Shown: piece by piece, positions 1 to 64,000 of the stretch
Position numbering within the stretch: position 1 is the stretch's first letter
Layout of the letters: each line of letters starts with the position of its first letter
Assembly (NCBI GenBank): GCA_944326555.1
Contig: CALVEK010000015.1
Coordinates: 1-64,000 of the forward strand
DNA length: 64,000 bases
Direction of reading: 5' to 3'
Source: Candidatus Gastranaerophilales bacterium
Lineage (GTDB): Bacteria > Cyanobacteriota > Vampirovibrionia > Gastranaerophilales > Gastranaerophilaceae
Translations under genes and position numbers: made by a program
The notes under the pieces: model-generated
Told to the model about the DNA's origin: nothing
Databases searched by the model: none
The model's input: the letters and a program-made list of their open reading frames with translations, nothing else

Positions 1-50
1 CAAAAATTTCAGCCAATTCAGGCTGTAAATTTTCATTTCTTCGTTAAAAA

Positions 51-226
51 TCTCTAACCCATGCTACGCCATCAGGGCTTCGCCCCGAACCCCGAGGAAA
101 TTTTTTCTAAAAGTAACAGGGGTACGGGGGCAGTATGCCCCTGTTGTAATCTTGCGTCGGTTTTCTTTTCTTTGCTTTGCTTTGTTTCTTTTCTTTTGCC
201 TGTGAAATCCAAAAGAAAAGAATACT
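51..226. other. intergenic hairpin-rich region, no gene
   Basis: No convincing coding sequence lies between the window edge and the acyltransferase gene. The stretch is richer in GC than its surroundings. It contains a short stem GGGCTTCGCCCC near 75-87 and an inverted repeat CAGGGG/CCCCTG near 117-145, followed by a pyrimidine-rich tract. Short reading frames exist on both strands but have low-complexity composition and no ribosome binding site. It looks like a dispersed intergenic repeat. A GGCTTCGCC stem also occurs beside the tRNA-Ser at about 19750 and 19940, but the surrounding sequences differ. Confidence 0.35.
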
Positions 227-1366
227 CTATTCGTCAATTTTAACAATCTTATCGAGTTGTTTTTTTAAGAATTTTAACCCGACTCCAATGTATGTACTGA
301 TAAACATAGTCAAAACAAAGTATAAGTATGTTGTTTGTATTGGGTTGTATATCCAGTAAATATCGTGGTTAGCTCTTTCTGAAATCGGTATTCCTTTAAC
401 ATAGAGGAAAATGGCAGTAATAATGTACATGACAAGAAGATGATTTGCCATGATATGGTATGTGTTTTCACCCATTAGTCTTATGAATTTTGAGTCTTTT
501 AAATATGGGTACGTTATTTTTAGAATCCATAATGTTGCCCAAATTCCTGTTAATGCCGTAATTACAGGTACAATAAGCTGCTCATCAAATCTTGCCCAAA
601 CAAGCACATAACTCAAGCCGATGCCATGTTCGGGATCAAAGTCTCTGTTAAAAAGCCATAATACAGATTGTAAAACAATAATTGTCCAAAACCATTTGTA
701 TGTGAATATATCTATTTTGTCTTCTACAAAATGTTTGTAATAGTATCCGAGGTATACAAAAAATACAGAAAACATTGTTCTTATGACAATCAATGTTAGA
801 GGATCTACTTTTATTATTTTTGAAAGAGGTATTGCCAAAAATCCCAGTATTGCAAAAAATCCAAGATGAAAATACTTGTTGTCTTTTACGTTTTTTATTG
901 CTCTAAACAAGAACAAGAACACAATCATAGTTATGAATAATTGAGTAACAAACCACAACGGACAAGACAAATCAAACTGGTGCCCGTTTAAAAACGGGGT
1001 TATAAAAAAGTTCTTTAGGCTTATCGGCATTCCCCAAAATTTGCCTGTAAGTTTGAATATAAAAACGGTTACTCCAAGATAAAAAAGGTTGTACCAAAAA
1101 TATGGAAGTAAAAGAGTTTTGGCTCTTCTTTGTATAAAGGTCAAAACTTCGTCAAGATATTTTTCTTTAAACAAATACCCCGAGATAAAAAAGAATAATG
1201 CTAATTGAAAAGAATATGGAGTAAACATACCGAATAAAGAAAATTCAAGATGCCCTGATACTACCAACAATATGGCAAAAGCCTTGAGAACATTTACTTT
1301 GTTGGAAAATTCTTTTTTTACTTCAGTATTATTGGAGTTTATATTTTCTGATACTTGTTCTGACAT
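227..1366 (-). CDS. acyltransferase 3 family integral membrane protein
   Basis: A 379-residue multi-pass membrane protein of the acyltransferase-3 family, whose members transfer acetyl or other acyl groups onto surface sugars, peptidoglycan or lipids. The N-terminal 25 residues are polar. The first helix then carries the hallmark VSGH motif (catalytic His, about residue 38), followed by FFISGYLF and the R-rich RRAKTLLLPYFWY segment typical of the family. About ten hydrophobic helices follow. The start has a modest purine-rich site upstream. It is the first gene of a minus-strand run, with 88 bp to the aminotransferase gene upstream. The acceptor substrate cannot be told from sequence. Confidence 0.85.
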   Translation of the reverse strand: MSEQVSENINSNNTEVKKEFSNKVNVLKAFAILLVVSGHLEFSLFGMFTPYSFQLALFFFISGYLFKEKYLDEVLTFIQRRAKTLLLPYFWYNLFYLGVTVFIFKLTGKFWGMPISLKNFFITPFLNGHQFDLSCPLWFVTQLFITMIVFLFLFRAIKNVKDNKYFHLGFFAILGFLAIPLSKIIKVDPLTLIVIRTMFSVFFVYLGYYYKHFVEDKIDIFTYKWFWTIIVLQSVLWLFNRDFDPEHGIGLSYVLVWARFDEQLIVPVITALTGIWATLWILKITYPYLKDSKFIRLMGENTYHIMANHLLVMYIITAIFLYVKGIPISERANHDIYWIYNPIQTTYLYFVLTMFISTYIGVGLKFLKKQLDKIVKIDE

Positions 1367-1454
1367 AAATTTTTACCCGTTTCTATCCTCAAAAGTAAAG
1401 GATTTTTGAATAGTGCAATTATTCTTATGGCTTTTTCTCGAATATAATTTTGTC

Positions 1455-2585
1455 TTAAAAGTTCAATTCTTGCAATAGCCCGCTAATCTCATTTAATCCT
1501 TGTTTTAGTTCTTGCGGTTTAGATTTGCAGTAACCAATTCTAAAACAGTATTCCATATCAAAACACTCTCCGGGGGTGAGGAATACTCCTTTTTCTTTTG
1601 CTAATATATCGCATAATTTTGATGATTTTATCTTTGCGTCATAAAAGATTAAGGCTGTTGTACCTGCTTTGGGTTTCACGTAATTTACAAATTTTTCATT
1701 GTTCACCCAGTTATCGAGTATTTTAAGATTTTCCGTTATTGTTTTTTTGTTTCGTTTGGTAATTTTTTCTGCATTTTTTACGGCTAATGTTGCAATTGCT
1801 TCTTCTGCAATCGGACAAGATATCAGAGAGTATTCTCTATGAGACATGCATTTTTGCATAAAACTTTTGTCTTTAGATGCTACCCAACCAAGCCTTAGAC
1901 CTGCAAGAGAAAATGTTTTTGACATACTGGATGTACTTATACCTTTTTCATAGATGTCGACAATTGAGGGTGTTTTTTCATCTGTTGTGTTTAATCCTCT
2001 ATAGACCTCATCACAAAGTATATATGCGTTTACGCTTTTTGCAATATTGATTATTTCTTCAAGTAATTCTTTATTTATTAAAGCACCTGTTGGGTTGTTT
2101 GGGTTGTTTAGGCATATCAATTGTGTATTTTTTGTAATCAGTTTTTTCAGCTCATCTATGTTAGGAAGAAAATTGTCTTCTTTTTTGAGTTTAAGCAATT
2201 TTACGTTTGATGTAAAAGAACTTGGTATTGAGTATAGTTGTTGATATGTCGGGGTTACTGATATTACTTCGTCTTTGGGTTCTACAAGAGAGTAAAAAAC
2301 AAGATGATTTGCTCCTGCTGCTCCTGATGTTGTTAAGATATCATCTTCCGTTATGGTTTCGTAAAGTTTTGATATTTCCCTTTTTAACAAAGGATTGCCT
2401 TTTATATCCCCATAGCCGAGAGTTTTTTTGCAAAGGCAATCCAAAAATTTTTGTTTATCTTCTTTTGTAATTTCAAAAAGTTCATCCAATGATAGAGTAT
2501 TTATTGTAGTATTGCCAAGGTCGTACTTGCAATATTTTTCATACTCATTCATCCATTCTTCTACTTTAAATGTCTTAATTTCCAT
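1455..2585 (-). CDS. PLP-dependent aminotransferase, class I/II
   Basis: A 376-residue fold-type I aminotransferase, presumably cytosolic. Visible motifs are NPNNPTG (substrate/PLP loop, about residue 162), ILCDEVYRGL (Asp that contacts the PLP ring nitrogen) and SMSKTFSLAGLRLGW, containing the Schiff-base lysine and the phosphate-binding Arg. An RIGY segment near the C-terminus matches the carboxylate-binding Arg. The length is a little below the usual 385-400 residues. The neighbouring alpha/beta hydrolase is on the same strand 48 bp upstream, so the two may be co-transcribed. Substrate specificity is undetermined. The family includes aspartate, alanine, aromatic and cystathionine-lyase-like members. 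Confidence 0.85.
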   Translation of the reverse strand: MEIKTFKVEEWMNEYEKYCKYDLGNTTINTLSLDELFEITKEDKQKFLDCLCKKTLGYGDIKGNPLLKREISKLYETITEDDILTTSGAAGANHLVFYSLVEPKDEVISVTPTYQQLYSIPSSFTSNVKLLKLKKEDNFLPNIDELKKLITKNTQLICLNNPNNPTGALINKELLEEIINIAKSVNAYILCDEVYRGLNTTDEKTPSIVDIYEKGISTSSMSKTFSLAGLRLGWVASKDKSFMQKCMSHREYSLISCPIAEEAIATLAVKNAEKITKRNKKTITENLKILDNWVNNEKFVNYVKPKAGTTALIFYDAKIKSSKLCDILAKEKGVFLTPGECFDMEYCFRIGYCKSKPQELKQGLNEISGLLQELNF

Positions 2586-2633
2586 AGACTTATTATTGCA
2601 GAAAAATTTTAAGATGAATAAGGTTTGTATTTT

Positions 2634-3605
2634 CTACTCGTGAAGAACTTTTTTTAAAGTCATGCAGGCAAGCTCCACGGCAGCTTGAGACTGGCAAGAG
2701 TCAGCAAGTGCATTAAGCATAAGAAAGTCATGAATAGTTCCGTTAACTCTTACGCTAAGTACATCCACACCCGCAGAATCAAGTTTTCGTGCGTAGGCTT
2801 CTCCTTCGTCTCTAAGGACATCGTTTTCTGCTGTTATTATCAGAGCAGGCGGAAGATTTTTGAGGTCTTCTTCTTGCGCTTTTAATGGCGACATGTAAGG
2901 GTCGTCTCTGAGGCTTTTTTGTGGTTGGTAAGCGTTCCAAAACCATTCCATTGCCTTTTTGCTAAGCCATGGTCCGTCTTTGAAATCATCATAAGATTTT
3001 GTGTCCATGTCCGCATTTGTTACGGGATAGAATAAGCATTGAAAAAGCAGTTTTGGGCCGTTTTCGTTTTTTGCTCTCAAAGCAGTAACTGTCGCCATGT
3101 TGCCGCCGACACTGTCTCCTGCTATGGCTATTTTGTCTTTGTCTATATTAAACTCATCGGGATGTTCATTTAAGTATTTTAAAGTAGCAAAAATCTGGTC
3201 TGTTTGTAATGGATATTTGCCCTCAGGCGCAAGGGTATATTCCGGAAATATAACTACAGAGTTTGTTTTGTTGGCAATTTTTCTCACCAGCATATCGTGT
3301 GTGTCTTTGTTCCCTAAAATCCAACCGCCACCATGGACATATATAATTGCGGGGAGTTTATCATTATTGCCTTTTGGTCTTACCACCCTTATTTCTACAT
3401 TGTCTATTTCGTCCGTAAAAATAGATGTGTCTGTTACCTCTGCTTCTATGGTTTTGTGTGTTTGAGCTTGCAAGTTATTTAAAAATTCTCTTGCATCTAG
3501 GGCTGTCATTTTGTAAATAGGTACGCCATCAGTTTTTTCTATTTTTTCAATAAATTCTTCTGTTAATGTTGATAAGTTGGGAAGTTTTGAGTTCGGTGTT
3601 GACAT
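2634..3605 (-). CDS. alpha/beta hydrolase (HSL-type esterase)
   Basis: A 323-residue alpha/beta hydrolase of the hormone-sensitive-lipase group. It shows the HGGGW oxyanion-hole motif (YVHGGGWILG) and the nucleophile elbow GDSVGG. The acid/His pair is probably in the C-terminal segments ENDVLRDEGEAYA and GTIHDFLML. The order and spacing match carboxylesterases that act on short acyl esters. No signal peptide is seen, so it is probably cytosolic. AGGAGA ends six bases before the ATG, which supports this start. It lies directly upstream of the aminotransferase gene on the same strand and is divergent from the DUF4145-like gene at 3713. Confidence 0.88.
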   Translation of the reverse strand: MSTPNSKLPNLSTLTEEFIEKIEKTDGVPIYKMTALDAREFLNNLQAQTHKTIEAEVTDTSIFTDEIDNVEIRVVRPKGNNDKLPAIIYVHGGGWILGNKDTHDMLVRKIANKTNSVVIFPEYTLAPEGKYPLQTDQIFATLKYLNEHPDEFNIDKDKIAIAGDSVGGNMATVTALRAKNENGPKLLFQCLFYPVTNADMDTKSYDDFKDGPWLSKKAMEWFWNAYQPQKSLRDDPYMSPLKAQEEDLKNLPPALIITAENDVLRDEGEAYARKLDSAGVDVLSVRVNGTIHDFLMLNALADSCQSQAAVELACMTLKKVLHE

Positions 3606-3712
3606 ATTATCTCCTGTTTAATTTTTATAATAAATATTGTTTTGACAGGCTATCAGCTATTTTGGAATTTTTCATCAGAAGAAAGTATAAAATTTGTATT
3701 ATAATAAAAGCC

Positions 3713-4387
3713 ATGAGCAATTTTAAATTTTTGAACAGAGTAAACGAAAATCTCTTTATCATAGCCGAAGAAGCCGAAAAACTTTTTAGAGACGGGTATT
3801 TTGAACAGTGTATAACCCAGACAAGAAGATTGGCAGAGAATCTATGTCGTGATGTTATGGCAGATAGGGCACAACCATCTGACACTTTTGATGATATGTT
3901 GGCTACCCTAAAGGATACTCCTGCTCAAAATGATTTTGAAAAAGAATTTATAGAGGATTTGTATTTCCTTAAAAAAGCCGGTAATGATGCCGTCCATTCA
4001 CTAAAAGTAAACCAAGACGGTAATGCGGCTTTAGATTGCTTACAAAGAGCTTTTGAGGCTTCGATAAACTATGCTGTTTTTAAAAAAGGTGCTGATTCAA
4101 AACTTTTGCAGCTTATGTTTGATGAAAAACTCCTTGCCACAGGTAAAAAAGGTAAGAAAAATTCCATAAAAGAACAGTATGAATCTTTGGAAAACGATGA
4201 AATCAAAAAGAATAATAAGAAGAAGAAAAAGACAAAATCGTCTAAGATAAAACAAGAGGATTATGACAATTTCTCCAAAGATGATAATTACGACCCTGAC
4301 AAAAAACCTCTCTGGCGAGAAGTGCTTGAGACAATTGTCGCAGGGTTGATTATTGCTGCTGTGTATTTTCTTATTTTTAACAAGTAA
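3713..4387 (+). CDS. DUF4145-like protein with C-terminal membrane anchor
   Basis: A 224-residue protein. An upstream in-frame start at 3566 would overlap the divergent hydrolase gene, so I prefer the ATG at 3713 (MSNFKFLNRV). Residues 1-130 form a helical domain with LAENLCRDV and LKKAGNDAVHS segments resembling DUF4145, a domain often seen next to restriction or helicase modules but here alone. A lysine-rich, low-complexity linker follows (about residues 140-190). A single hydrophobic helix at the extreme C-terminus (ETIVAGLIIAAVYFLIF) suggests a tail-anchored protein with the domain in the cytosol. The function is unknown. It is monocistronic and converges with the WG-repeat gene. Confidence 0.7.
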   Translation: MSNFKFLNRVNENLFIIAEEAEKLFRDGYFEQCITQTRRLAENLCRDVMADRAQPSDTFDDMLATLKDTPAQNDFEKEFIEDLYFLKKAGNDAVHSLKVNQDGNAALDCLQRAFEASINYAVFKKGADSKLLQLMFDEKLLATGKKGKKNSIKEQYESLENDEIKKNNKKKKKTKSSKIKQEDYDNFSKDDNYDPDKKPLWREVLETIVAGLIIAAVYFLIFNK

Positions 4388-4407
4388 AATAATCTGTCAT
4401 TGAACAA

Positions 4408-5337
4408 TTATTTTATTTGTCTTTTTAAATCGTATCGAAGTTCAGAAAGAGGTCCGTTGTTTGGCGCTCTTAAATTGTCATAATATTTTTTTGCATAAGT
4501 GAACGGAAATCTTGGAATCCATCCGAGTTTTACAAAAATAGAAACACCGTCAGCACCTTGAGAAAACATTAAATCATCTATTGTTTGCTCATAGGCAGGT
4601 GAGATTGATGAAAGTATTTTTAAAAGATAATCTGCAGCTGTAAGCGTATAGTACCCCGAAAATACTCCCGTATTTGCTACAAGATGTGTTACTTTGAATT
4701 CTTTATTGTTTATTGTAACTTTTTTTACGCCCTCAGGCAGCTCTATATCGTCTTTTGTTAAACTTTCAATTTGGTACCATTCACCCTCATAGCGAATTCT
4801 TAATGTTTTGGGGTCAGGCATGTAAAGGTCGTCAAATTCGTTGCCCAATAGCTCTTCACCTTGCTCGTTAACAATTCCGTATTTATAATTTCTGCAAGTT
4901 AAGAACATTTTTCCAAAAAGAGGTTCTATTGAACTATACTGTGCAGGTATAATTGCTTTACCCGTCTCATCGTATAGACCGTAGTCTTTATCGTTACCCA
5001 GTTTGGCATATTTTCCGAAAACTCTTTCAACATGTCTGTATTTTGGCTTAACAAGAATGTTTCCGTTAGTGTCCATTATTCCAAAACGATTTTTCTTTTG
5101 GATAATCCAGCCTGATTCGCCCAGTCTTATCAGTTTTTTGTATTGGGCATCTACAACTATGTTACCTTTTTTGTCTTTTAATCCAAAATTTTCGTTTTCT
5201 TTATAAATTACGACATCAGACATTTTATACTCGGCAGCGGGTATTACACTCTGTCCTTGCTCTTTAGCATGAACAGGCATTGTTAAATACCCTGAAGTTA
5301 TAATAACTAAACCGAATAAAAAAAGAATTCTTTTCAT
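4408..5337 (-). CDS. secreted WG-repeat protein
   Basis: A 309-residue protein with an N-terminal signal peptide (MKRILFLFGLVIITSGYLTM, cleavage probably after VHA near residue 24). Residues 45-170 contain about four WG-type repeats of the pattern YGLxDxxGxxIIxxxY (for example KYGIVNEQGEELLG). Such repeats are common in secreted or periplasmic proteins of host-associated bacteria and have no defined enzymatic role. The C-terminal 120 residues are not recognised. It faces the AsmA-like gene divergently across 92 bp, which should hold both promoters. Confidence 0.8.
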   Translation of the reverse strand: MKRILFLFGLVIITSGYLTMPVHAKEQGQSVIPAAEYKMSDVVIYKENENFGLKDKKGNIVVDAQYKKLIRLGESGWIIQKKNRFGIMDTNGNILVKPKYRHVERVFGKYAKLGNDKDYGLYDETGKAIIPAQYSSIEPLFGKMFLTCRNYKYGIVNEQGEELLGNEFDDLYMPDPKTLRIRYEGEWYQIESLTKDDIELPEGVKKVTINNKEFKVTHLVANTGVFSGYYTLTAADYLLKILSSISPAYEQTIDDLMFSQGADGVSIFVKLGWIPRFPFTYAKKYYDNLRAPNNGPLSELRYDLKRQIK

Positions 5338-5429
5338 ATCAAAATAATAGCATAAATGTCAACTCATTTGGTATTATGTTATAATTTTTTCGGTAAGTTA
5401 TATAAATATTGGGATGGAAATTAGTTAAT

Positions 5430-8267
5430 ATGAAATTATCAATAAAAAATATAATTGTTACGATAATAAGTCTTTTGGTTTTGTTTTTTGTGGCATTTCC
5501 TTTTGTCTTTTATCTGAAGATTATGCCATCATTGGTTCAAAATCCAAAGATTATAGAAATGGTTGAATCTGCTGCCGAGAAAAATTTGGGTGTGGATTTG
5601 GAAATTGAAAAACCTGTTTTGACTACAGAATTGTCGCCTGTCATATCTTTTAAGCTGGCAAAGGTTTCTCTTACAAAAGGTAAAAATCAACTCCTTGTTA
5701 TAAGCAATTTGGATACAAGTGTTTCTTTTGAAAAGGTTTTAGAAAAACGTATTATCTTAAAAAAACTTGGCAGTGATTATTTTTATGCTGATGTAAATAA
5801 ATTGATGGCATTGGGTGGTGAGCCTAAGAAAGAGCAAAAGAAAGCTGAACTGGATTGGCGTGTTTATTGGTTTGATTCTATTCTATATCTCAAAAAATGT
5901 CAGATTGTTTATGATTTGGACAAAACAACACATATTAAAGTTTTTGGAAAAAACTTGGAAATTACAAACACAAGAAATCCTAAATTTGTGCGTTTTGATA
6001 TTGCTGCTGATGTGGTCAAAGATAAGCAAAAAGGCAAAAGTGAACTTGTTAAATTTGCTATTACCGACAATGACTCTGTTTATATTAAAAACAAAAAATT
6101 GTCTATGGATAAAGGAATTTTGAAAATTAATAATTCAAAAGTATTTATTAATGCGGATATAGACAAAGATAACAAATTTAATTTAACGGTATTTTCTAAC
6201 AAATTTGACTTGAAAAATGTTGTAGAACTTATGAACACAAATCTTGTTGTCCCGGGTGGGGATGAGATTATGGCATTTTTCAAAGATGTAAAAGGCAGCT
6301 TTGGTTTTCAAATTAGTATGAACAATAACGGTATGAATGGTACAGTGAAACTCAATCCTGCTGCGGCAAAAATTGTTCCTGTCGCCAATTTGCCTGTATA
6401 TATAGACAAAGGTTTTATTGATATTACAAATGATTTGATTACGCTTAGAGATTTTGCAGGTTGGTATGGAAGCTCCAAGTCTAATAAGGTTACTCTTAAA
6501 GGGACAGTAAAAGATTATACAAAGTCTGTTGATACAAATGTTGAAATCAATGGGCTGGCAACAAATGATTTGATGCAAAATTATATATCAAAACTTGCTG
6601 GTTGTAAGCTGACTCTCACAGGTCCTTGCGGTGCAAAAATGCTTGTAAACTCAAAATATAACAAGATGGACTTTTCTATAATGGGTAAAGTCGCTAAAGG
6701 ACAGGATATTTTAGTAGAGGGTGCATCTTTAAGTCCAGTGGGTTATGATAGGGCATTTAAGGCAGATATGCACCTTGACGGTAATTTGTTTGATATTAAA
6801 TCTATAAACTATTACATCGCAAAAGAAATTACCAAAAACAGCAAGGGAAAAATAAAACCGATTTTAACGATAAACGGTAAAATGGATATTTCGACTCTTA
6901 TTCTTAAGGAAATGGGCTTTGAAATACCCAATCCTTTGCCTAGCGAATTTTTGAACGTATTGATAGGTCAAAAAGTATTTAAAAAAGGCAAAATTGCAGG
7001 TCAAATGCAATACCTTAATTATGGTAAGGTGCCTAAATTAAAGGGTGAATTATCTATGCAGGGAGTTAGAATCCCAAGCCAAAGATTGTCTATTAAAAAC
7101 GGTAAATTCTTTACAGACAGAGATCTCCTTCATATAACGGCAAACGGACGCTTTAAACGCTCTCAATACGACTTTGACGGTAATATTGTTAATGCTTTGG
7201 TTTTCCCTGTTGTAATTAAAGACATTAATCTTAAGGTTGATAACATTGATGTAGAAAGAATGATGCAATCAATGAATCAACAAAATACTCAAGCAGTAGC
7301 AGGTGCAAACCAAAATAATGAACAAATCAAAGCATCTGACATTGTTACGGAAGAAGCAAATAAAGCAGGTGAAGAAGACAGTGAAGAAAGCTATGATTCA
7401 TATACATTTAACACCGGACTTTTGATTGTGGAAAGATGTGTGTTAGAGGTTGTTAAAGGTAACTACAAAGATATAAAATTTGGCAATCTTAAGGCTAATC
7501 TCACACTTGATAAAAACGGTCTTTTGCAGATTCGTTCAAACAGATTCGATTTTGCAGAGGGCATTTCTTCTCTTAAAGTAGTATGCGATTTGATGGAACA
7601 TAAGTATAGCATTGCGCTTGGCGTAAAGGATATTAATTCTGACCTTATTGCTGCCACCTTGCTTGCTTTGCCTAGAGAAATAACAGGTAAAGCAAGAGGA
7701 TTAATGCAGCTAAATACTGATGATTCGTTAAAATTGAACGGTAGAATCAGATTTGATATACAAGACGGTACAATACAAAAGGTTGGGCTTGTTGAATATG
7801 CTCTGAAATTTGCCGCATTGTTTAGAAATCCTATGGCAATGATTAGTCCGTCAACGATTATAGACCTTGTTAACGTACCTGAGGGCAATTTCAATAAAAT
7901 TAACGGGGATTTGCATATTAAAAATAATATTGTCGAAAGAATGATGATAAAATCTTCAGCTCCCCAATTAAGCTCTTTTATCATTGGTCGATATAATCTT
8001 GAAAACGGTGATGCAATGCTTAGAATTTATACAAAATTCAGCAATAAGAACAAAGGTTTTGCAGGATTTTTGAGAAATATTTCTCTTAACAGCCTTGCAA
8101 ACAGAGTATCAATAGGAAGCAGAAATGATAGTCTTTATTATTCTGCGGAACTTGAACAGCTTCCGCCTATAGATGCTGATGAAAAAGACTGTCAGGTCTT
8201 TTTGACAAAGGTCGATGGCGATGTTCAAAACTTTAATTTCTTGTCTTCTTTAAAGAAAATTAAGTAA
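5430..8267 (+). CDS. AsmA-like envelope protein
   Basis: A 945-residue protein with one N-terminal membrane helix (about residues 5-30) and a long beta-rich periplasmic part. The repeating short beta-strand pattern and a C-terminal stretch (LNGRIRFDIQDGTIQKVGLV, then PEGNFNKINGDLHIKNN) match the AsmA/TamB-like superfamily. These inner-membrane-anchored bridge-like proteins take part in phospholipid transport to the outer membrane. An upstream TTG at 5409 is possible, but the ATG at 5430 follows GGATGGAA at sensible spacing. A low-complexity Q/N/E-rich linker sits near residues 620-660. It is followed by a strong bidirectional terminator shared with glmU. The family call rests on pattern similarity and length. 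Confidence 0.75.
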   Translation: MKLSIKNIIVTIISLLVLFFVAFPFVFYLKIMPSLVQNPKIIEMVESAAEKNLGVDLEIEKPVLTTELSPVISFKLAKVSLTKGKNQLLVISNLDTSVSFEKVLEKRIILKKLGSDYFYADVNKLMALGGEPKKEQKKAELDWRVYWFDSILYLKKCQIVYDLDKTTHIKVFGKNLEITNTRNPKFVRFDIAADVVKDKQKGKSELVKFAITDNDSVYIKNKKLSMDKGILKINNSKVFINADIDKDNKFNLTVFSNKFDLKNVVELMNTNLVVPGGDEIMAFFKDVKGSFGFQISMNNNGMNGTVKLNPAAAKIVPVANLPVYIDKGFIDITNDLITLRDFAGWYGSSKSNKVTLKGTVKDYTKSVDTNVEINGLATNDLMQNYISKLAGCKLTLTGPCGAKMLVNSKYNKMDFSIMGKVAKGQDILVEGASLSPVGYDRAFKADMHLDGNLFDIKSINYYIAKEITKNSKGKIKPILTINGKMDISTLILKEMGFEIPNPLPSEFLNVLIGQKVFKKGKIAGQMQYLNYGKVPKLKGELSMQGVRIPSQRLSIKNGKFFTDRDLLHITANGRFKRSQYDFDGNIVNALVFPVVIKDINLKVDNIDVERMMQSMNQQNTQAVAGANQNNEQIKASDIVTEEANKAGEEDSEESYDSYTFNTGLLIVERCVLEVVKGNYKDIKFGNLKANLTLDKNGLLQIRSNRFDFAEGISSLKVVCDLMEHKYSIALGVKDINSDLIAATLLALPREITGKARGLMQLNTDDSLKLNGRIRFDIQDGTIQKVGLVEYALKFAALFRNPMAMISPSTIIDLVNVPEGNFNKINGDLHIKNNIVERMMIKSSAPQLSSFIIGRYNLENGDAMLRIYTKFSNKNKGFAGFLRNISLNSLANRVSIGSRNDSLYYSAELEQLPPIDADEKDCQVFLTKVDGDVQNFNFLSSLKKIK

Positions 8268-8289
8268 GAATTTTTTCAATAATCAATAA

Positions 8290-8321
8290 AAAAGCCCTAC
8301 CAAAACGGTAGGGCTTTTTTA
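8290..8321. terminator. bidirectional Rho-independent terminator
   Basis: A perfect 10-bp stem AAGCCCTACC / GGTAGGGCTT with a five-base loop is flanked by A-tract on the left and T-tract on the right. It sits between the convergent AsmA-like (+) and glmU (-) genes, so it can serve both. Confidence 0.92.
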
Positions 8322-8324
8322 TAT

Positions 8325-8382
8325 TTAAAAATTGTCCGAAAAAATTTGTGATAAGAATTAAAATGATGTGAACAAATTTTTT
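8325..8382. repeat. dispersed palindromic element, copy 1
   Basis: A 55-60 bp unit starting ATTGTCCGAAAAAATTTGTG and ending in an AACAAATTTTTT arm forms a long imperfect stem. A second copy lies at 24897-24957. The two copies differ at a paired position (TTTGT..ACAAA here, TTTCGT..ACGAA there), which suggests that the pairing matters. This copy lies just downstream of the shared terminator, next to the glmU stop codon. Confidence 0.65.
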
Positions 8383-8393
8383 GAGCGGCGTTG

Positions 8394-9683
8394 TTATTTT
8401 TTCATTTTTTCAAACCAATCTTTGAATATTTTTAAGGGAGCTCTAGTTAAACCGAGCGCATTTGCTTCGATATCCTTGCTTATTATAGAGCCTGCACCAA
8501 TGGAAGAATTTTCTCCGAGTTTTACGGGTGCAACAAGAACAGAGTTTGAACCTGTTGAGGCGCCGTCTTCTACAACTGTTTGGAATTTTTCTTTTGTAAT
8601 ATGGTTGTAGTTTGCGGTGATTGTTCCTGCACCTATGTTGACATTGCTGCCTAGTTGGCTGTCTCCTATGTAGCTTAGGTGAGAGACATTTGTGTGGTCT
8701 TTGATTTTCGATTTTTTTATTTCTACAAAGTTGCCTATTTTAACGTAATCGCCAAGTTCTACATCTCCTCTTAGTCTTGCAAAGGGCCCGATTTTACAGT
8801 TCTTACCGATTTTGTTTTTACCTTCTATATAGGTACAAGGGTAAATTATTGTATCCGTATCAATTTCAGTTTCGGGTGAAATGTATGTTGTTTCAGGGTC
8901 GATAATTGTTATACCTTGTGCAAAAAGTTTATCAAGAGTACGTTCTTTAAGTATTTTTGTAGCTTGGGCAAGCTGTTTTTTTGAATTGATACCGAAAGAT
9001 TCTTCATTGTTTTCAAGTATAAACGATTGAGCTTTAAGGCCGTGCTTTATTGTCCATTTTACAATATCTGTAAGGTAATATTCATGTTGGGCATTGTTAG
9101 AGTCCATTTCCAAAAAGGACTGAGATACTCTCGGCCAATCGAGTAGGTATACACCAGTGTTGATTTCTTTGATTTTTTTCTGCGCATCGAGAGCATCTTT
9201 TTCTTCGACAATTGCTTTTAGGTTACCGTTTTCATCTCTTACAATACGTCCATAGTTTGTCGGGTCATCAAATATTGCGGACATAACAGTCAGGGCTGCA
9301 GAGCTTTTTCTGTGAGCTTCTATGAACTTTTTGAGTGTTTCTGTTGTAATAAGTGGTGTATCTCCGCAAAGGATTAGTACATCTCCCTCAAAACCTTTTA
9401 AATCATCATAGGCTTGAGCTGCTGCATGGCCTGTTCCCAGCTGAGGTGATTGTAATCTGCACTTTGCATTAGTGTAATTCTTGTTGACATATTCTTCTAC
9501 AGCTTCTGCTTGGTGTCCTACGATTACATAGTTTTCTTCCGTTAAGCCTGTACCGTTTAGGGCATCTATTACATAACCCAATAACTCTTTGTTAAAAATT
9601 GTATGAAGAACTTTTGATTTTTCGGATTTCATTCTTGTTCCTTTACCTGCGGCAAGAATGATTGATTTGATTTTTTTTTCCAT
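8394..9683 (-). CDS. glmU: bifunctional UDP-GlcNAc pyrophosphorylase / glucosamine-1-P acetyltransferase
   Basis: A 429-residue two-domain cytosolic enzyme that makes UDP-N-acetylglucosamine for peptidoglycan and LPS. The N-terminal nucleotidyltransferase domain starts with LAAGKGTRMKS. It contains LCGDTPL and GTGHAA, typical of the uridyltransferase active site. From about residue 235 the left-handed beta-helix acetyltransferase domain shows hexapeptide repeats (IGKNCKIGPFARLRGDVELG). YIGDSQLGSNVNIGAGTITANYN carries the segment that binds acetyl-CoA and substrate. The protein is slightly shorter than the usual 450-460 residues, mainly at the C-terminus. It is monocistronic, with its terminator shared with the AsmA-like gene. 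Confidence 0.95.
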   Translation of the reverse strand: MEKKIKSIILAAGKGTRMKSEKSKVLHTIFNKELLGYVIDALNGTGLTEENYVIVGHQAEAVEEYVNKNYTNAKCRLQSPQLGTGHAAAQAYDDLKGFEGDVLILCGDTPLITTETLKKFIEAHRKSSAALTVMSAIFDDPTNYGRIVRDENGNLKAIVEEKDALDAQKKIKEINTGVYLLDWPRVSQSFLEMDSNNAQHEYYLTDIVKWTIKHGLKAQSFILENNEESFGINSKKQLAQATKILKERTLDKLFAQGITIIDPETTYISPETEIDTDTIIYPCTYIEGKNKIGKNCKIGPFARLRGDVELGDYVKIGNFVEIKKSKIKDHTNVSHLSYIGDSQLGSNVNIGAGTITANYNHITKEKFQTVVEDGASTGSNSVLVAPVKLGENSSIGAGSIISKDIEANALGLTRAPLKIFKDWFEKMKK

Positions 9684-9848
9684 TTTATTTTCCCTTTTAT
9701 TCGTGATTTCTTTTGTACGGTAGAATATTTTTATTTTCTCTTAACATATTTTATAATAAAAGGTGATTTGTGGCAGAAAAGCGCAATATTTTTACATGTT
9801 TTGTTTTTACATGAACAGGTAAGTCTTGGTTAAGTGATGGACAGTTGA

Positions 9849-11582
9849 ATGACAATTAATTTTTCAAGTAATAATCCATATAAAAATTTTATACAAATAG
9901 CAAAGTGTGAAAAGATGCAACCTGCATCACAGCCGGAGTTATTAGCACAACCTGCTTATCCTCAACCACAATTAGCATCTGTTACGGTTGGTGAGATTAA
10001 TGGCGATGTTGAAAAAAAGAACAACACTAGTCATAAGAAGATTTTTGGTATAATTGGTGTTTCTGTCGGTTCTGTAGCCCTTTTGACACTTATCGGACTT
10101 TTTACTTTATCAAAGGGATTTTCTGCTTCTTTTGCTAAAAAAGTAAAACATGCTTCTAAGACTTTACAAAAGAAAATTTATGAATTGTCTGCTGATACAA
10201 AGGAATTGACAACTTCTCAAAAAATGAAATTAAGAATAAGTAAGGCAATGCAGCCTATAGCTGATGCAATGCAGGCAAGCTCCAATATTACATCAATCAA
10301 AGACAGTTGGATTAATCACTGGCTTAAGAAAATGAAGTTGGAACCTGTCATTAAAAAAATGAATAACGTGTTTAAGGAAATAATTTCTAAGAATACAAGA
10401 AATTATTATATTAAAGCTGAAACATCAAACTTAAAGTTTTGTGCATATTTAGATGAGTTGGCTGTTGAAGCTCAAAAGGCCGGTAAACCTGAGCTTAAAG
10501 CTCAACTGGAAAATTATGCAAGAGAATTAAGAGCTTTGTATAAAAATACGTTTACTTCTGCTGAACATTTTGAAAGAACTAACAATGCATTTGCTTCGAT
10601 GGAAGGACTTGATAAACAGGTTTATGATAAATTGTTTGCTGACAATGGGCTTTTTAAGAATCTTAAAAAGTACAAAACATACATTACAACAGATTTGATT
10701 GAAAAAGACAGAACTAAGCTGGCAGAAAATCTCTTAACCAGAAAAGCAGGTCTTTCTAACAATATCAATGATAATTACAACAACATAAGACGTCTTTTGA
10801 ATGATATTAAAATCAATGTTAATCCAAAGGATGAAAAAGCTGTTGAACTTGTCAAAAATTTAAGCAATTCTCTTGAAGAATACAAAAATGCTGCAGGAAC
10901 AACAGAGACGGCTGTAAGAGAAAAGTTGTATAAAACTTTTAAATCCGATATGAACAAGTTGTCGGAAATATTTGAATCGGATAAACAATATGCAGACAAC
11001 ATTAGCGAAGTAAAGAACAAAATCGCAGAATTCTATTCAGCAATAAATCCGTCTGTTGCTAAAAAAGGTAAAGCTCAAGAGGCTATTACTTTAATTAAGG
11101 AAAATTTTGGAAAAAATACTAAAGAATACCAAAAAGCCAAAGAATTGATGTCTGACTTGAATACTGATTTAAACAAGGCAATTTCTTCGGAACTTAATAC
11201 ATACGAAAAATTGGCAGAGCTACAGGTCGGTTCTTTGCCTGCCGACATTCTTGGTATTCTCGGACCTACTGCATTGGGCGCGATGATGGTTGTTGGTGCA
11301 GAAAACAAGGATGAAAGAATCTCTAAAACATTAACTCAAGGCATACCTATTGTTGGTGGTGTTGCAACTTCTTATTACGGTAATACAAGAGGTTGGACCG
11401 GTGCTAAAAACCTGTTTTTAGGCTTTGCTATAGGTTATGTACTTAATATTCTTGGTACTCAGGCAGATGGTTTTTATAAAAAATATATTGAAAAACAAAA
11501 TTTGTTGAAAACAACTTTTGAATCTTGGAATAAGTTGCAGTCAAAAAATGTTCATCAAGATAAGACCGTAACAAATGCTTAA
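9849..11582 (+). CDS. unknown helical membrane protein with MTINFS N-terminus
   Basis: A 577-residue protein of no family I recognise. The N-terminal 20 residues (MTINFSSNNPYKNFIQIAKC) are followed by a Pro/Gln-rich segment to about residue 50. A membrane helix follows at about 72-95 (IFGIIGVSVGSVALLTLIGL), then a long helical, Lys-rich, probably coiled region (about 100-450). The C-terminal part has two glycine-rich hydrophobic segments (ADILGILGPTALGAMMVVG and LFLGFAIGYVLNILG). The N-terminal design (M-[ST]-[IV]-N-F-S, Pro/Gln linker, membrane helix) also appears in the 131-residue protein at 46301. It is likely envelope-located and lineage-specific. The start lacks a strong ribosome binding site. 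Confidence 0.7.
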   Translation: MTINFSSNNPYKNFIQIAKCEKMQPASQPELLAQPAYPQPQLASVTVGEINGDVEKKNNTSHKKIFGIIGVSVGSVALLTLIGLFTLSKGFSASFAKKVKHASKTLQKKIYELSADTKELTTSQKMKLRISKAMQPIADAMQASSNITSIKDSWINHWLKKMKLEPVIKKMNNVFKEIISKNTRNYYIKAETSNLKFCAYLDELAVEAQKAGKPELKAQLENYARELRALYKNTFTSAEHFERTNNAFASMEGLDKQVYDKLFADNGLFKNLKKYKTYITTDLIEKDRTKLAENLLTRKAGLSNNINDNYNNIRRLLNDIKINVNPKDEKAVELVKNLSNSLEEYKNAAGTTETAVREKLYKTFKSDMNKLSEIFESDKQYADNISEVKNKIAEFYSAINPSVAKKGKAQEAITLIKENFGKNTKEYQKAKELMSDLNTDLNKAISSELNTYEKLAELQVGSLPADILGILGPTALGAMMVVGAENKDERISKTLTQGIPIVGGVATSYYGNTRGWTGAKNLFLGFAIGYVLNILGTQADGFYKKYIEKQNLLKTTFESWNKLQSKNVHQDKTVTNA

Positions 11583-11598
11583 CTGGTCTGTTTGAAAA

Positions 11599-11823
11599 TT
11601 ATTTTTTCTTGTGATGATACCACTCAATTATACCGATATGTAATGCGGTAAAAATACCTGAAATATATCCGAGGTATTTGTGTAGTTTTATGTTTTTATT
11701 TTTAGCGCAAACAAAACTTGCAGCTGCACCTGCCGCTGCTATGTACCCTGTTGTAGAGACATAATTTATTCTCTTTTTGGGTGATGTTTTATTCTGTGAA
11801 AATGTGATGGCTTTTATTGTCAT
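11599..11823 (-). CDS. small membrane protein, unknown
   Basis: A 74-residue product converging with the preceding gene across 16 bp. It has an N-terminal polar stretch (MTIKAITFSQNKTSPKKR), a hydrophobic alanine-rich helix (TTGYIAAAGAAASFVCA) and a second hydrophobic segment (YLGYISGIFTALHIGII), ending in a basic/His tail (EWYHHKKK). This suggests a two-helix membrane protein. The N-terminal FS motif loosely resembles that of the adjacent larger gene. No Shine-Dalgarno is evident, so expression is less certain. Confidence 0.5.
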   Translation of the reverse strand: MTIKAITFSQNKTSPKKRINYVSTTGYIAAAGAAASFVCAKNKNIKLHKYLGYISGIFTALHIGIIEWYHHKKK

Positions 11824-11915
11824 AATAATTTGTTTTTTGCTTTTTTTATAATGTTTTCATTTTAGCATAAAATCTTGATTGATAGCTGCTATTAAGTGTT
11901 AAAATATCTATACGT

Positions 11916-12515
11916 ATGGATATGTTAGAAAATTACAAAAATTATCTTAATTTTTTAGACGGAAAACTGGAAAAATTTTTTACCAGTCAAAAACCTTATA
12001 TTTTCTGTAAAAAGGGTTGTGCAAAATGTTGTAAAAATGCACAATTCCCTTATTCATTGCTAGAAATCAAATACTTGCTCTTGGGATTTTTAAAATTAGA
12101 TGCATCTGTACAGGAAAAAGTTGAAAATAACTTACAAAAAGTTGTAGAAAAAAAGAAAAAGTACAGAGGGAAAAAATTCAAATATGATTGTCCGTTTTTG
12201 ATAGATGATGTTTGTTGTGTCTACGACTACAGAGGTATTGTGTGCAGAACATTTGGTTTGATGACCAACACTGAGGAGAAAGGCTTAATGGCTCCTTTTT
12301 GTTATGAATTAGGCTTAAACTATTCAAATGTATTAAATTTGAGAAAAAAGACAGTTTCTACAAGAAAATTTAAAAAGTTGAACGTAAAAGAAGAACCTCT
12401 TGCATTTAATGTCGGTTACAAATATCTTACTAATCCTGAGTACGAAAACACTTTTAATATAAAATTTACCGATAAAAAACCGCTTATAGATTGGTTTTTA
12501 GATGAAAATAAATAG
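11916..12515 (+). CDS. YkgJ-family cysteine-cluster protein
   Basis: A 199-residue cytosolic protein with the cysteine cluster of the YkgJ/Fli B-like zinc- or iron-chelating family. CKKGCAKCCKN lies near residues 31-41, CPFLIDDVCCVYDYRGIVCRTFG near 90-112 and a further Cys (FCYELG) near 129. This spacing matches the family, whose members bind a metal ion but have no settled function. An alternative ATG lies two codons downstream. Its stop codon is only seven bases before the MerR-type promoter of the cupin operon, so that operon starts independently of this gene. Confidence 0.8.
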   Translation: MDMLENYKNYLNFLDGKLEKFFTSQKPYIFCKKGCAKCCKNAQFPYSLLEIKYLLLGFLKLDASVQEKVENNLQKVVEKKKKYRGKKFKYDCPFLIDDVCCVYDYRGIVCRTFGLMTNTEEKGLMAPFCYELGLNYSNVLNLRKKTVSTRKFKKLNVKEEPLAFNVGYKYLTNPEYENTFNIKFTDKKPLIDWFLDENK

Positions 12516-12521
12516 ACAGTC

Positions 12522-12552
12522 TTGACTGATAGTAACTATCAAAGGTTAAACT
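12522..12552 (+). promoter_or_regulatory. MerR-type promoter/operator of the cupin operon
   Basis: TTGACT at 12522-12527 and TAAACT at 12547-12552 are separated by a 19-bp spacer, longer than the normal 17. The over-long spacer that MerR-family activators correct has this geometry. The spacer contains the perfect dyad TGATAG-TAA-CTATCA (12527-12541). The same arrangement stands before the DUF3737 gene at 17328-17358, with TTGACTGA, AGTA, CT and TCAA in common positions. The adjacent MerR gene at 17411 is the obvious regulator. Transcription would start near 12559, about 26 bases before the GTG start. Confidence 0.8.
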
Positions 12553-12584
12553 TAATATAAAACTAATAAGATAAGGAATGTTTC

Positions 12585-13067
12585 GTGAACAGAATAATAA
12601 TCTTTGTAATTTGTTTTGTATTTTTTATAGGAGGTAATTTTGTTATGGCAGATAATATCAATTCAGATTTGTCTCAACCGTTTGAACAAGGTGAACTAAA
12701 TCCTTATTACAAGTTTTTTACAGGCAAAACATATTTGAATATGCTAAGTACAAATGATAGTGTCTGGAATTCTTCCATAGGCAACGTTACATTTGAACCC
12801 TCTGCGAGAACAAATTGGCACAGACATTCAGGAGGTCAGATTTTGCTGGTTACGGCAGGTGAAGGCAGGTATCAGGAAAAAGGTAAACCAATACAGGTAT
12901 TAAAAAAAGGTGATGTTGTTCGTATTATGCCAAATGTTGTACACTGGCACGGTGCTGCACCTGAGAGCTGGTTTTCTCATATTTCAATAGAGACTAATCT
13001 TCCTGACAATAATACTACTTGGCTTGAACCTGTTAGTGATGATGAATATAACGATGAGGTGAAATAA
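12585..13067 (+). CDS. exported cupin-domain protein (possible second start at 12645)
   Basis: A 160-residue small cupin. It begins with GTG at 12585, seven bases after AAGGA. Residues 1-22 are a signal peptide (MNRIIIFVICFVFFIGGNFV, likely cleavage after VMA). The cupin core shows motif 1 WHRHSGGQILLVTAGEG and motif 2 VVRIMPNVVHWHGA, providing the metal ligands (His residues and Gln). It is closest in style to cupins found beside carboxymuconolactone decarboxylase and flavodoxin genes. An internal ATG at 12645 (MADNINSD) is preceded by a perfect AGGAGGT with nine-base spacing, so a cytosolic form of 140 residues is possible. It is the first gene of a four-gene operon under a MerR-type promoter. 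Confidence 0.88.
   Translation: MNRIIIFVICFVFFIGGNFVMADNINSDLSQPFEQGELNPYYKFFTGKTYLNMLSTNDSVWNSSIGNVTFEPSARTNWHRHSGGQILLVTAGEGRYQEKGKPIQVLKKGDVVRIMPNVVHWHGAAPESWFSHISIETNLPDNNTTWLEPVSDDEYNDEVK
12629..12647 (+). promoter_or_regulatory. internal ribosome binding site and start in the cupin gene
   Basis: AGGAGGT (12629-12635) lies nine bases before an in-frame ATG (12645) inside the signal-peptide coding region. It is a better Shine-Dalgarno than the one at the GTG start. Translation from here would omit the hydrophobic segment. Confidence 0.6.
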
Positions 13068-13069
13068 TT

Positions 13070-13612
13070 ATGAGTAAAAAAGTTTTGGTAATATCTTCTT
13101 CTCCAAGAAAAGACGGAAATTCCGATATTTTAAGCAATGAATTTATAAAAGGCGTGAGTGCTTCCGGTAATGTTGCCGAAAAAATTGCCTTGAGAGAGAA
13201 AAAGATTAATTACTGCACAGGTTGCGGATTTTGCAATACAAATAATTATACAAAATGTTCTCAGACAGATGATATGTCAGAAATTTTGGATAAAATGCAA
13301 GATGCTGATGTAATAGTATTTGCAACGCCTGTTTATTTTTATACAATGTGTGCTCAACTCAAAACTTTCATTGACAGATGTTGCTCAAGATACACAAGAA
13401 TTCAAAATAAGGAGTTCTATTACATTTTGACTGCAGCTGACGGTAACAAAAAAGCCTTGGAAAGAACTGTAACTGAGCTTGGCGGATTTTTGGCGTGTTT
13501 AGACGGTGCAGTTCACAAGGGTACTATATTTGCTACAGGTGTTTGGTCAAAAGGTGAAGTCTTGAATACAAATTTTGTAAAAGATGCTTATGAAATGGGT
13601 AAATCCGTGTAA
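13070..13612 (+). CDS. NADPH-dependent FMN reductase / flavodoxin-fold oxidoreductase
   Basis: A 180-residue flavodoxin-fold protein. The N-terminal ISSSPRKDGNSDILSNEF is the FMN phosphate-binding loop. CTGCGFCNTNNYTKCSQTDDM is the Cys-rich segment found in iron-sulfur-flavoprotein-like and NAD(P)H-dependent oxidoreductases of this group, and ATPVYFYTMCAQLKTFIDRC completes the flavin site. No signal peptide is present, in contrast to the other three proteins of the operon. It starts three bases after the cupin stop with GAGGTG upstream, so translation is probably coupled. Flavoproteins of this type often reduce quinones or other electrophiles, which fits an AdhR-like regulon. Confidence 0.88.
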   Translation: MSKKVLVISSSPRKDGNSDILSNEFIKGVSASGNVAEKIALREKKINYCTGCGFCNTNNYTKCSQTDDMSEILDKMQDADVIVFATPVYFYTMCAQLKTFIDRCCSRYTRIQNKEFYYILTAADGNKKALERTVTELGGFLACLDGAVHKGTIFATGVWSKGEVLNTNFVKDAYEMGKSV

Positions 13613-13646
13613 TAATATAACGTGTGCAAGAAAATGAGGATAGAGA

Positions 13647-15515
13647 ATGTTGAAAAGATTTTTGGCACTTTTGCTAATGTTAACATTTGTGCAAGGTTCT
13701 ATGACTTGTGCTTTTGCAAAAGGTAAAGATGTAAAATCAGATAAGAAAAAGGAGAAATATTCAATGACAGTTCTGGATAAAATCAATAATCCTCAGGATG
13801 TGCAGAAACTCTCAACAGATGAGATGAATTCACTTTCTGAAGATATAAGAAAAGGAATAATTAACAGAGTAAATAAAATAGGCGGCCACCTCGGCCCTGA
13901 TTTGGGTATTGTAGAAGCCACAATAGCATTGCATTATGTTTTTGATTCACCAAAAGATAAAATTGTATACGATGTATCCCATCAGGTTTATCCTCACAAG
14001 ATGCTTACGGGCAGAAAAGCAGGGTTCTTTGATGATGAAAAAATGTTGGAAATTTCAGGTTACTCAAATCCTGCAGAAAGCGAACACGATCATTTTGTAA
14101 TAGGTCATACTTCTACTTCTGTTAGTTTGGCAACAGGTCTTGCTAAAGCAAGAGATGTAAAAGGTGAAAAATACAACGTAATAGCTTTAATAGGAGATGG
14201 TTCCTTAAGCGGCGGCGAAGCCTATGAAGGTTTTAATAATGCTGCAGAGCTAAACAGCAATATGATAATAATTATCAATGACAATGAAATGTCTATTGCT
14301 CCAAACCAAGGCGGATTATATAAAAATCTTGCCGAATTAAGAAAATCCAACGGTACTGCAGTTAATAATGTCTTTAAGGCAATAGGTTTTGATTATTACT
14401 ATGTAGAAGACGGCAACAATGTAGATGCTTTGATAAAAGCATTCTCAAAGGTTAAGGATACAAATAAGCCTACAGTAGTTCATATACATACTCTAAAAGG
14501 TAAGGGATATGCACCTGCTGTTGAGGATAAAGAAACTTATCACTGGCATTTACCGGGATTTTTGGATAAAAAAGATGCTGCAAGCACAGCAGAAACATAT
14601 AATTCAATAACAACAGATTATCTTCTCTCATTAAAAGAGAAAAAAGAACCTGTTGTCGCAATAACTGCAGCAACTCCGGGGGTGTTTGGCTTTACACCTG
14701 ATTTTAGAGAAAAAATGGGTGCAAATTACACTGATGTAGGTATTGCAGAAGAACATGCAATCGCTTATGCATCAGGATTGGCAACAAACGGTGCAAAACC
14801 TGTATTGGCGCTGATGAGTTCTTTTGTTCAAAGAACATATGACCAAATGTCTCAAGACTTGGCTTTGAACAACTCTCCAGCAACTGTACTGATATACTGG
14901 GGCGGTATTTCTTCTGCTGATATGACTCACCTTTGCACATTTGATATTCCTTTGATAAGCAATATCCCAAATATTGTATATCTTGCTCCTACAAACAAGG
15001 AAGAGTACATGGCAATGTTGGATTGGTCGGTAAATCAAAAAGAACATCCTGTATTCATTCGTGTACCTCAAGGAGAACTCGTTTCCACAGGAGTTAAAGA
15101 CAATACGGATTATTCAAAATTGAATAAATTTAAAGTGGCTCATAAAGGTCAAAAAGTTGCTATTATTGGCGCAGGTAACTTCTTTGCTTTAGGACGACAA
15201 GTTCAAGAAGAACTTAAGAAAAAACTTAATATCGATGCAACTTTGATTAATCCTTGCTTCCTGACAGGAGTTGATAAAGAGCTTTTGGAAAGTCTTAAAA
15301 AAGACCATGATGTTGTTATAACTCTTGAAGATGGCGAATTGGACGGTGGATTTGGTGAGAAAATTACAAGATTCTACGGTGATTCAAATATGAAAGTTTT
15401 GAATTATGGCTCACATAAAGAATTCACTGACAGAGTTTCTCTCGATGAGCTTTATAACCGCTATCGTTTGAAGAAAGAACTTATTGTTGAAGATGTAGAA
15501 AAATTAATAAAGTAA
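13647..15515 (+). CDS. signal-peptide-bearing DXS-like thiamine-diphosphate enzyme (possible second start at 13764)
   Basis: A 622-residue protein. Residues 1-25 form a clear signal peptide (hydrophobic LLALLLMLTFVQG-like core, cleavage after AFA). A lysine-rich linker follows, then a full DXS-like transketolase-family body from residue 40 (MTVLDKINN, the usual first residues of DXS). Motifs are GGHLGPDLG, VSHQVYPHKMLTGR, the ThDP signature GDGSLSGGEAYEG..NDNEMSI, and GIAEEHAIAYASGLA with the catalytic Glu. The DXS segment DRAGxVGxDGxTHxG is replaced by the shorter YWGGISSADMTHLCTFD, so it is a divergent paralogue and perhaps not the isoprenoid enzyme. The internal ATG at 13764 has AAAGGAG nine bases upstream. 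It is the third gene of the MerR-controlled operon. Confidence 0.85.
   Translation: MLKRFLALLLMLTFVQGSMTCAFAKGKDVKSDKKKEKYSMTVLDKINNPQDVQKLSTDEMNSLSEDIRKGIINRVNKIGGHLGPDLGIVEATIALHYVFDSPKDKIVYDVSHQVYPHKMLTGRKAGFFDDEKMLEISGYSNPAESEHDHFVIGHTSTSVSLATGLAKARDVKGEKYNVIALIGDGSLSGGEAYEGFNNAAELNSNMIIIINDNEMSIAPNQGGLYKNLAELRKSNGTAVNNVFKAIGFDYYYVEDGNNVDALIKAFSKVKDTNKPTVVHIHTLKGKGYAPAVEDKETYHWHLPGFLDKKDAASTAETYNSITTDYLLSLKEKKEPVVAITAATPGVFGFTPDFREKMGANYTDVGIAEEHAIAYASGLATNGAKPVLALMSSFVQRTYDQMSQDLALNNSPATVLIYWGGISSADMTHLCTFDIPLISNIPNIVYLAPTNKEEYMAMLDWSVNQKEHPVFIRVPQGELVSTGVKDNTDYSKLNKFKVAHKGQKVAIIGAGNFFALGRQVQEELKKKLNIDATLINPCFLTGVDKELLESLKKDHDVVITLEDGELDGGFGEKITRFYGDSNMKVLNYGSHKEFTDRVSLDELYNRYRLKKELIVEDVEKLIK
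13748..13766 (+). promoter_or_regulatory. internal ribosome binding site and start in the DXS-like gene
   Basis: AAAGGAG (13748-13754) stands nine bases before an in-frame ATG (13764) whose product begins MTVLDKINN, where ordinary cytosolic DXS proteins begin. Translation from here would remove both the signal peptide and the lysine-rich linker. Confidence 0.6.
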
Positions 15516-15525
15516 ACAGGTAAAA

Positions 15526-16371
15526 ATGCTTAGAAAAATATTTACTTTTGTTATGTTTTTAATACTGTTGCAAGGGAATTTTTCCCTTGCAACACCAACA
15601 AAGAACGGAGATGATTCCATGGATAGAGTAGACATTTGCAAAGATAACTACAAAAAACTTTTTAAAGGCGAAGCTCTTCAAAATCTTGGCGATGATTACG
15701 AGATGATGGAAATATTGCAAAAGTATATTTTTGGAGAAGTATTTACAATAGGTGATTTGGATATTAAAACAAGAGAAATGCTCACTGTCGTATCTTTGAC
15801 AACTCAGCAGACATTGCCCCAATTAAAAGCCCATATCAATGCGGCGTTAAATGTTGGTGTTACTCCTATTGAACTGAGAGAAGCAATTTACCAGTGTGCA
15901 CCTTTTATCGGATTCCCAAAAACTTTGAATGCTTTATCTGTATTAAATGAAGTGTTTAAAGAACGAGGAGTAAAACTTCCTCTTGAAAAAACAGCTACTG
16001 TTGAAGAATCTCAAAGATATGAAAAAGGTTTGTCCATACAAGCGCCCCTATATGGTGAAGAAATAAAACAAAATCTAAAAGGTTTGCCTCAGAATATGGG
16101 GGATGATGTGGCAAGACTTCTGACGGAAGTTTGTTTTGGTGATTTCTATTCCAGAAAAGGCTTGGATATAAAAACCAGAGAGCTTCTTGTAATAGCAATA
16201 CTTGTTTCTACAGGCGATACACAGACTTTAAGAAGCCATATATACGGAAATCTTAAAGCAGGTAATACAGATGCTCAAATAACCGCGGCAATTATTCAAT
16301 GTATGCCATACACAGGTATGCCTAATGCATTAAGAGCTTTAGAAACTTTAAAAGATGCAATTGCAAAATAA
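15526..16371 (+). CDS. exported protein with two carboxymuconolactone-decarboxylase-like domains (possible second start at 15619)
   Basis: A 281-residue protein with an N-terminal signal peptide (MLRKIFTFVMFLILLQGNFS, likely cleavage after SLA at residue 22) and two tandem CMD/AhpD-like domains. Each has the DIKTREMLTVVSL / DIKTRELLVIAIL helix and the LREAIYQCAPFIGFPKTLNAL / ITAAIIQCMPYTGMPNALRAL segment. Each domain keeps only one Cys (Q-C), not the CxxC of AhpD, so peroxidase activity is doubtful. An internal ATG at 15619 (MDRVDICKD) has CGGAG eight bases upstream. It begins ten bases after the DXS-like stop and is the last gene of the operon. CMD proteins next to AdhR-type regulators are known in carbonyl-stress loci. 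Confidence 0.88.
   Translation: MLRKIFTFVMFLILLQGNFSLATPTKNGDDSMDRVDICKDNYKKLFKGEALQNLGDDYEMMEILQKYIFGEVFTIGDLDIKTREMLTVVSLTTQQTLPQLKAHINAALNVGVTPIELREAIYQCAPFIGFPKTLNALSVLNEVFKERGVKLPLEKTATVEESQRYEKGLSIQAPLYGEEIKQNLKGLPQNMGDDVARLLTEVCFGDFYSRKGLDIKTRELLVIAILVSTGDTQTLRSHIYGNLKAGNTDAQITAAIIQCMPYTGMPNALRALETLKDAIAK
15567..15593 (+). promoter_or_regulatory. hairpin inside the signal-peptide coding region of the CMD gene
   Basis: A perfect 12-bp inverted repeat GTTGCAAGGGAA / TTCCCTTGCAAC with a three-base loop lies between the first start (15526) and the internal Shine-Dalgarno (15607). No T-tract follows, so it is not a terminator. It could pause or shield ribosomes and influence which start is used. 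Confidence 0.55.
15606..15621 (+). promoter_or_regulatory. internal ribosome binding site and start in the CMD gene
   Basis: CGGAG (15606-15610) is eight bases before the in-frame ATG at 15619, just past the predicted signal-peptide cleavage region. It parallels the internal starts in the cupin and DXS-like genes of the same operon. Confidence 0.5.
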
Positions 16372-16440
16372 TTGATAGTTTGTTTCAATTAGTCGAAATA
16401 GCTAATTTGCAAAGAAAAAGAAATCTATGTCAGAAACTTT

Positions 16441-17301
16441 TCAGACGCAGTTTTCTTTTTCTTTAATTTCTATTTTACAGTTGCAAGGTATTGTCTGATT
16501 TTCGAGAATAATTTCCCCTATGCTTTCGGCTTTTATTATACCGCTTTTGGGGTTTTTTACAGAGTCAATGCGTCCTGTTATATCTGCCTTTACATCAGAA
16601 TATTCAAAAGATAAATCTGTTTTTTCCATAATGCAATTTTTAAGAGTAAGATTTTGGCAGTAACAAAGAGGCTGTGTGCCGATGATTTTACAATTTATCA
16701 GGGTTAAATTTTCTGAGAACCACCCAAGATATTCGCCTTTTAGCCTGGAATTTTCTACAGTAATATTTTTGGAGTGCCAAAATGCATCCTTTGTATCAAG
16801 TTTTGAGTTTTGTATATGCATATTTTCTACATATTGGAATGAGTATTTTCCTGTCATGTTTATGTTGTTTATAAAAATGTTTTTTGAATCAAAGAAGATA
16901 TATTTAGCAATAATATTTGAGTCAGAAAAGTTTATGTTATTGCATTTCCAACCAAATTCTTCTGAGCTGATATTGCAGCGGTTTATTTGGATATCATTGC
17001 ACTCTCTGAGACATTTTATACTTGTGATTTCACAATTGCTTATTTTTCCGTTATTACAATACCAGATAGGTGCTCTTGCTTTTTCGTCCAAGGATGATGC
17101 ATTGATTGAAAAGTCTTTTGCATGCCACATTGGATATCTTAAAGAAAACTTACAGTTGTTAACTGTGTAGTTTTTGCATTCTTTTAAAACTGATTCTCCG
17201 TCAGCGGCCCCTGCAAATATACAGTTGTGAATGTCAGTATCTTCTATATTGTACAGTGCTCTTTCGTTATCAAATGTTTTGTTTGCTATTTCTTTTTGCA
17301 T
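16441..17301 (-). CDS. DUF3737 right-handed beta-helix protein
   Basis: A 286-residue protein of the DUF3737 family, built from repeated short strands of the form xxxNCxI/xxSxF (for example NLTLINCKIIG, NITVENSRLKG), as expected for a small right-handed beta-helix. Conserved family segments include the PIWYCNNGKI, AFWHSKNITV and LGWFSENLTL coils. No signal peptide is seen. The function is unknown in the family, but its members often sit beside MerR regulators and flavodoxin-like genes, as here. It is divergent from merR, and its promoter carries the same MerR-type operator as the cupin operon. AAGGA precedes the ATG. Confidence 0.88.
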   Translation of the reverse strand: MQKEIANKTFDNERALYNIEDTDIHNCIFAGAADGESVLKECKNYTVNNCKFSLRYPMWHAKDFSINASSLDEKARAPIWYCNNGKISNCEITSIKCLRECNDIQINRCNISSEEFGWKCNNINFSDSNIIAKYIFFDSKNIFINNINMTGKYSFQYVENMHIQNSKLDTKDAFWHSKNITVENSRLKGEYLGWFSENLTLINCKIIGTQPLCYCQNLTLKNCIMEKTDLSFEYSDVKADITGRIDSVKNPKSGIIKAESIGEIILENQTIPCNCKIEIKEKENCV

Positions 17302-17327
17302 AGTTGTAAATTCCTTTTTGTATAATT

Positions 17328-17358
17328 ATTATGACTCTTGAGAGCTACTCTCAGTCAA
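17328..17358 (-). promoter_or_regulatory. MerR-type promoter/operator of the DUF3737 gene
   Basis: On the minus strand TTGACT (17358-17353) and CATAAT (17333-17328) are 19 bp apart, with the perfect dyad TGAGAG-TAG-CTCTCA between them. The spacing is identical to the cupin-operon promoter at 12522. The dyad arms differ only by a paired change (GATAG/CTATC there, GAGAG/CTCTC here). A leader of about 20 bases leads to the DUF3737 start. The site also lies upstream of the TATAAT box (17371-17376) that probably serves merR on the other strand, which suggests autoregulation. Confidence 0.82.
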
Positions 17359-17410
17359 TACTTTTTATGTTATAATTTTCTTAATTATTTAGGATAGTAG
17401 AGGCGAATTT

Positions 17411-17827
17411 ATGTATACGATAAAAGAAGTTGCGCAAAAAATGGATGTATCTGAACATACTCTTAGATTTTGGGCAAAAAGCGGTTTTTTCCCATTTATT
17501 AAAAGGAACGAGAATAACGTTCGTATGTTTTCCGAAAATGATTTGGGCTGGGTAAAGATGGTTAAATGCCTTCGTTCTGTCGGTACGGATAATAAAGCTA
17601 TTAAAAGATATATTGATTTGTGTATAGTTGGCGATTCAACTATTCCTGAACGATATGGGATAATTCAGGCGACAAAAATAAAAGCACTTAAGCAAATGGA
17701 AGAACTTAAACAACAGCTTGAATTGTTGGACTACAAAGAAAAGTTCTATCAGGATTTGATAAAAAACAACCTTGAAGACAGTTGGAATCCTATGAATACT
17801 TCTAAACCCAAAGAAAAAGCTGTGTAG
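17411..17827 (+). CDS. AdhR/NmlR-like MerR transcriptional regulator
   Basis: A 138-residue MerR-family activator. The N-terminal winged helix-turn-helix (YTIKEVAQKMDVSEHTLRFW) is followed by the second wing and dimerisation coiled coil (ALKQMEELKQQLELLDYKEK). KCLRSVG near residue 53 places a Cys at the site of the conserved thiol that senses aldehydes in the AdhR/NmlR group (Cys52 in Bacillus AdhR, from memory). A further Cys is at residue 71. It is divergent from DUF3737 and shares its 109-bp intergenic region, which contains the operator. The identical operator before the cupin operon makes both units likely targets. The electrophile sensed is unknown. Confidence 0.88.
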   Translation: MYTIKEVAQKMDVSEHTLRFWAKSGFFPFIKRNENNVRMFSENDLGWVKMVKCLRSVGTDNKAIKRYIDLCIVGDSTIPERYGIIQATKIKALKQMEELKQQLELLDYKEKFYQDLIKNNLEDSWNPMNTSKPKEKAV

Positions 17828-18045
17828 AATTTTTGAAATTTGTTTATTTGGAAGGCATTAAGTATATATTAGTTTTTTGCCAAACTATATATTGAATGTA
17901 AAAATATAACTCTAAACAGACCTACCGTAATATGATTTTAAACAGAGAATCTGTGTATATTGCTAGTCTAATTAGATTGTTTGTAACATTTAAGCAATTT
18001 TACACGAGAAAAATCCTTTATATAAATATAAAGGAAATAGGTTGT

Positions 18046-19413
18046 ATGGTAAATTTAGGGAAATTAGGGGTCGTTGTAAATAAAGATATTGTTGCTTGGG
18101 CAAAAGTTGGCAAAAGCAACAGTTTACTTGCAACTAAACCCGTCGCTATTAGTGGTAGTGGGTTAAGATATGCACCTAAACTTGAAAGTGATGTCTTTCA
18201 AACTACAAAGAAATTAGTAAAGGCTGATAATTATTTATTTAGTTGGGCGAAGCAAAAACCTGAATTCTCTATGACTCAACTTAATCCGGACAGTCTTGCA
18301 CTTGTTCATATGACAAACTATTATCCAAAAGACGGACAAATTTTATCTACTTATATGGCTGGCAAAACAGCAGAAGGTGTAGGTGCTGCAAGAACTACAA
18401 TACATTTTGCCCTAAATAAATCCGTAACAGAACATACGCTAGGAAATGCTTGGAATACAATGGATTATGCTATAATTGCTCCATTTAGAGAAACTGTGAA
18501 AAATATGCCAAAATCAAAAGTTATTGGCGGTATTCAAGATGATTTCTTTTTTCAAGATGTAGTAAAGTTACCTAAAGAAAGTGTTATTGTAAAATATAAC
18601 CCTAAAATTGGGTCTGGTGATTTTTTGGTGTCTGAAACTCCTGAGGGAATTAAACTTGTAGAGACTTCTAATAGAAAATTAAACGAAGCAGTTAATGTAG
18701 TTATTAATAAAATGGGTTATACAACATACAATGATGCTCTTAAAAAGTTTTTGGGAGCAAGTGAAAGTGAAATGCAATTATTAACTTCCAGACCTGCAAC
18801 AGAAGTCAAAGAAATTTTTAATCAAATAAAAATATCAGGTGGGGTTAATGCGTATAAAGAATTGTTGCAAGAGAGATTAAAGTCTCTTGATATTTTTATG
18901 GATATGCCAAACGGAAAAGAAATTATAAATCAAAACAAAGAAGCTATTTTTAAAGAAATGGAATGGATTAAGCTATATGAAAAATTTTCAGAAAAATTAG
19001 ATGTTTTTCCAAAAACTTGGGAAAATTTTTGTAGCAAAAAAGGTTACATAAACGAATTACATTCACAAACTCCTTGGTTTAAAGCAGAGATGGGCATTAA
19101 TGCAATTGAAATTATAGAAAAAGTTAATAAAAATTCTTGGGGTGATAATTTAAAACAAATCTTAATTAAATCATTAAATGATTCAATGGATGCTTTACCA
19201 CAAGGAAAAAATTTGGGCTACGATGTAAAAAAAGTTGTAAAAATATTGGAAGAAAGTGAAACTCCCAAAATAGCAAAAGAAAGATTGCAAAAAGAGTTGA
19301 AATTAAAACCAATGCCACCAAGAAGTGAAGCGCAGGATTTTTACAAAATTGATGGCGATGAAGATGGAGAAGATATAGTTGAATTGATGTTCCAATTCTT
19401 TGGTTTAGGATAA
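18046..19413 (+). CDS. unknown 455-residue protein
   Basis: I do not recognise a family. The ATG at 18046 (MVNLGKLGVV) has AAGGAAATAGG upstream and is preferred over an in-frame ATG at 17932, whose extension looks non-coding. The N-terminal half is a mixed alpha/beta domain, with an LVHMTNYYP segment followed by ARTTIHFALN and HTLGNAWNTMDYAIIAPF. The C-terminal half is helical and charged, ending in an acidic DGDEDGEDIVELMFQ tail. There is no signal peptide and no predicted membrane segment. It lies alone between merR and the repeat-flanked tRNA-Ser, a place where accessory genes are often inserted. An effector-like role is possible, but nothing in the sequence proves it. Confidence 0.6.
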   Translation: MVNLGKLGVVVNKDIVAWAKVGKSNSLLATKPVAISGSGLRYAPKLESDVFQTTKKLVKADNYLFSWAKQKPEFSMTQLNPDSLALVHMTNYYPKDGQILSTYMAGKTAEGVGAARTTIHFALNKSVTEHTLGNAWNTMDYAIIAPFRETVKNMPKSKVIGGIQDDFFFQDVVKLPKESVIVKYNPKIGSGDFLVSETPEGIKLVETSNRKLNEAVNVVINKMGYTTYNDALKKFLGASESEMQLLTSRPATEVKEIFNQIKISGGVNAYKELLQERLKSLDIFMDMPNGKEIINQNKEAIFKEMEWIKLYEKFSEKLDVFPKTWENFCSKKGYINELHSQTPWFKAEMGINAIEIIEKVNKNSWGDNLKQILIKSLNDSMDALPQGKNLGYDVKKVVKILEESETPKIAKERLQKELKLKPMPPRSEAQDFYKIDGDEDGEDIVELMFQFFGLG

Positions 19414-19708
19414 ATTTTACTTTTAATAAGTAAATTTGACTATAAATCGTGTTTACTAAATGATTGTAAAACAAGAAAAATGGATATTTTAGTTTGTAAA
19501 TAGAATATATCAGCCAAACAAAAAATATTTTAATTGGATTCTGACTGTACTATAAAAATTCTTTAATTTCGGTAAATTTCGGGCTAATTAAACAAAATTT
19601 CTTATAATATTAAGTCCTAATAAAGTCAAGTTTTTGGCTTGAATAAATCAATAGCACAAGGCTTCCAACGGCTATAATTTAGTATTGTTGGGCAAGTATG
19701 CTCAACCT
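19414..19708. other. AT-rich intergenic stretch
   Basis: About 295 bases with no coding potential, no ribosome binding site and no clear stem-loop with a T-tract. CACAAGGCTTCC near 19656 partly echoes the repeat that follows. Nothing else is seen. Confidence 0.4.
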
Positions 19709-19825
19709 ACTCCAGCCTCAGCTCGCTCGCGCTCGAACCTTTTACAAGGCTTCGCCTTGTGCTTCTCATCCCTCGGACATAAAAAAAGACCCTTTCGGGT
19801 CTTAAAAATCGGAGAAGGAGGGATT
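19709..19825. repeat. 117-bp direct repeat, copy 1 (carries tRNA-Ser 3' end and terminator)
   Basis: Almost identical to 19897-20012; the only obvious difference is one base in an A-run. It contains the stem ACAAGGC-TTC-GCCTTGT, a terminator-like AAGACCC/GGGTCTT hairpin and, at its right end, GGAGAAGGAGGGATT. That sequence equals the last 15 bases of the tRNA-Ser gene. The rest of the tRNA is absent here, so this is a truncated duplicate. Confidence 0.88.
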
Positions 19826-19859
19826 GTCTTGCTCGCTCGCGTGTAACGGCAATTTCGTG

Positions 19860-19893
19860 TTTTGTTTTCAGTGATTTCATCACTTCAAACAAA
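19860..19893. repeat. inverted repeat between the two direct repeats
   Basis: TTTGTTTTCAGTGA / TCACTTCAAACAAA forms a 14-bp stem with two mismatches and a short loop, in the 71-bp spacer separating the direct repeats. Its role is unknown. Confidence 0.4.
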
Positions 19894-19896
19894 AGC

Positions 19897-20012
19897 ACTC
19901 CAGCCTCAGCTCGCTCGCGCTCGAACCTTTTACAAGGCTTCGCCTTGTGCTTCTCATCCCTCGGACATAAAAAAGACCCTTTCGGGTCTTAAAAATCGGA
20001 GAAGGAGGGATT
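19897..20012. repeat. 116-bp direct repeat, copy 2 (overlaps tRNA-Ser 3' end)
   Basis: The presumed original copy. It includes the last 15 bases of tRNA-Ser and the downstream terminator. Identity with copy 1 stops sharply after GGATT, inside the T-arm of the tRNA. Confidence 0.88.
19969..19990 (-). terminator. terminator of tRNA-Ser
   Basis: Read on the minus strand, AAGACCC-GAAA-GGGTCTT is followed by a T-run, seven bases past the tRNA 3' end. The duplicate at 19781-19803 keeps the same hairpin. Confidence 0.85.
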
Positions 20013-20086
20013 CGAACCCTCGAGGCAGATTACTCCACCTAACACCTTAGCAGGGTGCCGCCTTCAGCCGACTCGGCCACTTCTCC
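19998..20086 (-). tRNA. tRNA-Ser (anticodon GCU)
   Basis: An 89-nt class II tRNA. The acceptor stem GGAGAAG pairs with CTTCTCC. The anticodon arm reads CACCC-TGCTAAG-GTG, giving anticodon GCT. A long variable arm follows (GTTAGGTGGAGTAATCTGCC region), then T-arm GAGGG-TTCGAAT-CCCTC. CCA is not encoded. Its 3' end is duplicated in the repeat at 19709-19825. Confidence 0.95.
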
Positions 20087-20244
20087 ATTAATTATTTTCT
20101 AAGGTAATGCTATATTATCAGAAAAGTCCTTTTTTTACAAATGTTTTCTCATTTAACCTGTTTGTATAGTCTCGTGTCTAATATTAATCACCAAATCTTG
20201 ATGTATGTTATATTTAAGAAAATGGATAATTAAAGGAGAATATT

Positions 20245-20646
20245 ATGAAAAATTGGATTATTGCGATGGCTATATTGGTAATACCTCTGGTTGCTTATTA
20301 TGCTTTGGATAAAAATGCTGCACAAAAAGCCGCCTTTGAAGCTCAAGCAACTCAAGCAATGAATAAACCTGTTGTATTAAAGTTCTATTCTCCAATGTGT
20401 TTGGATTGTAAAAAACTTGATTCTGTTATCAAAGAAGTAATGCCAAAATATGAAAGCAGAGTTTCTTACCAGAATATTAACGGTCAATCAAATGACAAGG
20501 CAAGCGAAGCAATGGTGCAAAAATACAATGTTACTGTTGTGCCTACAATGGTTTTTGTTAAAAAAGACGGACAACTTTACAAAAGAACTGAGGGTTGTCT
20601 TGCTAAAGAACAGTTAGACAAAATACTTTCTGATTTAACAAAATAA
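20245..20646 (+). CDS. membrane-anchored thioredoxin-fold protein
   Basis: A 133-residue protein with an N-terminal membrane anchor (WIIAMAILVIPLVAYYAL) and a thioredoxin domain on the outer face. The active site is CLDC in SPMCLDCKKLD, and the cis-Pro lies in VVPTMVFV. Together with the CcdA-like gene 27 bp downstream it forms a minimal DsbD-like pair: the membrane protein brings electrons from cytosolic thioredoxin and this domain passes them to extracytoplasmic substrates. AAAGGAG precedes the start. The substrate could be cytochrome maturation factors or disulfide-containing secreted proteins. Confidence 0.88.
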   Translation: MKNWIIAMAILVIPLVAYYALDKNAAQKAAFEAQATQAMNKPVVLKFYSPMCLDCKKLDSVIKEVMPKYESRVSYQNINGQSNDKASEAMVQKYNVTVVPTMVFVKKDGQLYKRTEGCLAKEQLDKILSDLTK

Positions 20647-20673
20647 TATTTCAGTCTTTTGTGGTGAAGTGTA

Positions 20674-21381
20674 ATGGATAGTTTTATTTCTTTTTTTCAG
20701 ACAAACGTAAAAGGTGATTTTTCCTTTTTAATATTATTGCTTTGCTTTTTAGGAGGGATTGTTTCTTCATTGTCTCCTTGCGGCATAGGAATGTTGCCTG
20801 TTGTGGTGAGCTATATCGGTGCATCACCTGAGCAAAAGGTTTCTAAGTCTTTTATTCAAATATTATTTTTTATTCTTGGATTGGCTGTTACTTTAACGGT
20901 TATAGGTATTATTGCGGCTTTGACAGGTCAGGTTTTTGGTGCGGGTAAGAGAGTTTATTTTGTACTTGCTCTTACTTCTTTAATTTTGATTTTTGGATTG
21001 AACCTTATCGGGCTTTTAGATATTAATTTCCCTGTATTGGTTAAGAAGTTTCCGCAAAGTGATAAACATAATGAAATTATTTATCCTTTTATTTTAGGGT
21101 TGGTATTTGCTTTTGCTACGACACCCTGCTCAACACCTATACTTGCGGGGATTATGGCAGCTGCTTCCTTAAGTGCAAATATAGCTTATGCCGCATTGAT
21201 GCTGTTTTTGTTCTCGTTGGGGCAAGGTATGATAATCCTTGTGGCAGGATTGTTTACTTCTGTTTTAAAAAATCTTTCGACTTTTGCAAGATATACGGAA
21301 ATTTTGACAAAAATAAGCGGTATCATTTTGATACTTTTTGCCTTGTTCTTGTATTACAAGGTGTTTAATCAGTTCTTTTAG
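20674..21381 (+). CDS. ccdA: CcdA/DsbD-type thiol-disulfide transporter
   Basis: A 235-residue protein with six membrane helices. The first helix carries GGIVSSLSPCGIGMLPVVVSY with one active cysteine. The fourth carries FAFATTPCSTPILAGIMAA with the second. These are the paired P-C motifs of CcdA/DsbD. It moves reducing equivalents across the cytoplasmic membrane. The preceding thioredoxin-fold gene is its likely partner. GGTGAAGTG lies upstream of the ATG. It is followed by tlyA after 71 bp, possibly under a separate promoter. Confidence 0.92.
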   Translation: MDSFISFFQTNVKGDFSFLILLLCFLGGIVSSLSPCGIGMLPVVVSYIGASPEQKVSKSFIQILFFILGLAVTLTVIGIIAALTGQVFGAGKRVYFVLALTSLILIFGLNLIGLLDINFPVLVKKFPQSDKHNEIIYPFILGLVFAFATTPCSTPILAGIMAAASLSANIAYAALMLFLFSLGQGMIILVAGLFTSVLKNLSTFARYTEILTKISGIILILFALFLYYKVFNQFF

Positions 21382-21452
21382 TACTTCCATATACGGATTA
21401 TTAAGACTTTACTGATAAAGCACTTATCAAATATTTATGCCATAATAAAACT

Positions 21453-22283
21453 ATGGCAAAGAATAAAGAAAGACTCGATAAAATACTGGTTGATAAAGGC
21501 TTTTATGAAACTAAAAGCAAGGCTCAGGGTGCTATTATGGCAGGCGATGTCAAAATTAATGACGAAGTAATTACAAAAGCAGGTTATCAACTTGAGTTAA
21601 AAGAAAATACAAGAATAGAGATAAAATCGCTTCCTTTTGTTTCAAGAGGCGGTCTAAAGCTGGATAAAGCTCTAAAGGTTTTTGATATAAATCTAAAAGA
21701 TCGTATTTGCCTTGATGCAGGTGCTTCTACAGGCGGATTCACTGATTGTATGCTCCAAAACGGTGCCCAAAAAGTCTATGCGGTAGATGTCGGTTATGGG
21801 CAAATTGCTTGGAAATTAAGAAACGATTCAAGAGTAAAAGTTATTGAACGTACAAACATAAAAAATTGCGAACCGGTAGAAGTTTACGATGAGCAAGCCG
21901 ATGATAGGTCTGTTTATCCTGATTTTTGCGCAATGGACTTGTCGTTTATCTCTATTACAAAAGTTCTTAGTAATATAAAAAATCTGATGAATGAGAAAAA
22001 TCAGGAGATTGTTTCTCTTATAAAACCCCAGTTTGAAGCAGGAAAAGAGCTTGTCGGGAAAAATGGAGTTGTTCGAGAAAAATCTACGCATATAAAAGTT
22101 ATAAAAGATGTTATCGAATACGCTGAAACGATAAATTTATTCCCGCAAAAATTGACGTTTTCTCCGATAAAGGGACCTGCAGGGAATATTGAATATCTTG
22201 TTTGGCTTAAAAATAATAAATCTGATTTTGATATAGAAACAATTGCTGATATTGTTGAACTTGCAAATGCAAATGATTTTTAG
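21453..22283 (+). CDS. tlyA: TlyA-family rRNA (cytidine-2'-O)-methyltransferase
   Basis: A 276-residue protein combining an N-terminal S4 RNA-binding domain (RLDKILVDKGFYETKSKAQ, residues 5-65) with an FtsJ/RrmJ-type methyltransferase domain. The SAM motif is CLDAGASTGGFTDCML, and the K-D-K-E-type catalytic residues lie in FCAMDLSFISI and SLIKPQFEAG. TlyA enzymes methylate 16S and/or 23S rRNA, and some have hemolysin-like annotations. The length is normal. It is followed closely by a metallophosphoesterase gene beginning ten bases after its stop. Confidence 0.93.
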   Translation: MAKNKERLDKILVDKGFYETKSKAQGAIMAGDVKINDEVITKAGYQLELKENTRIEIKSLPFVSRGGLKLDKALKVFDINLKDRICLDAGASTGGFTDCMLQNGAQKVYAVDVGYGQIAWKLRNDSRVKVIERTNIKNCEPVEVYDEQADDRSVYPDFCAMDLSFISITKVLSNIKNLMNEKNQEIVSLIKPQFEAGKELVGKNGVVREKSTHIKVIKDVIEYAETINLFPQKLTFSPIKGPAGNIEYLVWLKNNKSDFDIETIADIVELANANDF

Positions 22284-22293
22284 GAGATTTGTA

Positions 22294-23268
22294 ATGAAAA
22301 AAAATAACAAACGTAAGAAAAGCTCTTTTATTGGTAAAATAGCTTATTGGCTTGTCTTTGCGGTTTTTGTGTATTTTGGCGTAAATACTCTTTCTTATGC
22401 CGATACGTTAAAATTTGCTCATATATCAGATGTTCACCTGTCTGACAAAACAGTTGATACAAGTTATAAAGTTCTTTCTCATTCAAAAGAACTGTTTAAA
22501 GATGAGATAGAGCAAATTAACGACCATTCTAATTTGGATTTTGTAATAATAACGGGTGATTTAGTTGATAAGCCGCAAAAACCTTTATTGGAAGATGCTT
22601 GTAACCAGTTGGAAAAATTGAAATACCCTTGGTATTTTGCATTTGGAAACCATGATGCCGCCGTCGGTACAAGTTTTAAAAAAGATAAATATTTTGATTA
22701 CATAAAAAAAAGAAATAAAAACATAAAATCAGAAACACAATATTATTCTTTTGTGCCTAAAAAAGGCTACAGAGTGATAGTTTTGGATGCTACTGTTGAT
22801 ACAAGAATCACCGCAAACGGTGAATTGCCTGATGAACAATTAAAATGGCTGGATTGTCAGTTGGAAGAAGCACAAACGTTGAACCAAGTCCCTTTAATAT
22901 TTATGCATCATCCTTTGCATGAGCCATTCCCCAGCTTTCATCACAGATTGACAAATGCTTCTGATTTGTATGCTGTTTTGCATAAATATAAAATGCCAAT
23001 GGCTATCTTTACCGGACACTATCACGCTACAAGAATATACAAAGAGGATAATATTTTACACGTAAGCACTCCGTCTCTTGTTACTTATCCTTGTGCGTTC
23101 AGGTTTGTAACAGTGAACAATCTCAAACATAAAGTAATATTTACTTTCGATTATAGAGAAACTACGCTTAAAGATGTACAGAAAAAAGCGAAAATTCTTA
23201 CATTTTCATCAGGTACATATAAAGGTGAAGAATCCGACAGAAACGGGATTGTTATTATCGAAAAATAG
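22294..23268 (+). CDS. membrane-anchored calcineurin-like metallophosphoesterase
   Basis: A 324-residue protein. The ATG at 22294 follows TAGGAG and is preferred over an in-frame start at 22243 inside tlyA. A basic N-terminus (KKNNKRKKSS) is followed by a membrane helix or signal sequence (IAYWLVFAVFVYFGVNTLSYA). The metallophosphoesterase signature is complete: AHISDVHLS, TGDLVD, FGNHD, MHHPL and TGHYH. These residues bind two metal ions. The catalytic domain is therefore outside the cytoplasm. The substrate is unknown. Related enzymes cleave cyclic nucleotides, UDP-sugars or phospholipid headgroups. Confidence 0.9.
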   Translation: MKKNNKRKKSSFIGKIAYWLVFAVFVYFGVNTLSYADTLKFAHISDVHLSDKTVDTSYKVLSHSKELFKDEIEQINDHSNLDFVIITGDLVDKPQKPLLEDACNQLEKLKYPWYFAFGNHDAAVGTSFKKDKYFDYIKKRNKNIKSETQYYSFVPKKGYRVIVLDATVDTRITANGELPDEQLKWLDCQLEEAQTLNQVPLIFMHHPLHEPFPSFHHRLTNASDLYAVLHKYKMPMAIFTGHYHATRIYKEDNILHVSTPSLVTYPCAFRFVTVNNLKHKVIFTFDYRETTLKDVQKKAKILTFSSGTYKGEESDRNGIVIIEK

Positions 23269-23348
23269 GTTAAAATAACAAAAGATGCAAAGTATTTAAA
23301 AGCGGCATTTATGATATCTGACAAGAGTTTATAATCGGAGTTTTTGAT

Positions 23349-24284
23349 ATGAGAGAATCAGATGGCAAGTTTATTGTTAAATTCAGAGGTGTAAGAGGCA
23401 GCCATCCTACACCAGATTTCAATTTTTTGGAATATGGCGGTAATACTGCTTGTATAGAAGTTAATGTTAACGGACATTTGATAATTCTTGATGCAGGTAC
23501 AGGTATTATAAAATGCGGTAATGAACTGATGAAAGATTATGTTGCCCAGTTTCATAAAAAACCAATAGAAGCAACAATACTGTTAAGCCACGTTCATAAC
23601 GACCATATACAAGGCTTGCCTTTCTTTAAACCTTTGCACATAAATACCTCTAAAATTAATATTGTGGGCTTTTCTGATTATGATTTGGGGTTGGATCAGG
23701 TAATTTCCGAATTGGCTTTTGAAAAGTCTTTCCCTCTCAGCCTCAACGATTTAAACTCCAAGTTGAGCTTTTACGATATCAATGATAATTATGCACTTGT
23801 GTTTAGTGATGAGGACGATACCATCGAGATGATTAAAATAGAGTCCGATGAAGACTATATTCCTCAGGGTGAAGAGGTTATTGTGAGCTGTTTAAAATCC
23901 AATTCTCATCCTAAAGATGGTGTTATGATTTATAAAATTGCTTACAAAGATAAATCAATAGTTTATGCTACTGATACAGAGGGCTTTGTCGGTGCTAACA
24001 AAAAACTGGTATTGTTTGCAAGAGAAACTGATTTGTTGATTCACGATGCACAATATACTTCAGAAGAATATTTGAACTCTTATTTTTCTAAACAGGGATA
24101 CGGACATTCTACTTTTGACATGGCTCTTGAAACATTCTCTCAGGCAAAGGCAAAATCACTCGCATTTTTCCACTTTGACCCTAATTACAATGATGAATTT
24201 TTACAAAATATCGAAAATCATTATACTAAAAATTGTAAAAGTTGTTTTATCCCTAAAGAGGGACAGGAAATTGTTATCTTATGA
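23349..24284 (+). CDS. MBL-fold metal-dependent hydrolase
   Basis: A 311-residue metallo-beta-lactamase-fold protein with the HxHxDH metal site (LSHVHNDHIQGLPFF, about residue 82), a later TDTEG acidic ligand and a GHSTFDMALE histidine. An RGVRGSHPTP segment at the N-terminus and GGNTACIEV are typical of the PhnP/RNase Z-like MBL subgroup found in signalling contexts. It is probably cytosolic. Its stop codon overlaps the start of the next gene (ATGA), which indicates translational coupling with the TPR protein. The substrate is not known. Confidence 0.85.
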   Translation: MRESDGKFIVKFRGVRGSHPTPDFNFLEYGGNTACIEVNVNGHLIILDAGTGIIKCGNELMKDYVAQFHKKPIEATILLSHVHNDHIQGLPFFKPLHINTSKINIVGFSDYDLGLDQVISELAFEKSFPLSLNDLNSKLSFYDINDNYALVFSDEDDTIEMIKIESDEDYIPQGEEVIVSCLKSNSHPKDGVMIYKIAYKDKSIVYATDTEGFVGANKKLVLFARETDLLIHDAQYTSEEYLNSYFSKQGYGHSTFDMALETFSQAKAKSLAFFHFDPNYNDEFLQNIENHYTKNCKSCFIPKEGQEIVIL

Positions 24285-24853
24285 TGAAATTCAAACTTCT
24301 GATAATTTTATTTAGTTTGCAATTTTTACTGACAGGCATGTGTGCACAGGCAAAGATGGATGTGTACAAGATTGATGCGCAAAAAAATGCGGTTGATCAC
24401 AACAACAGAGGCGTAATATATATGCAAGACAGGTATTATGCTGCGGCTATCAAGGAATTCCAACTTGCTGTTTTACTTGATCCTGATACTCAGGCTAGTT
24501 CTGTTTATTATGCTAATCTTGCCAATTGTTATATGAAAATAGGATATCCCGCATTGGCTCAGGATACTTTGCAAAGAGCCATAAAACTTAACCCGATGAA
24601 TCTTTCTTATTATGAAGATTTGGCTGTGGCGTTTAAAAAGCAAAAGATTTTGTCTCAAAAGTTAAAGTATTACCAAAAAGACAGTCAAAAAAATCCATTA
24701 TCTCAAATTATGGTTGGATTTATATTGATTGAACAAGGTAAGACAGAGGCGGGATTAGCAAAATTGCAAGAGTTTGCTTATACTGAACCCGATTTGATTA
24801 TAACTGCCGGTGTGAAAAAATATGTTGATGCCAGAACAAACGAGAAGTTTTGA
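24281..24853 (+). CDS. exported TPR-repeat protein
   Basis: A 190-residue protein with a signal peptide (MKFKLLIILFSLQFLLTGMC; a Cys at about residue 21 could also suggest a lipoprotein, cleavage uncertain) and about three TPR motifs. NNRGVIYMQDRYYAAAIKEF and ANLANCYMKIGYPALAQDTL are the clearest. TPRs mediate protein-protein contacts. Two adjacent ATGs (24281 and 24284) are possible; the first overlaps the MBL stop. It probably works with the MBL-fold protein, though one is exported and the other is not. Confidence 0.8.
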   Translation: MMKFKLLIILFSLQFLLTGMCAQAKMDVYKIDAQKNAVDHNNRGVIYMQDRYYAAAIKEFQLAVLLDPDTQASSVYYANLANCYMKIGYPALAQDTLQRAIKLNPMNLSYYEDLAVAFKKQKILSQKLKYYQKDSQKNPLSQIMVGFILIEQGKTEAGLAKLQEFAYTEPDLIITAGVKKYVDARTNEKF

Positions 24854-24896
24854 TATTAGACTTTTGTTGAATGAAAGATAATAAATTTTACCTTAT

Positions 24897-24957
24897 TTTA
24901 AAATTGTCCGAAAAAATTTCGTGATAATGACCAAAACGACGTGAACGAATTTTTTTC
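24897..24957. repeat. dispersed palindromic element, copy 2
   Basis: ATTGTCCGAAAAAATTTCGT with a matching AACGAATTTTTTT arm, closely similar to the copy at 8325-8382. It lies between the TPR gene and the rhodanese gene, where it could act as a processing or termination signal. Confidence 0.65.
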
Positions 24958-24989
24958 AAACAATTTTTTAGATAATAGGGAGATTTATT

Positions 24990-25397
24990 ATGCATGAAAA
25001 ATTTCAAGAAGTTTGTGATTTTGTAAAGGACAATAAAAAGGCCGAAGAATTTTTTAAAGAAAAATTGGCTTTTACAATAGGTCCTGATTGTTTAAACAAT
25101 ATGATGAAAGAATATCTTGATAAATTTACTCTTATAGATTTAAGAGATTATGACGATTATATAAAAGGTCATATTCCTTATGCTGTACATGTTCCGTTTG
25201 ACCAGTTTGAAGAACAAATGCTTCAATTTTCAAAAGATAAGATAAATATTGTTTACAGTTATTCTTACTTGTGTAGAAAGTCTACGAAAGCAGCATATCG
25301 CCTTGCAAAAGAAGGGTATCCCGTCAAGGAATTGATAGGAGGCTACAAAGGCTGGAAAAAACGAGATTTTGATATTGTAGAAAATGATTCTGATTAG
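24990..25397 (+). CDS. rhodanese-domain protein
   Basis: A 135-residue single-domain rhodanese. Residues 1-45 are a helical N-terminal extension. The rhodanese core then shows LIDLRDYDDYIKGHIPYAVH and the active-site loop YLCRKSTKAA with the catalytic Cys, ending with LIGGYKGWKKRDF. The family transfers sulfane sulfur or acts in sulfur trafficking. The start is supported by AGGGAG. It appears monocistronic, with the dispersed palindrome upstream and a long inverted repeat downstream. Confidence 0.88.
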   Translation: MHEKFQEVCDFVKDNKKAEEFFKEKLAFTIGPDCLNNMMKEYLDKFTLIDLRDYDDYIKGHIPYAVHVPFDQFEEQMLQFSKDKINIVYSYSYLCRKSTKAAYRLAKEGYPVKELIGGYKGWKKRDFDIVENDSD

Positions 25398-25418
25398 TAT
25401 TAGAAATAGATAACAATG

Positions 25419-25477
25419 AACAGGTAATTGCTTTTCGTTTTTTATTTTCTATCAAACTTTTTGTGCAATTACCTGTT
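25419..25477. repeat. 13-bp inverted repeat downstream of the rhodanese gene
   Basis: AACAGGTAATTGC (25419-25431) and GCAATTACCTGTT (25465-25477) are perfectly complementary across a 33-base T-rich loop. No long T-tract follows, so it is not a classic terminator. It may stabilise the 3' end of the rhodanese transcript. Confidence 0.5.
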
Positions 25478-25599
25478 TGTTTATAAATTTTTTAATTTTG
25501 TGAGTTTTCAAACCCTTGTTTTGCAAGGATTTATTCGGGTGTGTTAAGAAATGTAAACTAAAATTAAAGCAAAAAGACAATTATTTCTAAAGTAAATAC

Positions 25600-25767
25600 T
25601 TTATATATATACGAGAGATACAAAAGAGAATTAAGAGAGAATAAGTTTTTTATCTAATACATACACACTGACCTACCACACTAACCTACACACTTACACT
25701 TACTTACTACACACACGAGGAATCAAAAAAGATTCGACGGGAATTCATTATGAATTCCCTTTTTTTT
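25600..25767 (+). ncRNA. candidate small RNA with G-depleted ACCUA-rich segment
   Basis: No reading frame explains the strong terminator at 25739. The preceding roughly 100 bases hold an unusual, almost G-free tract (about 25655-25716) with repeated words such as ACCTACCAC, CTAACCTACAC and TTACTTACTAC, then GAGG and the terminator. Such a tract would be single-stranded. A TATATATA box near 25603 could be the promoter -10, but no clear -35 is seen. A similar design occurs on the minus strand near 50005-50130. This is an inference from composition and the terminator. Confidence 0.5.
25739..25767 (+). terminator. strong Rho-independent terminator
   Basis: A perfect 9-bp stem GGGAATTCA-TTA-TGAATTCCC is followed by eight T. 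It lies 340 bases after the nearest upstream gene, so it probably ends a non-coding transcript. Confidence 0.9.
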
Positions 25768-25854
25768 ATGCGCTGATATCGAAAAATCTTTCTAAATAAA
25801 GCAATTTTTATTTTTTTCGTGTTTTATCAAGATATTATTAAATGGAAAATTGAT

Positions 25855-26172
25855 ATGGCTATAAAAAAAATAAAAATTACCAGCACAATACCGAGTAACT
25901 TTAAACCAATATCCGAGTACAAGGGGCCTATATTAAAATTGACCCAAAAAGATAAAGAAGAAATTGCAAAATGTCAAAAGTCCATAGCTTCCTTGGAATG
26001 TGATGTATATGATATTAACAAAAAACTTTGTCAATCAGGCTTAACTTTTGGACAAAAAGAGTATTTTTATCAAAAATTGATGCATTTGGATTATCACATT
26101 GGAATATTAAAAGATGCGATAAGAGATATAAAAATCAATCGTTTACAAAAACAGGCGAAAGGTAAAGCATAA
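25855..26172 (+). CDS. small helical protein, unknown
   Basis: A 105-residue product. The ATG at 25855 (MAIKKIKITSTIPSN) is preferred over a GTG at 25819 that has no ribosome binding site. After a polar N-terminus (FKPISEYKGPILKL) the protein is predicted to be a helical hairpin rich in Lys and Leu (KDKEEIAKCQKSIASLECDV; YFYQKLMHLDYHIGILKDAI), ending in a basic tail. There is no signal peptide or membrane segment. It converges with cobO, whose terminator begins at its stop codon. The function is unknown. Confidence 0.55.
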   Translation: MAIKKIKITSTIPSNFKPISEYKGPILKLTQKDKEEIAKCQKSIASLECDVYDINKKLCQSGLTFGQKEYFYQKLMHLDYHIGILKDAIRDIKINRLQKQAKGKA

Positions 26173-26203
26173 AAAAAAGGGAGCTTTGTAACAAACCTCC
26201 CAT
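26173..26203 (-). terminator. terminator of cobO
   Basis: On the minus strand GGGAGGTTTG-TTA-CAAAGCTCCC (one internal mismatch) is followed by a run of eight T. It lies 39 bases past the cobO stop codon. Confidence 0.85.
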
Positions 26204-26241
26204 ATTTCCCCATTTCTCCGTATATTTACGTTTAAAAAACG

Positions 26242-26775
26242 TTAATATTCGATACCTTGTCTTGCCATAACACCCATATCAAAGTAGTGTTTGATTGGCT
26301 TCATTTCTGTAACCAGATGAGCCAGTGCAATAAGCTCAGGATGAGCATATCTGCCTGTAAGAACTATTTCAAGGCTTTCCGGTTTATTTAACAAAACTTC
26401 TTTAACATCTGAAACTTTAATCATATTCATTGCAACACAGATGTTGATTTCATCAAGAATAACGAGTTGATACTCACCGCTTTGAATAGCTTGTTTAGCG
26501 AGTTCCCAACCTTTTTTAGCTTCTTTGTAATCTTCCATGCAAACGTTGTGCTTGTATACAACTCTATCCATACCAAACTGGTGAACTTCCAAATTGGGTA
26601 AGAATTGACCTGCGGAAGCTATTTCGCCATAAGTAGTACCTGAATCACCTTTTGTAAATTGGATAACAAGAACTTTCCAACCATGGCCAAGCGCACGCAA
26701 AGCTAACCCTAAAGATGCTGTAGTTTTGCCTTTTCCATCACCTGTATAAATTTGGATATAGCCGTGTTCTAACAA
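26242..26775 (-). CDS. cobO: cob(I)alamin adenosyltransferase, CobO/CobA type
   Basis: A 177-residue P-loop enzyme that attaches adenosine to cobalamin (corrinoid adenosylation). The Walker A motif IYTGDGKGKTTASLGLALRA starts near residue 9, VIQFTKG follows, and VILDEINICVAMNMI is the Walker B region. The C-terminal segment TEMKPIKHYFDMGVMARQGIEY is characteristic of CobA/CobO. It is monocistronic, with its own terminator and a long AT-rich upstream region. No cobalamin-riboswitch core could be recognised upstream. It indicates B12 salvage or synthesis in this organism. Confidence 0.93.
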   Translation of the reverse strand: MLEHGYIQIYTGDGKGKTTASLGLALRALGHGWKVLVIQFTKGDSGTTYGEIASAGQFLPNLEVHQFGMDRVVYKHNVCMEDYKEAKKGWELAKQAIQSGEYQLVILDEINICVAMNMIKVSDVKEVLLNKPESLEIVLTGRYAHPELIALAHLVTEMKPIKHYFDMGVMARQGIEY

Positions 26776-27522
26776 AGTTCTGTCCTCCGATTACTATTTT
26801 TTGAGATTCTTAACTCATTCATCATTATAAATAACTTTTGAATGACTTTTATCGATTATATGGTGGAATTAAATTCCGCGACAAGATTATACTTTTAATT
26901 AAAATTGCAGACGAACAACGTCAAACAAGGACACAAACACTTCGGCCAAAAACCTTAGCCCTTGCATTGTCATATTCAAATCATCCCTCAAGATGTGTTC
27001 TTATATGAAATAAAATTTTAATTAATTTCCGAACTTGTATATACAATATTAAACCAAATTTTCTTGTCATGGGCAATTTTTGTTCCATCCATGCTTTTTA
27101 TTTTACAATTTTATTTTTGTAGTAGAGCTTTAATTGCTTATTATCAGTGTACTTTTGACAATTAATAAAAGTTTTACAATAAATTTTTAATAATTTTTAA
27201 AAAAGACTTGAAACCATGGATTAGCGTGTATTCGGTCTTAATTTAAAAAAATAATATTAGTTAAACTTTTGTAATCAAAATTTCGTTTTTAAAAATTTAA
27301 TTTCTGAAAAAGATAAATCTTTTTTTTGAAATTATTTGTTAACAAAAATTATTTAGTACAACTGCACTATATTAGCCTCTAAGGTCTTTTAAGATATGGG
27401 GTTTTGGTGTAATATAGATAATCATTGAAGATGTTTGAGAAATTTTGTTATAAGCAATGATTATGCTTGAGCAGGATTTTGAATTGATTTTTGAAAATAC
27501 AATAGCAAGCGGGAAAATTATT
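26776..27522. other. long AT-rich intergenic region
   Basis: About 700 bases between the divergent cobO and cysS genes without a credible gene. A perfect 12-bp palindrome TTGTATATACAA sits at 27035-27046 and could be an operator. I looked for a B12 riboswitch toward cobO and a T-box toward cysS and found neither consensus. Promoters for both flanking genes must lie here but cannot be placed with confidence. Confidence 0.45.
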
Positions 27523-28971
27523 ATGCTTAGAGTTTTTAATTCGTATTCGGGAAAAACTGAGGATTTTGTTCCTCTAAATGGAAATAAAGTAAATATGTAC
27601 GTATGCGGCCCAACTGTTTACGACCATCCGCATTTGGGGCATGCAAGATGTTATATTACTTGGGATGTTTTATACAGATACTTAAAATTCTTAGGATACG
27701 ATGTCAAGTATTGTCGAAACGTTACGGATGTTGATGACAAAATTTTGAATAAATCCGTAAAAGAAAATTGTACCCCTGATGAAATTGCAAAAAAATATTA
27801 TGATATTTTTTCAGAGTCAATGAAAAAACTCAATAACTTAAAGCCCGATGTTGAGCCTTTTGCGACAAAAACGCTGGGCGATATGATAAAAATGGTTAAA
27901 ACCCTTATAGAAAAAGGCTATGCTTATGAAGCAGATGGGGATGTGTATTTTAGAGTTAAAAAATTTCCTAAGTACGGTATGCTCTCAAAACAGCCAATAG
28001 ATGATTTGGAAGCAGGTGCAAGAGTAGAGGCTTCTTCAATAAAAGAAGATCCTCTTGATTTTGCTTTGTGGAAAAAGGATGAAAAATTCGGATATAAAAG
28101 TCCATGGGGTATAGGCAGACCAGGTTGGCATATAGAATGTTCTGCAATGAGCAAAAAACATCTTGCTGATGAAATTGATATCCACGCAGGCGGTGCCGAT
28201 TTGATTTTTCCTCACCACGAAAACGAAATTGCTCAGTCAGAATGTGCAAACGATTGCCAATTTGTTAAATACTGGATGCACAACGGTTTTGTTACCATAA
28301 ACAAAGAAAAAATGTCCAAGTCTTTGGGTAACTTTATTACCATAGACGGGCTTTTGGACAAATATGATGCGAATACAATAAGATTTTTTATCCTTACAAA
28401 CCATTACAGAATGCCTGTTGAATTTAATGACGAAGCACTTGCTGCTGCTCAAGCTGGTGTACAGCGTCTCAAAAATGCTGCAAGTAATGTGCTTGTATGG
28501 GTAGGCAAGGATTCTTTAATTGAAAATATCAGCTCGGAAGATACTGATGCTCTTCAAAAAGAGTTTGTTGACGCAATGAATGATGATATAAATACTTCAA
28601 AAGCTCTTGCCGTATTGTTTGATATTGCATCCAAAGCTAACAAATCAAAAGATGCTAACGATAGAGAATCTGCAGTTAAATATATTTCTCTTTTGATAAA
28701 ACTTTCAAGAGTTTTGGGCTTTGATTTTGAAAAAGTTGAACTTGACGAAAATCAATTAAAAGAAAAACTTGATAAAATTGTTGATGAATTTGATTTTATT
28801 GATGATAAATCTGCTCCTGCAAAAGAGATAATGAATAAAATTATCGAAGTCAGAAATAAGGCCAGAGCGGATAAAAACTGGGATGTGGCAGATAAAATCA
28901 GAAACACCCTTGATAAAATCAATATCGTATTAAAAGATACAAAAGACGGTACTGTTTTTGAATTGAAGTAG
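27523..28971 (+). CDS. cysS: cysteinyl-tRNA synthetase
   Basis: A 482-residue class I synthetase that charges tRNA-Cys. MYVCGPTVYDHPHLGHAR contains the zinc-binding Cys and the HIGH-type motif. Further zinc ligands lie in GWHIECSAMS and in the HHENEIAQSE segment. EKMSKSLGNFITI is the KMSKS loop. The C-terminal helical domain includes VRNKARADKNWDVADKIRN, typical of the family. An in-frame ATG at 27457 would add 22 residues not seen in the family and has no ribosome binding site, so I start at 27523. coaE follows after 31 bp in the same direction. Confidence 0.95.
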   Translation: MLRVFNSYSGKTEDFVPLNGNKVNMYVCGPTVYDHPHLGHARCYITWDVLYRYLKFLGYDVKYCRNVTDVDDKILNKSVKENCTPDEIAKKYYDIFSESMKKLNNLKPDVEPFATKTLGDMIKMVKTLIEKGYAYEADGDVYFRVKKFPKYGMLSKQPIDDLEAGARVEASSIKEDPLDFALWKKDEKFGYKSPWGIGRPGWHIECSAMSKKHLADEIDIHAGGADLIFPHHENEIAQSECANDCQFVKYWMHNGFVTINKEKMSKSLGNFITIDGLLDKYDANTIRFFILTNHYRMPVEFNDEALAAAQAGVQRLKNAASNVLVWVGKDSLIENISSEDTDALQKEFVDAMNDDINTSKALAVLFDIASKANKSKDANDRESAVKYISLLIKLSRVLGFDFEKVELDENQLKEKLDKIVDEFDFIDDKSAPAKEIMNKIIEVRNKARADKNWDVADKIRNTLDKINIVLKDTKDGTVFELK

Positions 28972-29002
28972 TTTAATTATTAACTCAAGAAAGTTGGCAG
29001 TC

Positions 29003-29593
29003 ATGTTAAAAGTAGGTCTCACAGGCAATATTGCCTCAGGAAAATCAATCGTACAAAGCTATTTTGAAAAAAAAGGTATTCCTGTAATTGATGCAGATTG
29101 GATATGCCATCGTTTGATGGACAATAATGCTGAGGTTATAGAAAAAGTCAAAAAATTGTTCGACGGTGAAGATATTTTTCTGGATGATGGACGCTTGGGT
29201 CGTCATAAGATTGGTTTAATTGTATTTGCTAATCCGGAAAAAATGGAAGCTCTTGAGGATATTTTGCATCCGCTCGTAGAAAAAAAGATACAGGAGTTTT
29301 TTGATGAGCATCAAAATGAGGATATAGTTGTAGCTTCTGTACCGCTTTTGTTTGAGGAAAATATGCAGAACCTTTTTGATAGAACTGTTCTCGTTTGTGC
29401 TGACAAAAAGATACGTCTGCAAAGGCTCATGAATAGAAACGGTTATAGTCTGGAACATGCATTGGAGAGAATTAATTCTCAGGTTTCTCAAGAAGAAAAA
29501 AGATACATGGCAGACTTTATTATCGAAAACAATAACGACTTGATAGAACTCGAGACACAAATAAGTAAGACGATTGAAAGACTCTGGACATGA
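29003..29593 (+). CDS. coaE: dephospho-CoA kinase
   Basis: A 196-residue enzyme that catalyses the last step of coenzyme A synthesis. It has the P-loop VGLTGNIASGKSIVQSYF at the N-terminus, VIDADWICHRL (conserved Asp), HPLVEKKIQEFF and VASVPLLFEENMQNLFD (the lid and CoA-binding region), and RLMNRNGYSLEHALERI, as in standard CoaE. The ATG at 29003 is chosen; a TTG three codons earlier (28994) is also possible. Its stop overlaps the next start (ATGA), so the small membrane protein downstream is translationally coupled. Confidence 0.93.
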   Translation: MLKVGLTGNIASGKSIVQSYFEKKGIPVIDADWICHRLMDNNAEVIEKVKKLFDGEDIFLDDGRLGRHKIGLIVFANPEKMEALEDILHPLVEKKIQEFFDEHQNEDIVVASVPLLFEENMQNLFDRTVLVCADKKIRLQRLMNRNGYSLEHALERINSQVSQEEKRYMADFIIENNNDLIELETQISKTIERLWT

Positions 29594-30027
29594 TAACTAA
29601 GATTTATAAAATTCCCGATAAAGTAATCTATAGAGCAATCTTTTTAATATTGATTGCTATGAATTTGAAGTATTTCTTTTTACCGATTCAAGTACCGTTC
29701 ACGATGCTCACTCAGGATTTTATATGGAAAAATAAGTTTTATTCTTCCGTTTATGACACTCGTAATGTGATAAACAAGATACCGGACTTTTTTGATGATG
29801 CAAAAACAGGTTATGCTTCTGATGTTCAGGAATCAAATGTTTTTGATTATCCCGAATCAATAAGAGCGTTTTATACAGCTCAATATGCTGTTGTACCATC
29901 GATATTACGTAATGATAATAATCAAAAATATTCAATAGGGTCGTTTGAAAAAGAAGTAAAACTACCTGCAGGATTTTCGATTGATAAAAAAATAAATAAA
30001 AATTTGTATGTATTGAAAAGATATTAA
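29590..30027 (+). CDS. small membrane protein coupled to a GT-C gene
   Basis: A 145-residue protein with one N-terminal hydrophobic segment (VIYRAIFLILIAMNLKYFF), preceded by a short basic stretch. The soluble part contains YPESIRAFYTAQYAVVPSIL and a C-terminal LPAGFSIDKKINKNLYVLKRY. It starts within the coaE stop codon and is followed 16 bases later by the GT-C membrane protein gene. Pairs of a small one-helix protein and a GT39-like membrane protein are plausible partners in lipid-linked sugar transfer, but I know of no name for this family. Confidence 0.7.
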   Translation: MITKIYKIPDKVIYRAIFLILIAMNLKYFFLPIQVPFTMLTQDFIWKNKFYSSVYDTRNVINKIPDFFDDAKTGYASDVQESNVFDYPESIRAFYTAQYAVVPSILRNDNNQKYSIGSFEKEVKLPAGFSIDKKINKNLYVLKRY

Positions 30028-30043
30028 AAATAAGGATTGAATA

Positions 30044-31363
30044 ATGATTTATGCTGCTTTTTTGATAGCACTTTTTACGGGTTTTTTGCTGGTATCTGTT
30101 ATTGATAGAGAAATGGAATTACGCTTTAGATTGCTTTTTTCCATACCCGTAGGTTTTGGAGTTAATTCTGTAATATATTTTATCAGCAGATGTCTGAATT
30201 TTTATGAATTTAAACAGTATGCGCTTTTTGAGAGTATAGTTCTCTTGGTGCTTTTGTTGATTTATTTTAATCAAGAGCGTCCTGATTTTAGCAAGCATAA
30301 ATTTGCAAGATTGAGCAAATGGTTTTATTTGCTTAATGTTTATGCTGTTTGTATATTTTTCAAGTATTTTTTATCAAATCCAATGGGTAGCTGGGATGGT
30401 TTTAGGATATGGAATATCAAGGCAGAATATCTGTTTTTGAACAGTCCTTTGTGGAAGAATGTTTTTGCTCTGCCTCATTTTATGTCTCATTGTGATTATC
30501 CGTTGTTCGTTCCTTCTTCTATTGCCAGACTTTGGCAGTATTCGGGACACCAGTCATTCCCTGCCAGTATTGTTTTCTTTTTTATTTTTACTTTCGGTCT
30601 TGTTTATCTTTTGTATCAGGCTTTGCATTACTTCAAAAGTGATAAGATTGCCATTGTAGTTTGTTCGGTGTTTATGATTTCAGATATATTTCTTGTAAAC
30701 GGAGCTTCTCAATGTGCAGATATCCCTTTGGCTTATTTCTTTTTAAGCGGAATTATTTGTTTATTTTTATATTTTAAAGGTAAAAGATTTAATACGTTGC
30801 TTTTGGGTATTTTATTGTCAGGTTTAAGTCTATGGGTAAAAAATGAAGGATTTATGTTCTTTGTTATTTACATGGCTGTTGTAATCGGCTGGATGCTATA
30901 TCAAAAGGAATGGAAAAAATCTGTTATTTCTGCAATATGTGCATTAGTTCCTGTCGGATGTTATATTGCATTCAAAAAATTTGCCAATGCACCTAATGAT
31001 TTGATTATGGGCTTTTTGGTTTTAAAATCATATAGTTTTATTTTTGATTTACACAGATATGCAGTTACTTTTAAGGTGTTTATAACCTTTGTTTTGCAGA
31101 AATTTACAATATTTCTTGCCCTTTTTATCCTTTGTATAAAAGGGTTTAGAATCAAAGATAAAGTAAAAACTCCTTTTATTTTATGCAGTTTAATTTTTGT
31201 TATGATGTGTGTCGGTTATCTTTTGGTTTATATTATGGCACCTCATGATATAAACTGGCTTGTGGAAAATTCTATGGACAGAATAATTCTTCAAGTTCTT
31301 CCGATATTTTTATTTCTTTTTGCAATATCTCTTAGAATCGGTAAACCGGATACTGTAAACTAA
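30044..31363 (+). CDS. GT-C fold membrane glycosyltransferase-like protein (GT39/ArnT-like)
   Basis: A 439-residue protein with about eleven membrane helices. Its first large loop carries MGSWDGFRIWNIKAEYLF, with an acidic residue placed like the catalytic Asp of GT-C enzymes, followed by HCDYPLFVPSSIARLW, the pattern of GT39/ArnT-like transferases that use lipid-linked sugar donors. The remainder alternates hydrophobic helices and short loops. The acceptor is unknown (possibly lipid A, a protein or a glycolipid). It follows the small membrane protein in the coaE transcript. Confidence 0.75.
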   Translation: MIYAAFLIALFTGFLLVSVIDREMELRFRLLFSIPVGFGVNSVIYFISRCLNFYEFKQYALFESIVLLVLLLIYFNQERPDFSKHKFARLSKWFYLLNVYAVCIFFKYFLSNPMGSWDGFRIWNIKAEYLFLNSPLWKNVFALPHFMSHCDYPLFVPSSIARLWQYSGHQSFPASIVFFFIFTFGLVYLLYQALHYFKSDKIAIVVCSVFMISDIFLVNGASQCADIPLAYFFLSGIICLFLYFKGKRFNTLLLGILLSGLSLWVKNEGFMFFVIYMAVVIGWMLYQKEWKKSVISAICALVPVGCYIAFKKFANAPNDLIMGFLVLKSYSFIFDLHRYAVTFKVFITFVLQKFTIFLALFILCIKGFRIKDKVKTPFILCSLIFVMMCVGYLLVYIMAPHDINWLVENSMDRIILQVLPIFLFLFAISLRIGKPDTVN

Positions 31364-31428
31364 TTACTTACTATTTTTTGGATATATGATAAAATTGTAC
31401 TGTTAAAAATAAATAAGGTATTAAAGAG

Positions 31429-32007
31429 ATGAAAAGTATTAAAAATAAAATTATAATATCGCTTTCTGCAATGATTTTGTTTGCAGGTGGGTTAGTGTCT
31501 TTTGCCAATAAACCGGCATTGGAAGCAACTGCCCCTGCAGCTCAAAAGAATGTTCAGGGTGTGGAACTGAATATTGCTGCAGCTAATGAGGCAGCCAAAA
31601 AAGCTCCTGTTTCAGAAAATATAAACGAGAATGATTATATAAAGGCAGAACCGCTTGATATAGTTGCAAATCCCGACAAATATTTGGGTAAAAAAGTTAA
31701 GTTTAGAGCTGTTTTCGATAAATTCTCCACTCTTGGTTTAGATTACAAACCGGCTTTTAGAGATTCTCAAAAATACATCTCTTTTCTTATAAAAAGAGAT
31801 GATGTAACGGATCATACAATACCCCTGTCAGAGATGAAAATTTTTATTAAAAGAACCTATGCCGAAAAATTTATTGATCTTGATTCAGGCGATGTAATAG
31901 AAGTTTACGGCAAAGTATTTTCAAATGCTTTGACAGATGCTTGGGTTGATACAGACAAGTTGGTTGTGATTACAAAAAAGAACAAAGATAAAGAGAAAAA
32001 AGCATAA
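31429..32007 (+). CDS. exported protein with an OB-like domain, unknown
   Basis: A 192-residue protein with an N-terminal signal peptide (IIISLSAMILFAGGLVSFA, cleavage likely near residue 26) and an alanine-rich linker. The conserved-looking C-terminal domain (about residues 75-180) has KYLGKKVKFRAVFDKFSTLG and GDVIEVYGKVFSNALTDAWV. The beta pattern is reminiscent of OB-fold tNA_anti-like periplasmic domains. A highly charged lysine tail ends the protein. AAAGAG precedes the start. It is separated from the GT-C gene by 65 bp and probably has its own promoter. Confidence 0.65.
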   Translation: MKSIKNKIIISLSAMILFAGGLVSFANKPALEATAPAAQKNVQGVELNIAAANEAAKKAPVSENINENDYIKAEPLDIVANPDKYLGKKVKFRAVFDKFSTLGLDYKPAFRDSQKYISFLIKRDDVTDHTIPLSEMKIFIKRTYAEKFIDLDSGDVIEVYGKVFSNALTDAWVDTDKLVVITKKNKDKEKKA

Positions 32008-32086
32008 TTTTATTGAAAAAGATATTGTGCAGTTTGTATAATGTTAGTGTGTCAAAATTTAGAAAAAGTTGCGGAGTTACCATATT

Positions 32087-34633
32087 ATGGCAGAAAATAA
32101 AAGCGATAAATCTGATAAAAAGAAGAATTACTTAACAATACACGGGCATTTTTATCAACCGCCGAGAGAAAATCCTTGGCTTGAGGCTATAGAACTTCAA
32201 GATAGTGCTCTGCCGTTTCATGATTGGAACGAGAGAGTTAATCTTGAGTGTTATAATCCAAACTCTGCTTCCAGAATTGTAGATTCCAATAACAAGGTGC
32301 TTGATATTGTGAACAACTATTCTTTGATGAGTTACAATTTTGGGCCTACTCTTTTATCTTGGATGGAAACTCATGCACCAAAGACTTATGAAAGGGTTAT
32401 CAAAGCTGATATTGCCAGCCGTGTAAAATTTTCTGGCCATGGTAATGCTATAGCACAGGTGTATAACCATATGATTATGCCTCTTGCAAATTTGCATGAT
32501 AAAATTACGCAAGTTGTTTGGGGGATAAGAGATTTTGAATACAGATTCGGCAGAATGCCCGAGGGTATGTGGCTTGCAGAAACAGCAGTTGATGACGAAA
32601 CTCTGGAGGTCCTTGTCGATAACGGTATAAAATTTACCATACTTTCTCCTTATCAAGCATTAAAATACAGAAAGATGGGTGCAAAAGAATGGACTGATGC
32701 AGGCTGGGGAAATATTGACCCTGCTAAACCATACAGATATTTTATTAAGAAAAATCCTAAGAAATTTGTTGATTTATTCTTTTATGACGGTGCTATTTCA
32801 AAGTCTGTTGCTTTTGATAATATTCTGCAAGACGGTAACAAGTTTGTTAACAGGCTCAAAGAAGGTATTTCTGATTTGAGGGGGTATCCTCAATTGATTA
32901 ACATCGGCACAGACGGAGAAAGCTACGGACACCATACAAAATTTGGTGATATGGCTTTGGCTTATGTGTTAAGAGTAAAAGCAAAAGACGCCGGTTTTAC
33001 AATAACAAATTACGCAGAATATCTTGACCGATATGGAGTTGCTGATGAGGTGGATATAAAACAGGCATCGTCTTGGAGCTGTTTCCATGGTGTTGGCAGA
33101 TGGAAAGAAGATTGCGGATGCTCTACTGGCGGTCAGCCGAGCTGGAATCAAAAATGGAGAAAACCTTTAAGAGAGGCTCTTGATTATTTAAGAGATAAAC
33201 TTACTGTTTTATATGAAAAGAAAGGCAAAAAATTCTTTACTAAAAATCCTTGGGATGTCAGAAATGAATATATAAATGTGATTTTAGACAGAAGTGAGTT
33301 GTCTATTAAAAACTTTTTCAGAAACAATTTGAAGCCTGAATGTAACGACCAAGATAAAGTAGCTGCTATGAAATTGCTTGAACTGCAAAGACAGGCAATG
33401 CTCATGTATACTAGCTGCGGATGGTTCTTTGCCGATATTTCGGGTATTGAAACTACTCAGATAATGAAATACGCAGCTCGTGCAATGCAGTTGGCTGCAA
33501 GTTTTACCGATGAGGATTTTGAAACTGAGTTTGTGAATATCCTTGCTAATGCACAAAGTAATATAAAAGAATTTGGTACAGGTGCCGATATTTACAAAAA
33601 GTTTGTTAAACCTTCTGTTGTTACCATAAAACAGATTGCAAGTCTTTGGGCAATAATGTCCTTGTATGAAGAAATGGAAGACGAAACCCGTCTTTATTGC
33701 TATGATATTAAACGTTTAAGCTACAAAACCGTTTCTAAAGGTAAAAACAGCTTGTATATTGGCCGTGTAGAGATTAAATCTCAAATAACCTTAGAAAAAT
33801 ATGATTTGATATTTGCTCTTTTAAAATATTCAGGCGGCGATTTCCACTGTGCAATTAAAGAGTATTCTTCTGCTGAAGAATTTAATGAAATACAAAAGAA
33901 TTTGACAACAACTTTTGTTAATTATCCGCTTACGGAAATAATCAGAAGCCTTGATAAGAACTTTGGTGCAGAGTATTACACCCTTAAGGATATCTTTATT
34001 GAAGAAAGAAGAAAAATCCTTAATATCATGATACAAGGCAAAACAAATAAATTCTCAGGCCTTTACAAAGATATTTATGAAGATGGCAAGGCTTCTATAT
34101 TCCACTTCAAAAATCTTGGTCTTAATCCGCCTGATGAGTTTAAAATTGCGGCAAGATATGTTCTTGGTATTGAATTTAACAAACAGTTTGAAGATGCAGA
34201 AAAAATTATTAATGAACATGATTTGCAAGAAGCAATTGATATTAATAACGAAGCTAAAATGCTTGGCGTTAAGTTAGATAAAAAGCTGGCTAACAACATC
34301 TTTACGGAAAAAATTACCGATGCAATGTATGCTTTGGCTAAAAACCCTGAAATCCACAGGATTGAGACAGTGTTGAATCTGTTTAAATATGTTGAGCTTT
34401 TGGAGCTTAGAATCGATACATCAGAATCTCAAAATACTTATTTCAACAAAATCCATGAAATTCTCGAAGAAGTTGCTTCTAACTTGGATGAGTTAAAAGA
34501 TGAGTATGACAGAAAGTTTGTACTCTTACTGTTGGAATTGGGTAACAAATTAAATATAAATACAGAGTTTTATAAAACTACATTTGACAAGGTAATGTCG
34601 CCTTTAAATGCGCATAATAAAAAGCAATCTTAA
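32087..34633 (+). CDS. GH57-family glycoside hydrolase with DUF3536
   Basis: An 848-residue cytosolic protein. The N-terminal half is a GH57 (alpha-amylase/glucanotransferase-like) domain. YLTIHGHFYQPPRENPWLE gives the conserved His, GMWLAETAVDDETLEVL provides the putative acidic nucleophile, and LINIGTDGESYGHHTKFGD the second acidic site. The C-terminal half matches the DUF3536 architecture, a helical region with AMQLAASFTDEDFETEF. Such proteins occur in Cyanobacteria and related bacteria and probably act on glycogen-like polymers. The ATG at 32087 follows CGGAG at slightly long spacing; a TTG six codons earlier is possible. Confidence 0.88.
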   Translation: MAENKSDKSDKKKNYLTIHGHFYQPPRENPWLEAIELQDSALPFHDWNERVNLECYNPNSASRIVDSNNKVLDIVNNYSLMSYNFGPTLLSWMETHAPKTYERVIKADIASRVKFSGHGNAIAQVYNHMIMPLANLHDKITQVVWGIRDFEYRFGRMPEGMWLAETAVDDETLEVLVDNGIKFTILSPYQALKYRKMGAKEWTDAGWGNIDPAKPYRYFIKKNPKKFVDLFFYDGAISKSVAFDNILQDGNKFVNRLKEGISDLRGYPQLINIGTDGESYGHHTKFGDMALAYVLRVKAKDAGFTITNYAEYLDRYGVADEVDIKQASSWSCFHGVGRWKEDCGCSTGGQPSWNQKWRKPLREALDYLRDKLTVLYEKKGKKFFTKNPWDVRNEYINVILDRSELSIKNFFRNNLKPECNDQDKVAAMKLLELQRQAMLMYTSCGWFFADISGIETTQIMKYAARAMQLAASFTDEDFETEFVNILANAQSNIKEFGTGADIYKKFVKPSVVTIKQIASLWAIMSLYEEMEDETRLYCYDIKRLSYKTVSKGKNSLYIGRVEIKSQITLEKYDLIFALLKYSGGDFHCAIKEYSSAEEFNEIQKNLTTTFVNYPLTEIIRSLDKNFGAEYYTLKDIFIEERRKILNIMIQGKTNKFSGLYKDIYEDGKASIFHFKNLGLNPPDEFKIAARYVLGIEFNKQFEDAEKIINEHDLQEAIDINNEAKMLGVKLDKKLANNIFTEKITDAMYALAKNPEIHRIETVLNLFKYVELLELRIDTSESQNTYFNKIHEILEEVASNLDELKDEYDRKFVLLLLELGNKLNINTEFYKTTFDKVMSPLNAHNKKQS

Positions 34634-34669
34634 ATATCTTAATATATGGTATTAAAAAGGGCAATTTGC

Positions 34670-34697
34670 TTGTGTTTTAATCGTGGCGTGCTACAAT
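34670..34697 (+). promoter_or_regulatory. probable promoter of the OFOR operon
   Basis: TTGTGT (34670-34675) and TACAAT (34692-34697), with a 16-bp spacer, lie about 40 bases before the ferredoxin-subunit start. It is the best sigma70-like match in the 100-bp gap. Confidence 0.5.
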
Positions 34698-34735
34698 TAG
34701 AGTAGGTAAAGTAGTAGTTTAATATCGAGAAAAAC

Positions 34736-34945
34736 ATGGGCAGGATTGTAATAGATAGGGATGTGTGTAAGGGTTGTTATTTGTGTGTAGAAGCGTGCCC
34801 TAAAAAACTTTTGAAAAAAAGTCAGACCCCAAATTTGCACGGTGATTTCCCTGCAGAATTTGTTGATGAAAAAAATGAATGTATCGGTTGTGCAATGTGT
34901 GCAATGAATTGCCCTGATGTAGCAATAAAAGAAGTTTACAGATAG
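34736..34945 (+). CDS. 2-oxoacid:ferredoxin oxidoreductase, delta (ferredoxin) subunit
   Basis: A 69-residue two-cluster ferredoxin. The cluster motifs are CKGCYLCVEACPKK and CIGCAMCAMNCPDVAI, each CxxCxxCxxxCP. It is the first gene of a four-gene cluster encoding the heterotetrameric oxidoreductase that decarboxylates a 2-oxoacid to acyl-CoA and reduces ferredoxin. This subunit carries electrons from the thiamine/iron-sulfur core. It starts 12 bases before the alpha-subunit gene ends its leader, so the genes are co-transcribed. Confidence 0.93.
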   Translation: MGRIVIDRDVCKGCYLCVEACPKKLLKKSQTPNLHGDFPAEFVDEKNECIGCAMCAMNCPDVAIKEVYR

Positions 34946-34957
34946 GAAGGTTTGATA

Positions 34958-36040
34958 GTGGCAAAAGTATTGGTAAAAGGTAATGAAGCAATTGCGCAGG
35001 CCGCTATTAACGCAGGCTGTATGTGCTATTTTGGCTACCCTATTACTCCTCAAAGTGAAATTGGAGAATACATGGGTGCTCATTTGCCTGAGATGGGTAG
35101 AACATTTATTACGGCAGAGAGTGAACTGGCTTCGATAAATATGGTAATAGGAGCTGGTACTACAGGAACAAAAGCAATGACTTCGTCCTCTTCTTGCGGT
35201 ATAGCTTTGATGCAAGAAGCGATTTCTGCAATGTGTTGTGCAGAGGTGCCGGGGGTTATTGTCAGTGTTATGAGAGGCGGTCCGGGGTTAGGTAATATCG
35301 CCCCTGCTCAAAATGATTATTTCCAAGCGGTTAAAGGCGGCGGTAACGGTGATTACAAGACTATTGTTCTTTCTCCGTCTACTGTTCAAGAAGCAATCGA
35401 CCTTACTTACAGAGCTTTTCATATAGCAATAAAATATCGCAATCCTGTAATGTTGTTGGCAGATGGTATATTAGGACAGATGATGGAACCTGCTGAGTTT
35501 GGTGAATATCCGTTTGATGACCCTGATACGAGTTCTTGGGCTTTGAACGGAGCAGATAACCGTCCTGCTAGAAATATTGTTTCTTTACATATGCCTGAGG
35601 GGGCTATGGAACAACTTACCGACAGATTGTTTGAAAAGTATGAACAAATTGCAAAAGAAGAAACTACTTCTGAAAGTTTTATGATTGATGATGCAAAACT
35701 CGTGTTGACTGCATTTGGCTCTGTTGGCAGAATAGCAAAAGCTGCTGCCATTAAAGCAAGGGAAAACGGTATGAAAGTAGGTGTATTCAGACCTGTTACT
35801 TTATTTCCGTTCCCTGATAAAGATTTGCACGAAGTTGCAAAGAAAGCTGATATGATTCTTGATTTGGAAATGAATAAAGGTCAGATGTTGTTGGATGTCC
35901 GTTCTGCTGTTTTTGGGGCTTGCCCTGTTGAATTTTTCGGAAGAACTGCCGGTGGGCTTTTGACACCTGATTTAATTTATCAAAAAATTGAAGAAGTTTA
36001 TAAAAAGATAGAGACAAAAACGAAAGCTGGGGTCGTATAA
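34958..36040 (+). CDS. 2-oxoacid:ferredoxin oxidoreductase, alpha subunit (VorB/KorA-like)
   Basis: A 360-residue subunit. It starts with GTG at 34958, seven bases after AGGAAGG; a TTG at 34952 is too close to that site. It shows the pyrimidine-binding domain segments FGYPITPQSEIGEYMGAHLP and FITAESELASINMVIGA, then MRGGPGLGNIAPAQNDYFQA. The C-terminal transketolase-like domain is at about residues 240-350 (VGVFRPVTLFPFPDKDLHEV). Sequence style is closest to 2-oxoisovalerate (VorB) or 2-oxoglutarate (KorA) enzymes. Substrate choice is not decided by the motifs. Confidence 0.9.
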   Translation: MAKVLVKGNEAIAQAAINAGCMCYFGYPITPQSEIGEYMGAHLPEMGRTFITAESELASINMVIGAGTTGTKAMTSSSSCGIALMQEAISAMCCAEVPGVIVSVMRGGPGLGNIAPAQNDYFQAVKGGGNGDYKTIVLSPSTVQEAIDLTYRAFHIAIKYRNPVMLLADGILGQMMEPAEFGEYPFDDPDTSSWALNGADNRPARNIVSLHMPEGAMEQLTDRLFEKYEQIAKEETTSESFMIDDAKLVLTAFGSVGRIAKAAAIKARENGMKVGVFRPVTLFPFPDKDLHEVAKKADMILDLEMNKGQMLLDVRSAVFGACPVEFFGRTAGGLLTPDLIYQKIEEVYKKIETKTKAGVV

Positions 36041-36042
36041 TT

Positions 36043-36801
36043 ATGGAAACACTTGTATATAAAAGACCCGAATCACTTTTAAAAGACGGACAATTTACTT
36101 TTTGTCCCGGGTGTGGACATGGTGTCGTTTTAAGAATAATTGCTGAATTAATTGATGAATACAATTTAAAAAAGGATACAATAGCAATCTCTTCTGTCGG
36201 TTGTTCTATCTTTTTGGAAAAGTTTTTTGACCTTGATGTTGCTGGAGCGTCTCACGGCCGTTCTCCTTGTGTAGCGACAGGGGTTAAAAGATGTAAGCCT
36301 GACAAATTTGTTTTTACATATCAAGGTGATGGTGATGCAGCTACTATAGGTTTTAATGAGACCATACATACTGCTTGCAGAGGTGAACATATTACTACAA
36401 TAATGATAAACAACACCAATTTTGGTATGACAGGCGGACAGGCAAGTGCAACTACGCTTGTTGGTCAAGTTACTACGACTACTCCAAAAGGTAGGAAACC
36501 TGAGTTGACAGGGTATCCTTTGCATGCTGCTGAAATTATTGCAGGCTGTGAGGGTACAGCTTATGCTGCAAGAGTTGCTATAACAACGTCAAAAAATATC
36601 AGACAGGCTAAAGAAGCTATCAGAAAAGCCTTTGAAGCTCAAATAAAAGGGCTTGGCTACGGCTTTGTTGAAGTTCTTGCTGCTTGTCCGACAAATTGGC
36701 ACATGAAGCCGATAGAGGCGGTTAAACATATTGATAATATTATAGAGCAGGTACATCCGCTTGGCGTTTTTAAAGATGTTTCTGCTCAGGAGACAAAATA
36801 A
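36043..36801 (+). CDS. 2-oxoacid:ferredoxin oxidoreductase, beta subunit (ThDP-binding)
   Basis: A 252-residue thiamine-diphosphate-binding subunit. The CPGCGHGVVLR motif is at the N-terminus, VGCSIFLEKFF follows, and the ThDP/Mg motif GDGDAATIGFNETIHTACRG with the downstream NNTNFGMTGGQASATT completes the site. The order delta-alpha-beta-gamma and the tight spacing (two bases after alpha; one-base overlap with gamma) indicate a single translationally coupled complex. It provides acyl-CoA and low-potential ferredoxin in a fermentative anaerobe. Confidence 0.93.
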   Translation: METLVYKRPESLLKDGQFTFCPGCGHGVVLRIIAELIDEYNLKKDTIAISSVGCSIFLEKFFDLDVAGASHGRSPCVATGVKRCKPDKFVFTYQGDGDAATIGFNETIHTACRGEHITTIMINNTNFGMTGGQASATTLVGQVTTTTPKGRKPELTGYPLHAAEIIAGCEGTAYAARVAITTSKNIRQAKEAIRKAFEAQIKGLGYGFVEVLAACPTNWHMKPIEAVKHIDNIIEQVHPLGVFKDVSAQETK

Positions 36802-37367
36802 TGGGTGATATGAGTGTTATAATTTCAGGATTCGGCGGGCAGGGTGCTCTTTTTGCAGGTATTTTGCTGTGCCATGCTGCTGTTGTTGAGGGTAAACACA
36901 CAACTTGGTTCCCTGCTTACGGTGCAGAGATGAGAGGGGGCGCTGTTCATTGTGCGGTTAATATCTCTGATTCTGAGGTTCCGTCTCCTATTATTGATAA
37001 AGCAGATGCTGTTATAGCTTTGAATGACCTTTCTCAAATTAAGTTTGAAAATAAAGTTAAACCCGGCGGATTTATGATTATAAATTCATCCTTGTCTCAT
37101 GTAGAGACGACTAGGGATGATATTGAGTATATCAAGATTCCTCTTAATGAGCTCGCTCTTAAATTAACTCAGCCTGCTTTTGTTAATGTTATGGCATTGG
37201 GTGCTTTTATTGAAAAGACAGGAATACTGAAGTTGGAATCAATAAAAACAGTCATGAAAGAGATGGCAAAAACAGTTTCTGCCAAAAAGGCGGCTTTGTT
37301 ACCAAACAACCTTGAATGTGTCGAATATGGGGCAAAGATAATAAAAGATTGCTTGATGGTTCGTTAA
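36801..37367 (+). CDS. 2-oxoacid:ferredoxin oxidoreductase, gamma subunit
   Basis: A 188-residue subunit beginning MGDMSVIISGFGGQGALFAG, the glycine-rich start typical of the family. It contains WFPAYGAEMRGGAVHCAVNI (conserved YGxExRGG motif) and NVMALGAFIEKTG. The ATG shares its first base with the beta-subunit stop codon. It closes the four-gene cluster. No terminator is seen between it and the purine nucleoside phosphorylase gene 87 bp downstream. Confidence 0.92.
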   Translation: MGDMSVIISGFGGQGALFAGILLCHAAVVEGKHTTWFPAYGAEMRGGAVHCAVNISDSEVPSPIIDKADAVIALNDLSQIKFENKVKPGGFMIINSSLSHVETTRDDIEYIKIPLNELALKLTQPAFVNVMALGAFIEKTGILKLESIKTVMKEMAKTVSAKKAALLPNNLECVEYGAKIIKDCLMVR

Positions 37368-37454
37368 GTCTGGCAAGTAAAAATATAAAATTCAATATAT
37401 AATGAGTTTGTGTGTAGTATAAGTAGATAGTATTTTTTTAATTTATAGGGGTAT

Positions 37455-38255
37455 ATGAAAGAGACTATAGAGTATATTCAAAAGAAAATAAAAGATTTTA
37501 AACCTGAGATAGGATTGATTCTTGGCTCAGGGCTTGGTGATTTTGCTGATAATATAGAGGGAGTCAGGATAAATTATCAGGATATTCCGGGGTTTGAAAA
37601 ATCTACTGTTGCAGGACATAAGGGACAACTTGTTTTTGGTGAAGTTCTTGGCAAAAAGGCTGTTGTCATGCAAGGACGTTTTCACTTTTACGAGGGGTAT
37701 CATATAAGCAGAATAGTGTTCCCTGTTAAGGTAATGAAAAAACTTGGCGTTGAGACATTGATAATTACCAATGCCGCAGGAAGTGTCAACAAAGAATACA
37801 ATGCAGGTGATTTGATGGTTATTACCGACCATATTAATCTTATGGGTGTAAATCCTTTGATAGGCGAAAATGATTCAACGCTTGGAGACAGATTTCCTGA
37901 TATGAGTGAAGTTTATAATCACAAACTTGCTAAAATGGCCAAAGAAAAAGGAATGGCTCTCGGTTTAACTATTAGAGAGGGAATTTATGCAGCGATGAGC
38001 GGTCCTAGTTATGAAACCCCCGCAGAGATAAATATGCTAAGAATCATGGGGGCTGATGCCGTTGGTATGTCTACTGTCCCCGAGGCTCTTGTCGCAAATT
38101 ATTGCGGTATGAAAGTGCTTGGTATAAGCTGTATTACAAACTCGGCTGCAGGTGTCCATCCGTCAAGACTTTCGCATATTGAAGTTGTTGAAACGGCTGC
38201 AAGAGTTAAGGATTCTTTTATGAAACTTTTGATGGCTGTTTTGGAAGAAATATAG
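37455..38255 (+). CDS. punA: purine nucleoside phosphorylase
   Basis: A 266-residue trimeric-type (PNP-I) phosphorylase that cleaves purine nucleosides to free base and ribose-1-phosphate. Phosphate-site residues lie in LILGSGLGDFAD and VAGHKGQLVFG. MQGRFHFYEGYH and ITNAAGSVNKEYNAGDLMVI are family signatures. AMSGPSYETPAEINMLR contains the base-binding Glu, and GADAVGMSTVPEALVA and ITNSAAG complete the pattern. The short leader has AGGGG before the ATG. It follows the OFOR operon in the same orientation and converges with the large ATPase gene. Confidence 0.94.
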   Translation: MKETIEYIQKKIKDFKPEIGLILGSGLGDFADNIEGVRINYQDIPGFEKSTVAGHKGQLVFGEVLGKKAVVMQGRFHFYEGYHISRIVFPVKVMKKLGVETLIITNAAGSVNKEYNAGDLMVITDHINLMGVNPLIGENDSTLGDRFPDMSEVYNHKLAKMAKEKGMALGLTIREGIYAAMSGPSYETPAEINMLRIMGADAVGMSTVPEALVANYCGMKVLGISCITNSAAGVHPSRLSHIEVVETAARVKDSFMKLLMAVLEEI

Positions 38256-38306
38256 TCAGTGCTTTTTAGTTGGGGCATGTCTGATTTTAATATTGTTTCT
38301 GGCAGT

Positions 38307-41300
38307 TTATACTTTTAAGTTGTTCAATTGGCAGAATGCTTTGAAAGATGCAAAGTTCTTTTGCGTTTCTTTAGTAATTTCTTCTATGCCAAGATGTTCG
38401 ACAAGAGTAAGAACTTTTTTGTATGTGTTCATTGCGTTTTGCGCGTATGTAGCTTTGTTTTGAGGTTTTTTAGATACCATTTCTTCAAGGTATTTTGCAT
38501 AAAGTTGGTATAATTGAACTTTTAAAAGTTTCATATCGTATTCTTTTACTATCATCAAGGCTTTTTCTATATACATTTTTGCTGCTTCCATATCTCCTTT
38601 TATCAAGAATATTTCTGCAATTAATTTTTTGTACAAAACCATAAAGTAGTAATTGGAAATCTTTGGATTTTTTGCCACATCCAGTGCTTTTTGAGAGATA
38701 TCAAGTGCTTTGTCTGTGCCTTCCGTAACGAGAGTTATTTTTGCTATGTAATACCAGCAAAGAAGTGCACCTATTGCTATTTTTTCTCTGGCAAAAATTG
38801 TTACCTGCTCATTAAAGATATCAAGAGCTTTTGACAGGTTGCCTTCTTCTTGAAGAATTTTGCCGAGAAATACCTTTAGAAGATTCTTTATCAATACATC
38901 ATTGTAGTTATTTGCAAAAGTTACAACAGAGTACATATCTTCTTTTATGTTTTGCCAATCTCGTTTGTATATTTTGTTTAGAATATTTGTGAAGTTCCAA
39001 AGTGAAATTACGTTGGGCTCAAGAATCTCTTTTGCTGTTTCTTGTGTAAATTCGACAAGAATGTCTTCCGATTTTTTAATATTGCCCTGTATGCTGTATG
39101 CAAGTGCTTTTGCCAGTTTTAGTCTTTGCAGGTAATTTTTGTTTGTAACATTGTTTTTAGAGACTATTTCATCAATTACCGATAGTATATCAAAGCATTT
39201 TTTGTTACCTTGAGAAATCATGGCCATAACGACTATGAGATTACATTCAAGCCAAGTTTCATAAATTATATCCATAGATATATTGTTATTTGGTATTACA
39301 TTTGACAGTGCCTGTTCTACCGTTGGAATAATTTCGTTTGATGCCAGATTATAAATTTCTTCTGCATTACCGATACAGAACATTGCTTTTAGCTTTTTGT
39401 ATTTTATCAATGCTGTTTCGAGTTTATTTTCAGGCGTTTCTACAATTTGCAGTATCATATCAATCGCTTCGATTACGCCGTTATAGTTGCCTATTAGAGA
39501 GCAGCTTTTTGAGAGATATCCCGATAGTTCAACAATTTTTGGACTATTGTTTATTTTTATGGCATTACTTATTGCGTTGGATAAATAAGGAACAGCTTCT
39601 GACGGACGTGTATTGTAGAGGAGCTTACCCAGTCTTTCTTGTATATTGTTGATTATTACATTGTTGTTTTCGGGATGAATTTCTTGTGCAATTTTTAGGC
39701 ATTGTTTTTGAGATAATGTCCACAAATGTTCATCACCAAGATATGCGCACAGTTTGATATTTTCTGTCCAGATGTTAAGAGCTAAAAGTTTTTGGTTTAA
39801 ATTCTGCGCTATTAGTGCTTTTAAGGAATTGCTCGACAGAGTAAAAGAGTTTATTATGTCAAATATTTTTTCATTTATTACGACAAAATCTTTGCTGCGT
39901 TTTGCTTTTTCATAAACAAATTTCCAAAGCAGGGTGTTTTTAAATTCAAAGATATTATTGTTAAACTGAGATATATATGCAAAAGAGCACAGCATTTGTA
40001 TTGTTGTTTGGAATTCTTCGGGGTTGTATTTCATTATTATTTCAAGCAATTTTACGTTGAATTTATTTCCCATAATTGCGGCTGTGCAAAGAGTTTTAAA
40101 TTCTTTAGGATATTTCTTTTGCAAGATATTGAGTCTTAGTGCCAAAATCTGTTGGAAGTTTTTAGGCAGTTTGTCTTCTATTTGAGTTTTTCTGTATTTT
40201 AGTACGTTACCGTCAGGAACAAATGATTTAAAATCATTTAACAGAACCAATGCCTGCTCTATGTAAGCACTATTGCCTTTTGAATAATTGAATATTCTTT
40301 CAGTCAGTTCTTCAGGAAGAGGGTTAATTCCGTTAAAGAACATTTTTATCAGGTTATCTGTGTCGGCTTTTGTGAGTTTAGCAAGTCTTATATCTTCGTA
40401 TTGGTTTTGAGATAGTTTTTCCGAGTAAAAATATCCTTGAGTTATTCTGTTATCTTTGTATGTGATAATTAGTTTTATGTTTTCTCCAAGATGACCTTGG
40501 TCTACAAAGTATGATAAAAAGGCGTAAGAAGCTCCGTCAATCATGTCAAAGTCATCTATTACTATAATTAGTTTTGCTTTTTTGGAAATTTCAAGAATAA
40601 GTTTTTCCAATAGTGCGAATGTATAATCTTTGTTTACAAGTATTTCTTCAAAATTAGATGTTAAATTCGGATATAGGAAATTGAAAAGGTTGAATACTTC
40701 ATCTTGTGAAAGATTTGGAAATGTTGCAGACAACATGGTTTTTGCCTGTTTCACAAAATCTTGCGACATATTAGAAAAGTTTGGCATGTTAAAGAAAGTC
40801 AGTATCATTTCTTGGAATATGCCAAAAGGACTTATTTGTGAGTTTGCAGAGCATTCTCCCCATAACCAGGCATGGTTTTGATGCATTAAGTCATTAAATA
40901 GATATTTTAAAACGGTAGACTTGCCGCTACCTTCAGGCGCACTCATCCCTATTATGAGTTTTTCCGGTTTTCTTATTGCATTGACTATAAGGTTTTTACA
41001 TTTTAATTGATCGCAGGCTTTTACAGGGCCGTCATCATAACTTGTATCTTGGGCATTTTCGACTGTTTCTCTTTCTGGATTGTCGATTTTAGTATCTTTA
41101 ATTTCTTCTTTTTTTGTTTCTTGTATTTTGGGTGATTCTTTAGTCTGGGCACTGTCCGTGCTGCTGTCTGTGGCGCTGATTTTTTCGGTATTATCTTTTA
41201 TTTGTTCTTTTGGTTGTTCTGCTTTTGGTTCTTTTGCCGTTTCGTTTTGTTGTTGTTCTGTATCATTTTTTACGGTTAATTCTTTGTTTTTAGAACTTGT

Positions 41301-42029
41301 TTCTTGGGCAAGCTCTTTTTGTGTTTCTTTTATTTCTTTTTCAATATTAGCTTTTATGCCTGTTTCATTTTGTTCTTGATTTTGTGAAACAGTATCTACA
41401 GTTTTTTGTTTATTTATTTCATCATATTCAGGAACAATGTCATTGTCCTGGAATTTATCAAATTCCTCTTCACTTATTTCTACGACTTCAAATTGTTCAT
41501 TCGGGTCATATTCTTGCATTTCAAAGTCAGTCATTTCATCAAGTTGTAGGGGGGTATCTTCAAGGGAGTTTTCTACTTCTTTTTGAAATGCTATCTTGTC
41601 CTCGTCTTTTATATTATTTGAAGTGTTTTCTTCAGTTTGCTGTGTATCTGATTTTTCTGTTTCTGCTGATGCTGTATCAAAAGAAGATGCAGTTTCTTGT
41701 TTGATTTCTTTTTCTTGTTCTTTTATATTTTCCTTTTTGGCTTTTTGTAATTTTATTTCGTCAGAAAGTTCTTTTAAGTCTGTGATAGACAAACCTTCTT
41801 CTTTTTCGAATTTAGTGTGGCATTTTCTGCATTCTGATGCATCGGGGTAATTTACGCTATGACAGTTGGGGCAGTATTTTAAAAGTTGGAGTCCGCAACC
41901 GTCGCAAAACTCTGATGTTATCGGGTTAATTGTTCCGCAAATCGGGCATACGGACTTTACTTTTGTGTTGCAATAATTGCATCGCAAAAGTTCATCTGAT
42001 ATTTCCTTTTTGCATTTGAGGCAACGCAT
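38307..42029 (-). CDS. zinc-ribbon / STAND-type ATPase / TPR protein
   Basis: A 1240-residue cytosolic protein. Residues 1-70 hold four CxxC pairs forming zinc ribbons (CLKCKKEI, CNYC, CPICG..CDGCG, CPNCH..CRKC). A 270-residue acidic, Gln/Glu-rich linker follows. The ATPase has Walker A APEGSGKST near residue 367 and Walker B IIVIDDFDMIDG, with LWGECSANSQISPFGIF as in STAND and adenylate-cyclase-associated ATPases. The C-terminal 550 residues are helical repeats (TPR-like). No cyclase or DNA-binding domain is present. The ATG at 42029 (MRCLKCKKEI) is preferred over a TTG at 42056. It is the last gene of the anti-sigma/sigma cluster and is likely a signalling scaffold. Confidence 0.82.
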   Translation of the reverse strand: MRCLKCKKEISDELLRCNYCNTKVKSVCPICGTINPITSEFCDGCGLQLLKYCPNCHSVNYPDASECRKCHTKFEKEEGLSITDLKELSDEIKLQKAKKENIKEQEKEIKQETASSFDTASAETEKSDTQQTEENTSNNIKDEDKIAFQKEVENSLEDTPLQLDEMTDFEMQEYDPNEQFEVVEISEEEFDKFQDNDIVPEYDEINKQKTVDTVSQNQEQNETGIKANIEKEIKETQKELAQETSSKNKELTVKNDTEQQQNETAKEPKAEQPKEQIKDNTEKISATDSSTDSAQTKESPKIQETKKEEIKDTKIDNPERETVENAQDTSYDDGPVKACDQLKCKNLIVNAIRKPEKLIIGMSAPEGSGKSTVLKYLFNDLMHQNHAWLWGECSANSQISPFGIFQEMILTFFNMPNFSNMSQDFVKQAKTMLSATFPNLSQDEVFNLFNFLYPNLTSNFEEILVNKDYTFALLEKLILEISKKAKLIIVIDDFDMIDGASYAFLSYFVDQGHLGENIKLIITYKDNRITQGYFYSEKLSQNQYEDIRLAKLTKADTDNLIKMFFNGINPLPEELTERIFNYSKGNSAYIEQALVLLNDFKSFVPDGNVLKYRKTQIEDKLPKNFQQILALRLNILQKKYPKEFKTLCTAAIMGNKFNVKLLEIIMKYNPEEFQTTIQMLCSFAYISQFNNNIFEFKNTLLWKFVYEKAKRSKDFVVINEKIFDIINSFTLSSNSLKALIAQNLNQKLLALNIWTENIKLCAYLGDEHLWTLSQKQCLKIAQEIHPENNNVIINNIQERLGKLLYNTRPSEAVPYLSNAISNAIKINNSPKIVELSGYLSKSCSLIGNYNGVIEAIDMILQIVETPENKLETALIKYKKLKAMFCIGNAEEIYNLASNEIIPTVEQALSNVIPNNNISMDIIYETWLECNLIVVMAMISQGNKKCFDILSVIDEIVSKNNVTNKNYLQRLKLAKALAYSIQGNIKKSEDILVEFTQETAKEILEPNVISLWNFTNILNKIYKRDWQNIKEDMYSVVTFANNYNDVLIKNLLKVFLGKILQEEGNLSKALDIFNEQVTIFAREKIAIGALLCWYYIAKITLVTEGTDKALDISQKALDVAKNPKISNYYFMVLYKKLIAEIFLIKGDMEAAKMYIEKALMIVKEYDMKLLKVQLYQLYAKYLEEMVSKKPQNKATYAQNAMNTYKKVLTLVEHLGIEEITKETQKNFASFKAFCQLNNLKV

Positions 42030-42103
42030 AGTAAAAAACCGTTTAGCTAAACTCAAGGTATATTATATTATAAAGTTTTGCTAAATTACATCAAACACTC
42101 AGA

Positions 42104-42697
42104 TTAGAAATGTGTTTTGACAATTTGAGAAATCTCTATTAATCTTTTACTAACTTCTGATTGAGATATATTCATAAATTGTGAAATTTCTCTTTGTTTC
42201 ATCTCTTTGACATATCTTAAGTAAAAGATTTTTAAAAACTCTTTTGTCGGATGATTTTTTTGTGCAACAAGAACTATATCTACAATCTTTTGCAGTAAGT
42301 CTTTACGCACAATTTTTTCTTCAAAAGAATCTCTTGGATCAGCTATTTCGTAGACAAAAGAGCCGCCTGTAACAGCAACAGTTTTTGAGGACGTTTCTGT
42401 TGCCTCAGTTTCTGTTTTTGCGGGTACCGGATTCATTAGAATCTCTTTTGTACTGACATACTTGTCATTTCTTCTTCTTACCCTGCCGTTTTCTTTTAAA
42501 ACTGTTAAAATTGCCGTATTTGTTACTTTACTTAAATAACTGCCAATTTCTTCTATATTTGAATTTTCAAGTAAGGAATGTGAACGCTTATAGGCTTCTG
42601 AACAGAAATCTTCAAGCAAATCTTCATTCCCTTTGAATTTATTATTTGACTTAACAAGTTTTTCTATGAAACTTCTCTGTTTTTCTAATGTATCCAA
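42104..42697 (-). CDS. sigma-70-like (ECF-type) factor
   Basis: A 197-residue protein with a sigma region 2-like N-terminal part (NEDLLEDFCSEAYKRSHSLL then SYLSKVTNTAILTVLKENGR and RVRRR) and a C-terminal region 4 helix-turn-helix (KEMKQREISQFMNISQSEVS). The linker between them is Thr/Ala-rich. Region 2 is divergent and short, so it may be an alternative sigma factor of narrow specificity. The gene lies 58 bp downstream of the giant protein with an anti-sigma-type zinc motif, the usual arrangement for a sigma factor and its membrane-bound inhibitor. Confidence 0.72.
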   Translation of the reverse strand: MDTLEKQRSFIEKLVKSNNKFKGNEDLLEDFCSEAYKRSHSLLENSNIEEIGSYLSKVTNTAILTVLKENGRVRRRNDKYVSTKEILMNPVPAKTETEATETSSKTVAVTGGSFVYEIADPRDSFEEKIVRKDLLQKIVDIVLVAQKNHPTKEFLKIFYLRYVKEMKQREISQFMNISQSEVSKRLIEISQIVKTHF

Positions 42698-42755
42698 TTC
42701 CGCAATCCAATTTTATTTGTATCAAATAACTGATTGATTATATCATATCACAGAT

Positions 42756-45700
42756 TTAGAAATTTATTATCAAAGTTAAGAAATAATCAGATTTAAAATC
42801 TTTTAATTTTGGAACACTAACGTATTTCAATGTATTTTTTATGCTTCTCAATGCTATTTCATCAATCTGGTCAGAACCGCTGGATTCTAGTACTTGAGCA
42901 CCTTTTAGGGTGTTGTCAGGTGCGATTGTTACTGATATTTTTATGCTGTCATTGAAGTTTACATCAGCTGCATTTGATAAGTCATTTTGTAAATTCATTT
43001 GAATATTTTTACCAGCGGTTTGTAAATATTCTTTAACAGAACTTTCTTGTGCAAGTTTTTCGCTTATTTGCCAAGAGATTTTTGTTATTGTAATTGCCGA
43101 TGGTTTATCTGAGAATGAATTTGCCATGGATTTATTGATATCCTGAGATATAGCAGGACCTTCGCTATCAGATTCTGCTTTTTGGTTTTGTAAATCCATA
43201 AACATTTCATCAGGATTTTGGGCGTTCTCTGTAGCAGCTTTGTTATGGTTAACAAGCCATGATGCAATACCGCCGCCTGCCAAAACAAGAGTGAGAACTG
43301 CTGCTACTATAATTTTCTTTGTTGCATTTACTGTTTTTTGAGATACAGGTTCTTGAGCTAATTCAAATTCTTTTTGTTCTCCGTTTGTTTGTTCTTCATT
43401 TTCAAACAATGCTTCTATTGTATCGTCTTCTTCCGGATTATCAGCACTCGCTTGAGCGTGTTCTGTTTCATTGTTATCTACTGTTGCAGATACCTCATCG
43501 CTTATAAGCTCTTCATTATTTGTTTCTTGTGAATATTGAGGTTCATTTTCGTTGGCATCATTTTGTTGTTCTGCATCATCAGACAACAGTGCGAGAAGGT
43601 CATCATCCAAGAGATTTTGAATTTCATCTGTGTCTGTCGATGTTTCGGTGTTTTGATTTTCTTCATATTCCTCATTGATTTTATCTGTATCAACAGGTTC
43701 AGTTGTTCCGTAAATATCGGATTCTTGCTCTTTATCATCCGTTACAGACATATCTTCTTTTGAGTTTTCAGATATTTCGTTATCATTTTCTTCTTCTTCG
43801 TATACAAGTTCAACAGGTTCTTGAGTTTCTTCAGCTGTTTCATTCTGTATATCATAGTCATATTGACTTTCTGTTGAAATGTCTTCATCTTCTGTTTCTG
43901 TCAAATCATTTGTTTCTTCTTTTAGGGTTGGTTCGTTTTCTTCTTCTCCTTCAAGAGAGAGGGTAAATGGTTTTCTTTCTTCCGATGGCGCTTTGTTTTC
44001 AACAGTTTCTTCAAGTTCTTCTTGAGGATGTATTTCTTGTAATTCTCCTATATCAGAGAGAGAATCGTGTTCCAGAGTTTCAATCTCTCCTATTGGTTCA
44101 AGGCTGTCAGATATATCAAGTTTTTCCAGTGTAATATCTGTTTCTGCTTCAAGGCTGCTAATTTCATCTGGCTCTTGTATATTGTTGTCAGAAATTTCTG
44201 TTTCGGTATCTGTATTTTCTTCTGAAAGACTTTTCAGTTCATCAATGTCTGCAACATTTTCTGATAAATCAGAAATGTCATCTGTTTGTAGATTTTCAAG
44301 TTCGCTAAGAGGTGTATCCTCACCTGTTAAGTCTGAGTCTTCTTCATCTGTTAATGCAGCTATACTTGTATCTTCTGTGTTTTCTAAAGTTTCCGGTATA
44401 ATATTTTCTTCTTGAGTTTCTTCTGTTAAAGTTGATAGTTCATTATGTTCTTCAACAGATTCTACTGTTTCAAGCGGCTCTATTTCTAAATTTTCAAGGT
44501 TATCAATGTCATTGTTAACTTCATTTGTAATTTCAAGTTCTGTCGGCTCTTCTATACTATTTGAATCATTTTCCAAAATTGGTTCTTCGCTATTATCAGA
44601 TTCGAGTGTTTCTGCATCTTTTATTTCTTCTAATGAGTCTATCTCATCGAGTTCTTCGATAGCTGTTTCTGCAAGTTCTTGTTGTTCTTTGTTTCCGTCA
44701 GAAGTTTCTGAAACAATTGAAATTTCTTCTTCTGTTTCAATTTCTTCAAGTGTACTGAGTTCGTCAAGATTTGCAACTTCTTCATCAAGTGGGACGATAT
44801 CTTCTAAAGTATCAATATTTTCTTCAAGAGGGGCTTCTTCGGCGAGAGTATCAGAGTCAGTTTCGCTATCTGTGATATTTGCCAAAGCGTTATCTTGATC
44901 TTTCTGTTCTTCTGTTTCTTCCGCTGTTTCTTCTACTTCTTCTATTTCTGTAAGGGCGGGAAGTTCTTCGCTTAAGTCTGTTAAGTCTTCGTTAGAGATG
45001 CTTTCGGTTTCTGTTTCTTCTGTAGATTCTAATGTATTTATTTCAGAATTTTCATGGATTTTTGCTTCGATATTCGCAACACCCATTGGCAAAATTTCCG
45101 GAATTGCACCGAGAACAATTGCTTCTTCTGTATTTTGCTCTTCTGTAGAATTTTGTTCTGATATATCTTCTAAAAGTTCAGCATCTTTATCTTCTTCTGA
45201 ATCTTGCTGATTTTCTTCAAGATTTTCTGTATTTTCTTCATCTTCAGGATTTTCTTCGTTTTCTTCTTGCAGGTTATCTGTTAATGATTCGTTTTCTTGT
45301 TCTTCTTCATAATTTTCTTCTGCATTTTCTTCTGCATTTTCAACAGTAGCAAGGCTCCCTAAGATTGTGCTGTCAATTTCTTCTTTGTTGCCTGCAAATA
45401 CGCTTAGGGTACTGTCGTTTAGCAGTTCGTTGTAATTTTTTACCTGAGAAACGATAACATCAAATTCACTCATATCAGAGAAAGTTTCTCTACAAACAGG
45501 ACAAGATATGACGTGTTTTATAAAATATACTTTTTCACTTTCTGCTATTTGAGCATCCAAAAATGGTACGGCCAATTCTCTAACTTTTTCGTGCTCAATA
45601 GATGAGAATATAGCAGGTTTTACTGTTGTTTTTTCGACAAATTCTTTTAGTTTATCAATAGGTTTGAGTATTTCCGTATTGTAGATAAAATATTCTGCTT

Positions 45701-46106
45701 CTGTTTTTATTGTTTGAAGCTCATCTGCAGGAACAAACCCGAGGACTTGTGTTGCTTTTAGAGCGGAATCAAATTTTAACACAATATAAGCAGCAGGTTT
45801 TGCATCATATTTTTCTTGAATTTTAGGTACACTAAAATTACTGCTGTCAAAAGTAGCTCTGATATCGAGTCTTACTCCGCCTACATAGATATCAGCAAGT
45901 TCAAAATTTCTTACAAATTCTGATATTTTGTATAGGCTGTTTTGATTATCTGCGTTTATTCCTTTCGAATTTAGATATTCACAAGCTGTAGTTGCTGCAA
46001 TGTTGAGAATAAAAGCTCTTTTTCTGAGATTTTTTTCTTCTATTTTGCAAGCAATGATTTTTGATTTTTCTACAATTTTATTTTCCAGTTTTATAATATC
46101 TGTCAT
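42756..46106 (-). CDS. giant membrane protein: DUF1822-like + zinc anti-sigma motif + acidic tether + TonB-like C-terminus
   Basis: A 1116-residue protein. Residues 30-160 resemble DUF1822, a cyanobacterial domain (ACEYLNSKGI..ELADIYVGGVRLDIR..YIVLKFD..QVLGFV). HVISCPVC at 198-205 is an HX3CX2C motif as in zinc-binding anti-sigma factors. About 680 residues of extremely acidic, Glu/Thr/Ser-rich, probably disordered sequence follow (about 245-925). One membrane helix lies near 930-952 (IIVAAVLTLVLAGGGIASWL). The last 110 residues look like a TonB/TolA C-terminal domain (VTIAPDNTLKGAQVLESSGS..ALRSIKNTL). Predicted topology is N-terminus inside, TonB-like domain outside. It may sense envelope state and hold the adjacent sigma factor. 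The start follows AAGGATAAAAAA. Confidence 0.75.
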   Translation of the reverse strand: MTDIIKLENKIVEKSKIIACKIEEKNLRKRAFILNIAATTACEYLNSKGINADNQNSLYKISEFVRNFELADIYVGGVRLDIRATFDSSNFSVPKIQEKYDAKPAAYIVLKFDSALKATQVLGFVPADELQTIKTEAEYFIYNTEILKPIDKLKEFVEKTTVKPAIFSSIEHEKVRELAVPFLDAQIAESEKVYFIKHVISCPVCRETFSDMSEFDVIVSQVKNYNELLNDSTLSVFAGNKEEIDSTILGSLATVENAEENAEENYEEEQENESLTDNLQEENEENPEDEENTENLEENQQDSEEDKDAELLEDISEQNSTEEQNTEEAIVLGAIPEILPMGVANIEAKIHENSEINTLESTEETETESISNEDLTDLSEELPALTEIEEVEETAEETEEQKDQDNALANITDSETDSDTLAEEAPLEENIDTLEDIVPLDEEVANLDELSTLEEIETEEEISIVSETSDGNKEQQELAETAIEELDEIDSLEEIKDAETLESDNSEEPILENDSNSIEEPTELEITNEVNNDIDNLENLEIEPLETVESVEEHNELSTLTEETQEENIIPETLENTEDTSIAALTDEEDSDLTGEDTPLSELENLQTDDISDLSENVADIDELKSLSEENTDTETEISDNNIQEPDEISSLEAETDITLEKLDISDSLEPIGEIETLEHDSLSDIGELQEIHPQEELEETVENKAPSEERKPFTLSLEGEEENEPTLKEETNDLTETEDEDISTESQYDYDIQNETAEETQEPVELVYEEEENDNEISENSKEDMSVTDDKEQESDIYGTTEPVDTDKINEEYEENQNTETSTDTDEIQNLLDDDLLALLSDDAEQQNDANENEPQYSQETNNEELISDEVSATVDNNETEHAQASADNPEEDDTIEALFENEEQTNGEQKEFELAQEPVSQKTVNATKKIIVAAVLTLVLAGGGIASWLVNHNKAATENAQNPDEMFMDLQNQKAESDSEGPAISQDINKSMANSFSDKPSAITITKISWQISEKLAQESSVKEYLQTAGKNIQMNLQNDLSNAADVNFNDSIKISVTIAPDNTLKGAQVLESSGSDQIDEIALRSIKNTLKYVSVPKLKDFKSDYFLTLIINF

Positions 46107-46300
46107 TTTTTTATCCTTTATTACAATGTCTCATATTACAGTAGATTACGTTTACAAAAAAAATATTCCAAATCATCCAAAATTCATGTTATAATGTAAC
46201 AAAATGTTTCATTATTTGTATCCATGGTCATAAATTTGGGCAATAAAAAGTTTTCTCATGTTTTGTATGTACAGAAGTGTTAATAAAAAGGAGTGTTAGT

Positions 46301-46696
46301 ATGTCAGTTAATTTTTCAACAATTACGCCAATGAGTCAGTCAACAATTTCCAGAACACCTGCTTTTACAACTGCTACAACTGCACAACAACCTGCTGCAA
46401 GTAGCCCTATTGACGGTGGTTATCAACAACCTAAGAAGAAAAGCCACTGGTTTAGAAATACATTGATTGCTGCGGCTGTGCTCGTTGCAGGTGCTACTGC
46501 CTTGAGAGGCAAAGTTGGCATGTTTAAAGATTTTGATAAAGCAGCAACTATTGCCAAAGATGCAAAATTGATGGATAAGGCTGCTTACTATGGTAAGAAA
46601 GCAGTTGCCGAAGTCGGTGATTTTGTTATCAAATATGCTAATATGGGTATTGAGTATGTTAAGAACTTATTCCAAAAACCCGGTGCTACTCCGTAA
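46301..46696 (+). CDS. small membrane protein with MSVNFS N-terminus
   Basis: A 131-residue protein. The ATG at 46301 has AAGGAG nine bases upstream; an earlier in-frame start at 46277 lacks one. The N-terminus MSVNFSTITPMSQSTIS is followed by a Thr/Gln/Pro-rich stretch, a basic KKKSHW patch, a membrane helix (TLIAAAVLVAGATAL) and a helical lysine-containing tail. The same layout occurs at the N-terminus of the 577-residue protein at 9849 (MTINFS). The function is unknown. It is divergent from the giant anti-sigma-like gene and ends in a strong terminator. Confidence 0.75.
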   Translation: MSVNFSTITPMSQSTISRTPAFTTATTAQQPAASSPIDGGYQQPKKKSHWFRNTLIAAAVLVAGATALRGKVGMFKDFDKAATIAKDAKLMDKAAYYGKKAVAEVGDFVIKYANMGIEYVKNLFQKPGATP

Positions 46697-46722
46697 GTTG
46701 ATACTGACATAAGTAAATATAA

Positions 46723-46756
46723 AAAGAGCTGTTATATTATGACAGCTCTTTTGTTA
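46723..46756 (+). terminator. Rho-independent terminator
   Basis: A perfect stem AAAGAGCTGT / ACAGCTCTTT with a nine-base loop is followed by TTGTTATTTT. It lies 27 bases after the stop of the small membrane protein gene. Confidence 0.88.
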
Positions 46757-46850
46757 TTTTATCTGATTGTCGTTGCCCGCCTTTTTATAATGCTAATCAA
46801 AACTCGCTCTTGTTATTTTGCTTTTTATCATGAATCTTTATTTGAGCACC

Positions 46851-47738
46851 TTATACCCAGTTTTCCAAGTCAGGAGTTTTCTTTCTCCAGTCTTTTGATA
46901 CTTTGACTTTTAGTTCCAGATAAACTTTTTTATCAAGCATTTTTTCTAATTCAATTCTGGCTTGAGAACCTATTGCTTTTAGCATTTGTCCTTTTTTACC
47001 AATCATAATGCCCTTTTGGCTTTCGTGTTCGACGTGTATGGTTGCAAAAATACGGTCTATATCTTCTTTTTCTTCATATTTTTCTATTAATACAGCTACA
47101 CTGTGAGGGATTTCATCTTTTGTGTTTTTGAGTATTTTTTCTCTGATGATTTCCTGTGCAATGGAACGCATACTTTCATCCGTAAGGTCATCTTCGTCAT
47201 ATATCGGTTGTCCCTCAGGGAGTTTTCTTAGAATAGTTGATATGAGTGTATCTATATTTCTGCCTGTTTGTGCAGATACTTTTGCTGTTGGTAAATTTGT
47301 ATCAAACAACATTTTATATGTAAGTAAATTTTGTTCTTTTTTTATCGGGTCTTTGAGCTTATCTACTTTGTTTAATACAATAATTATCGGAATATTTGTT
47401 TTCTTTAAAAGATTTTCAACAATCCATTTGTCTCCTGCACCTGCGGGTTCTGATACATCTACCAAGAAAAGTATTAAATCAGCATCAGGAATTGAACATT
47501 TTGCTTCATCCATTAAAAATTCGCCAAGTTTATCAAGAGGCTTGTGGATTCCGGGGGTATCAATAAATACAATCTGCCCCTCTTCGTTTGTATAGATTCC
47601 TTTTATCCTGCGTCTTGTTGTTTGTGCCTTATCAGTTGCTATTGCAATTTTTTGTCCGACTATTGTATTCAATAACGTTGATTTCCCTACGTTTGGACGT
47701 CCTAAAACTGCTACAAAACCTGATTTAAACTCTTTCAT
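46851..47738 (-). CDS. era: GTPase Era
   Basis: A 295-residue GTPase for 16S rRNA maturation and 30S assembly. The G motifs are GRPNVGKSTLLN (G1), TRRRIKGI (G2 region), DTPGIHKPLDKLGEF (G3) and LNKVDKL (G4). KVSAQTGRNIDTLI contains G5. The C-terminal KH domain includes IMIGKKGQMLKAIGSQARIE. The protein has full family length and is probably associated with the membrane face of the cytosol. It lies downstream of rpsA, but a terminator between them (47823) suggests separate transcription. Confidence 0.96.
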   Translation of the reverse strand: MKEFKSGFVAVLGRPNVGKSTLLNTIVGQKIAIATDKAQTTRRRIKGIYTNEEGQIVFIDTPGIHKPLDKLGEFLMDEAKCSIPDADLILFLVDVSEPAGAGDKWIVENLLKKTNIPIIIVLNKVDKLKDPIKKEQNLLTYKMLFDTNLPTAKVSAQTGRNIDTLISTILRKLPEGQPIYDEDDLTDESMRSIAQEIIREKILKNTKDEIPHSVAVLIEKYEEKEDIDRIFATIHVEHESQKGIMIGKKGQMLKAIGSQARIELEKMLDKKVYLELKVKVSKDWRKKTPDLENWV

Positions 47739-47822
47739 ATGATATTTTCCTGCATTTGCTGATTATTTGTAATGTACAACAAAAAGAGATTTGTTGCATT
47801 GTTTTTGAATTGCTTTAAAACT

Positions 47823-47858
47823 AAAAAGCGGCAGGTTATAACCTACCGCTTTTTTACA
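47823..47858 (-). terminator. terminator of rpsA
   Basis: AAAAAGCGG-C-AGGT-TATA-ACCT-A-CCGCTTTTT is a long stem with one internal mismatch and a T-run on either strand. It follows the rpsA stop on the minus strand. Confidence 0.9.
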
Positions 47859-47871
47859 CTCTGACAATTGA

Positions 47872-48924
47872 TTAAGCGTTGATGTCTTTTACGCTCAATG
47901 CAATTCTGTGTTCTTGCGGAGTGAATTTTTTGATAAGAACTTTCACTTCGTCGCCATTTTTGTAGATATCAAACGGATTAACGTTTGAGTCTTCCATTTC
48001 AGCTACAGGAAGCAATGCTTCTACTCCTGGGAATATGTTGATAAATGCGCCGAAAGAAGTAACTTTATTAACAGTACCTGTAATTACTTGTCCTTCTTCA
48101 AATTTATCTTCGATTTCTTCCCAAGGATTGTCGCCGATTCTCTTCAAGCTCAAGCTGATACGTTTAAGATCTTCATCAATTTTAAGAACTTTAACTTCGA
48201 TTTTTTGACCAAGAGTAAGAACATCTGAAGGATGTTTGATTCTTTGCCAAGAAATTTCTGAAATAGGAAGAAGTCCGTCAACACCGTTGATGTCGATAAA
48301 TGCACCGAAATCAGCGATTCTTACAACTTCACCTTCTACAATTTGATCAACTTCAAGGTTAGAAATAACTTCGTCAACAAGTTGTTCTCTTTGTTCTGCA
48401 AGAGCTTGTCTTTGAGAAAGAATAAGTTTGTTTCTTTTTGCATCAGCTTCAAGAACTTTTGCTTCGATTTCTTGGTTCATAAGACCGTCAAAAGGCATAC
48501 CTGTTCTTAATTGAGAAGCAGGGATAAAACCTCTTAAGTCTTCAACTTCAACAATTACACCGCCCTTAACAAGAGAAACAACTTTTGCCATAACTGTTTC
48601 GCCTGAAATTTTAGCGTTTTGAAGTGTTTGCCATGCTTGAGCACAAGCAACTCTTTTTAATGAAACAAGCATAGCGCTTTTTTCATCTTCATCTTCTTTG
48701 AGAATATAGAATTCTTTGCAATCACCGATTTTGATTTCTTCAAGCATTGAAGTAGGGATTTCTTTGTTAGGCAAAAATGCTTCTGATTTTGAACCTATAT
48801 CAACAAGATATCCGTCATTTTCTTTTTTCAAAATTAAGCCTCTAACTACGTCAGCTACGCTTAATTTTGATTTAAAAGATTCTTCTAATAATTTTTCGAA
48901 TTCATCCATTTCTTTTGTTACCAT
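47872..48924 (-). CDS. rpsA: 30S ribosomal protein S1
   Basis: A 350-residue S1 with four S1 RNA-binding domains (about residues 18-85, 105-170, 190-260 and 275-345). The best preserved are GEVVRIADFGAFIDINGVDG and GTVNKVTSFGAFINIFPGVE. Four domains is the short form seen in several Gram-positive and cyanobacterial-related lineages, against six in Escherichia coli. It begins 26 bases after the ispH stop on the same strand. In some bacteria these two proteins are fused, so co-expression is probably old. Confidence 0.94.
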   Translation of the reverse strand: MVTKEMDEFEKLLEESFKSKLSVADVVRGLILKKENDGYLVDIGSKSEAFLPNKEIPTSMLEEIKIGDCKEFYILKEDEDEKSAMLVSLKRVACAQAWQTLQNAKISGETVMAKVVSLVKGGVIVEVEDLRGFIPASQLRTGMPFDGLMNQEIEAKVLEADAKRNKLILSQRQALAEQREQLVDEVISNLEVDQIVEGEVVRIADFGAFIDINGVDGLLPISEISWQRIKHPSDVLTLGQKIEVKVLKIDEDLKRISLSLKRIGDNPWEEIEDKFEEGQVITGTVNKVTSFGAFINIFPGVEALLPVAEMEDSNVNPFDIYKNGDEVKVLIKKFTPQEHRIALSVKDINA

Positions 48925-48950
48925 GTTTAGTTTTTCCTTTCATTTATTTT

Positions 48951-49829
48951 TTAGTAGTTGTTTAATTTTTCCATAACGTTATTGATTATGTTATCAGGAG
49001 TGGATGCTCCTGCGGTAATACCTATATTTGTTGATTTTTCAATCAATTCTTTGTAATTGTTCAGTTCATCATCTGTTTCTATGTGGATAGTTGATGTTAT
49101 GCCTGACAAAATTTCAGCCAAATGTGTTGTATTTGCACTTTTTTTGCTGCCTACAACTATCATAAGGTCTGATTCTTTTGCAAGGTTTTTGGCTTCTGAC
49201 TGTCTCAAAGAGGTAGAGGCGCATATTGTGTTGAAAACCTTAAGTTCCTTTGATAAAGGCAGCAGGTAGTTTACAACACTTTGTAAGTTTTCTATTCTTT
49301 GTGTTGTTTGCACTACAACGCCGACTCTTTTGTGTTTTTTAATTTCTTCTTCAAAACTCTCAAGACTTTTTACATCAGGAGCAACGATAACTTTTTCTCC
49401 ATGTGGTTGTGCATTAGCTTTTATTGCACAGACTTCGGGGTGTTCCGGTTTGCCAACTATTACAAGCAAGAATCCGTCTTGAACAAGTTCTATAGCTTTT
49501 TGTTGTACTTTTTTGACATCAAGGCAAGTCAGGTCAACAACCTCGTAGCCTTTTTGCTTTGCATTTTCAAAAACCTCAGGTGCTGCACCATGGCTGCGTA
49601 TTACACAAATGTTTGTACATTTTGAACTGTTATTACAGGGCAGTTCGTCTACTGTATGTATTCCAAGGTTTGACAGCTCATTAATTACATGCGAATTGTG
49701 TATTAATTCGCCGAGCACAAAAATTTCTTTATCTTTATTTTCTGTCTTTAACTTTTTAGTAGTCTCTACGGCTCTTTTTACACCGTAGCAAAAACCTGCA
49801 TGTTTCGCCAGTTTAATGTTTTTTTTCAA
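48951..49829 (-). CDS. ispH: 4-hydroxy-3-methylbut-2-enyl diphosphate reductase
   Basis: A 292-residue iron-sulfur enzyme, the last step of the MEP isoprenoid pathway. The three cluster cysteines lie in HAGFCYGVKRAVE (residue 13), VVDLTCLDVKK and NTICASTSLRQ. HSHVINELSNLG and IRSHGAAPEVFENAKQKG hold substrate-binding residues. GASTPDNIINNVMEKL forms the usual C-terminal segment. Its presence shows that the organism uses the MEP pathway, and therefore needs a cytosolic DXS somewhere. It is the first gene of the ispH-rpsA unit. Confidence 0.95.
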   Translation of the reverse strand: MKKNIKLAKHAGFCYGVKRAVETTKKLKTENKDKEIFVLGELIHNSHVINELSNLGIHTVDELPCNNSSKCTNICVIRSHGAAPEVFENAKQKGYEVVDLTCLDVKKVQQKAIELVQDGFLLVIVGKPEHPEVCAIKANAQPHGEKVIVAPDVKSLESFEEEIKKHKRVGVVVQTTQRIENLQSVVNYLLPLSKELKVFNTICASTSLRQSEAKNLAKESDLMIVVGSKKSANTTHLAEILSGITSTIHIETDDELNNYKELIEKSTNIGITAGASTPDNIINNVMEKLNNY

Positions 49830-50004
49830 ACGTTAGTACGTCCAATCTTTTAGACTCACAACAGAATATACCATCTTACCAGTATTTAGTCTGTGTGGTA
49901 CAAACATTAATGACATGAACAAAGTTCTATTTCAAGTGTACGACTTGTTTTATATTCGCTTATCAAAAACATGCTAAATATTGCAATTTTAAGAGAAATT
50001 TTTC

Positions 50005-50035
50005 AAAAAAAAGCCTCTGCTGGTTAGGCAAAGGC
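50005..50035 (-). terminator. Rho-independent terminator downstream of priA
   Basis: On the minus strand GCCTTTGC-CTAACCA-GCAGAGGC (one G-T wobble) is followed by eight T. It lies 240 bases past the priA stop, an unusual distance. Confidence 0.85.
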
Positions 50036-50150
50036 ATTGATTCGGTTAGTAATTTTGGTAGTTAGGTTATAGAGTTTATGGAGTTATTAATTAAAACTTC
50101 ACACACAATTAAGGGTTTTTATAAAACACTTATTTCACTTCCGTGAATTT
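50005..50150 (-). ncRNA. candidate small RNA or priA 3' UTR with G-depleted ACCUA-rich segment
   Basis: On the minus strand the 50-60 bases before the terminator are almost free of G and read CTCCATAAACTCTATAACCT then AACTACCAAAATTACTAACC. The words (ACCTA, CTACCA, CTAACC, TTACT) and the position just before a strong terminator match the candidate at 25600-25767. A promoter is not evident, so it could also be cut from the priA message. The 5' boundary given is arbitrary. Confidence 0.35.
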
Positions 50151-50277
50151 TTAAATGTTCCTCAAGTTTAAAAATTTCCTTTTTAAGACCCTTTTGTTGC
50201 AAAAGTTAACAATACCCAAAGGCACAAGTTTTGTAGTCTAATATTCTGTTTAAAAACCTGTTTTGTGTAGGGGGAGC

Positions 50278-52533
50278 CTACAAAATATCAAGAGGGTCTA
50301 CATCTACTGTCAATTTTATATCATCCGGGAGTTTGACCTGTGATAAAAAGTTGAGTATAAATCTGTGGCCTTTATCTTCGAGTTTGTTTTTTATAAGGAT
50401 TTGAAAACGGTATTTTTCTTGTAATTTTTCTATAATACAAGCGCAAGGACCAAGAATTGCCAGCGGCTCTGATATTTGTCTTTTTTCGACAATATCATTT
50501 AATCTCATTGCAATTTCTTGTGCACAACGTTCTGCTCTGTATTGGTTTTTTGAAGAGAGAATGAGTCTTATGATTTTGCTAAAGGGCGGGTAGTCAAAGT
50601 CTTCTCTCGCTTGTATTTCTGTTTCATAAAAACTTTTATAATTTTGTTCTTTTGCAGTTTCAAGGGCAAAGAAGTCAGGGTTGTATGTCTGAAAATAAAC
50701 TTCTCCCGGGTTATCTCCTCTGCCCGCTCTGCCTGCAACTTGGGTAAGAAGCTGAAAACCTCTTTCACAAGACCTAAAATCAGGAAGATTGAAGCTATTG
50801 TCTGCATTAATTACCCCGACAAGAGTTACATTCGGGTTATCCAGCCCTTTGGCAAGCATTTGTGTTCCGATGAGTATATCTATATTCCCTTTTGAAAATT
50901 CTTCAAGAATTTCTATGTGCTGATTTTTTTTAGACATAGAATCGCTGTCCAGTCTTACAATTCTGGCATCAGGGAATAATTTTTGAGCGATTATTTCTAC
51001 TTTTTGTACTCCAGTACCGCAGTTTTTTAATGCTTCACTTCCGCATTTTGGGCATTTTTCGGGCAGTGTCTCTTCGTGCTCACAGTAGTGGCATTTTAGG
51101 GTCTGTGTTTGTGAGTGGAAAATTAATGGAATTGCGCATTTTGGACATTCTATAACTTCACCGCAAGCGAGACATTGCGTATATGTCGAAAATCCTCGGC
51201 GATTCATGAGGATTATTGTCTGTTTTTTATCTTTCAGATTGTTTTCTATCGCGTTGACGAGTGCTCTTGAGAATATGCCGTTATTGGCTCTGAAATGTTC
51301 TTCTCTCATGTCTATGATTTTAACTTTTGCCATAGGATAGTCGTTGTAGCGTTTTTTCATCTCAAGAAGATTGTTTGAGTTTTTTGCGTAGTAATATGAG
51401 TTGATGTCGGGTGTTGCACTTCCGCAAAGTATAGGGCAGTTGTTGTATTCTGCAAGTTTTTGCGCAACTGTTCTTGCATCATACCTTGGTGATGGCATTG
51501 TCTGTTTGTATGCGCTTTCGTGCTCTTCGTCTATTATAATTAGTCCTATGTTTTTTAACGGGGCAAAAACAGCGGAGCGGGCTCCTGCAAGAATCCTTAT
51601 TTCATTATTTTTGATTTTTTGCCATACATCAAATTTTTCGCCGTCTGATATGCTTGAGTGCCATATTGCCGTTATATCTGTGCCGAATCTTTTTGCCAGA
51701 CGTTTGGTAAGGACTGAGGCAAGTGCAATCTCGGGTGCCAAAAATAAAACATTTTTTCCTGATTCAAGAACTTTTTTTATTGCTTTAAAGTAGACTTCTG
51801 TTTTGCCTGATGATGTTACGCCATGAAGAAGAATTCTGCTATGTGTTCCGAGTCTTTTTTCTATTTGTGAATATGCTTCCTGCTGCTCAGGTAAAAGTTC
51901 TGGAAAATCTTGTAACTCTTGTGTTTTAAAGATGTTTAGAGGGTTTCTGTAAATTTGTTCTTCTGTTATTTTCAGGCATTTGGATTGAGCAAGTTTGTTG
52001 ATGGTTGTTCTTGTAGTTTTTGCTTCTTTTTCAAATTCAATTAAATCTGTTTTTCCTTTATTTTGAAGAAGTTCAAGTATTTCTTTTTGTCTTTTTGTGG
52101 CATTTTCAAAAGAGACAAATTCTATAAATTTTTGAGATAATTCTTTTTTTTCTGTATTCAGAAATTTCATAGGTACGGCACATTCGATTACATTTTGTAT
52201 CGAACAAAAATAATAGTCTGCAACCCATTCCAAAAACTTTAGGTAGTCAATATCAAAAATGGGGGTAGTGTCGAGAATTTTTGAAATATTTTTTGCTTTA
52301 ATATTTTCAGGCAAATAGTTGCTAAAACCCACCACAAAAGCGTTTATTAACCCCATTCTGCCAAAAGGCACCAGAACAGGCTGCCCTATTTGTATTATTT
52401 CTTTAAGGCTTTCAGGTATCAGATAGCTGAATGTTTTGACGCCGATTCCTTTTATCGATGTAAGAACAAGGGCATATTTATTCAACATGCCCTGTGATTG
52501 TTCTATATTTTCGATATTTTTATTCTTCTTCAA
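50278..52533 (-). CDS. priA: primosomal protein N' (replication restart helicase)
   Basis: A 751-residue superfamily 2 helicase that reloads the replisome at stalled forks. Walker A is LHGVTSSGKTEVYFKAI, the DEAH-type box is IIDEEHESAYKQ, and GSATPDINSYYYA and RRGFSTYTQCLACG follow. The zinc-binding region has CLACGEVIECPKC and CHYCEHEETLPEKCPKCG. QVAGRAGRGDNPGEVYFQT is the late helicase motif. The N-terminal 3'-DNA-binding domain is present. The first 14 bases of the gene overlap the end of the PC4-like gene upstream, which indicates co-expression. Confidence 0.95.
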   Translation of the reverse strand: MKKNKNIENIEQSQGMLNKYALVLTSIKGIGVKTFSYLIPESLKEIIQIGQPVLVPFGRMGLINAFVVGFSNYLPENIKAKNISKILDTTPIFDIDYLKFLEWVADYYFCSIQNVIECAVPMKFLNTEKKELSQKFIEFVSFENATKRQKEILELLQNKGKTDLIEFEKEAKTTRTTINKLAQSKCLKITEEQIYRNPLNIFKTQELQDFPELLPEQQEAYSQIEKRLGTHSRILLHGVTSSGKTEVYFKAIKKVLESGKNVLFLAPEIALASVLTKRLAKRFGTDITAIWHSSISDGEKFDVWQKIKNNEIRILAGARSAVFAPLKNIGLIIIDEEHESAYKQTMPSPRYDARTVAQKLAEYNNCPILCGSATPDINSYYYAKNSNNLLEMKKRYNDYPMAKVKIIDMREEHFRANNGIFSRALVNAIENNLKDKKQTIILMNRRGFSTYTQCLACGEVIECPKCAIPLIFHSQTQTLKCHYCEHEETLPEKCPKCGSEALKNCGTGVQKVEIIAQKLFPDARIVRLDSDSMSKKNQHIEILEEFSKGNIDILIGTQMLAKGLDNPNVTLVGVINADNSFNLPDFRSCERGFQLLTQVAGRAGRGDNPGEVYFQTYNPDFFALETAKEQNYKSFYETEIQAREDFDYPPFSKIIRLILSSKNQYRAERCAQEIAMRLNDIVEKRQISEPLAILGPCACIIEKLQEKYRFQILIKNKLEDKGHRFILNFLSQVKLPDDIKLTVDVDPLDIL

Positions 52534-52762
52534 TTGTCATTAATTCTTTCATTGCTTCATCAACTGCATCTTTGAGCAATTCAAGATTATCAGGAGAGAC
52601 TGTTACTCCTTTTTTTGTTGGCAACCAATTGATTCCGTCATCTGTTGTGTAATATATTCTCAAATCCAGATAGCTTTTGCCTTTGTATTCATTAATTGAA
52701 ATTTGAAGCTGTTCTGTTGCACTTCTCGGTATAGTTGCAATCAATTTTGGTTCTGTTGCCAT
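52520..52762 (-). CDS. PC4/p15-like single-stranded nucleic-acid binding protein
   Basis: An 80-residue protein with the PC4-type core IATIPRSATEQLQISINEYK, then YLDLRIYYTTDDGINWLPTK and KGVTVSPDNLELLKDAVDEA, as in the transcriptional coactivator p15 (PC4) family. These small dimers bind single-stranded DNA or RNA. It overlaps the priA start by 14 bases, so it probably acts with replication restart or simply shares the message. AGGAG precedes the ATG. Confidence 0.85.
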   Translation of the reverse strand: MATEPKLIATIPRSATEQLQISINEYKGKSYLDLRIYYTTDDGINWLPTKKGVTVSPDNLELLKDAVDEAMKELMTIEEE

Positions 52763-52889
52763 AATTAAACTCCTCGTACATATATAAATTCATAATCGGT
52801 TTATATTGTATCATGTTTAATTTTTATTCAGCAATTATTTATTTCTTTTAATTTTTGTAACATCGCTAAAAAAATGATATTATAGTAAT

Positions 52890-53915
52890 ATGGCAAAGAT
52901 AAGAAGTTTGGCTTTGGCGGATATTCCAAAGTTAAAGAAAATGATTTCGATGATATCAAGTTTGAATGGAGCAGACGTTGCCTTTGGGTATAAGTCTTAT
53001 GTTCCTTTTCCTTTGAATTTGATAAACAGGTTTGCTCCCTTACGGTTTAAGTGTATGGCTGATTCTTACGTGGCCATTGAAGATAAAAAAATTTGCGGAT
53101 TAATTACGGTTAAACCTCAAGAACGCAATCCGCAGTGCTGGCGTATCTCGAAACTTATTTTGGATGAAAACGGCTATGATATTGGCTTACAGCTTGTTCA
53201 TTTTGTTATAGCAAGATATGGAGCTATGGGAGCCAATACTTTTTCTGTTAAAGTGGATGAAACGCACGAAGAATTGCTTGAATTGTTCTCTAAAGGCTGC
53301 GGGTTTAGAGTTTGTGCTTCTGAACAGTTGTGGAAATTAGAGGATTTTAAGTTGATATCTTCTGATGAGAATAAATCTCTTGATAAAGGCTTTTTTAGAC
53401 CGTTTAAAGACTCTGATGCCAAGGCTGTTGCCTCGATTCACAATGACTTGATTTTTCCTCATTTCAGATACTCATTGGCAAAAAAACCTTGTGAGTTTGA
53501 AAATGTTATTTGCAGCGGTTTACACAAAACTTCTTATTTTAAATATGTTATCGAAGATTCAAGTTTGCATTCGATAAAGGGATATTTTTCGATACAAACT
53601 GATGATAACGAGAATTTTATTCTCGATGTCGATTTGGTGAGTGCTTTTGATGCTTACATTGCAGATGTTATTAATTTTTCTATAAGTCAGATTATGATGA
53701 GGAGAAAAACATTTAATCTTTATTTTTTAAATAAAAAGTATCAAACAAGCGGTGCAAAAACAGAAAAAATGCTTGAATCCTGTGGTTTTAAAAATGTAAA
53801 AAATCAGATAGTTCTTGTAAAAGATTATTATAAGCGTATACAAGAGGATGAAAGGTATACAAAACCGGCAATTGCTTTTTCTGAGATAAGTCGAAAACCT
53901 GCGTTTAAAATATAA
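52890..53915 (+). CDS. double-domain GNAT N-acetyltransferase-like protein
   Basis: A 341-residue protein with two GNAT-like halves. The first (residues 1-150) contains YVAIEDKKICGLITVKPQER and LQLVHFVIARYGAMGANTFS. The second (about 170-320) begins FFRPFKDSDAKAVASIHNDL. The acetyl-CoA loop is weakly preserved in both halves, so activity is uncertain. The substrate is unknown. It is divergent from the PC4-like gene and converges with scpB six bases after its stop. The start has little Shine-Dalgarno support. Confidence 0.7.
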   Translation: MAKIRSLALADIPKLKKMISMISSLNGADVAFGYKSYVPFPLNLINRFAPLRFKCMADSYVAIEDKKICGLITVKPQERNPQCWRISKLILDENGYDIGLQLVHFVIARYGAMGANTFSVKVDETHEELLELFSKGCGFRVCASEQLWKLEDFKLISSDENKSLDKGFFRPFKDSDAKAVASIHNDLIFPHFRYSLAKKPCEFENVICSGLHKTSYFKYVIEDSSLHSIKGYFSIQTDDNENFILDVDLVSAFDAYIADVINFSISQIMMRRKTFNLYFLNKKYQTSGAKTEKMLESCGFKNVKNQIVLVKDYYKRIQEDERYTKPAIAFSEISRKPAFKI

Positions 53916-53921
53916 TAATTA

Positions 53922-54482
53922 TTAGGCGTTATCTTCAACGAATTCGGATAAATCCAAATTGTTCTCAAAGTCTTCATCGCCGTTGTCTCTTGCTTGTTTT
54001 TCTAAATCTATAATTTTTGCAAGAGTTTTTGCATCACCCTTGAGTTTAAAATATTCTTTAAATTTAGGTGTTGTCTTTAGATTGAACGAGCGACCGTTTT
54101 TATCTTTGTGTCTTGAAATTAAGCCCATCTTAAGAAGTTCTTGTACGTGTTCATAAGCGTTTGAACGTAGTTCTTTAAGATAAGATTGTCTGATAGGCTC
54201 CTTAAGTGCAATGATAGTAAGAGTTTTTAAAACGGGAGGTTTTAATTCTACAGGGCAGAGTTGTTCTACTATATCCATGTAGTCCTGCTTAACTTGGAGA
54301 ATATAGCCGTTTTCGTCATCAATTTCCAAGGCACCTTCTCTTGCCGAGTAATCCATGATAAGCTCCAATAATGCCTCTTCGACGATAGCTTCGTCTTCCT
54401 TTAGAATTTCTGCAATATCAGAAACTTCAAGGGCTTGTGCTGTAATAAATAAAACTGCTTCTATTCTTGCTTTTAATGACAT
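53922..54482 (-). CDS. scpB: segregation and condensation protein B
   Basis: A 186-residue winged-helix (kleisin-associated) protein of the SMC-ScpAB condensin complex, needed for chromosome segregation. It contains RIEAVLFITAQALEVSDIAE, LELIMDYSAREGALEIDDEN, then TIIALKEPIRQSYLKELRS and GLISRHKDKNGRSFNLKTTP, in the family's order. The length is normal. scpA is not in the window. It lies 34 bases downstream of the homocitrate-synthase-family gene on the same strand. Confidence 0.92.
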   Translation of the reverse strand: MSLKARIEAVLFITAQALEVSDIAEILKEDEAIVEEALLELIMDYSAREGALEIDDENGYILQVKQDYMDIVEQLCPVELKPPVLKTLTIIALKEPIRQSYLKELRSNAYEHVQELLKMGLISRHKDKNGRSFNLKTTPKFKEYFKLKGDAKTLAKIIDLEKQARDNGDEDFENNLDLSEFVEDNA

Positions 54483-54516
54483 AATTCCAACTCTCCAAGG
54501 GCATTATAGCACAAAA

Positions 54517-55839
54517 TTAAACAATTGAAGCCTGTACTGTTCCTGTATTTGCGTCCATACGCTTTTTGAGTTCTCCCGTTGGCATATAATAAGGTGTTAC
54601 TGTCATTATTTTTGCCGCAATATCAGGGTAGTAGTATATGAATCTTAGCTCACTGTCTGTTAGAGGGAGTTGTGTGTGAACATTTGCGTATCTGGCGAGT
54701 TCAAGAATATTTCTTGCTTCGTCTTCATCATGGAATTCAAGTTCCAGATTTTTGTATACGTTTCTGAAACCTTTAATACCGCCATATTCTCCAACGGTAA
54801 TCATTCTGCCTGTTTCAACGATTTCAGGTTCACCTCTTCCGAGTTCTTCAAAGTCGTAAAGTTCGTAATTTCTTCTGTCTTTTAAAGCGCCATCCGCGTG
54901 AATACCTGATTCGTGAGCAAATGCATTGCCGCCAACTGCGGGCTGGTTAGCCGGTATTGGCACTCCAAAAGCATGAGATGTGTATTTTGCGAGCTTCCAC
55001 GCTTTAGACAAATCTATTTGAGGGTCTACCTTGTACTTGCCTGCAAAACCGCTTGATTTTTTAACGGCTAAAAGGCAGGAGATTAAATCTGCGTTACCTG
55101 CTCGTTCTCCCATTCCGTTAATTGCTGTGTTGATATATGCATCAACGCCAGCGTCTATTGCTGCTTTTGCTCCAAGTACGGAACAGCCTGTTGCCATTCC
55201 AAGATCGTTATGGAAGTGCATTTCCATATCAATTTGAGCTTCTTTTGCTATTGTGTATATTCTTTCATAGGCAGTATGAGGGTCGTCATAACCGAGAGTA
55301 TCACAATATCTGAAACGTTTTGCACCGTGTTTTTTACATTCTTTTGCATAATTAATCAGGTACTCAAGAGAGCTTCTTGACGCATCTTCTGCGTTTACCC
55401 CGATAATTTCTGCTCCACAGGTTACTGCTGCATCAATTGCTTCGCAGGTTTGGTTAAGAATGTCTTCTTTTGTCTTTTTCCCGCCGTATTTTCCGTTAAT
55501 CATTTGATCAGATGTGGATTGAGAAAGGTTTACATATTTTAGTCTCGGAACGTTACGGAAAGACTCTACTACATCTTGTGCCATTGCTCTCATCCAGCCT
55601 GAGAGTTTAGTTTTTGTTATTACACCTCTATCGACGAGTTCCAAGTTGCCGTTTAGATAGTTCAATTCGTGTTTTGTTGTCGGGAAGCCAAATTCTGATT
55701 GAGTTATACCCATATCATCCAACATTATGTTTATTATTGTTTTTTGCAACTTTGCCAGTCCGAGTCGTGATGTTTGCACACCGTCTCTGTTTGTTACATC
55801 TACAAAATATATTGTGTTTTTAGTTTCTGTTGTACTCAT
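54517..55839 (-). CDS. homocitrate synthase / isopropylmalate synthase family enzyme
   Basis: A 440-residue HMGL-like TIM-barrel condensing enzyme. The FVDVTNRDGVQTSRLGLAK motif binds metal and oxoacid, GVNAEDASRSSLEYL and RYCDTLGYDDPH follow, and MHFHNDLGMATGCSVLGAKA gives the metal-binding HxN. NTAINGMGERAGNADLIS and AFAHESGIHADGALKD are the later family signatures. It joins acetyl-CoA to a 2-oxoacid. The length and the absence of a clear LeuA regulatory domain favour a homocitrate or citramalate synthase-like role, but the substrate is not fixed by sequence. Confidence 0.85.
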   Translation of the reverse strand: MSTTETKNTIYFVDVTNRDGVQTSRLGLAKLQKTIINIMLDDMGITQSEFGFPTTKHELNYLNGNLELVDRGVITKTKLSGWMRAMAQDVVESFRNVPRLKYVNLSQSTSDQMINGKYGGKKTKEDILNQTCEAIDAAVTCGAEIIGVNAEDASRSSLEYLINYAKECKKHGAKRFRYCDTLGYDDPHTAYERIYTIAKEAQIDMEMHFHNDLGMATGCSVLGAKAAIDAGVDAYINTAINGMGERAGNADLISCLLAVKKSSGFAGKYKVDPQIDLSKAWKLAKYTSHAFGVPIPANQPAVGGNAFAHESGIHADGALKDRRNYELYDFEELGRGEPEIVETGRMITVGEYGGIKGFRNVYKNLELEFHDEDEARNILELARYANVHTQLPLTDSELRFIYYYPDIAAKIMTVTPYYMPTGELKKRMDANTGTVQASIV

Positions 55840-56039
55840 TCGGCTTTTTAGTCCCCGCTTTTCTTCTGTTGTATTAGCTAATAAAGTTGATTATATCATA
55901 TTTTTTCTCGATTGAAAGGTTGTAGTTCTTTACGACTATAAAATTACTTAGTTAATTAGGGCAATGTAATTTGTTGAAAGAATGTAAGAATAAAAAGGTA
56001 AGACAAAATTTCTTTTGGAAAAAACATATAGGAGAAAAA

Positions 56040-56342
56040 ATGAAAAAGATATTATCAAAAACGGCGTTTGCTCTTGCCGTATTATTAATGGTCAATACAG
56101 TTGCAGTTGCCGTGTGTCCTCTAAAATCAGGCCAGACCTCTTGCTCAATGGGGTTAACAACCGGTGCTGCAGCACCTGTATCATATATTGTTGAACCTGC
56201 AAAACAAAATCAAATGAGTAACCAAAATCCGGTGGTTCAACAACAGACTGTGCCTCAGAATAAGACAATGATGCAGAAAATAAAGGCTCCTTTTACGGGA
56301 ATATACAATAATATTTTTGGACCGTTTATGAATTGGTATTAA
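56040..56342 (+). CDS. small exported protein, unknown
   Basis: A 100-residue protein. The ATG at 56040 has AGGAGA at good spacing; an upstream in-frame start at 55971 would add an uncharacteristic charged extension. The signal peptide (ILSKTAFALAVLLMVNTVAV) probably ends after VAVA. The mature part has two Cys (CPLKSGQTSC), a Gln/Asn-rich middle (NQMSNQNPVVQQQTVPQN) and a short hydrophobic end (APFTGIYNNIFGPFMNWY). It converges with the repeat protein gene six bases away. The function is unknown. Confidence 0.7.
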   Translation: MKKILSKTAFALAVLLMVNTVAVAVCPLKSGQTSCSMGLTTGAAAPVSYIVEPAKQNQMSNQNPVVQQQTVPQNKTMMQKIKAPFTGIYNNIFGPFMNWY

Positions 56343-56348
56343 TGATTT

Positions 56349-57404
56349 TTATAAAATCATTGCCAATACCATAAGGAGAATACTACCGATTTGCATACCT
56401 GTATTTAGTCTTCTTGCCCACTTATTGGAATCATATTCTTGAGATGTTTTTTGAGCGGTTGTTACTGCAAGCAGCCTTTGGATTCTTGCGTCATCGTTAT
56501 CTGAAAAAGTTCTTTGAAACACCTGAGATTCCAATCGGGCAAGACGCTTGGAAGAAGATTCATTTGTATATCTTTTGCCAAAAACGTTTTTTTCAAGAAC
56601 ATCTAAATCGTAATTTTGTGCGTAATCGTTGTATTTTTGAAGATAATCATCATTATTTTCCGCAAGGTCGGCTTTGTTTTTACTTATCATATTTTTTGAA
56701 TTTTCGTAGCTGTAATAGTTGTAGTGAGAATTTGGATTACTGTTAAAATTGCTCGGGTCAAAATCACCATAGTATTTTTGTCCGTTTTCAAGAACAATTT
56801 CCTCCGTATTTGGATCTATTTCTACAGAAGCAACATCATTTTGAGTCCCTCCCAAAATTTTGCTGCGTAAAGCATCCACTCTTTCATTCAAAGATTGGGT
56901 GCTTTTCTTTTGTGAATTTGGAAATACTTGTTTTTCCAAACGTGATAATCTTACGTATATATCGTCGTTTACATACGCTTTTTTGAAAGTTTTTTGTTCC
57001 AGTGCATCTACTATCGGATATTTTATACCTGCATCTGCTTTTGGACCTATGTCTTCATAGTTTTTTTGTTGTGTCGAATCTTCGTCAACAGGTGAAGCCG
57101 CTCCTGTGTATTGTCCTTGAGCTACTTTTACTCCAACATTTAAGTCTTTGCAAAGTTTATCAATTCTGGTTTTTTGAGGTTTTGTCGAGGTTGCTCCGTA
57201 TATTGATTTTTCAAGTCTGGATAACCTGCTTTCGGTAGTGCCGGAAAGAGTATAACCATAGTATGTTTTTTCAATTTCTGACAGTTTCGATGATATATAG
57301 TCGGCTGAGATGGCAGAATTTATTGATAAAATCATCATTATTCCAATTAGTAAGACAGACAGACAATATCTTTTTATACTGTTTTTTTTCATAGACACGC
57401 TCAT
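56349..57404 (-). CDS. exported protein with three RLxRLE repeats, unknown
   Basis: A 351-residue protein with a signal peptide (YCLSVLLIGIMMILSINSAI) and a C-terminal membrane helix (MQIGSILLMVLAMIL). Three copies of a roughly 40-residue motif lie near residues 35-75, 125-170 and 270-315. They follow (L/I)xxLExxx(F/Y) then RLSRLEKSIYG, RLSRLEKQVFP or RLARLESQVFQ. The spacing of Leu and Glu suggests short helical hairpins. I believe similar repeats occur in other Melainabacteria and Cyanobacteria, but cannot check. The region between repeats 2 and 3 is Asn/Tyr-rich. The start may be the fifth codon. Confidence 0.7.
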   Translation of the reverse strand: MSVSMKKNSIKRYCLSVLLIGIMMILSINSAISADYISSKLSEIEKTYYGYTLSGTTESRLSRLEKSIYGATSTKPQKTRIDKLCKDLNVGVKVAQGQYTGAASPVDEDSTQQKNYEDIGPKADAGIKYPIVDALEQKTFKKAYVNDDIYVRLSRLEKQVFPNSQKKSTQSLNERVDALRSKILGGTQNDVASVEIDPNTEEIVLENGQKYYGDFDPSNFNSNPNSHYNYYSYENSKNMISKNKADLAENNDDYLQKYNDYAQNYDLDVLEKNVFGKRYTNESSSKRLARLESQVFQRTFSDNDDARIQRLLAVTTAQKTSQEYDSNKWARRLNTGMQIGSILLMVLAMIL

Positions 57405-57540
57405 TAAAATCCGTTAATTTATCCGTTAACAAGTTAATTGGTTTTTGCGTATGTCTCAATTCTCCAAAAAATATTTTTAAACCGAGAATCTAGTCTTATG
57501 AAAATAGCTATAAAGTCTAATGTTTTTGTTTTTTTGTTAA

Positions 57541-57583
57541 AAAAACAGGACTTTGCGAATAATCTTTTTGTCCTGTTTTTTAA
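57541..57583. terminator. bidirectional terminator-like hairpin
   Basis: AAAAAACAGGAC / GTCCTGTTTTTT, 12 bp with an 18-base loop and T-runs on both strands. It lies 24 bases past the phosphohexomutase stop on the minus strand. Confidence 0.75.
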
Positions 57584-57606
57584 AATTTTGATTTTGAAAA
57601 AATAGT

Positions 57607-59106
57607 CTAGCAATATTTTTTTACTGTTTTATCCAGCAATTCAACAAAGATGTTTTGATATTTTTCACAGTTCTCTTTTGATTTTGCTTCAAATCTTAAG
57701 GTAAAGACAGGTTCTGTGTTGCTTTGTCTTATCATTGCAAAACCGTCTTCAAGGATTATTCTCATACCGTCAAGAGTGATTATGTCTTTAATCTTTGTTC
57801 CAAAAAGGTTAGGATTGTTTTCAACAGCTTTTTCCATGTCTTCTAAGACAGGCTTTTTAAAGTCGTTTGGACAGTGGAATCTTACTTCTTTTGACGTGCA
57901 GACTCCGTCAAACGGTTTTAGCATGTCCTCAATCTTAAAGTCAGGATTGTTCATTTTATTCTTTGCGATAATTTCAATTATTCTGCAGCCTGCGTAAATT
58001 GCATCATCAAAGCCGTAATATCTGTCTTTGAAGAAAGTATGTCCTGACATTTCACCTGCTAAGATTGCATTTACTTCTTTCATTTTTGACTTGATATATC
58101 CGTGTCCTGTTTTTGTCATTATTGCATTGCCGCCAATGGCATTTATTGTGTCATAAAGAACCTGAGAGCATTTTACCTCAGATACAACAGCAGGTTTTTC
58201 GCCACGTTTTGCAAGCGGTGTACAAATGTCTGTTGCATAGATTAAAAGCAGTTTGTCGCCTGTCATGCTGTTTCCTTTAGAATCTACTATGCCGATTCTG
58301 TCAGAATCACCGTCAAAAGCAATACCGATATCTGCTTTTTCTTTTACAACAGTTTCTTTCAGTGTTTCCAGTGTCTTGTCATCACTCGGGTTGGGGTGGT
58401 GGTTTGGAAATGTTCCGTCAGGTTCCGTAAAAAGTTCTACAACTTCGCATCCAAGATCTCTGTATAACTGAGGGGCAACTACGCCTGCAGTAGCATTTCC
58501 GCAATCAGTAACAACTTTTATTCCCCTGCCGATTGAGGCAAATTTATTTACTATATTTTCGGAATACTGTTCTATGATGTCATATTTTCTTATAATACCG
58601 TGTCTGTTAGATGTTTCTCTTGCATTAACTTCTTCCATTGACAGTTTTTTTACTTCTTTAATTTGTTCTTCAGTAAGAGAGCTTCTGTCAAAAGTCATTT
58701 TTAAGCCGTTATATTCGCTCGGATTATGGCTTGCGGTAACTATTAATGCACCGTCAACTTTGCCTTTAGATATAGTATTGCTTGGGATTTGTGCGAATTC
58801 CGAATAATATCCCAAAGGTGTTGGAGCCATTCCCAAGTTAAGAACATTAGCTCCTGTTGAAGTTACACCTTTTATCAGTGCTTTTGTTAAAGATTCCGAG
58901 TGTGTTCGAGCATCCATACATACACTAACCCAGATGTCTTTTGTTTCTGTTTTTTCGGCTTCATCTTTGTTTTGGTTGATGTTTTTTTCTATAAATTTAA
59001 TATAGCCTCTGCCTGCATAGTAGAAAAGGTCTTCTGTTACATCCTCTCCATATATGCCTCTGATATCGTTTTTTCCAAAAGCTCTAAAATCAAGTGTCTC
59101 TGTCAT
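57607..59106 (-). CDS. phosphomannomutase / phosphoglucomutase
   Basis: A 499-residue alpha-D-phosphohexomutase that converts hexose-6-phosphate to hexose-1-phosphate for sugar-nucleotide synthesis. The phosphoserine loop is VTASHNPSEYNGLKMTF, the metal loop FDGDSDRIGIVD and the sugar loop GEMSGHTFFKDRY. The phosphate-binding loop is RQSNTEPVFTLRFE. The DIRGIYGEDVTEDLFYYAGR start is typical of AlgC/ManB-type enzymes. It is slightly longer than usual (about 460). It provides precursors for the same envelope sugars that need GlmU. It is divergent from pepA. Confidence 0.93.
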   Translation of the reverse strand: MTETLDFRAFGKNDIRGIYGEDVTEDLFYYAGRGYIKFIEKNINQNKDEAEKTETKDIWVSVCMDARTHSESLTKALIKGVTSTGANVLNLGMAPTPLGYYSEFAQIPSNTISKGKVDGALIVTASHNPSEYNGLKMTFDRSSLTEEQIKEVKKLSMEEVNARETSNRHGIIRKYDIIEQYSENIVNKFASIGRGIKVVTDCGNATAGVVAPQLYRDLGCEVVELFTEPDGTFPNHHPNPSDDKTLETLKETVVKEKADIGIAFDGDSDRIGIVDSKGNSMTGDKLLLIYATDICTPLAKRGEKPAVVSEVKCSQVLYDTINAIGGNAIMTKTGHGYIKSKMKEVNAILAGEMSGHTFFKDRYYGFDDAIYAGCRIIEIIAKNKMNNPDFKIEDMLKPFDGVCTSKEVRFHCPNDFKKPVLEDMEKAVENNPNLFGTKIKDIITLDGMRIILEDGFAMIRQSNTEPVFTLRFEAKSKENCEKYQNIFVELLDKTVKKYC

Positions 59107-59298
59107 AAATACCTCTTATTTATTTTGTTTCTTAGTCTTATTATTCCATAAAAAAGATTTAAGGTTAATTTTGAAATATTTTGTTGTAGTTAATTTTCAA
59201 AGGGGATTAAGCTGTTGTTGTTATATTGGTAATTCACACTTTACCGTATTTAAAAATGGGCGTATAATATGCAAAAGAGCTAATAAAAAGGGAAAAAG

Positions 59299-60783
59299 AT
59301 GAATACTGAAAAATTAGAAATAAGTGTTGCGAAGGGTTTGTTAGAGGAAACTCCTGCAAACGTCCTTGTGTTGAACCTTTTTGAGGGTGTAAAAATTCCC
59401 GCAGGTGCAACAGGGGCTATTGATATTGCATTGGATGGTTTGATTTCAAAATTTGTTATTGCAAAAGAAGGATTTGACGGCAAGTTTGGTTCTACTTATG
59501 TTTTTCCGACATACGGTAAAATTGCGGCAGAAAAGGTTATGCTTGTCGGACTTGGTAAAAACAAAGATTTTAATCTTAACAGATTGAGAGAGGTTTCTCA
59601 AAAAGTTATAAAAAAATGTTTAAAAATGCATAATGCAAAAAAAGTTATCTCTGTGCTGCATGGTGCAGGTATCGGAGGTTTTGACCCTGAACAATCTGCT
59701 CGTATGATTGCAGAGGGGACTTTAATCGGAGCTTATTCTTTTGACAAATACAAAACAGAAAAATCTCACAAAAAAGTGGATGATTTTGTTATTGTTGATA
59801 TGGTTGAAGAAAACTGCAAAAAGGCTAAAACAGGTGTAAAAAGAGGCAAGATTATTGCAAGCGCGGTTAATTTTGCAAGAAATCTTTCTAACGAACAACC
59901 TGCATACGCTACTCCCTCAAAGTTGGCTGAAATAGCTCAAAGCATTAAAGATGTTGATGTCAGGGTTTATGACAAAGATGAAATAGAAAAAATGGGAATG
60001 GGGGCATTCTTGGGTGTTGCAAGAGGTAGCAGTCAGCCTCCCAAATTTATTCATATGCGATACAAGAATTCATCCAAAACGCCTCAACGCAAAGTTGCTA
60101 TTGTTGGTAAAGGAATCTGCTTTGATTCAGGCGGATTAGATATCAAACCACCGTCTTCCATGTTAAACATGAAAGACGATATGTCAGCAGCTGCAGCGGT
60201 GCTTGGTGTTATGAGTGTAATTAAAGATTTAAAACCAAATTGCGAAGTACACGCTTTGATTGCGGCTTGCGAAAATATGCCCGGAGCTTCTGCTTACAAA
60301 CCGGGTGATATTTTGACTGCAAAAAATGGTAAAACTATTGAGGTTGACAATACTGATGCAGAAGGCAGATTAACTCTTGCAGATGCTCTATGCTATGCTT
60401 GTGAACTCGGTGTTGATGAGGTTGTTGATATTGCAACGCTTACAGGAGCTTGTGTAGTGGCATTGGGTAGTGTTGCTTCAGGTATTATGGGTAACCATCA
60501 ACCAACAATCGATAAGTTGATTAAATGTGGTGCCGCAGGTGGTGAAAAGTTATGGCAAATGCCAATGTTTGAGGAATATTTTGATTCGCTTAAAAGTGAT
60601 ATTGCAGATATGAAAAATACAGGTTCGAGAATGGGCGGTGCTCAAATTGCAGGCTTGTTCTTGCAGAACTTTGTGAAAAAAGTCCACTGGGCTCATATCG
60701 ATATTGCCGGTACGGCATTTATCGAGAAAAAAGGAGCAACAGGTGCAGGCGTAAGAACCTTGATAAATTACCTGATGTCATAA
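59299..60783 (+). CDS. pepA: leucyl aminopeptidase (M17)
   Basis: A 494-residue cytosolic dinuclear-metal aminopeptidase. The C-terminal catalytic domain has GKGICFDSGGLDIKP, MKDDMSAAAAVLGVM and the signature NTDAEGRLTLADAL. The metal ligands Lys, Asp and Glu and the catalytic Arg are in place. The N-terminal M17 macro-like domain is complete. AAAAGGGAAAAAG precedes the ATG. It releases N-terminal amino acids from peptides. It ends at a strong terminator shared with the convergent MFS gene. Confidence 0.95.
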   Translation: MNTEKLEISVAKGLLEETPANVLVLNLFEGVKIPAGATGAIDIALDGLISKFVIAKEGFDGKFGSTYVFPTYGKIAAEKVMLVGLGKNKDFNLNRLREVSQKVIKKCLKMHNAKKVISVLHGAGIGGFDPEQSARMIAEGTLIGAYSFDKYKTEKSHKKVDDFVIVDMVEENCKKAKTGVKRGKIIASAVNFARNLSNEQPAYATPSKLAEIAQSIKDVDVRVYDKDEIEKMGMGAFLGVARGSSQPPKFIHMRYKNSSKTPQRKVAIVGKGICFDSGGLDIKPPSSMLNMKDDMSAAAAVLGVMSVIKDLKPNCEVHALIAACENMPGASAYKPGDILTAKNGKTIEVDNTDAEGRLTLADALCYACELGVDEVVDIATLTGACVVALGSVASGIMGNHQPTIDKLIKCGAAGGEKLWQMPMFEEYFDSLKSDIADMKNTGSRMGGAQIAGLFLQNFVKKVHWAHIDIAGTAFIEKKGATGAGVRTLINYLMS

Positions 60784-60800
60784 TATCAGCTTGAATTTTG

Positions 60801-60838
60801 AAAACAAAAGCTCTCTTTTTTAAGAGAGCTTTTGTTTT
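60801..60838. terminator. strong bidirectional terminator
   Basis: A perfect 17-bp inverted repeat with a TTTT loop, A-rich on the left and T-rich on the right (core AAAGCTCTCTT / AAGAGAGCTTT). It serves pepA (+) and the MFS gene (-). Confidence 0.93.
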
Positions 60839-60859
60839 ATTATTAGATTTTTTATAAAT

Positions 60860-62041
60860 TTAATTTTCGTCAGGCAGATATCTTACAAAATAAGATAAAA
60901 CAAACGGTATAAATGATATTATAAGCAACGTTGTTATAATGCCTATTTTTTGAGCAACAAAACCAATTAACGGCAAAAATACGCCTACAATTCCCCAGCT
61001 AAAACCTCCGATAAAACCTGATATCATGCTTTTGTACTGTGGCATTGTTCTTTGTGCCATAACCATATTTATTGATACGGAAAGCATTGTTATAAATCCT
61101 GTTAAAACAAAAAGCACAAAAGATAAAGCAGGTGCCGTTTTTATTATACTGACAAATATTACGGTGAGTATAAAAGGTACAATTAACGATGTATAAAATA
61201 CCTTTTTATATCCGATAAGTTTTTCGTAGCGACTGCTTATATATGTCCCAAATGCTCCGACTGTCAGAAAAACAAATACAGCTATTCCAATTTGAAATGC
61301 ACTGTAACCGTGGCTTTTCCAATAAAATGGAAGCAATATACTAAAACTTGATGTAACAAGAGATTTTAAAGCTGAAACCATTATTAAAATTCTTACGATT
61401 TTGTTTTTGAAAATATCGGTAATAGTTGTTTTAAATGATTTTTCATTTTTTACAAAATTCTTTGCCTGAATTTTGGGGACGAATAAAAATACGCACAGCG
61501 CAAACACTATGCCCCAACTTGCAGCAAGCGGCAGCTTTGTAACTCCAAAAAATTGGGTAATTGCTGATGAAATAATTGGACCAAGCGAATAACCTATTGT
61601 GCCTGCTGCAATAAAGATACTCATGTTTTTGGCAAGATTTTCCCCGCTGTATCTGACAACAAATCCCGTTGCCTGTGGATGATAAAACCCTACGCCAATA
61701 CCACCTATGATAAGACATAAGGCTAACTGCCAGATATTTTGTACAAGTCCTGATAACGAAAATGCAATTGAAGCAAGTATTATTCCCCAGAAGATAAAAA
61801 ACCTCTTTTGCCACTTATCGGCAATGAAACCAAAAACAGGCTGCATCATAGAAGAAAATAATTGTGATGCGCTAAGAGCACATGTTGCCATGGTCAAACT
61901 TGCTCCAATGTTTGCGACAATAAACGGCAATATCGGATTAATAAAGCTGGAGTAGCTGTCTGACAATCCATGTCCCAATGTCAGCCAAGCTAGGGCTTTT
62001 TTATTCTCTTTCTCTGAAATATTCTTTGTGTTAGTTTCCAT
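60860..62041 (-). CDS. MFS transporter
   Basis: A 393-residue major-facilitator transporter with about twelve membrane helices. The loop between helices 2 and 3 carries GFIADKWQKRFFIFWG, the family's motif A. GIGVGFYHPQATGFVVRYSG resembles the fosmidomycin-resistance (Fsr) group of MFS drug/sugar exporters. The N-terminal cytosolic segment is short and charged (METNTKNISEKENKK). The substrate is not known. It lies 14 bases downstream of the AICAR transformylase gene on the same strand, so the two may be co-transcribed. Confidence 0.87.
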   Translation of the reverse strand: METNTKNISEKENKKALAWLTLGHGLSDSYSSFINPILPFIVANIGASLTMATCALSASQLFSSMMQPVFGFIADKWQKRFFIFWGIILASIAFSLSGLVQNIWQLALCLIIGGIGVGFYHPQATGFVVRYSGENLAKNMSIFIAAGTIGYSLGPIISSAITQFFGVTKLPLAASWGIVFALCVFLFVPKIQAKNFVKNEKSFKTTITDIFKNKIVRILIMVSALKSLVTSSFSILLPFYWKSHGYSAFQIGIAVFVFLTVGAFGTYISSRYEKLIGYKKVFYTSLIVPFILTVIFVSIIKTAPALSFVLFVLTGFITMLSVSINMVMAQRTMPQYKSMISGFIGGFSWGIVGVFLPLIGFVAQKIGIITTLLIISFIPFVLSYFVRYLPDEN

Positions 62042-62055
62042 ATTTGTTTTCTACT

Positions 62056-63000
62056 CTAGTGTTTAAAATGTCTTATACCTGTTGTTATCATTGCTATTTC
62101 ATATTTATCAGCAGCTTTAATAACTTCTTGTTCTTTGTTACCGCCTCCTGTTTGGATAATGCCTCCTATTCTGCATTGTGCAGCCGCTTGAATGCTATCA
62201 ATAGCAGGAATAAAACCATCACAAGCTATTATTGCCTTTTTAGCTCCGTCGCAAGCTCTGTTTAATGCAGTTTCTACTGCATCAACTCTGTTTGTTTGTC
62301 CTCCGATTATAGAAATTGTTTTGAAATCTTTTGCAATTACTATCGCATTTGTTTTTACATGTTTTGCTATTTTCCAAGCAAATATCATGTCCTCTATCAT
62401 TTCTGTATCGGGTTTTGTTTTTGTTACTACTTTGAAAGTATCTTTATCAAGCTCTTTGTTATCTGTTTCCTGTACAAGTGTTCCAAATGGTGTTATGTGG
62501 ATTTCCTGTTCTTGCATCGTTCTTATTTCTTTGTAAGAAGTATTGAGTTTTATAATTCTCAATTCTTTGTTTTTTTGCAAAATTTCTTCTGCTTCTTTAT
62601 CAAAGTCAGGTGCAATAATTGCATCAAGACAAACGGAACTTGCGTGTTTTGCAATTTCTTTATCTACTTTTTGTGAAAAGGCTATTGTAGCGCCAAAAGT
62701 TCCCAATGGGTCTGTGTCGAATGCTTTTAAATATGCTTCATTTAATGATTTTCCCAGTGCCACTCCGCAAGGTGTGTTATGTTTTACGATAACTGCTGCA
62801 TTTACATCAAAAAATTCTGAAGCTATTTTTACTGCACAATTTATATCAAGTATGTTGTTATAAGACAATTCTATATCCGAAAGATTCTCAAATTTCGCAT
62901 TGTTGTCAGTTGCATAAAAAAACGCCTTTTGATGAGGGTTTTCACCGTACTTGAGAGCTATAGGTTCTGCATCAAAAAATTGTTGGTAATTGTCGTTCAT
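62056..63000 (-). CDS. stand-alone AICAR transformylase (PurH C-terminal domain only)
   Basis: A 314-residue protein covering only the AICAR transformylase part of PurH, which adds the formyl group in the ninth step of purine synthesis. LKYGENPHQKAFFYATDN is the usual domain start. IVKHNTPCGVALGKSLNEA has the catalytic Lys-His pair and GTFGATIAFSQKVD follows. The C-terminus IIQTGGGNKEQEVIKAADKY then GIRHFKH matches the end of PurH. The N-terminal IMP cyclohydrolase domain (about 190 residues) is missing and not found upstream; the preceding 200 bases are non-coding. AAGGAAAAAATA precedes the ATG. Confidence 0.88.
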   Translation of the reverse strand: MNDNYQQFFDAEPIALKYGENPHQKAFFYATDNNAKFENLSDIELSYNNILDINCAVKIASEFFDVNAAVIVKHNTPCGVALGKSLNEAYLKAFDTDPLGTFGATIAFSQKVDKEIAKHASSVCLDAIIAPDFDKEAEEILQKNKELRIIKLNTSYKEIRTMQEQEIHITPFGTLVQETDNKELDKDTFKVVTKTKPDTEMIEDMIFAWKIAKHVKTNAIVIAKDFKTISIIGGQTNRVDAVETALNRACDGAKKAIIACDGFIPAIDSIQAAAQCRIGGIIQTGGGNKEQEVIKAADKYEIAMITTGIRHFKH

Positions 63001-63214
63001 TATTTTTTCCTTTATTTTTAAAAATCTTTCACTAATTTAGCATAAAAACAATTCCCCGTCAGAATATTCGTATTGATTTATTGGTGGGAATTATTTTTCT
63101 TTTTGTGTGTTAGATTTCTTATTACAAATAACTTGATAAAAAATATTTATACTATATGATTGAAAGTAGGTTTATCTGTTTTTTAGATTATTAAACCTAA
63201 AAAGTTTTTAAATT

Positions 63215-63281
<67 letters not shown>

Positions 63282-63288
<7 letters not shown>

Positions 63289-63402
63289 ATTTTTATTTGT
63301 GTCAAATAAAACATTAAAGAGGGATTCGAAAGAATCATAATACGGCACGGAAAACTTCGTTTTTCACTTAGCCTGCCTCTATTAAAAACGATAAATAATC
63401 GT
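63282..63402. repeat. direct repeat downstream of tRNA-Arg, copy 1
   Basis: A unit of about 120 bp beginning with the last bases of the tRNA (GGGCGCGATTTTTATTTG). It contains GAGGGATTCGAAAGAATC, CTTAGCCTGCCTC and AAAAACGATAAATAATCG, the last with a TAAAAACGAT/ATCGTTTTTA stem. Copy 2 lies at 63419-63540 with scattered substitutions. Confidence 0.88.
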
Positions 63403-63418
63403 TTTTAACAGAGTTCTT

Positions 63419-63540
63419 GGGCGCGATTTTTATTTGCATCAAATAAAATAAAAAAGAGGGATTCGAGAGAATCATAATACGGCACGGAAAAACTCCGTTT
63501 TTCACTTAGCCTGCCTCTATTAAAAACGATAAACAATCGA
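63419..63540. repeat. direct repeat downstream of tRNA-Arg, copy 2
   Basis: Starts GGGCGCGATTTTTATTTG like copy 1, so it carries seven bases of the tRNA-Arg 3' end without the rest of the tRNA. It diverges from copy 1 at several positions, indicating an older duplication than the one at tRNA-Ser. Confidence 0.88.
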
Positions 63541-63589
63541 GTCTGTTTTTTGTTTTTATTTCATCTTGTATTTTTCATAAAAAAAGACT

Positions 63590-63613
63590 CATCAATGATG
63601 AGCCTTTTTGTTT
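63590..63613 (-). terminator. terminator of the glycine-rich protein gene
   Basis: On the minus strand GGCTCATC-ATT-GATGAGTC (one G-T wobble) is followed by a T-run. It directly follows the stop codon of the partial gene at the right edge. Confidence 0.82.
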
Positions 63614-63615
63614 TA

Positions 63616-64000
63616 TTACCATTGTATAAATACGATACCAGATGAACCACTACCACCATTTCCGGCAGTTGTGCCGCTGGCACCGCCACCGCCACCACCT
63701 GCACCGGCGCCTACAAGGTTTTTAAAGTCGCTGATTGCTACCCCATTATTAAACATAGGTCTTGTATGACCATTAACAGTGCCATTATCAACATATCCGT
63801 TTTCTGCTCGATATGTCATTGCACCTGCACCACCATATGGTTTGTCAGTTGGGGAGATGTTAGCAAGTTCACCGTGTCCGCCTTTTGCATTTCCACCGGC
63901 AGATGATTCATTATAGCTACTTTCATTGTTTGGGTTTAAACCATCTGTTCTTTCTCCGCCGGCAACTTGAGAGTAGTTTTTGATGTAAGATGCTTGCCCT
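63616..64000 (-). CDS. partial glycine-rich surface or tail-like protein (5' end outside window)
   Basis: The reading frame is open to the right edge of the window, giving at least 127 residues, so it is the C-terminal part of a larger protein. A start at 63819 would be internal. The visible part is Asn/Ser/Gly-rich (VAGGERTDGLNPNNESSYNE) and ends in GAGAGGGGGGASG then GSGSSGIVFIQW. This is the classic ending of the glycine-rich domain found in phage tail and bacterial surface or pilin-like proteins. Its exact role cannot be set without the N-terminus. The terminator follows immediately. Confidence 0.75.
   Translation of the reverse strand, partial: GQASYIKNYSQVAGGERTDGLNPNNESSYNESSAGGNAKGGHGELANISPTDKPYGGAGAMTYRAENGYVDNGTVNGHTRPMFNNGVAISDFKNLVGAGAGGGGGGASGTTAGNGGSGSSGIVFIQW

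Follow-up and report, generated by a model that had tools for sequence, protein, structure and literature searches.

A giant protein encoded directly upstream of an ECF-type sigma factor gene in Candidatus Gastranaerophilales is probably a membrane-tethered class I anti-sigma factor, which would free the adjacent sigma factor upon an envelope signal. If this is correct, it represents a new way of wiring the cell envelope to gene expression, and it would give the DUF1822 domain at the head of the protein a testable function. The Gastranaerophilales, which live in the gut and are related to cyanobacteria, are represented here by metagenome bins only. The gene pair occurs in almost all of the order, has a recognisable promoter and offers a ready entry to regulation in these organisms. 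The relevant features of the window, by which the whole analysed stretch of 64,000 nucleotides is meant, are the following.

46142-46169, minus strand: predicted ECF-like promoter, GGAATAT-N16-ATCTA, from the alignment of upstream regions.
42756-46106, minus strand: open reading frame of the giant anti-sigma-like protein, 1116 residues.
45612-46106, minus strand: DUF1822 N-terminal domain, residues 1-165, from a profile match and an AlphaFold model.
45387-45611, minus strand: class I anti-sigma domain (zf-HC2/ZAS-like helical bundle), residues 166-240, from profile and model.
45492-45515, minus strand: HX3CX2C zinc motif, residues 198-205 (H198, C202 and C205).
43320-45392, minus strand: acidic, predicted disordered cytoplasmic tether, from composition.
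43575-43625, minus strand: conserved short tether motif, EIQNLLDDDLLALLSDD.
43257-43313, minus strand: single transmembrane helix, residues about 932-950.
42759-43082, minus strand: TolA/TonB C-terminal-like domain, residues 1009-1116, from profile and model.
42104-42697, minus strand: open reading frame of the ECF-type sigma factor, 197 residues.
38307-42056, minus strand: zinc-ribbon, AAA_16 STAND-like ATPase and TPR protein, the probable third gene of the operon.

The first-pass annotation of this DNA had described a 1116-residue protein with a DUF1822-like N-terminus, an HX3CX2C motif typical of zinc anti-sigma factors, about 680 acidic disordered residues, a single membrane helix and a TonB/TolA-like C-terminus, followed 58 bp downstream by a sigma-like gene. 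The reading frames bear out both the length and the 58-bp spacing to the sigma gene start, and each of the domains is recovered by the comparisons below. Co-occurrence of the two genes in relatives had been proposed as a check, whose failure would have refuted the idea, and the pairing proves to be widespread. A match to the sigma factor was obtained for 56 of 59 relatives. Of the 55 loci inspected, 50 (25 of 29 genera, all within the one order) have the giant gene immediately upstream of the sigma gene on the same strand. In four genera the two genes are not linked, the exceptions being family f6 and genus g3, where homologues of the giant gene are present elsewhere in the genome. Since the domain architecture is kept across the whole order, the anatomy of the giant protein is not a product of chance. 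The sigma protein itself scores 43.3 bits against TIGR02937 (sigma70-ECF), for which the cut-off is 42.9 (E 2.8e-11), and its region 4 is below threshold in Pfam. A plasmid or phage origin was also considered and set aside, as the comparison gave no match.

The second half of the head carries the assignment to the anti-sigma factors. The zf-HC2 profile matches 19 of 35 relatives (best E 8.1e-7), and a profile of the head region retrieves RsiW from the PDB at E 1.9e-4, with weak matches to DdvA and RslA (E 0.2 to 0.3). AlphaFold models residues 1-245 with confidence (pLDDT 88.5), and in the second half of this model 69 residues align with RsiW (Z 7.1) and 56 with RslA (Z 6.4). The modelled helices span residues 169-183, 189-201 and 203-224, so that the motif at 198-205 extends over helices 2 and 3; the fourth helix of the bundle is modelled at low confidence only. 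Such a bundle, with HX3CX2C spanning its second and third helices, is a criterion for class I anti-sigma factors (PMC7406223), and adjacency to an ECF sigma gene, found at the 50 loci above, is a further mark of the class. The zinc ligands are missing in about a quarter of the giant proteins, having been lost in some genera; zinc and non-zinc groups are normally mixed within class I (PMC7406223). In sequence, fold and neighbourhood alike, the protein thus fits class I (ASDI/ZAS) as a putative anti-sigma factor.

At the opposite end, the isolated C-terminus matches TonB_C above the cut-off (27.0 bits versus 24.6; E 6.3e-6), and TonB_2 matches in 32 of 39 cases. Close relatives of the C-terminal domain in the genome collection carry the name Candidatus Gastranaerophilales, which assigns the genome of the window to that order. 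AlphaFold gives a high-confidence model for the final 108 residues, and the model aligns with TolA domain III (Z 9.0) and with the C-terminal domain of Helicobacter pylori TonB (Z 8.9); a Foldseek search of the same model against the PDB returned nothing at E <= 0.001. It may be asked whether the giant protein is instead a structural component of the envelope, or a motor-coupled protein resembling TolA or GltJ, with the head serving some other role and the sigma factor controlling its expression without being inhibited by it. The TolA-like domain is conserved, and in a mirror-tree test it is this domain with which the sigma tree correlates best, the head not being favoured over it. Additionally, Myxococcus GltJ has a TonB-like C-terminus (cited in PMC8262864), and the unlinked pairs in four genera speak for this reading as well. 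Nevertheless, this explanation is unlikely: an anti-sigma domain lies inside the head, inspection of the membrane helix by eye revealed no SxxH-like ExbB-contact motif, no TonB-dependent receptor barrels were found in five genomes, and the genome separately encodes a TonB-like protein alongside ExbB and two ExbD proteins.

The same observations bear on whether the protein energises receptors in the manner of TonB, a candidate role that was rejected because no receptors were found and the TonB-like/ExbB/ExbD locus is a separate one. An energising TonB has an N-terminal anchor, an ExbB motif and TonB-dependent receptors to act on, and it lacks a large cytoplasmic domain; none of this describes the giant protein, of which some 930 residues are cytoplasmic in the predicted topology. 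Its TolA-like domain is therefore probably not an energiser. The separate locus, elsewhere in the same genome (L086:182-4449), encodes a beta-barrel-like fragment, the TonB-like protein, an ExbB-like protein and the two ExbD proteins.

In the N-terminal half of the head lies the DUF1822 domain. Taken alone, the N-terminus from the window matches DUF1822 (PF08852) below threshold (E 4.8e-4); 34 of 35 relatives match it (best E 1.5e-14), many of them over the curated cut-off, with coverage of the profile confined to its N-terminal portion. Comparison by hhalign with cyanobacterial DUF1822 proteins gives a probability of 97.9% (E 4.6e-13, 145 columns). The DUF1822 half of the model aligns with PD-(D/E)XK nucleases, among them Hjc (Z 8.6 over 106 residues, 3.1 A) and DpnI (Z 8.3); such scores are near background for models of this kind, though the list of nucleases is strikingly uniform. 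Foldseek of the model of residues 1-245 against the PDB gave nothing at E <= 0.001. Residues D72 and R83 hardly vary, and 30 of 35 relatives share D81, with arginine in the place of the PD-(D/E)XK lysine. As a lead, D72, D81 and R83 would be a degenerate PD-(D/E)XK active site.

The occurrence of DUF1822 beside ECF sigma genes has already been reported in cyanobacteria (PMC8195603), and in the present comparison 14 of 30 cyanobacterial DUF1822 loci have a sigma-like neighbour by sigma profile, and more by Pfam. Those proteins differ from the giant protein in being about 310-500 residues long, in lacking both HX3CX2C and an acidic bias, and in having the sigma gene upstream rather than downstream. 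Cyanobacterial SigG-SapG is likewise an ECF sigma factor with an adjacent regulator, SapG being cotranscribed and physically interacting; however, SapG is encoded downstream of sigG (PMC2758279), while the giant gene is upstream of its sigma gene. Because the cyanobacterial DUF1822 proteins pair with sigma-like genes without a zinc anti-sigma motif, the head could conceivably be a chaperone or positive cofactor, which keeps the sigma factor at the membrane and delivers it on a signal. The resemblance of the anti-sigma domain to the inhibitory domains of RsiW and RslA makes this distinctly unlikely.

Between head and membrane lies a linker of 682 residues (239-920) with 37% aspartate plus glutamate and a net charge of -234. 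Its mean hydropathy of 0.37, against a charge-hydropathy boundary for disorder of 0.54, places it far on the disordered side. Linker length in relatives ranges from about 118 to 840 residues, and the composition is acidic throughout. The tether is not wholly featureless, since the motif EIQNLLDDDLLALLSDD is kept in 22 of 23 sequences from the genus. A lysine pair before the membrane helix implies that the N-terminus and the entire tether, which precedes the helix, should be cytoplasmic rather than periplasmic, leaving about 165 residues in the predicted periplasmic part. It had been suggested at first that the acidic region could be a reservoir for a basic sigma factor; charge-based sequestration of this kind, or mimicry of nucleic acid, would suit the charge of the linker and the sigma factor of the window (net charge +4, pI 9.0), but it is very improbable, as net charge among the sigma orthologues lies anywhere between -12 and +16, most of them being near neutral or acidic, yet their linkers remain acidic and vary in length.

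The preferred reading of the giant protein as an anti-sigma factor also draws on the promoter. An alignment of upstream regions across the genus contains an almost invariant block, composed of GGAATAT, 16 bases and NTCTA/T, the layout of sigma-E-type ECF promoters. The pattern matches the 2.08-Mb genome of the window once, at 46144-46169 immediately upstream of the giant gene, and it occupies this position in 23 of 23 genomes of the genus. The block is also present in other genera of family f1 and in families f2 and f4; family f3 lacks it. In its strict form, the promoter is present in 30 of 45 regions upstream of giant genes and has 34 matches over all loci, compared with a chance level of 1 to 4 for all loci together in Markov-simulated sequence. 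Such conservation upstream of the giant gene suggests that the operon is autoregulated by its sigma factor, which would then be the one to read the GGAATAT promoter. In a regulon search with this pattern across the genus, the other matches were scattered and not far above a reversed-pattern control.

The gene at 38307-42056 encodes a double zinc ribbon, an acidic stretch, an AAA_16 domain and TPRs, and its product resembles signalling ATPases of the STAND/MalT type (TIGR03903, E 1.9e-15). It is found 3' of the pair in most f1 loci, in the f5 locus and in one f7 locus. It was also considered as a constant third gene of the operon, and this was rejected: other genes follow the pair in families f2 to f4, such as a radical SAM gene in f3.

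In the proposed mechanism, for which domains, topology, gene pairing and promoter are taken from sequence or structural models, the cytoplasmic head of DUF1822 and zinc anti-sigma domain would bind and inhibit the sigma factor, holding it at the membrane. The acidic tether, the single helix and the periplasmic TolA/TonB-like domain would couple this head to the envelope. A signal from the envelope, read by the TolA-like domain and passed on by conformation or by regulated proteolysis, may then free the sigma factor. Regulated proteolysis is possible in that the genome of the window encodes a site-2 protease (Peptidase_M50), a family that also occurs in 14 of 14 control genomes. Once free, the sigma factor would transcribe the operon of anti-sigma, sigma and usually ATPase genes from its own ECF promoter, thereby resetting the loop. 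Counting against this mechanism are the missing zinc ligands in some members, the unlinked genes of f6 and g3, the missing promoter in f3 and the outcome of the mirror-tree test. A more ambitious version can be put forward tentatively, as possible rather than likely when taken in all its parts. DUF1822 would here be a sigma regulator of degenerate PD-(D/E)XK fold, heading in Gastranaerophilales an anti-sigma factor that spans the envelope and monitors the periplasm or outer envelope with its TolA-like tip, across a tether that extends for hundreds of residues in the cytoplasm. The closed loop would mainly control its own operon.

Several known systems share parts of this design. Like RsiW and RslA, the giant protein has a helical anti-sigma domain, HX3CX2C on helices 2 and 3 and an adjacent sigma gene. 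RsiW also has a single-pass membrane anchor, as the giant protein does. To our knowledge, the RsiW and RslA families consist of short proteins without DUF1822, a giant acidic tether or a TolA/TonB-like end. The nearest known system in design is the Dma family of Bacteroides, in which the long disordered tether is on the other side of the membrane from that predicted for the giant protein (PMC13088901). Both have an anti-sigma head, one membrane helix, a long disordered tether, an envelope-facing end and an ECF sigma factor in the operon. In Dma, however, the tether follows the helix and ends in a beta-barrel, features that are not found in the giant protein, where the tether precedes the helix and the end is TolA/TonB-like. 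Dma has been reported from Bacteroidota only (PMC13088901), and if the present reading is correct, the giant protein would be a second, independent route to an anti-sigma factor that reaches the envelope via a very long tether. The PUMA3 system of Pseudomonas aeruginosa (VreA/VreR/VreI) also combines ECF sigma signalling with a TolA/TonB-like periplasmic domain, which is located in the partner protein VreA (PMC2729926) rather than fused to the anti-sigma factor.

The first-pass annotation knew of no anti-sigma factor with such a tether or a TonB-like end. This needs narrowing, given the tether of Dma and the domain of VreA. Searches of open-licence papers on DUF1822, and on anti-sigma factors that have a disordered tether or a domain of the TonB kind, returned no description of the architecture, and one on Gastranaerophilales and sigma factors found nothing. 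The fusion of DUF1822 to an anti-sigma domain, an acidic tether and a TolA-like end appears to be undescribed in the searchable part of that literature.

In the class-level outgroup G157 (L128:946-2016), a sigma gene of 197 codons is followed by a short reading frame with a zinc anti-sigma domain, a conventional order that may resemble the ancestral pair. In another class-level outgroup, G058 (L127:919-3622), the order is as in cyanobacteria, with a DUF1822-like protein following a 468-residue frame judged sigma-like by eye. A small divergent gene also lies opposite the giant gene (reading frame 46277-46696, likely start 46301) and encodes a hydrophobic helix; it is kept in all loci of the genus examined and matches nothing in Pfam or NCBIfam. 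The interval 46170-46276, upstream of the ECF promoter, contains further blocks conserved in the genus, ATGAAACATTTTGTTACATTATA and TTTATTGC, which may represent another promoter or belong to the signals of the divergent gene.
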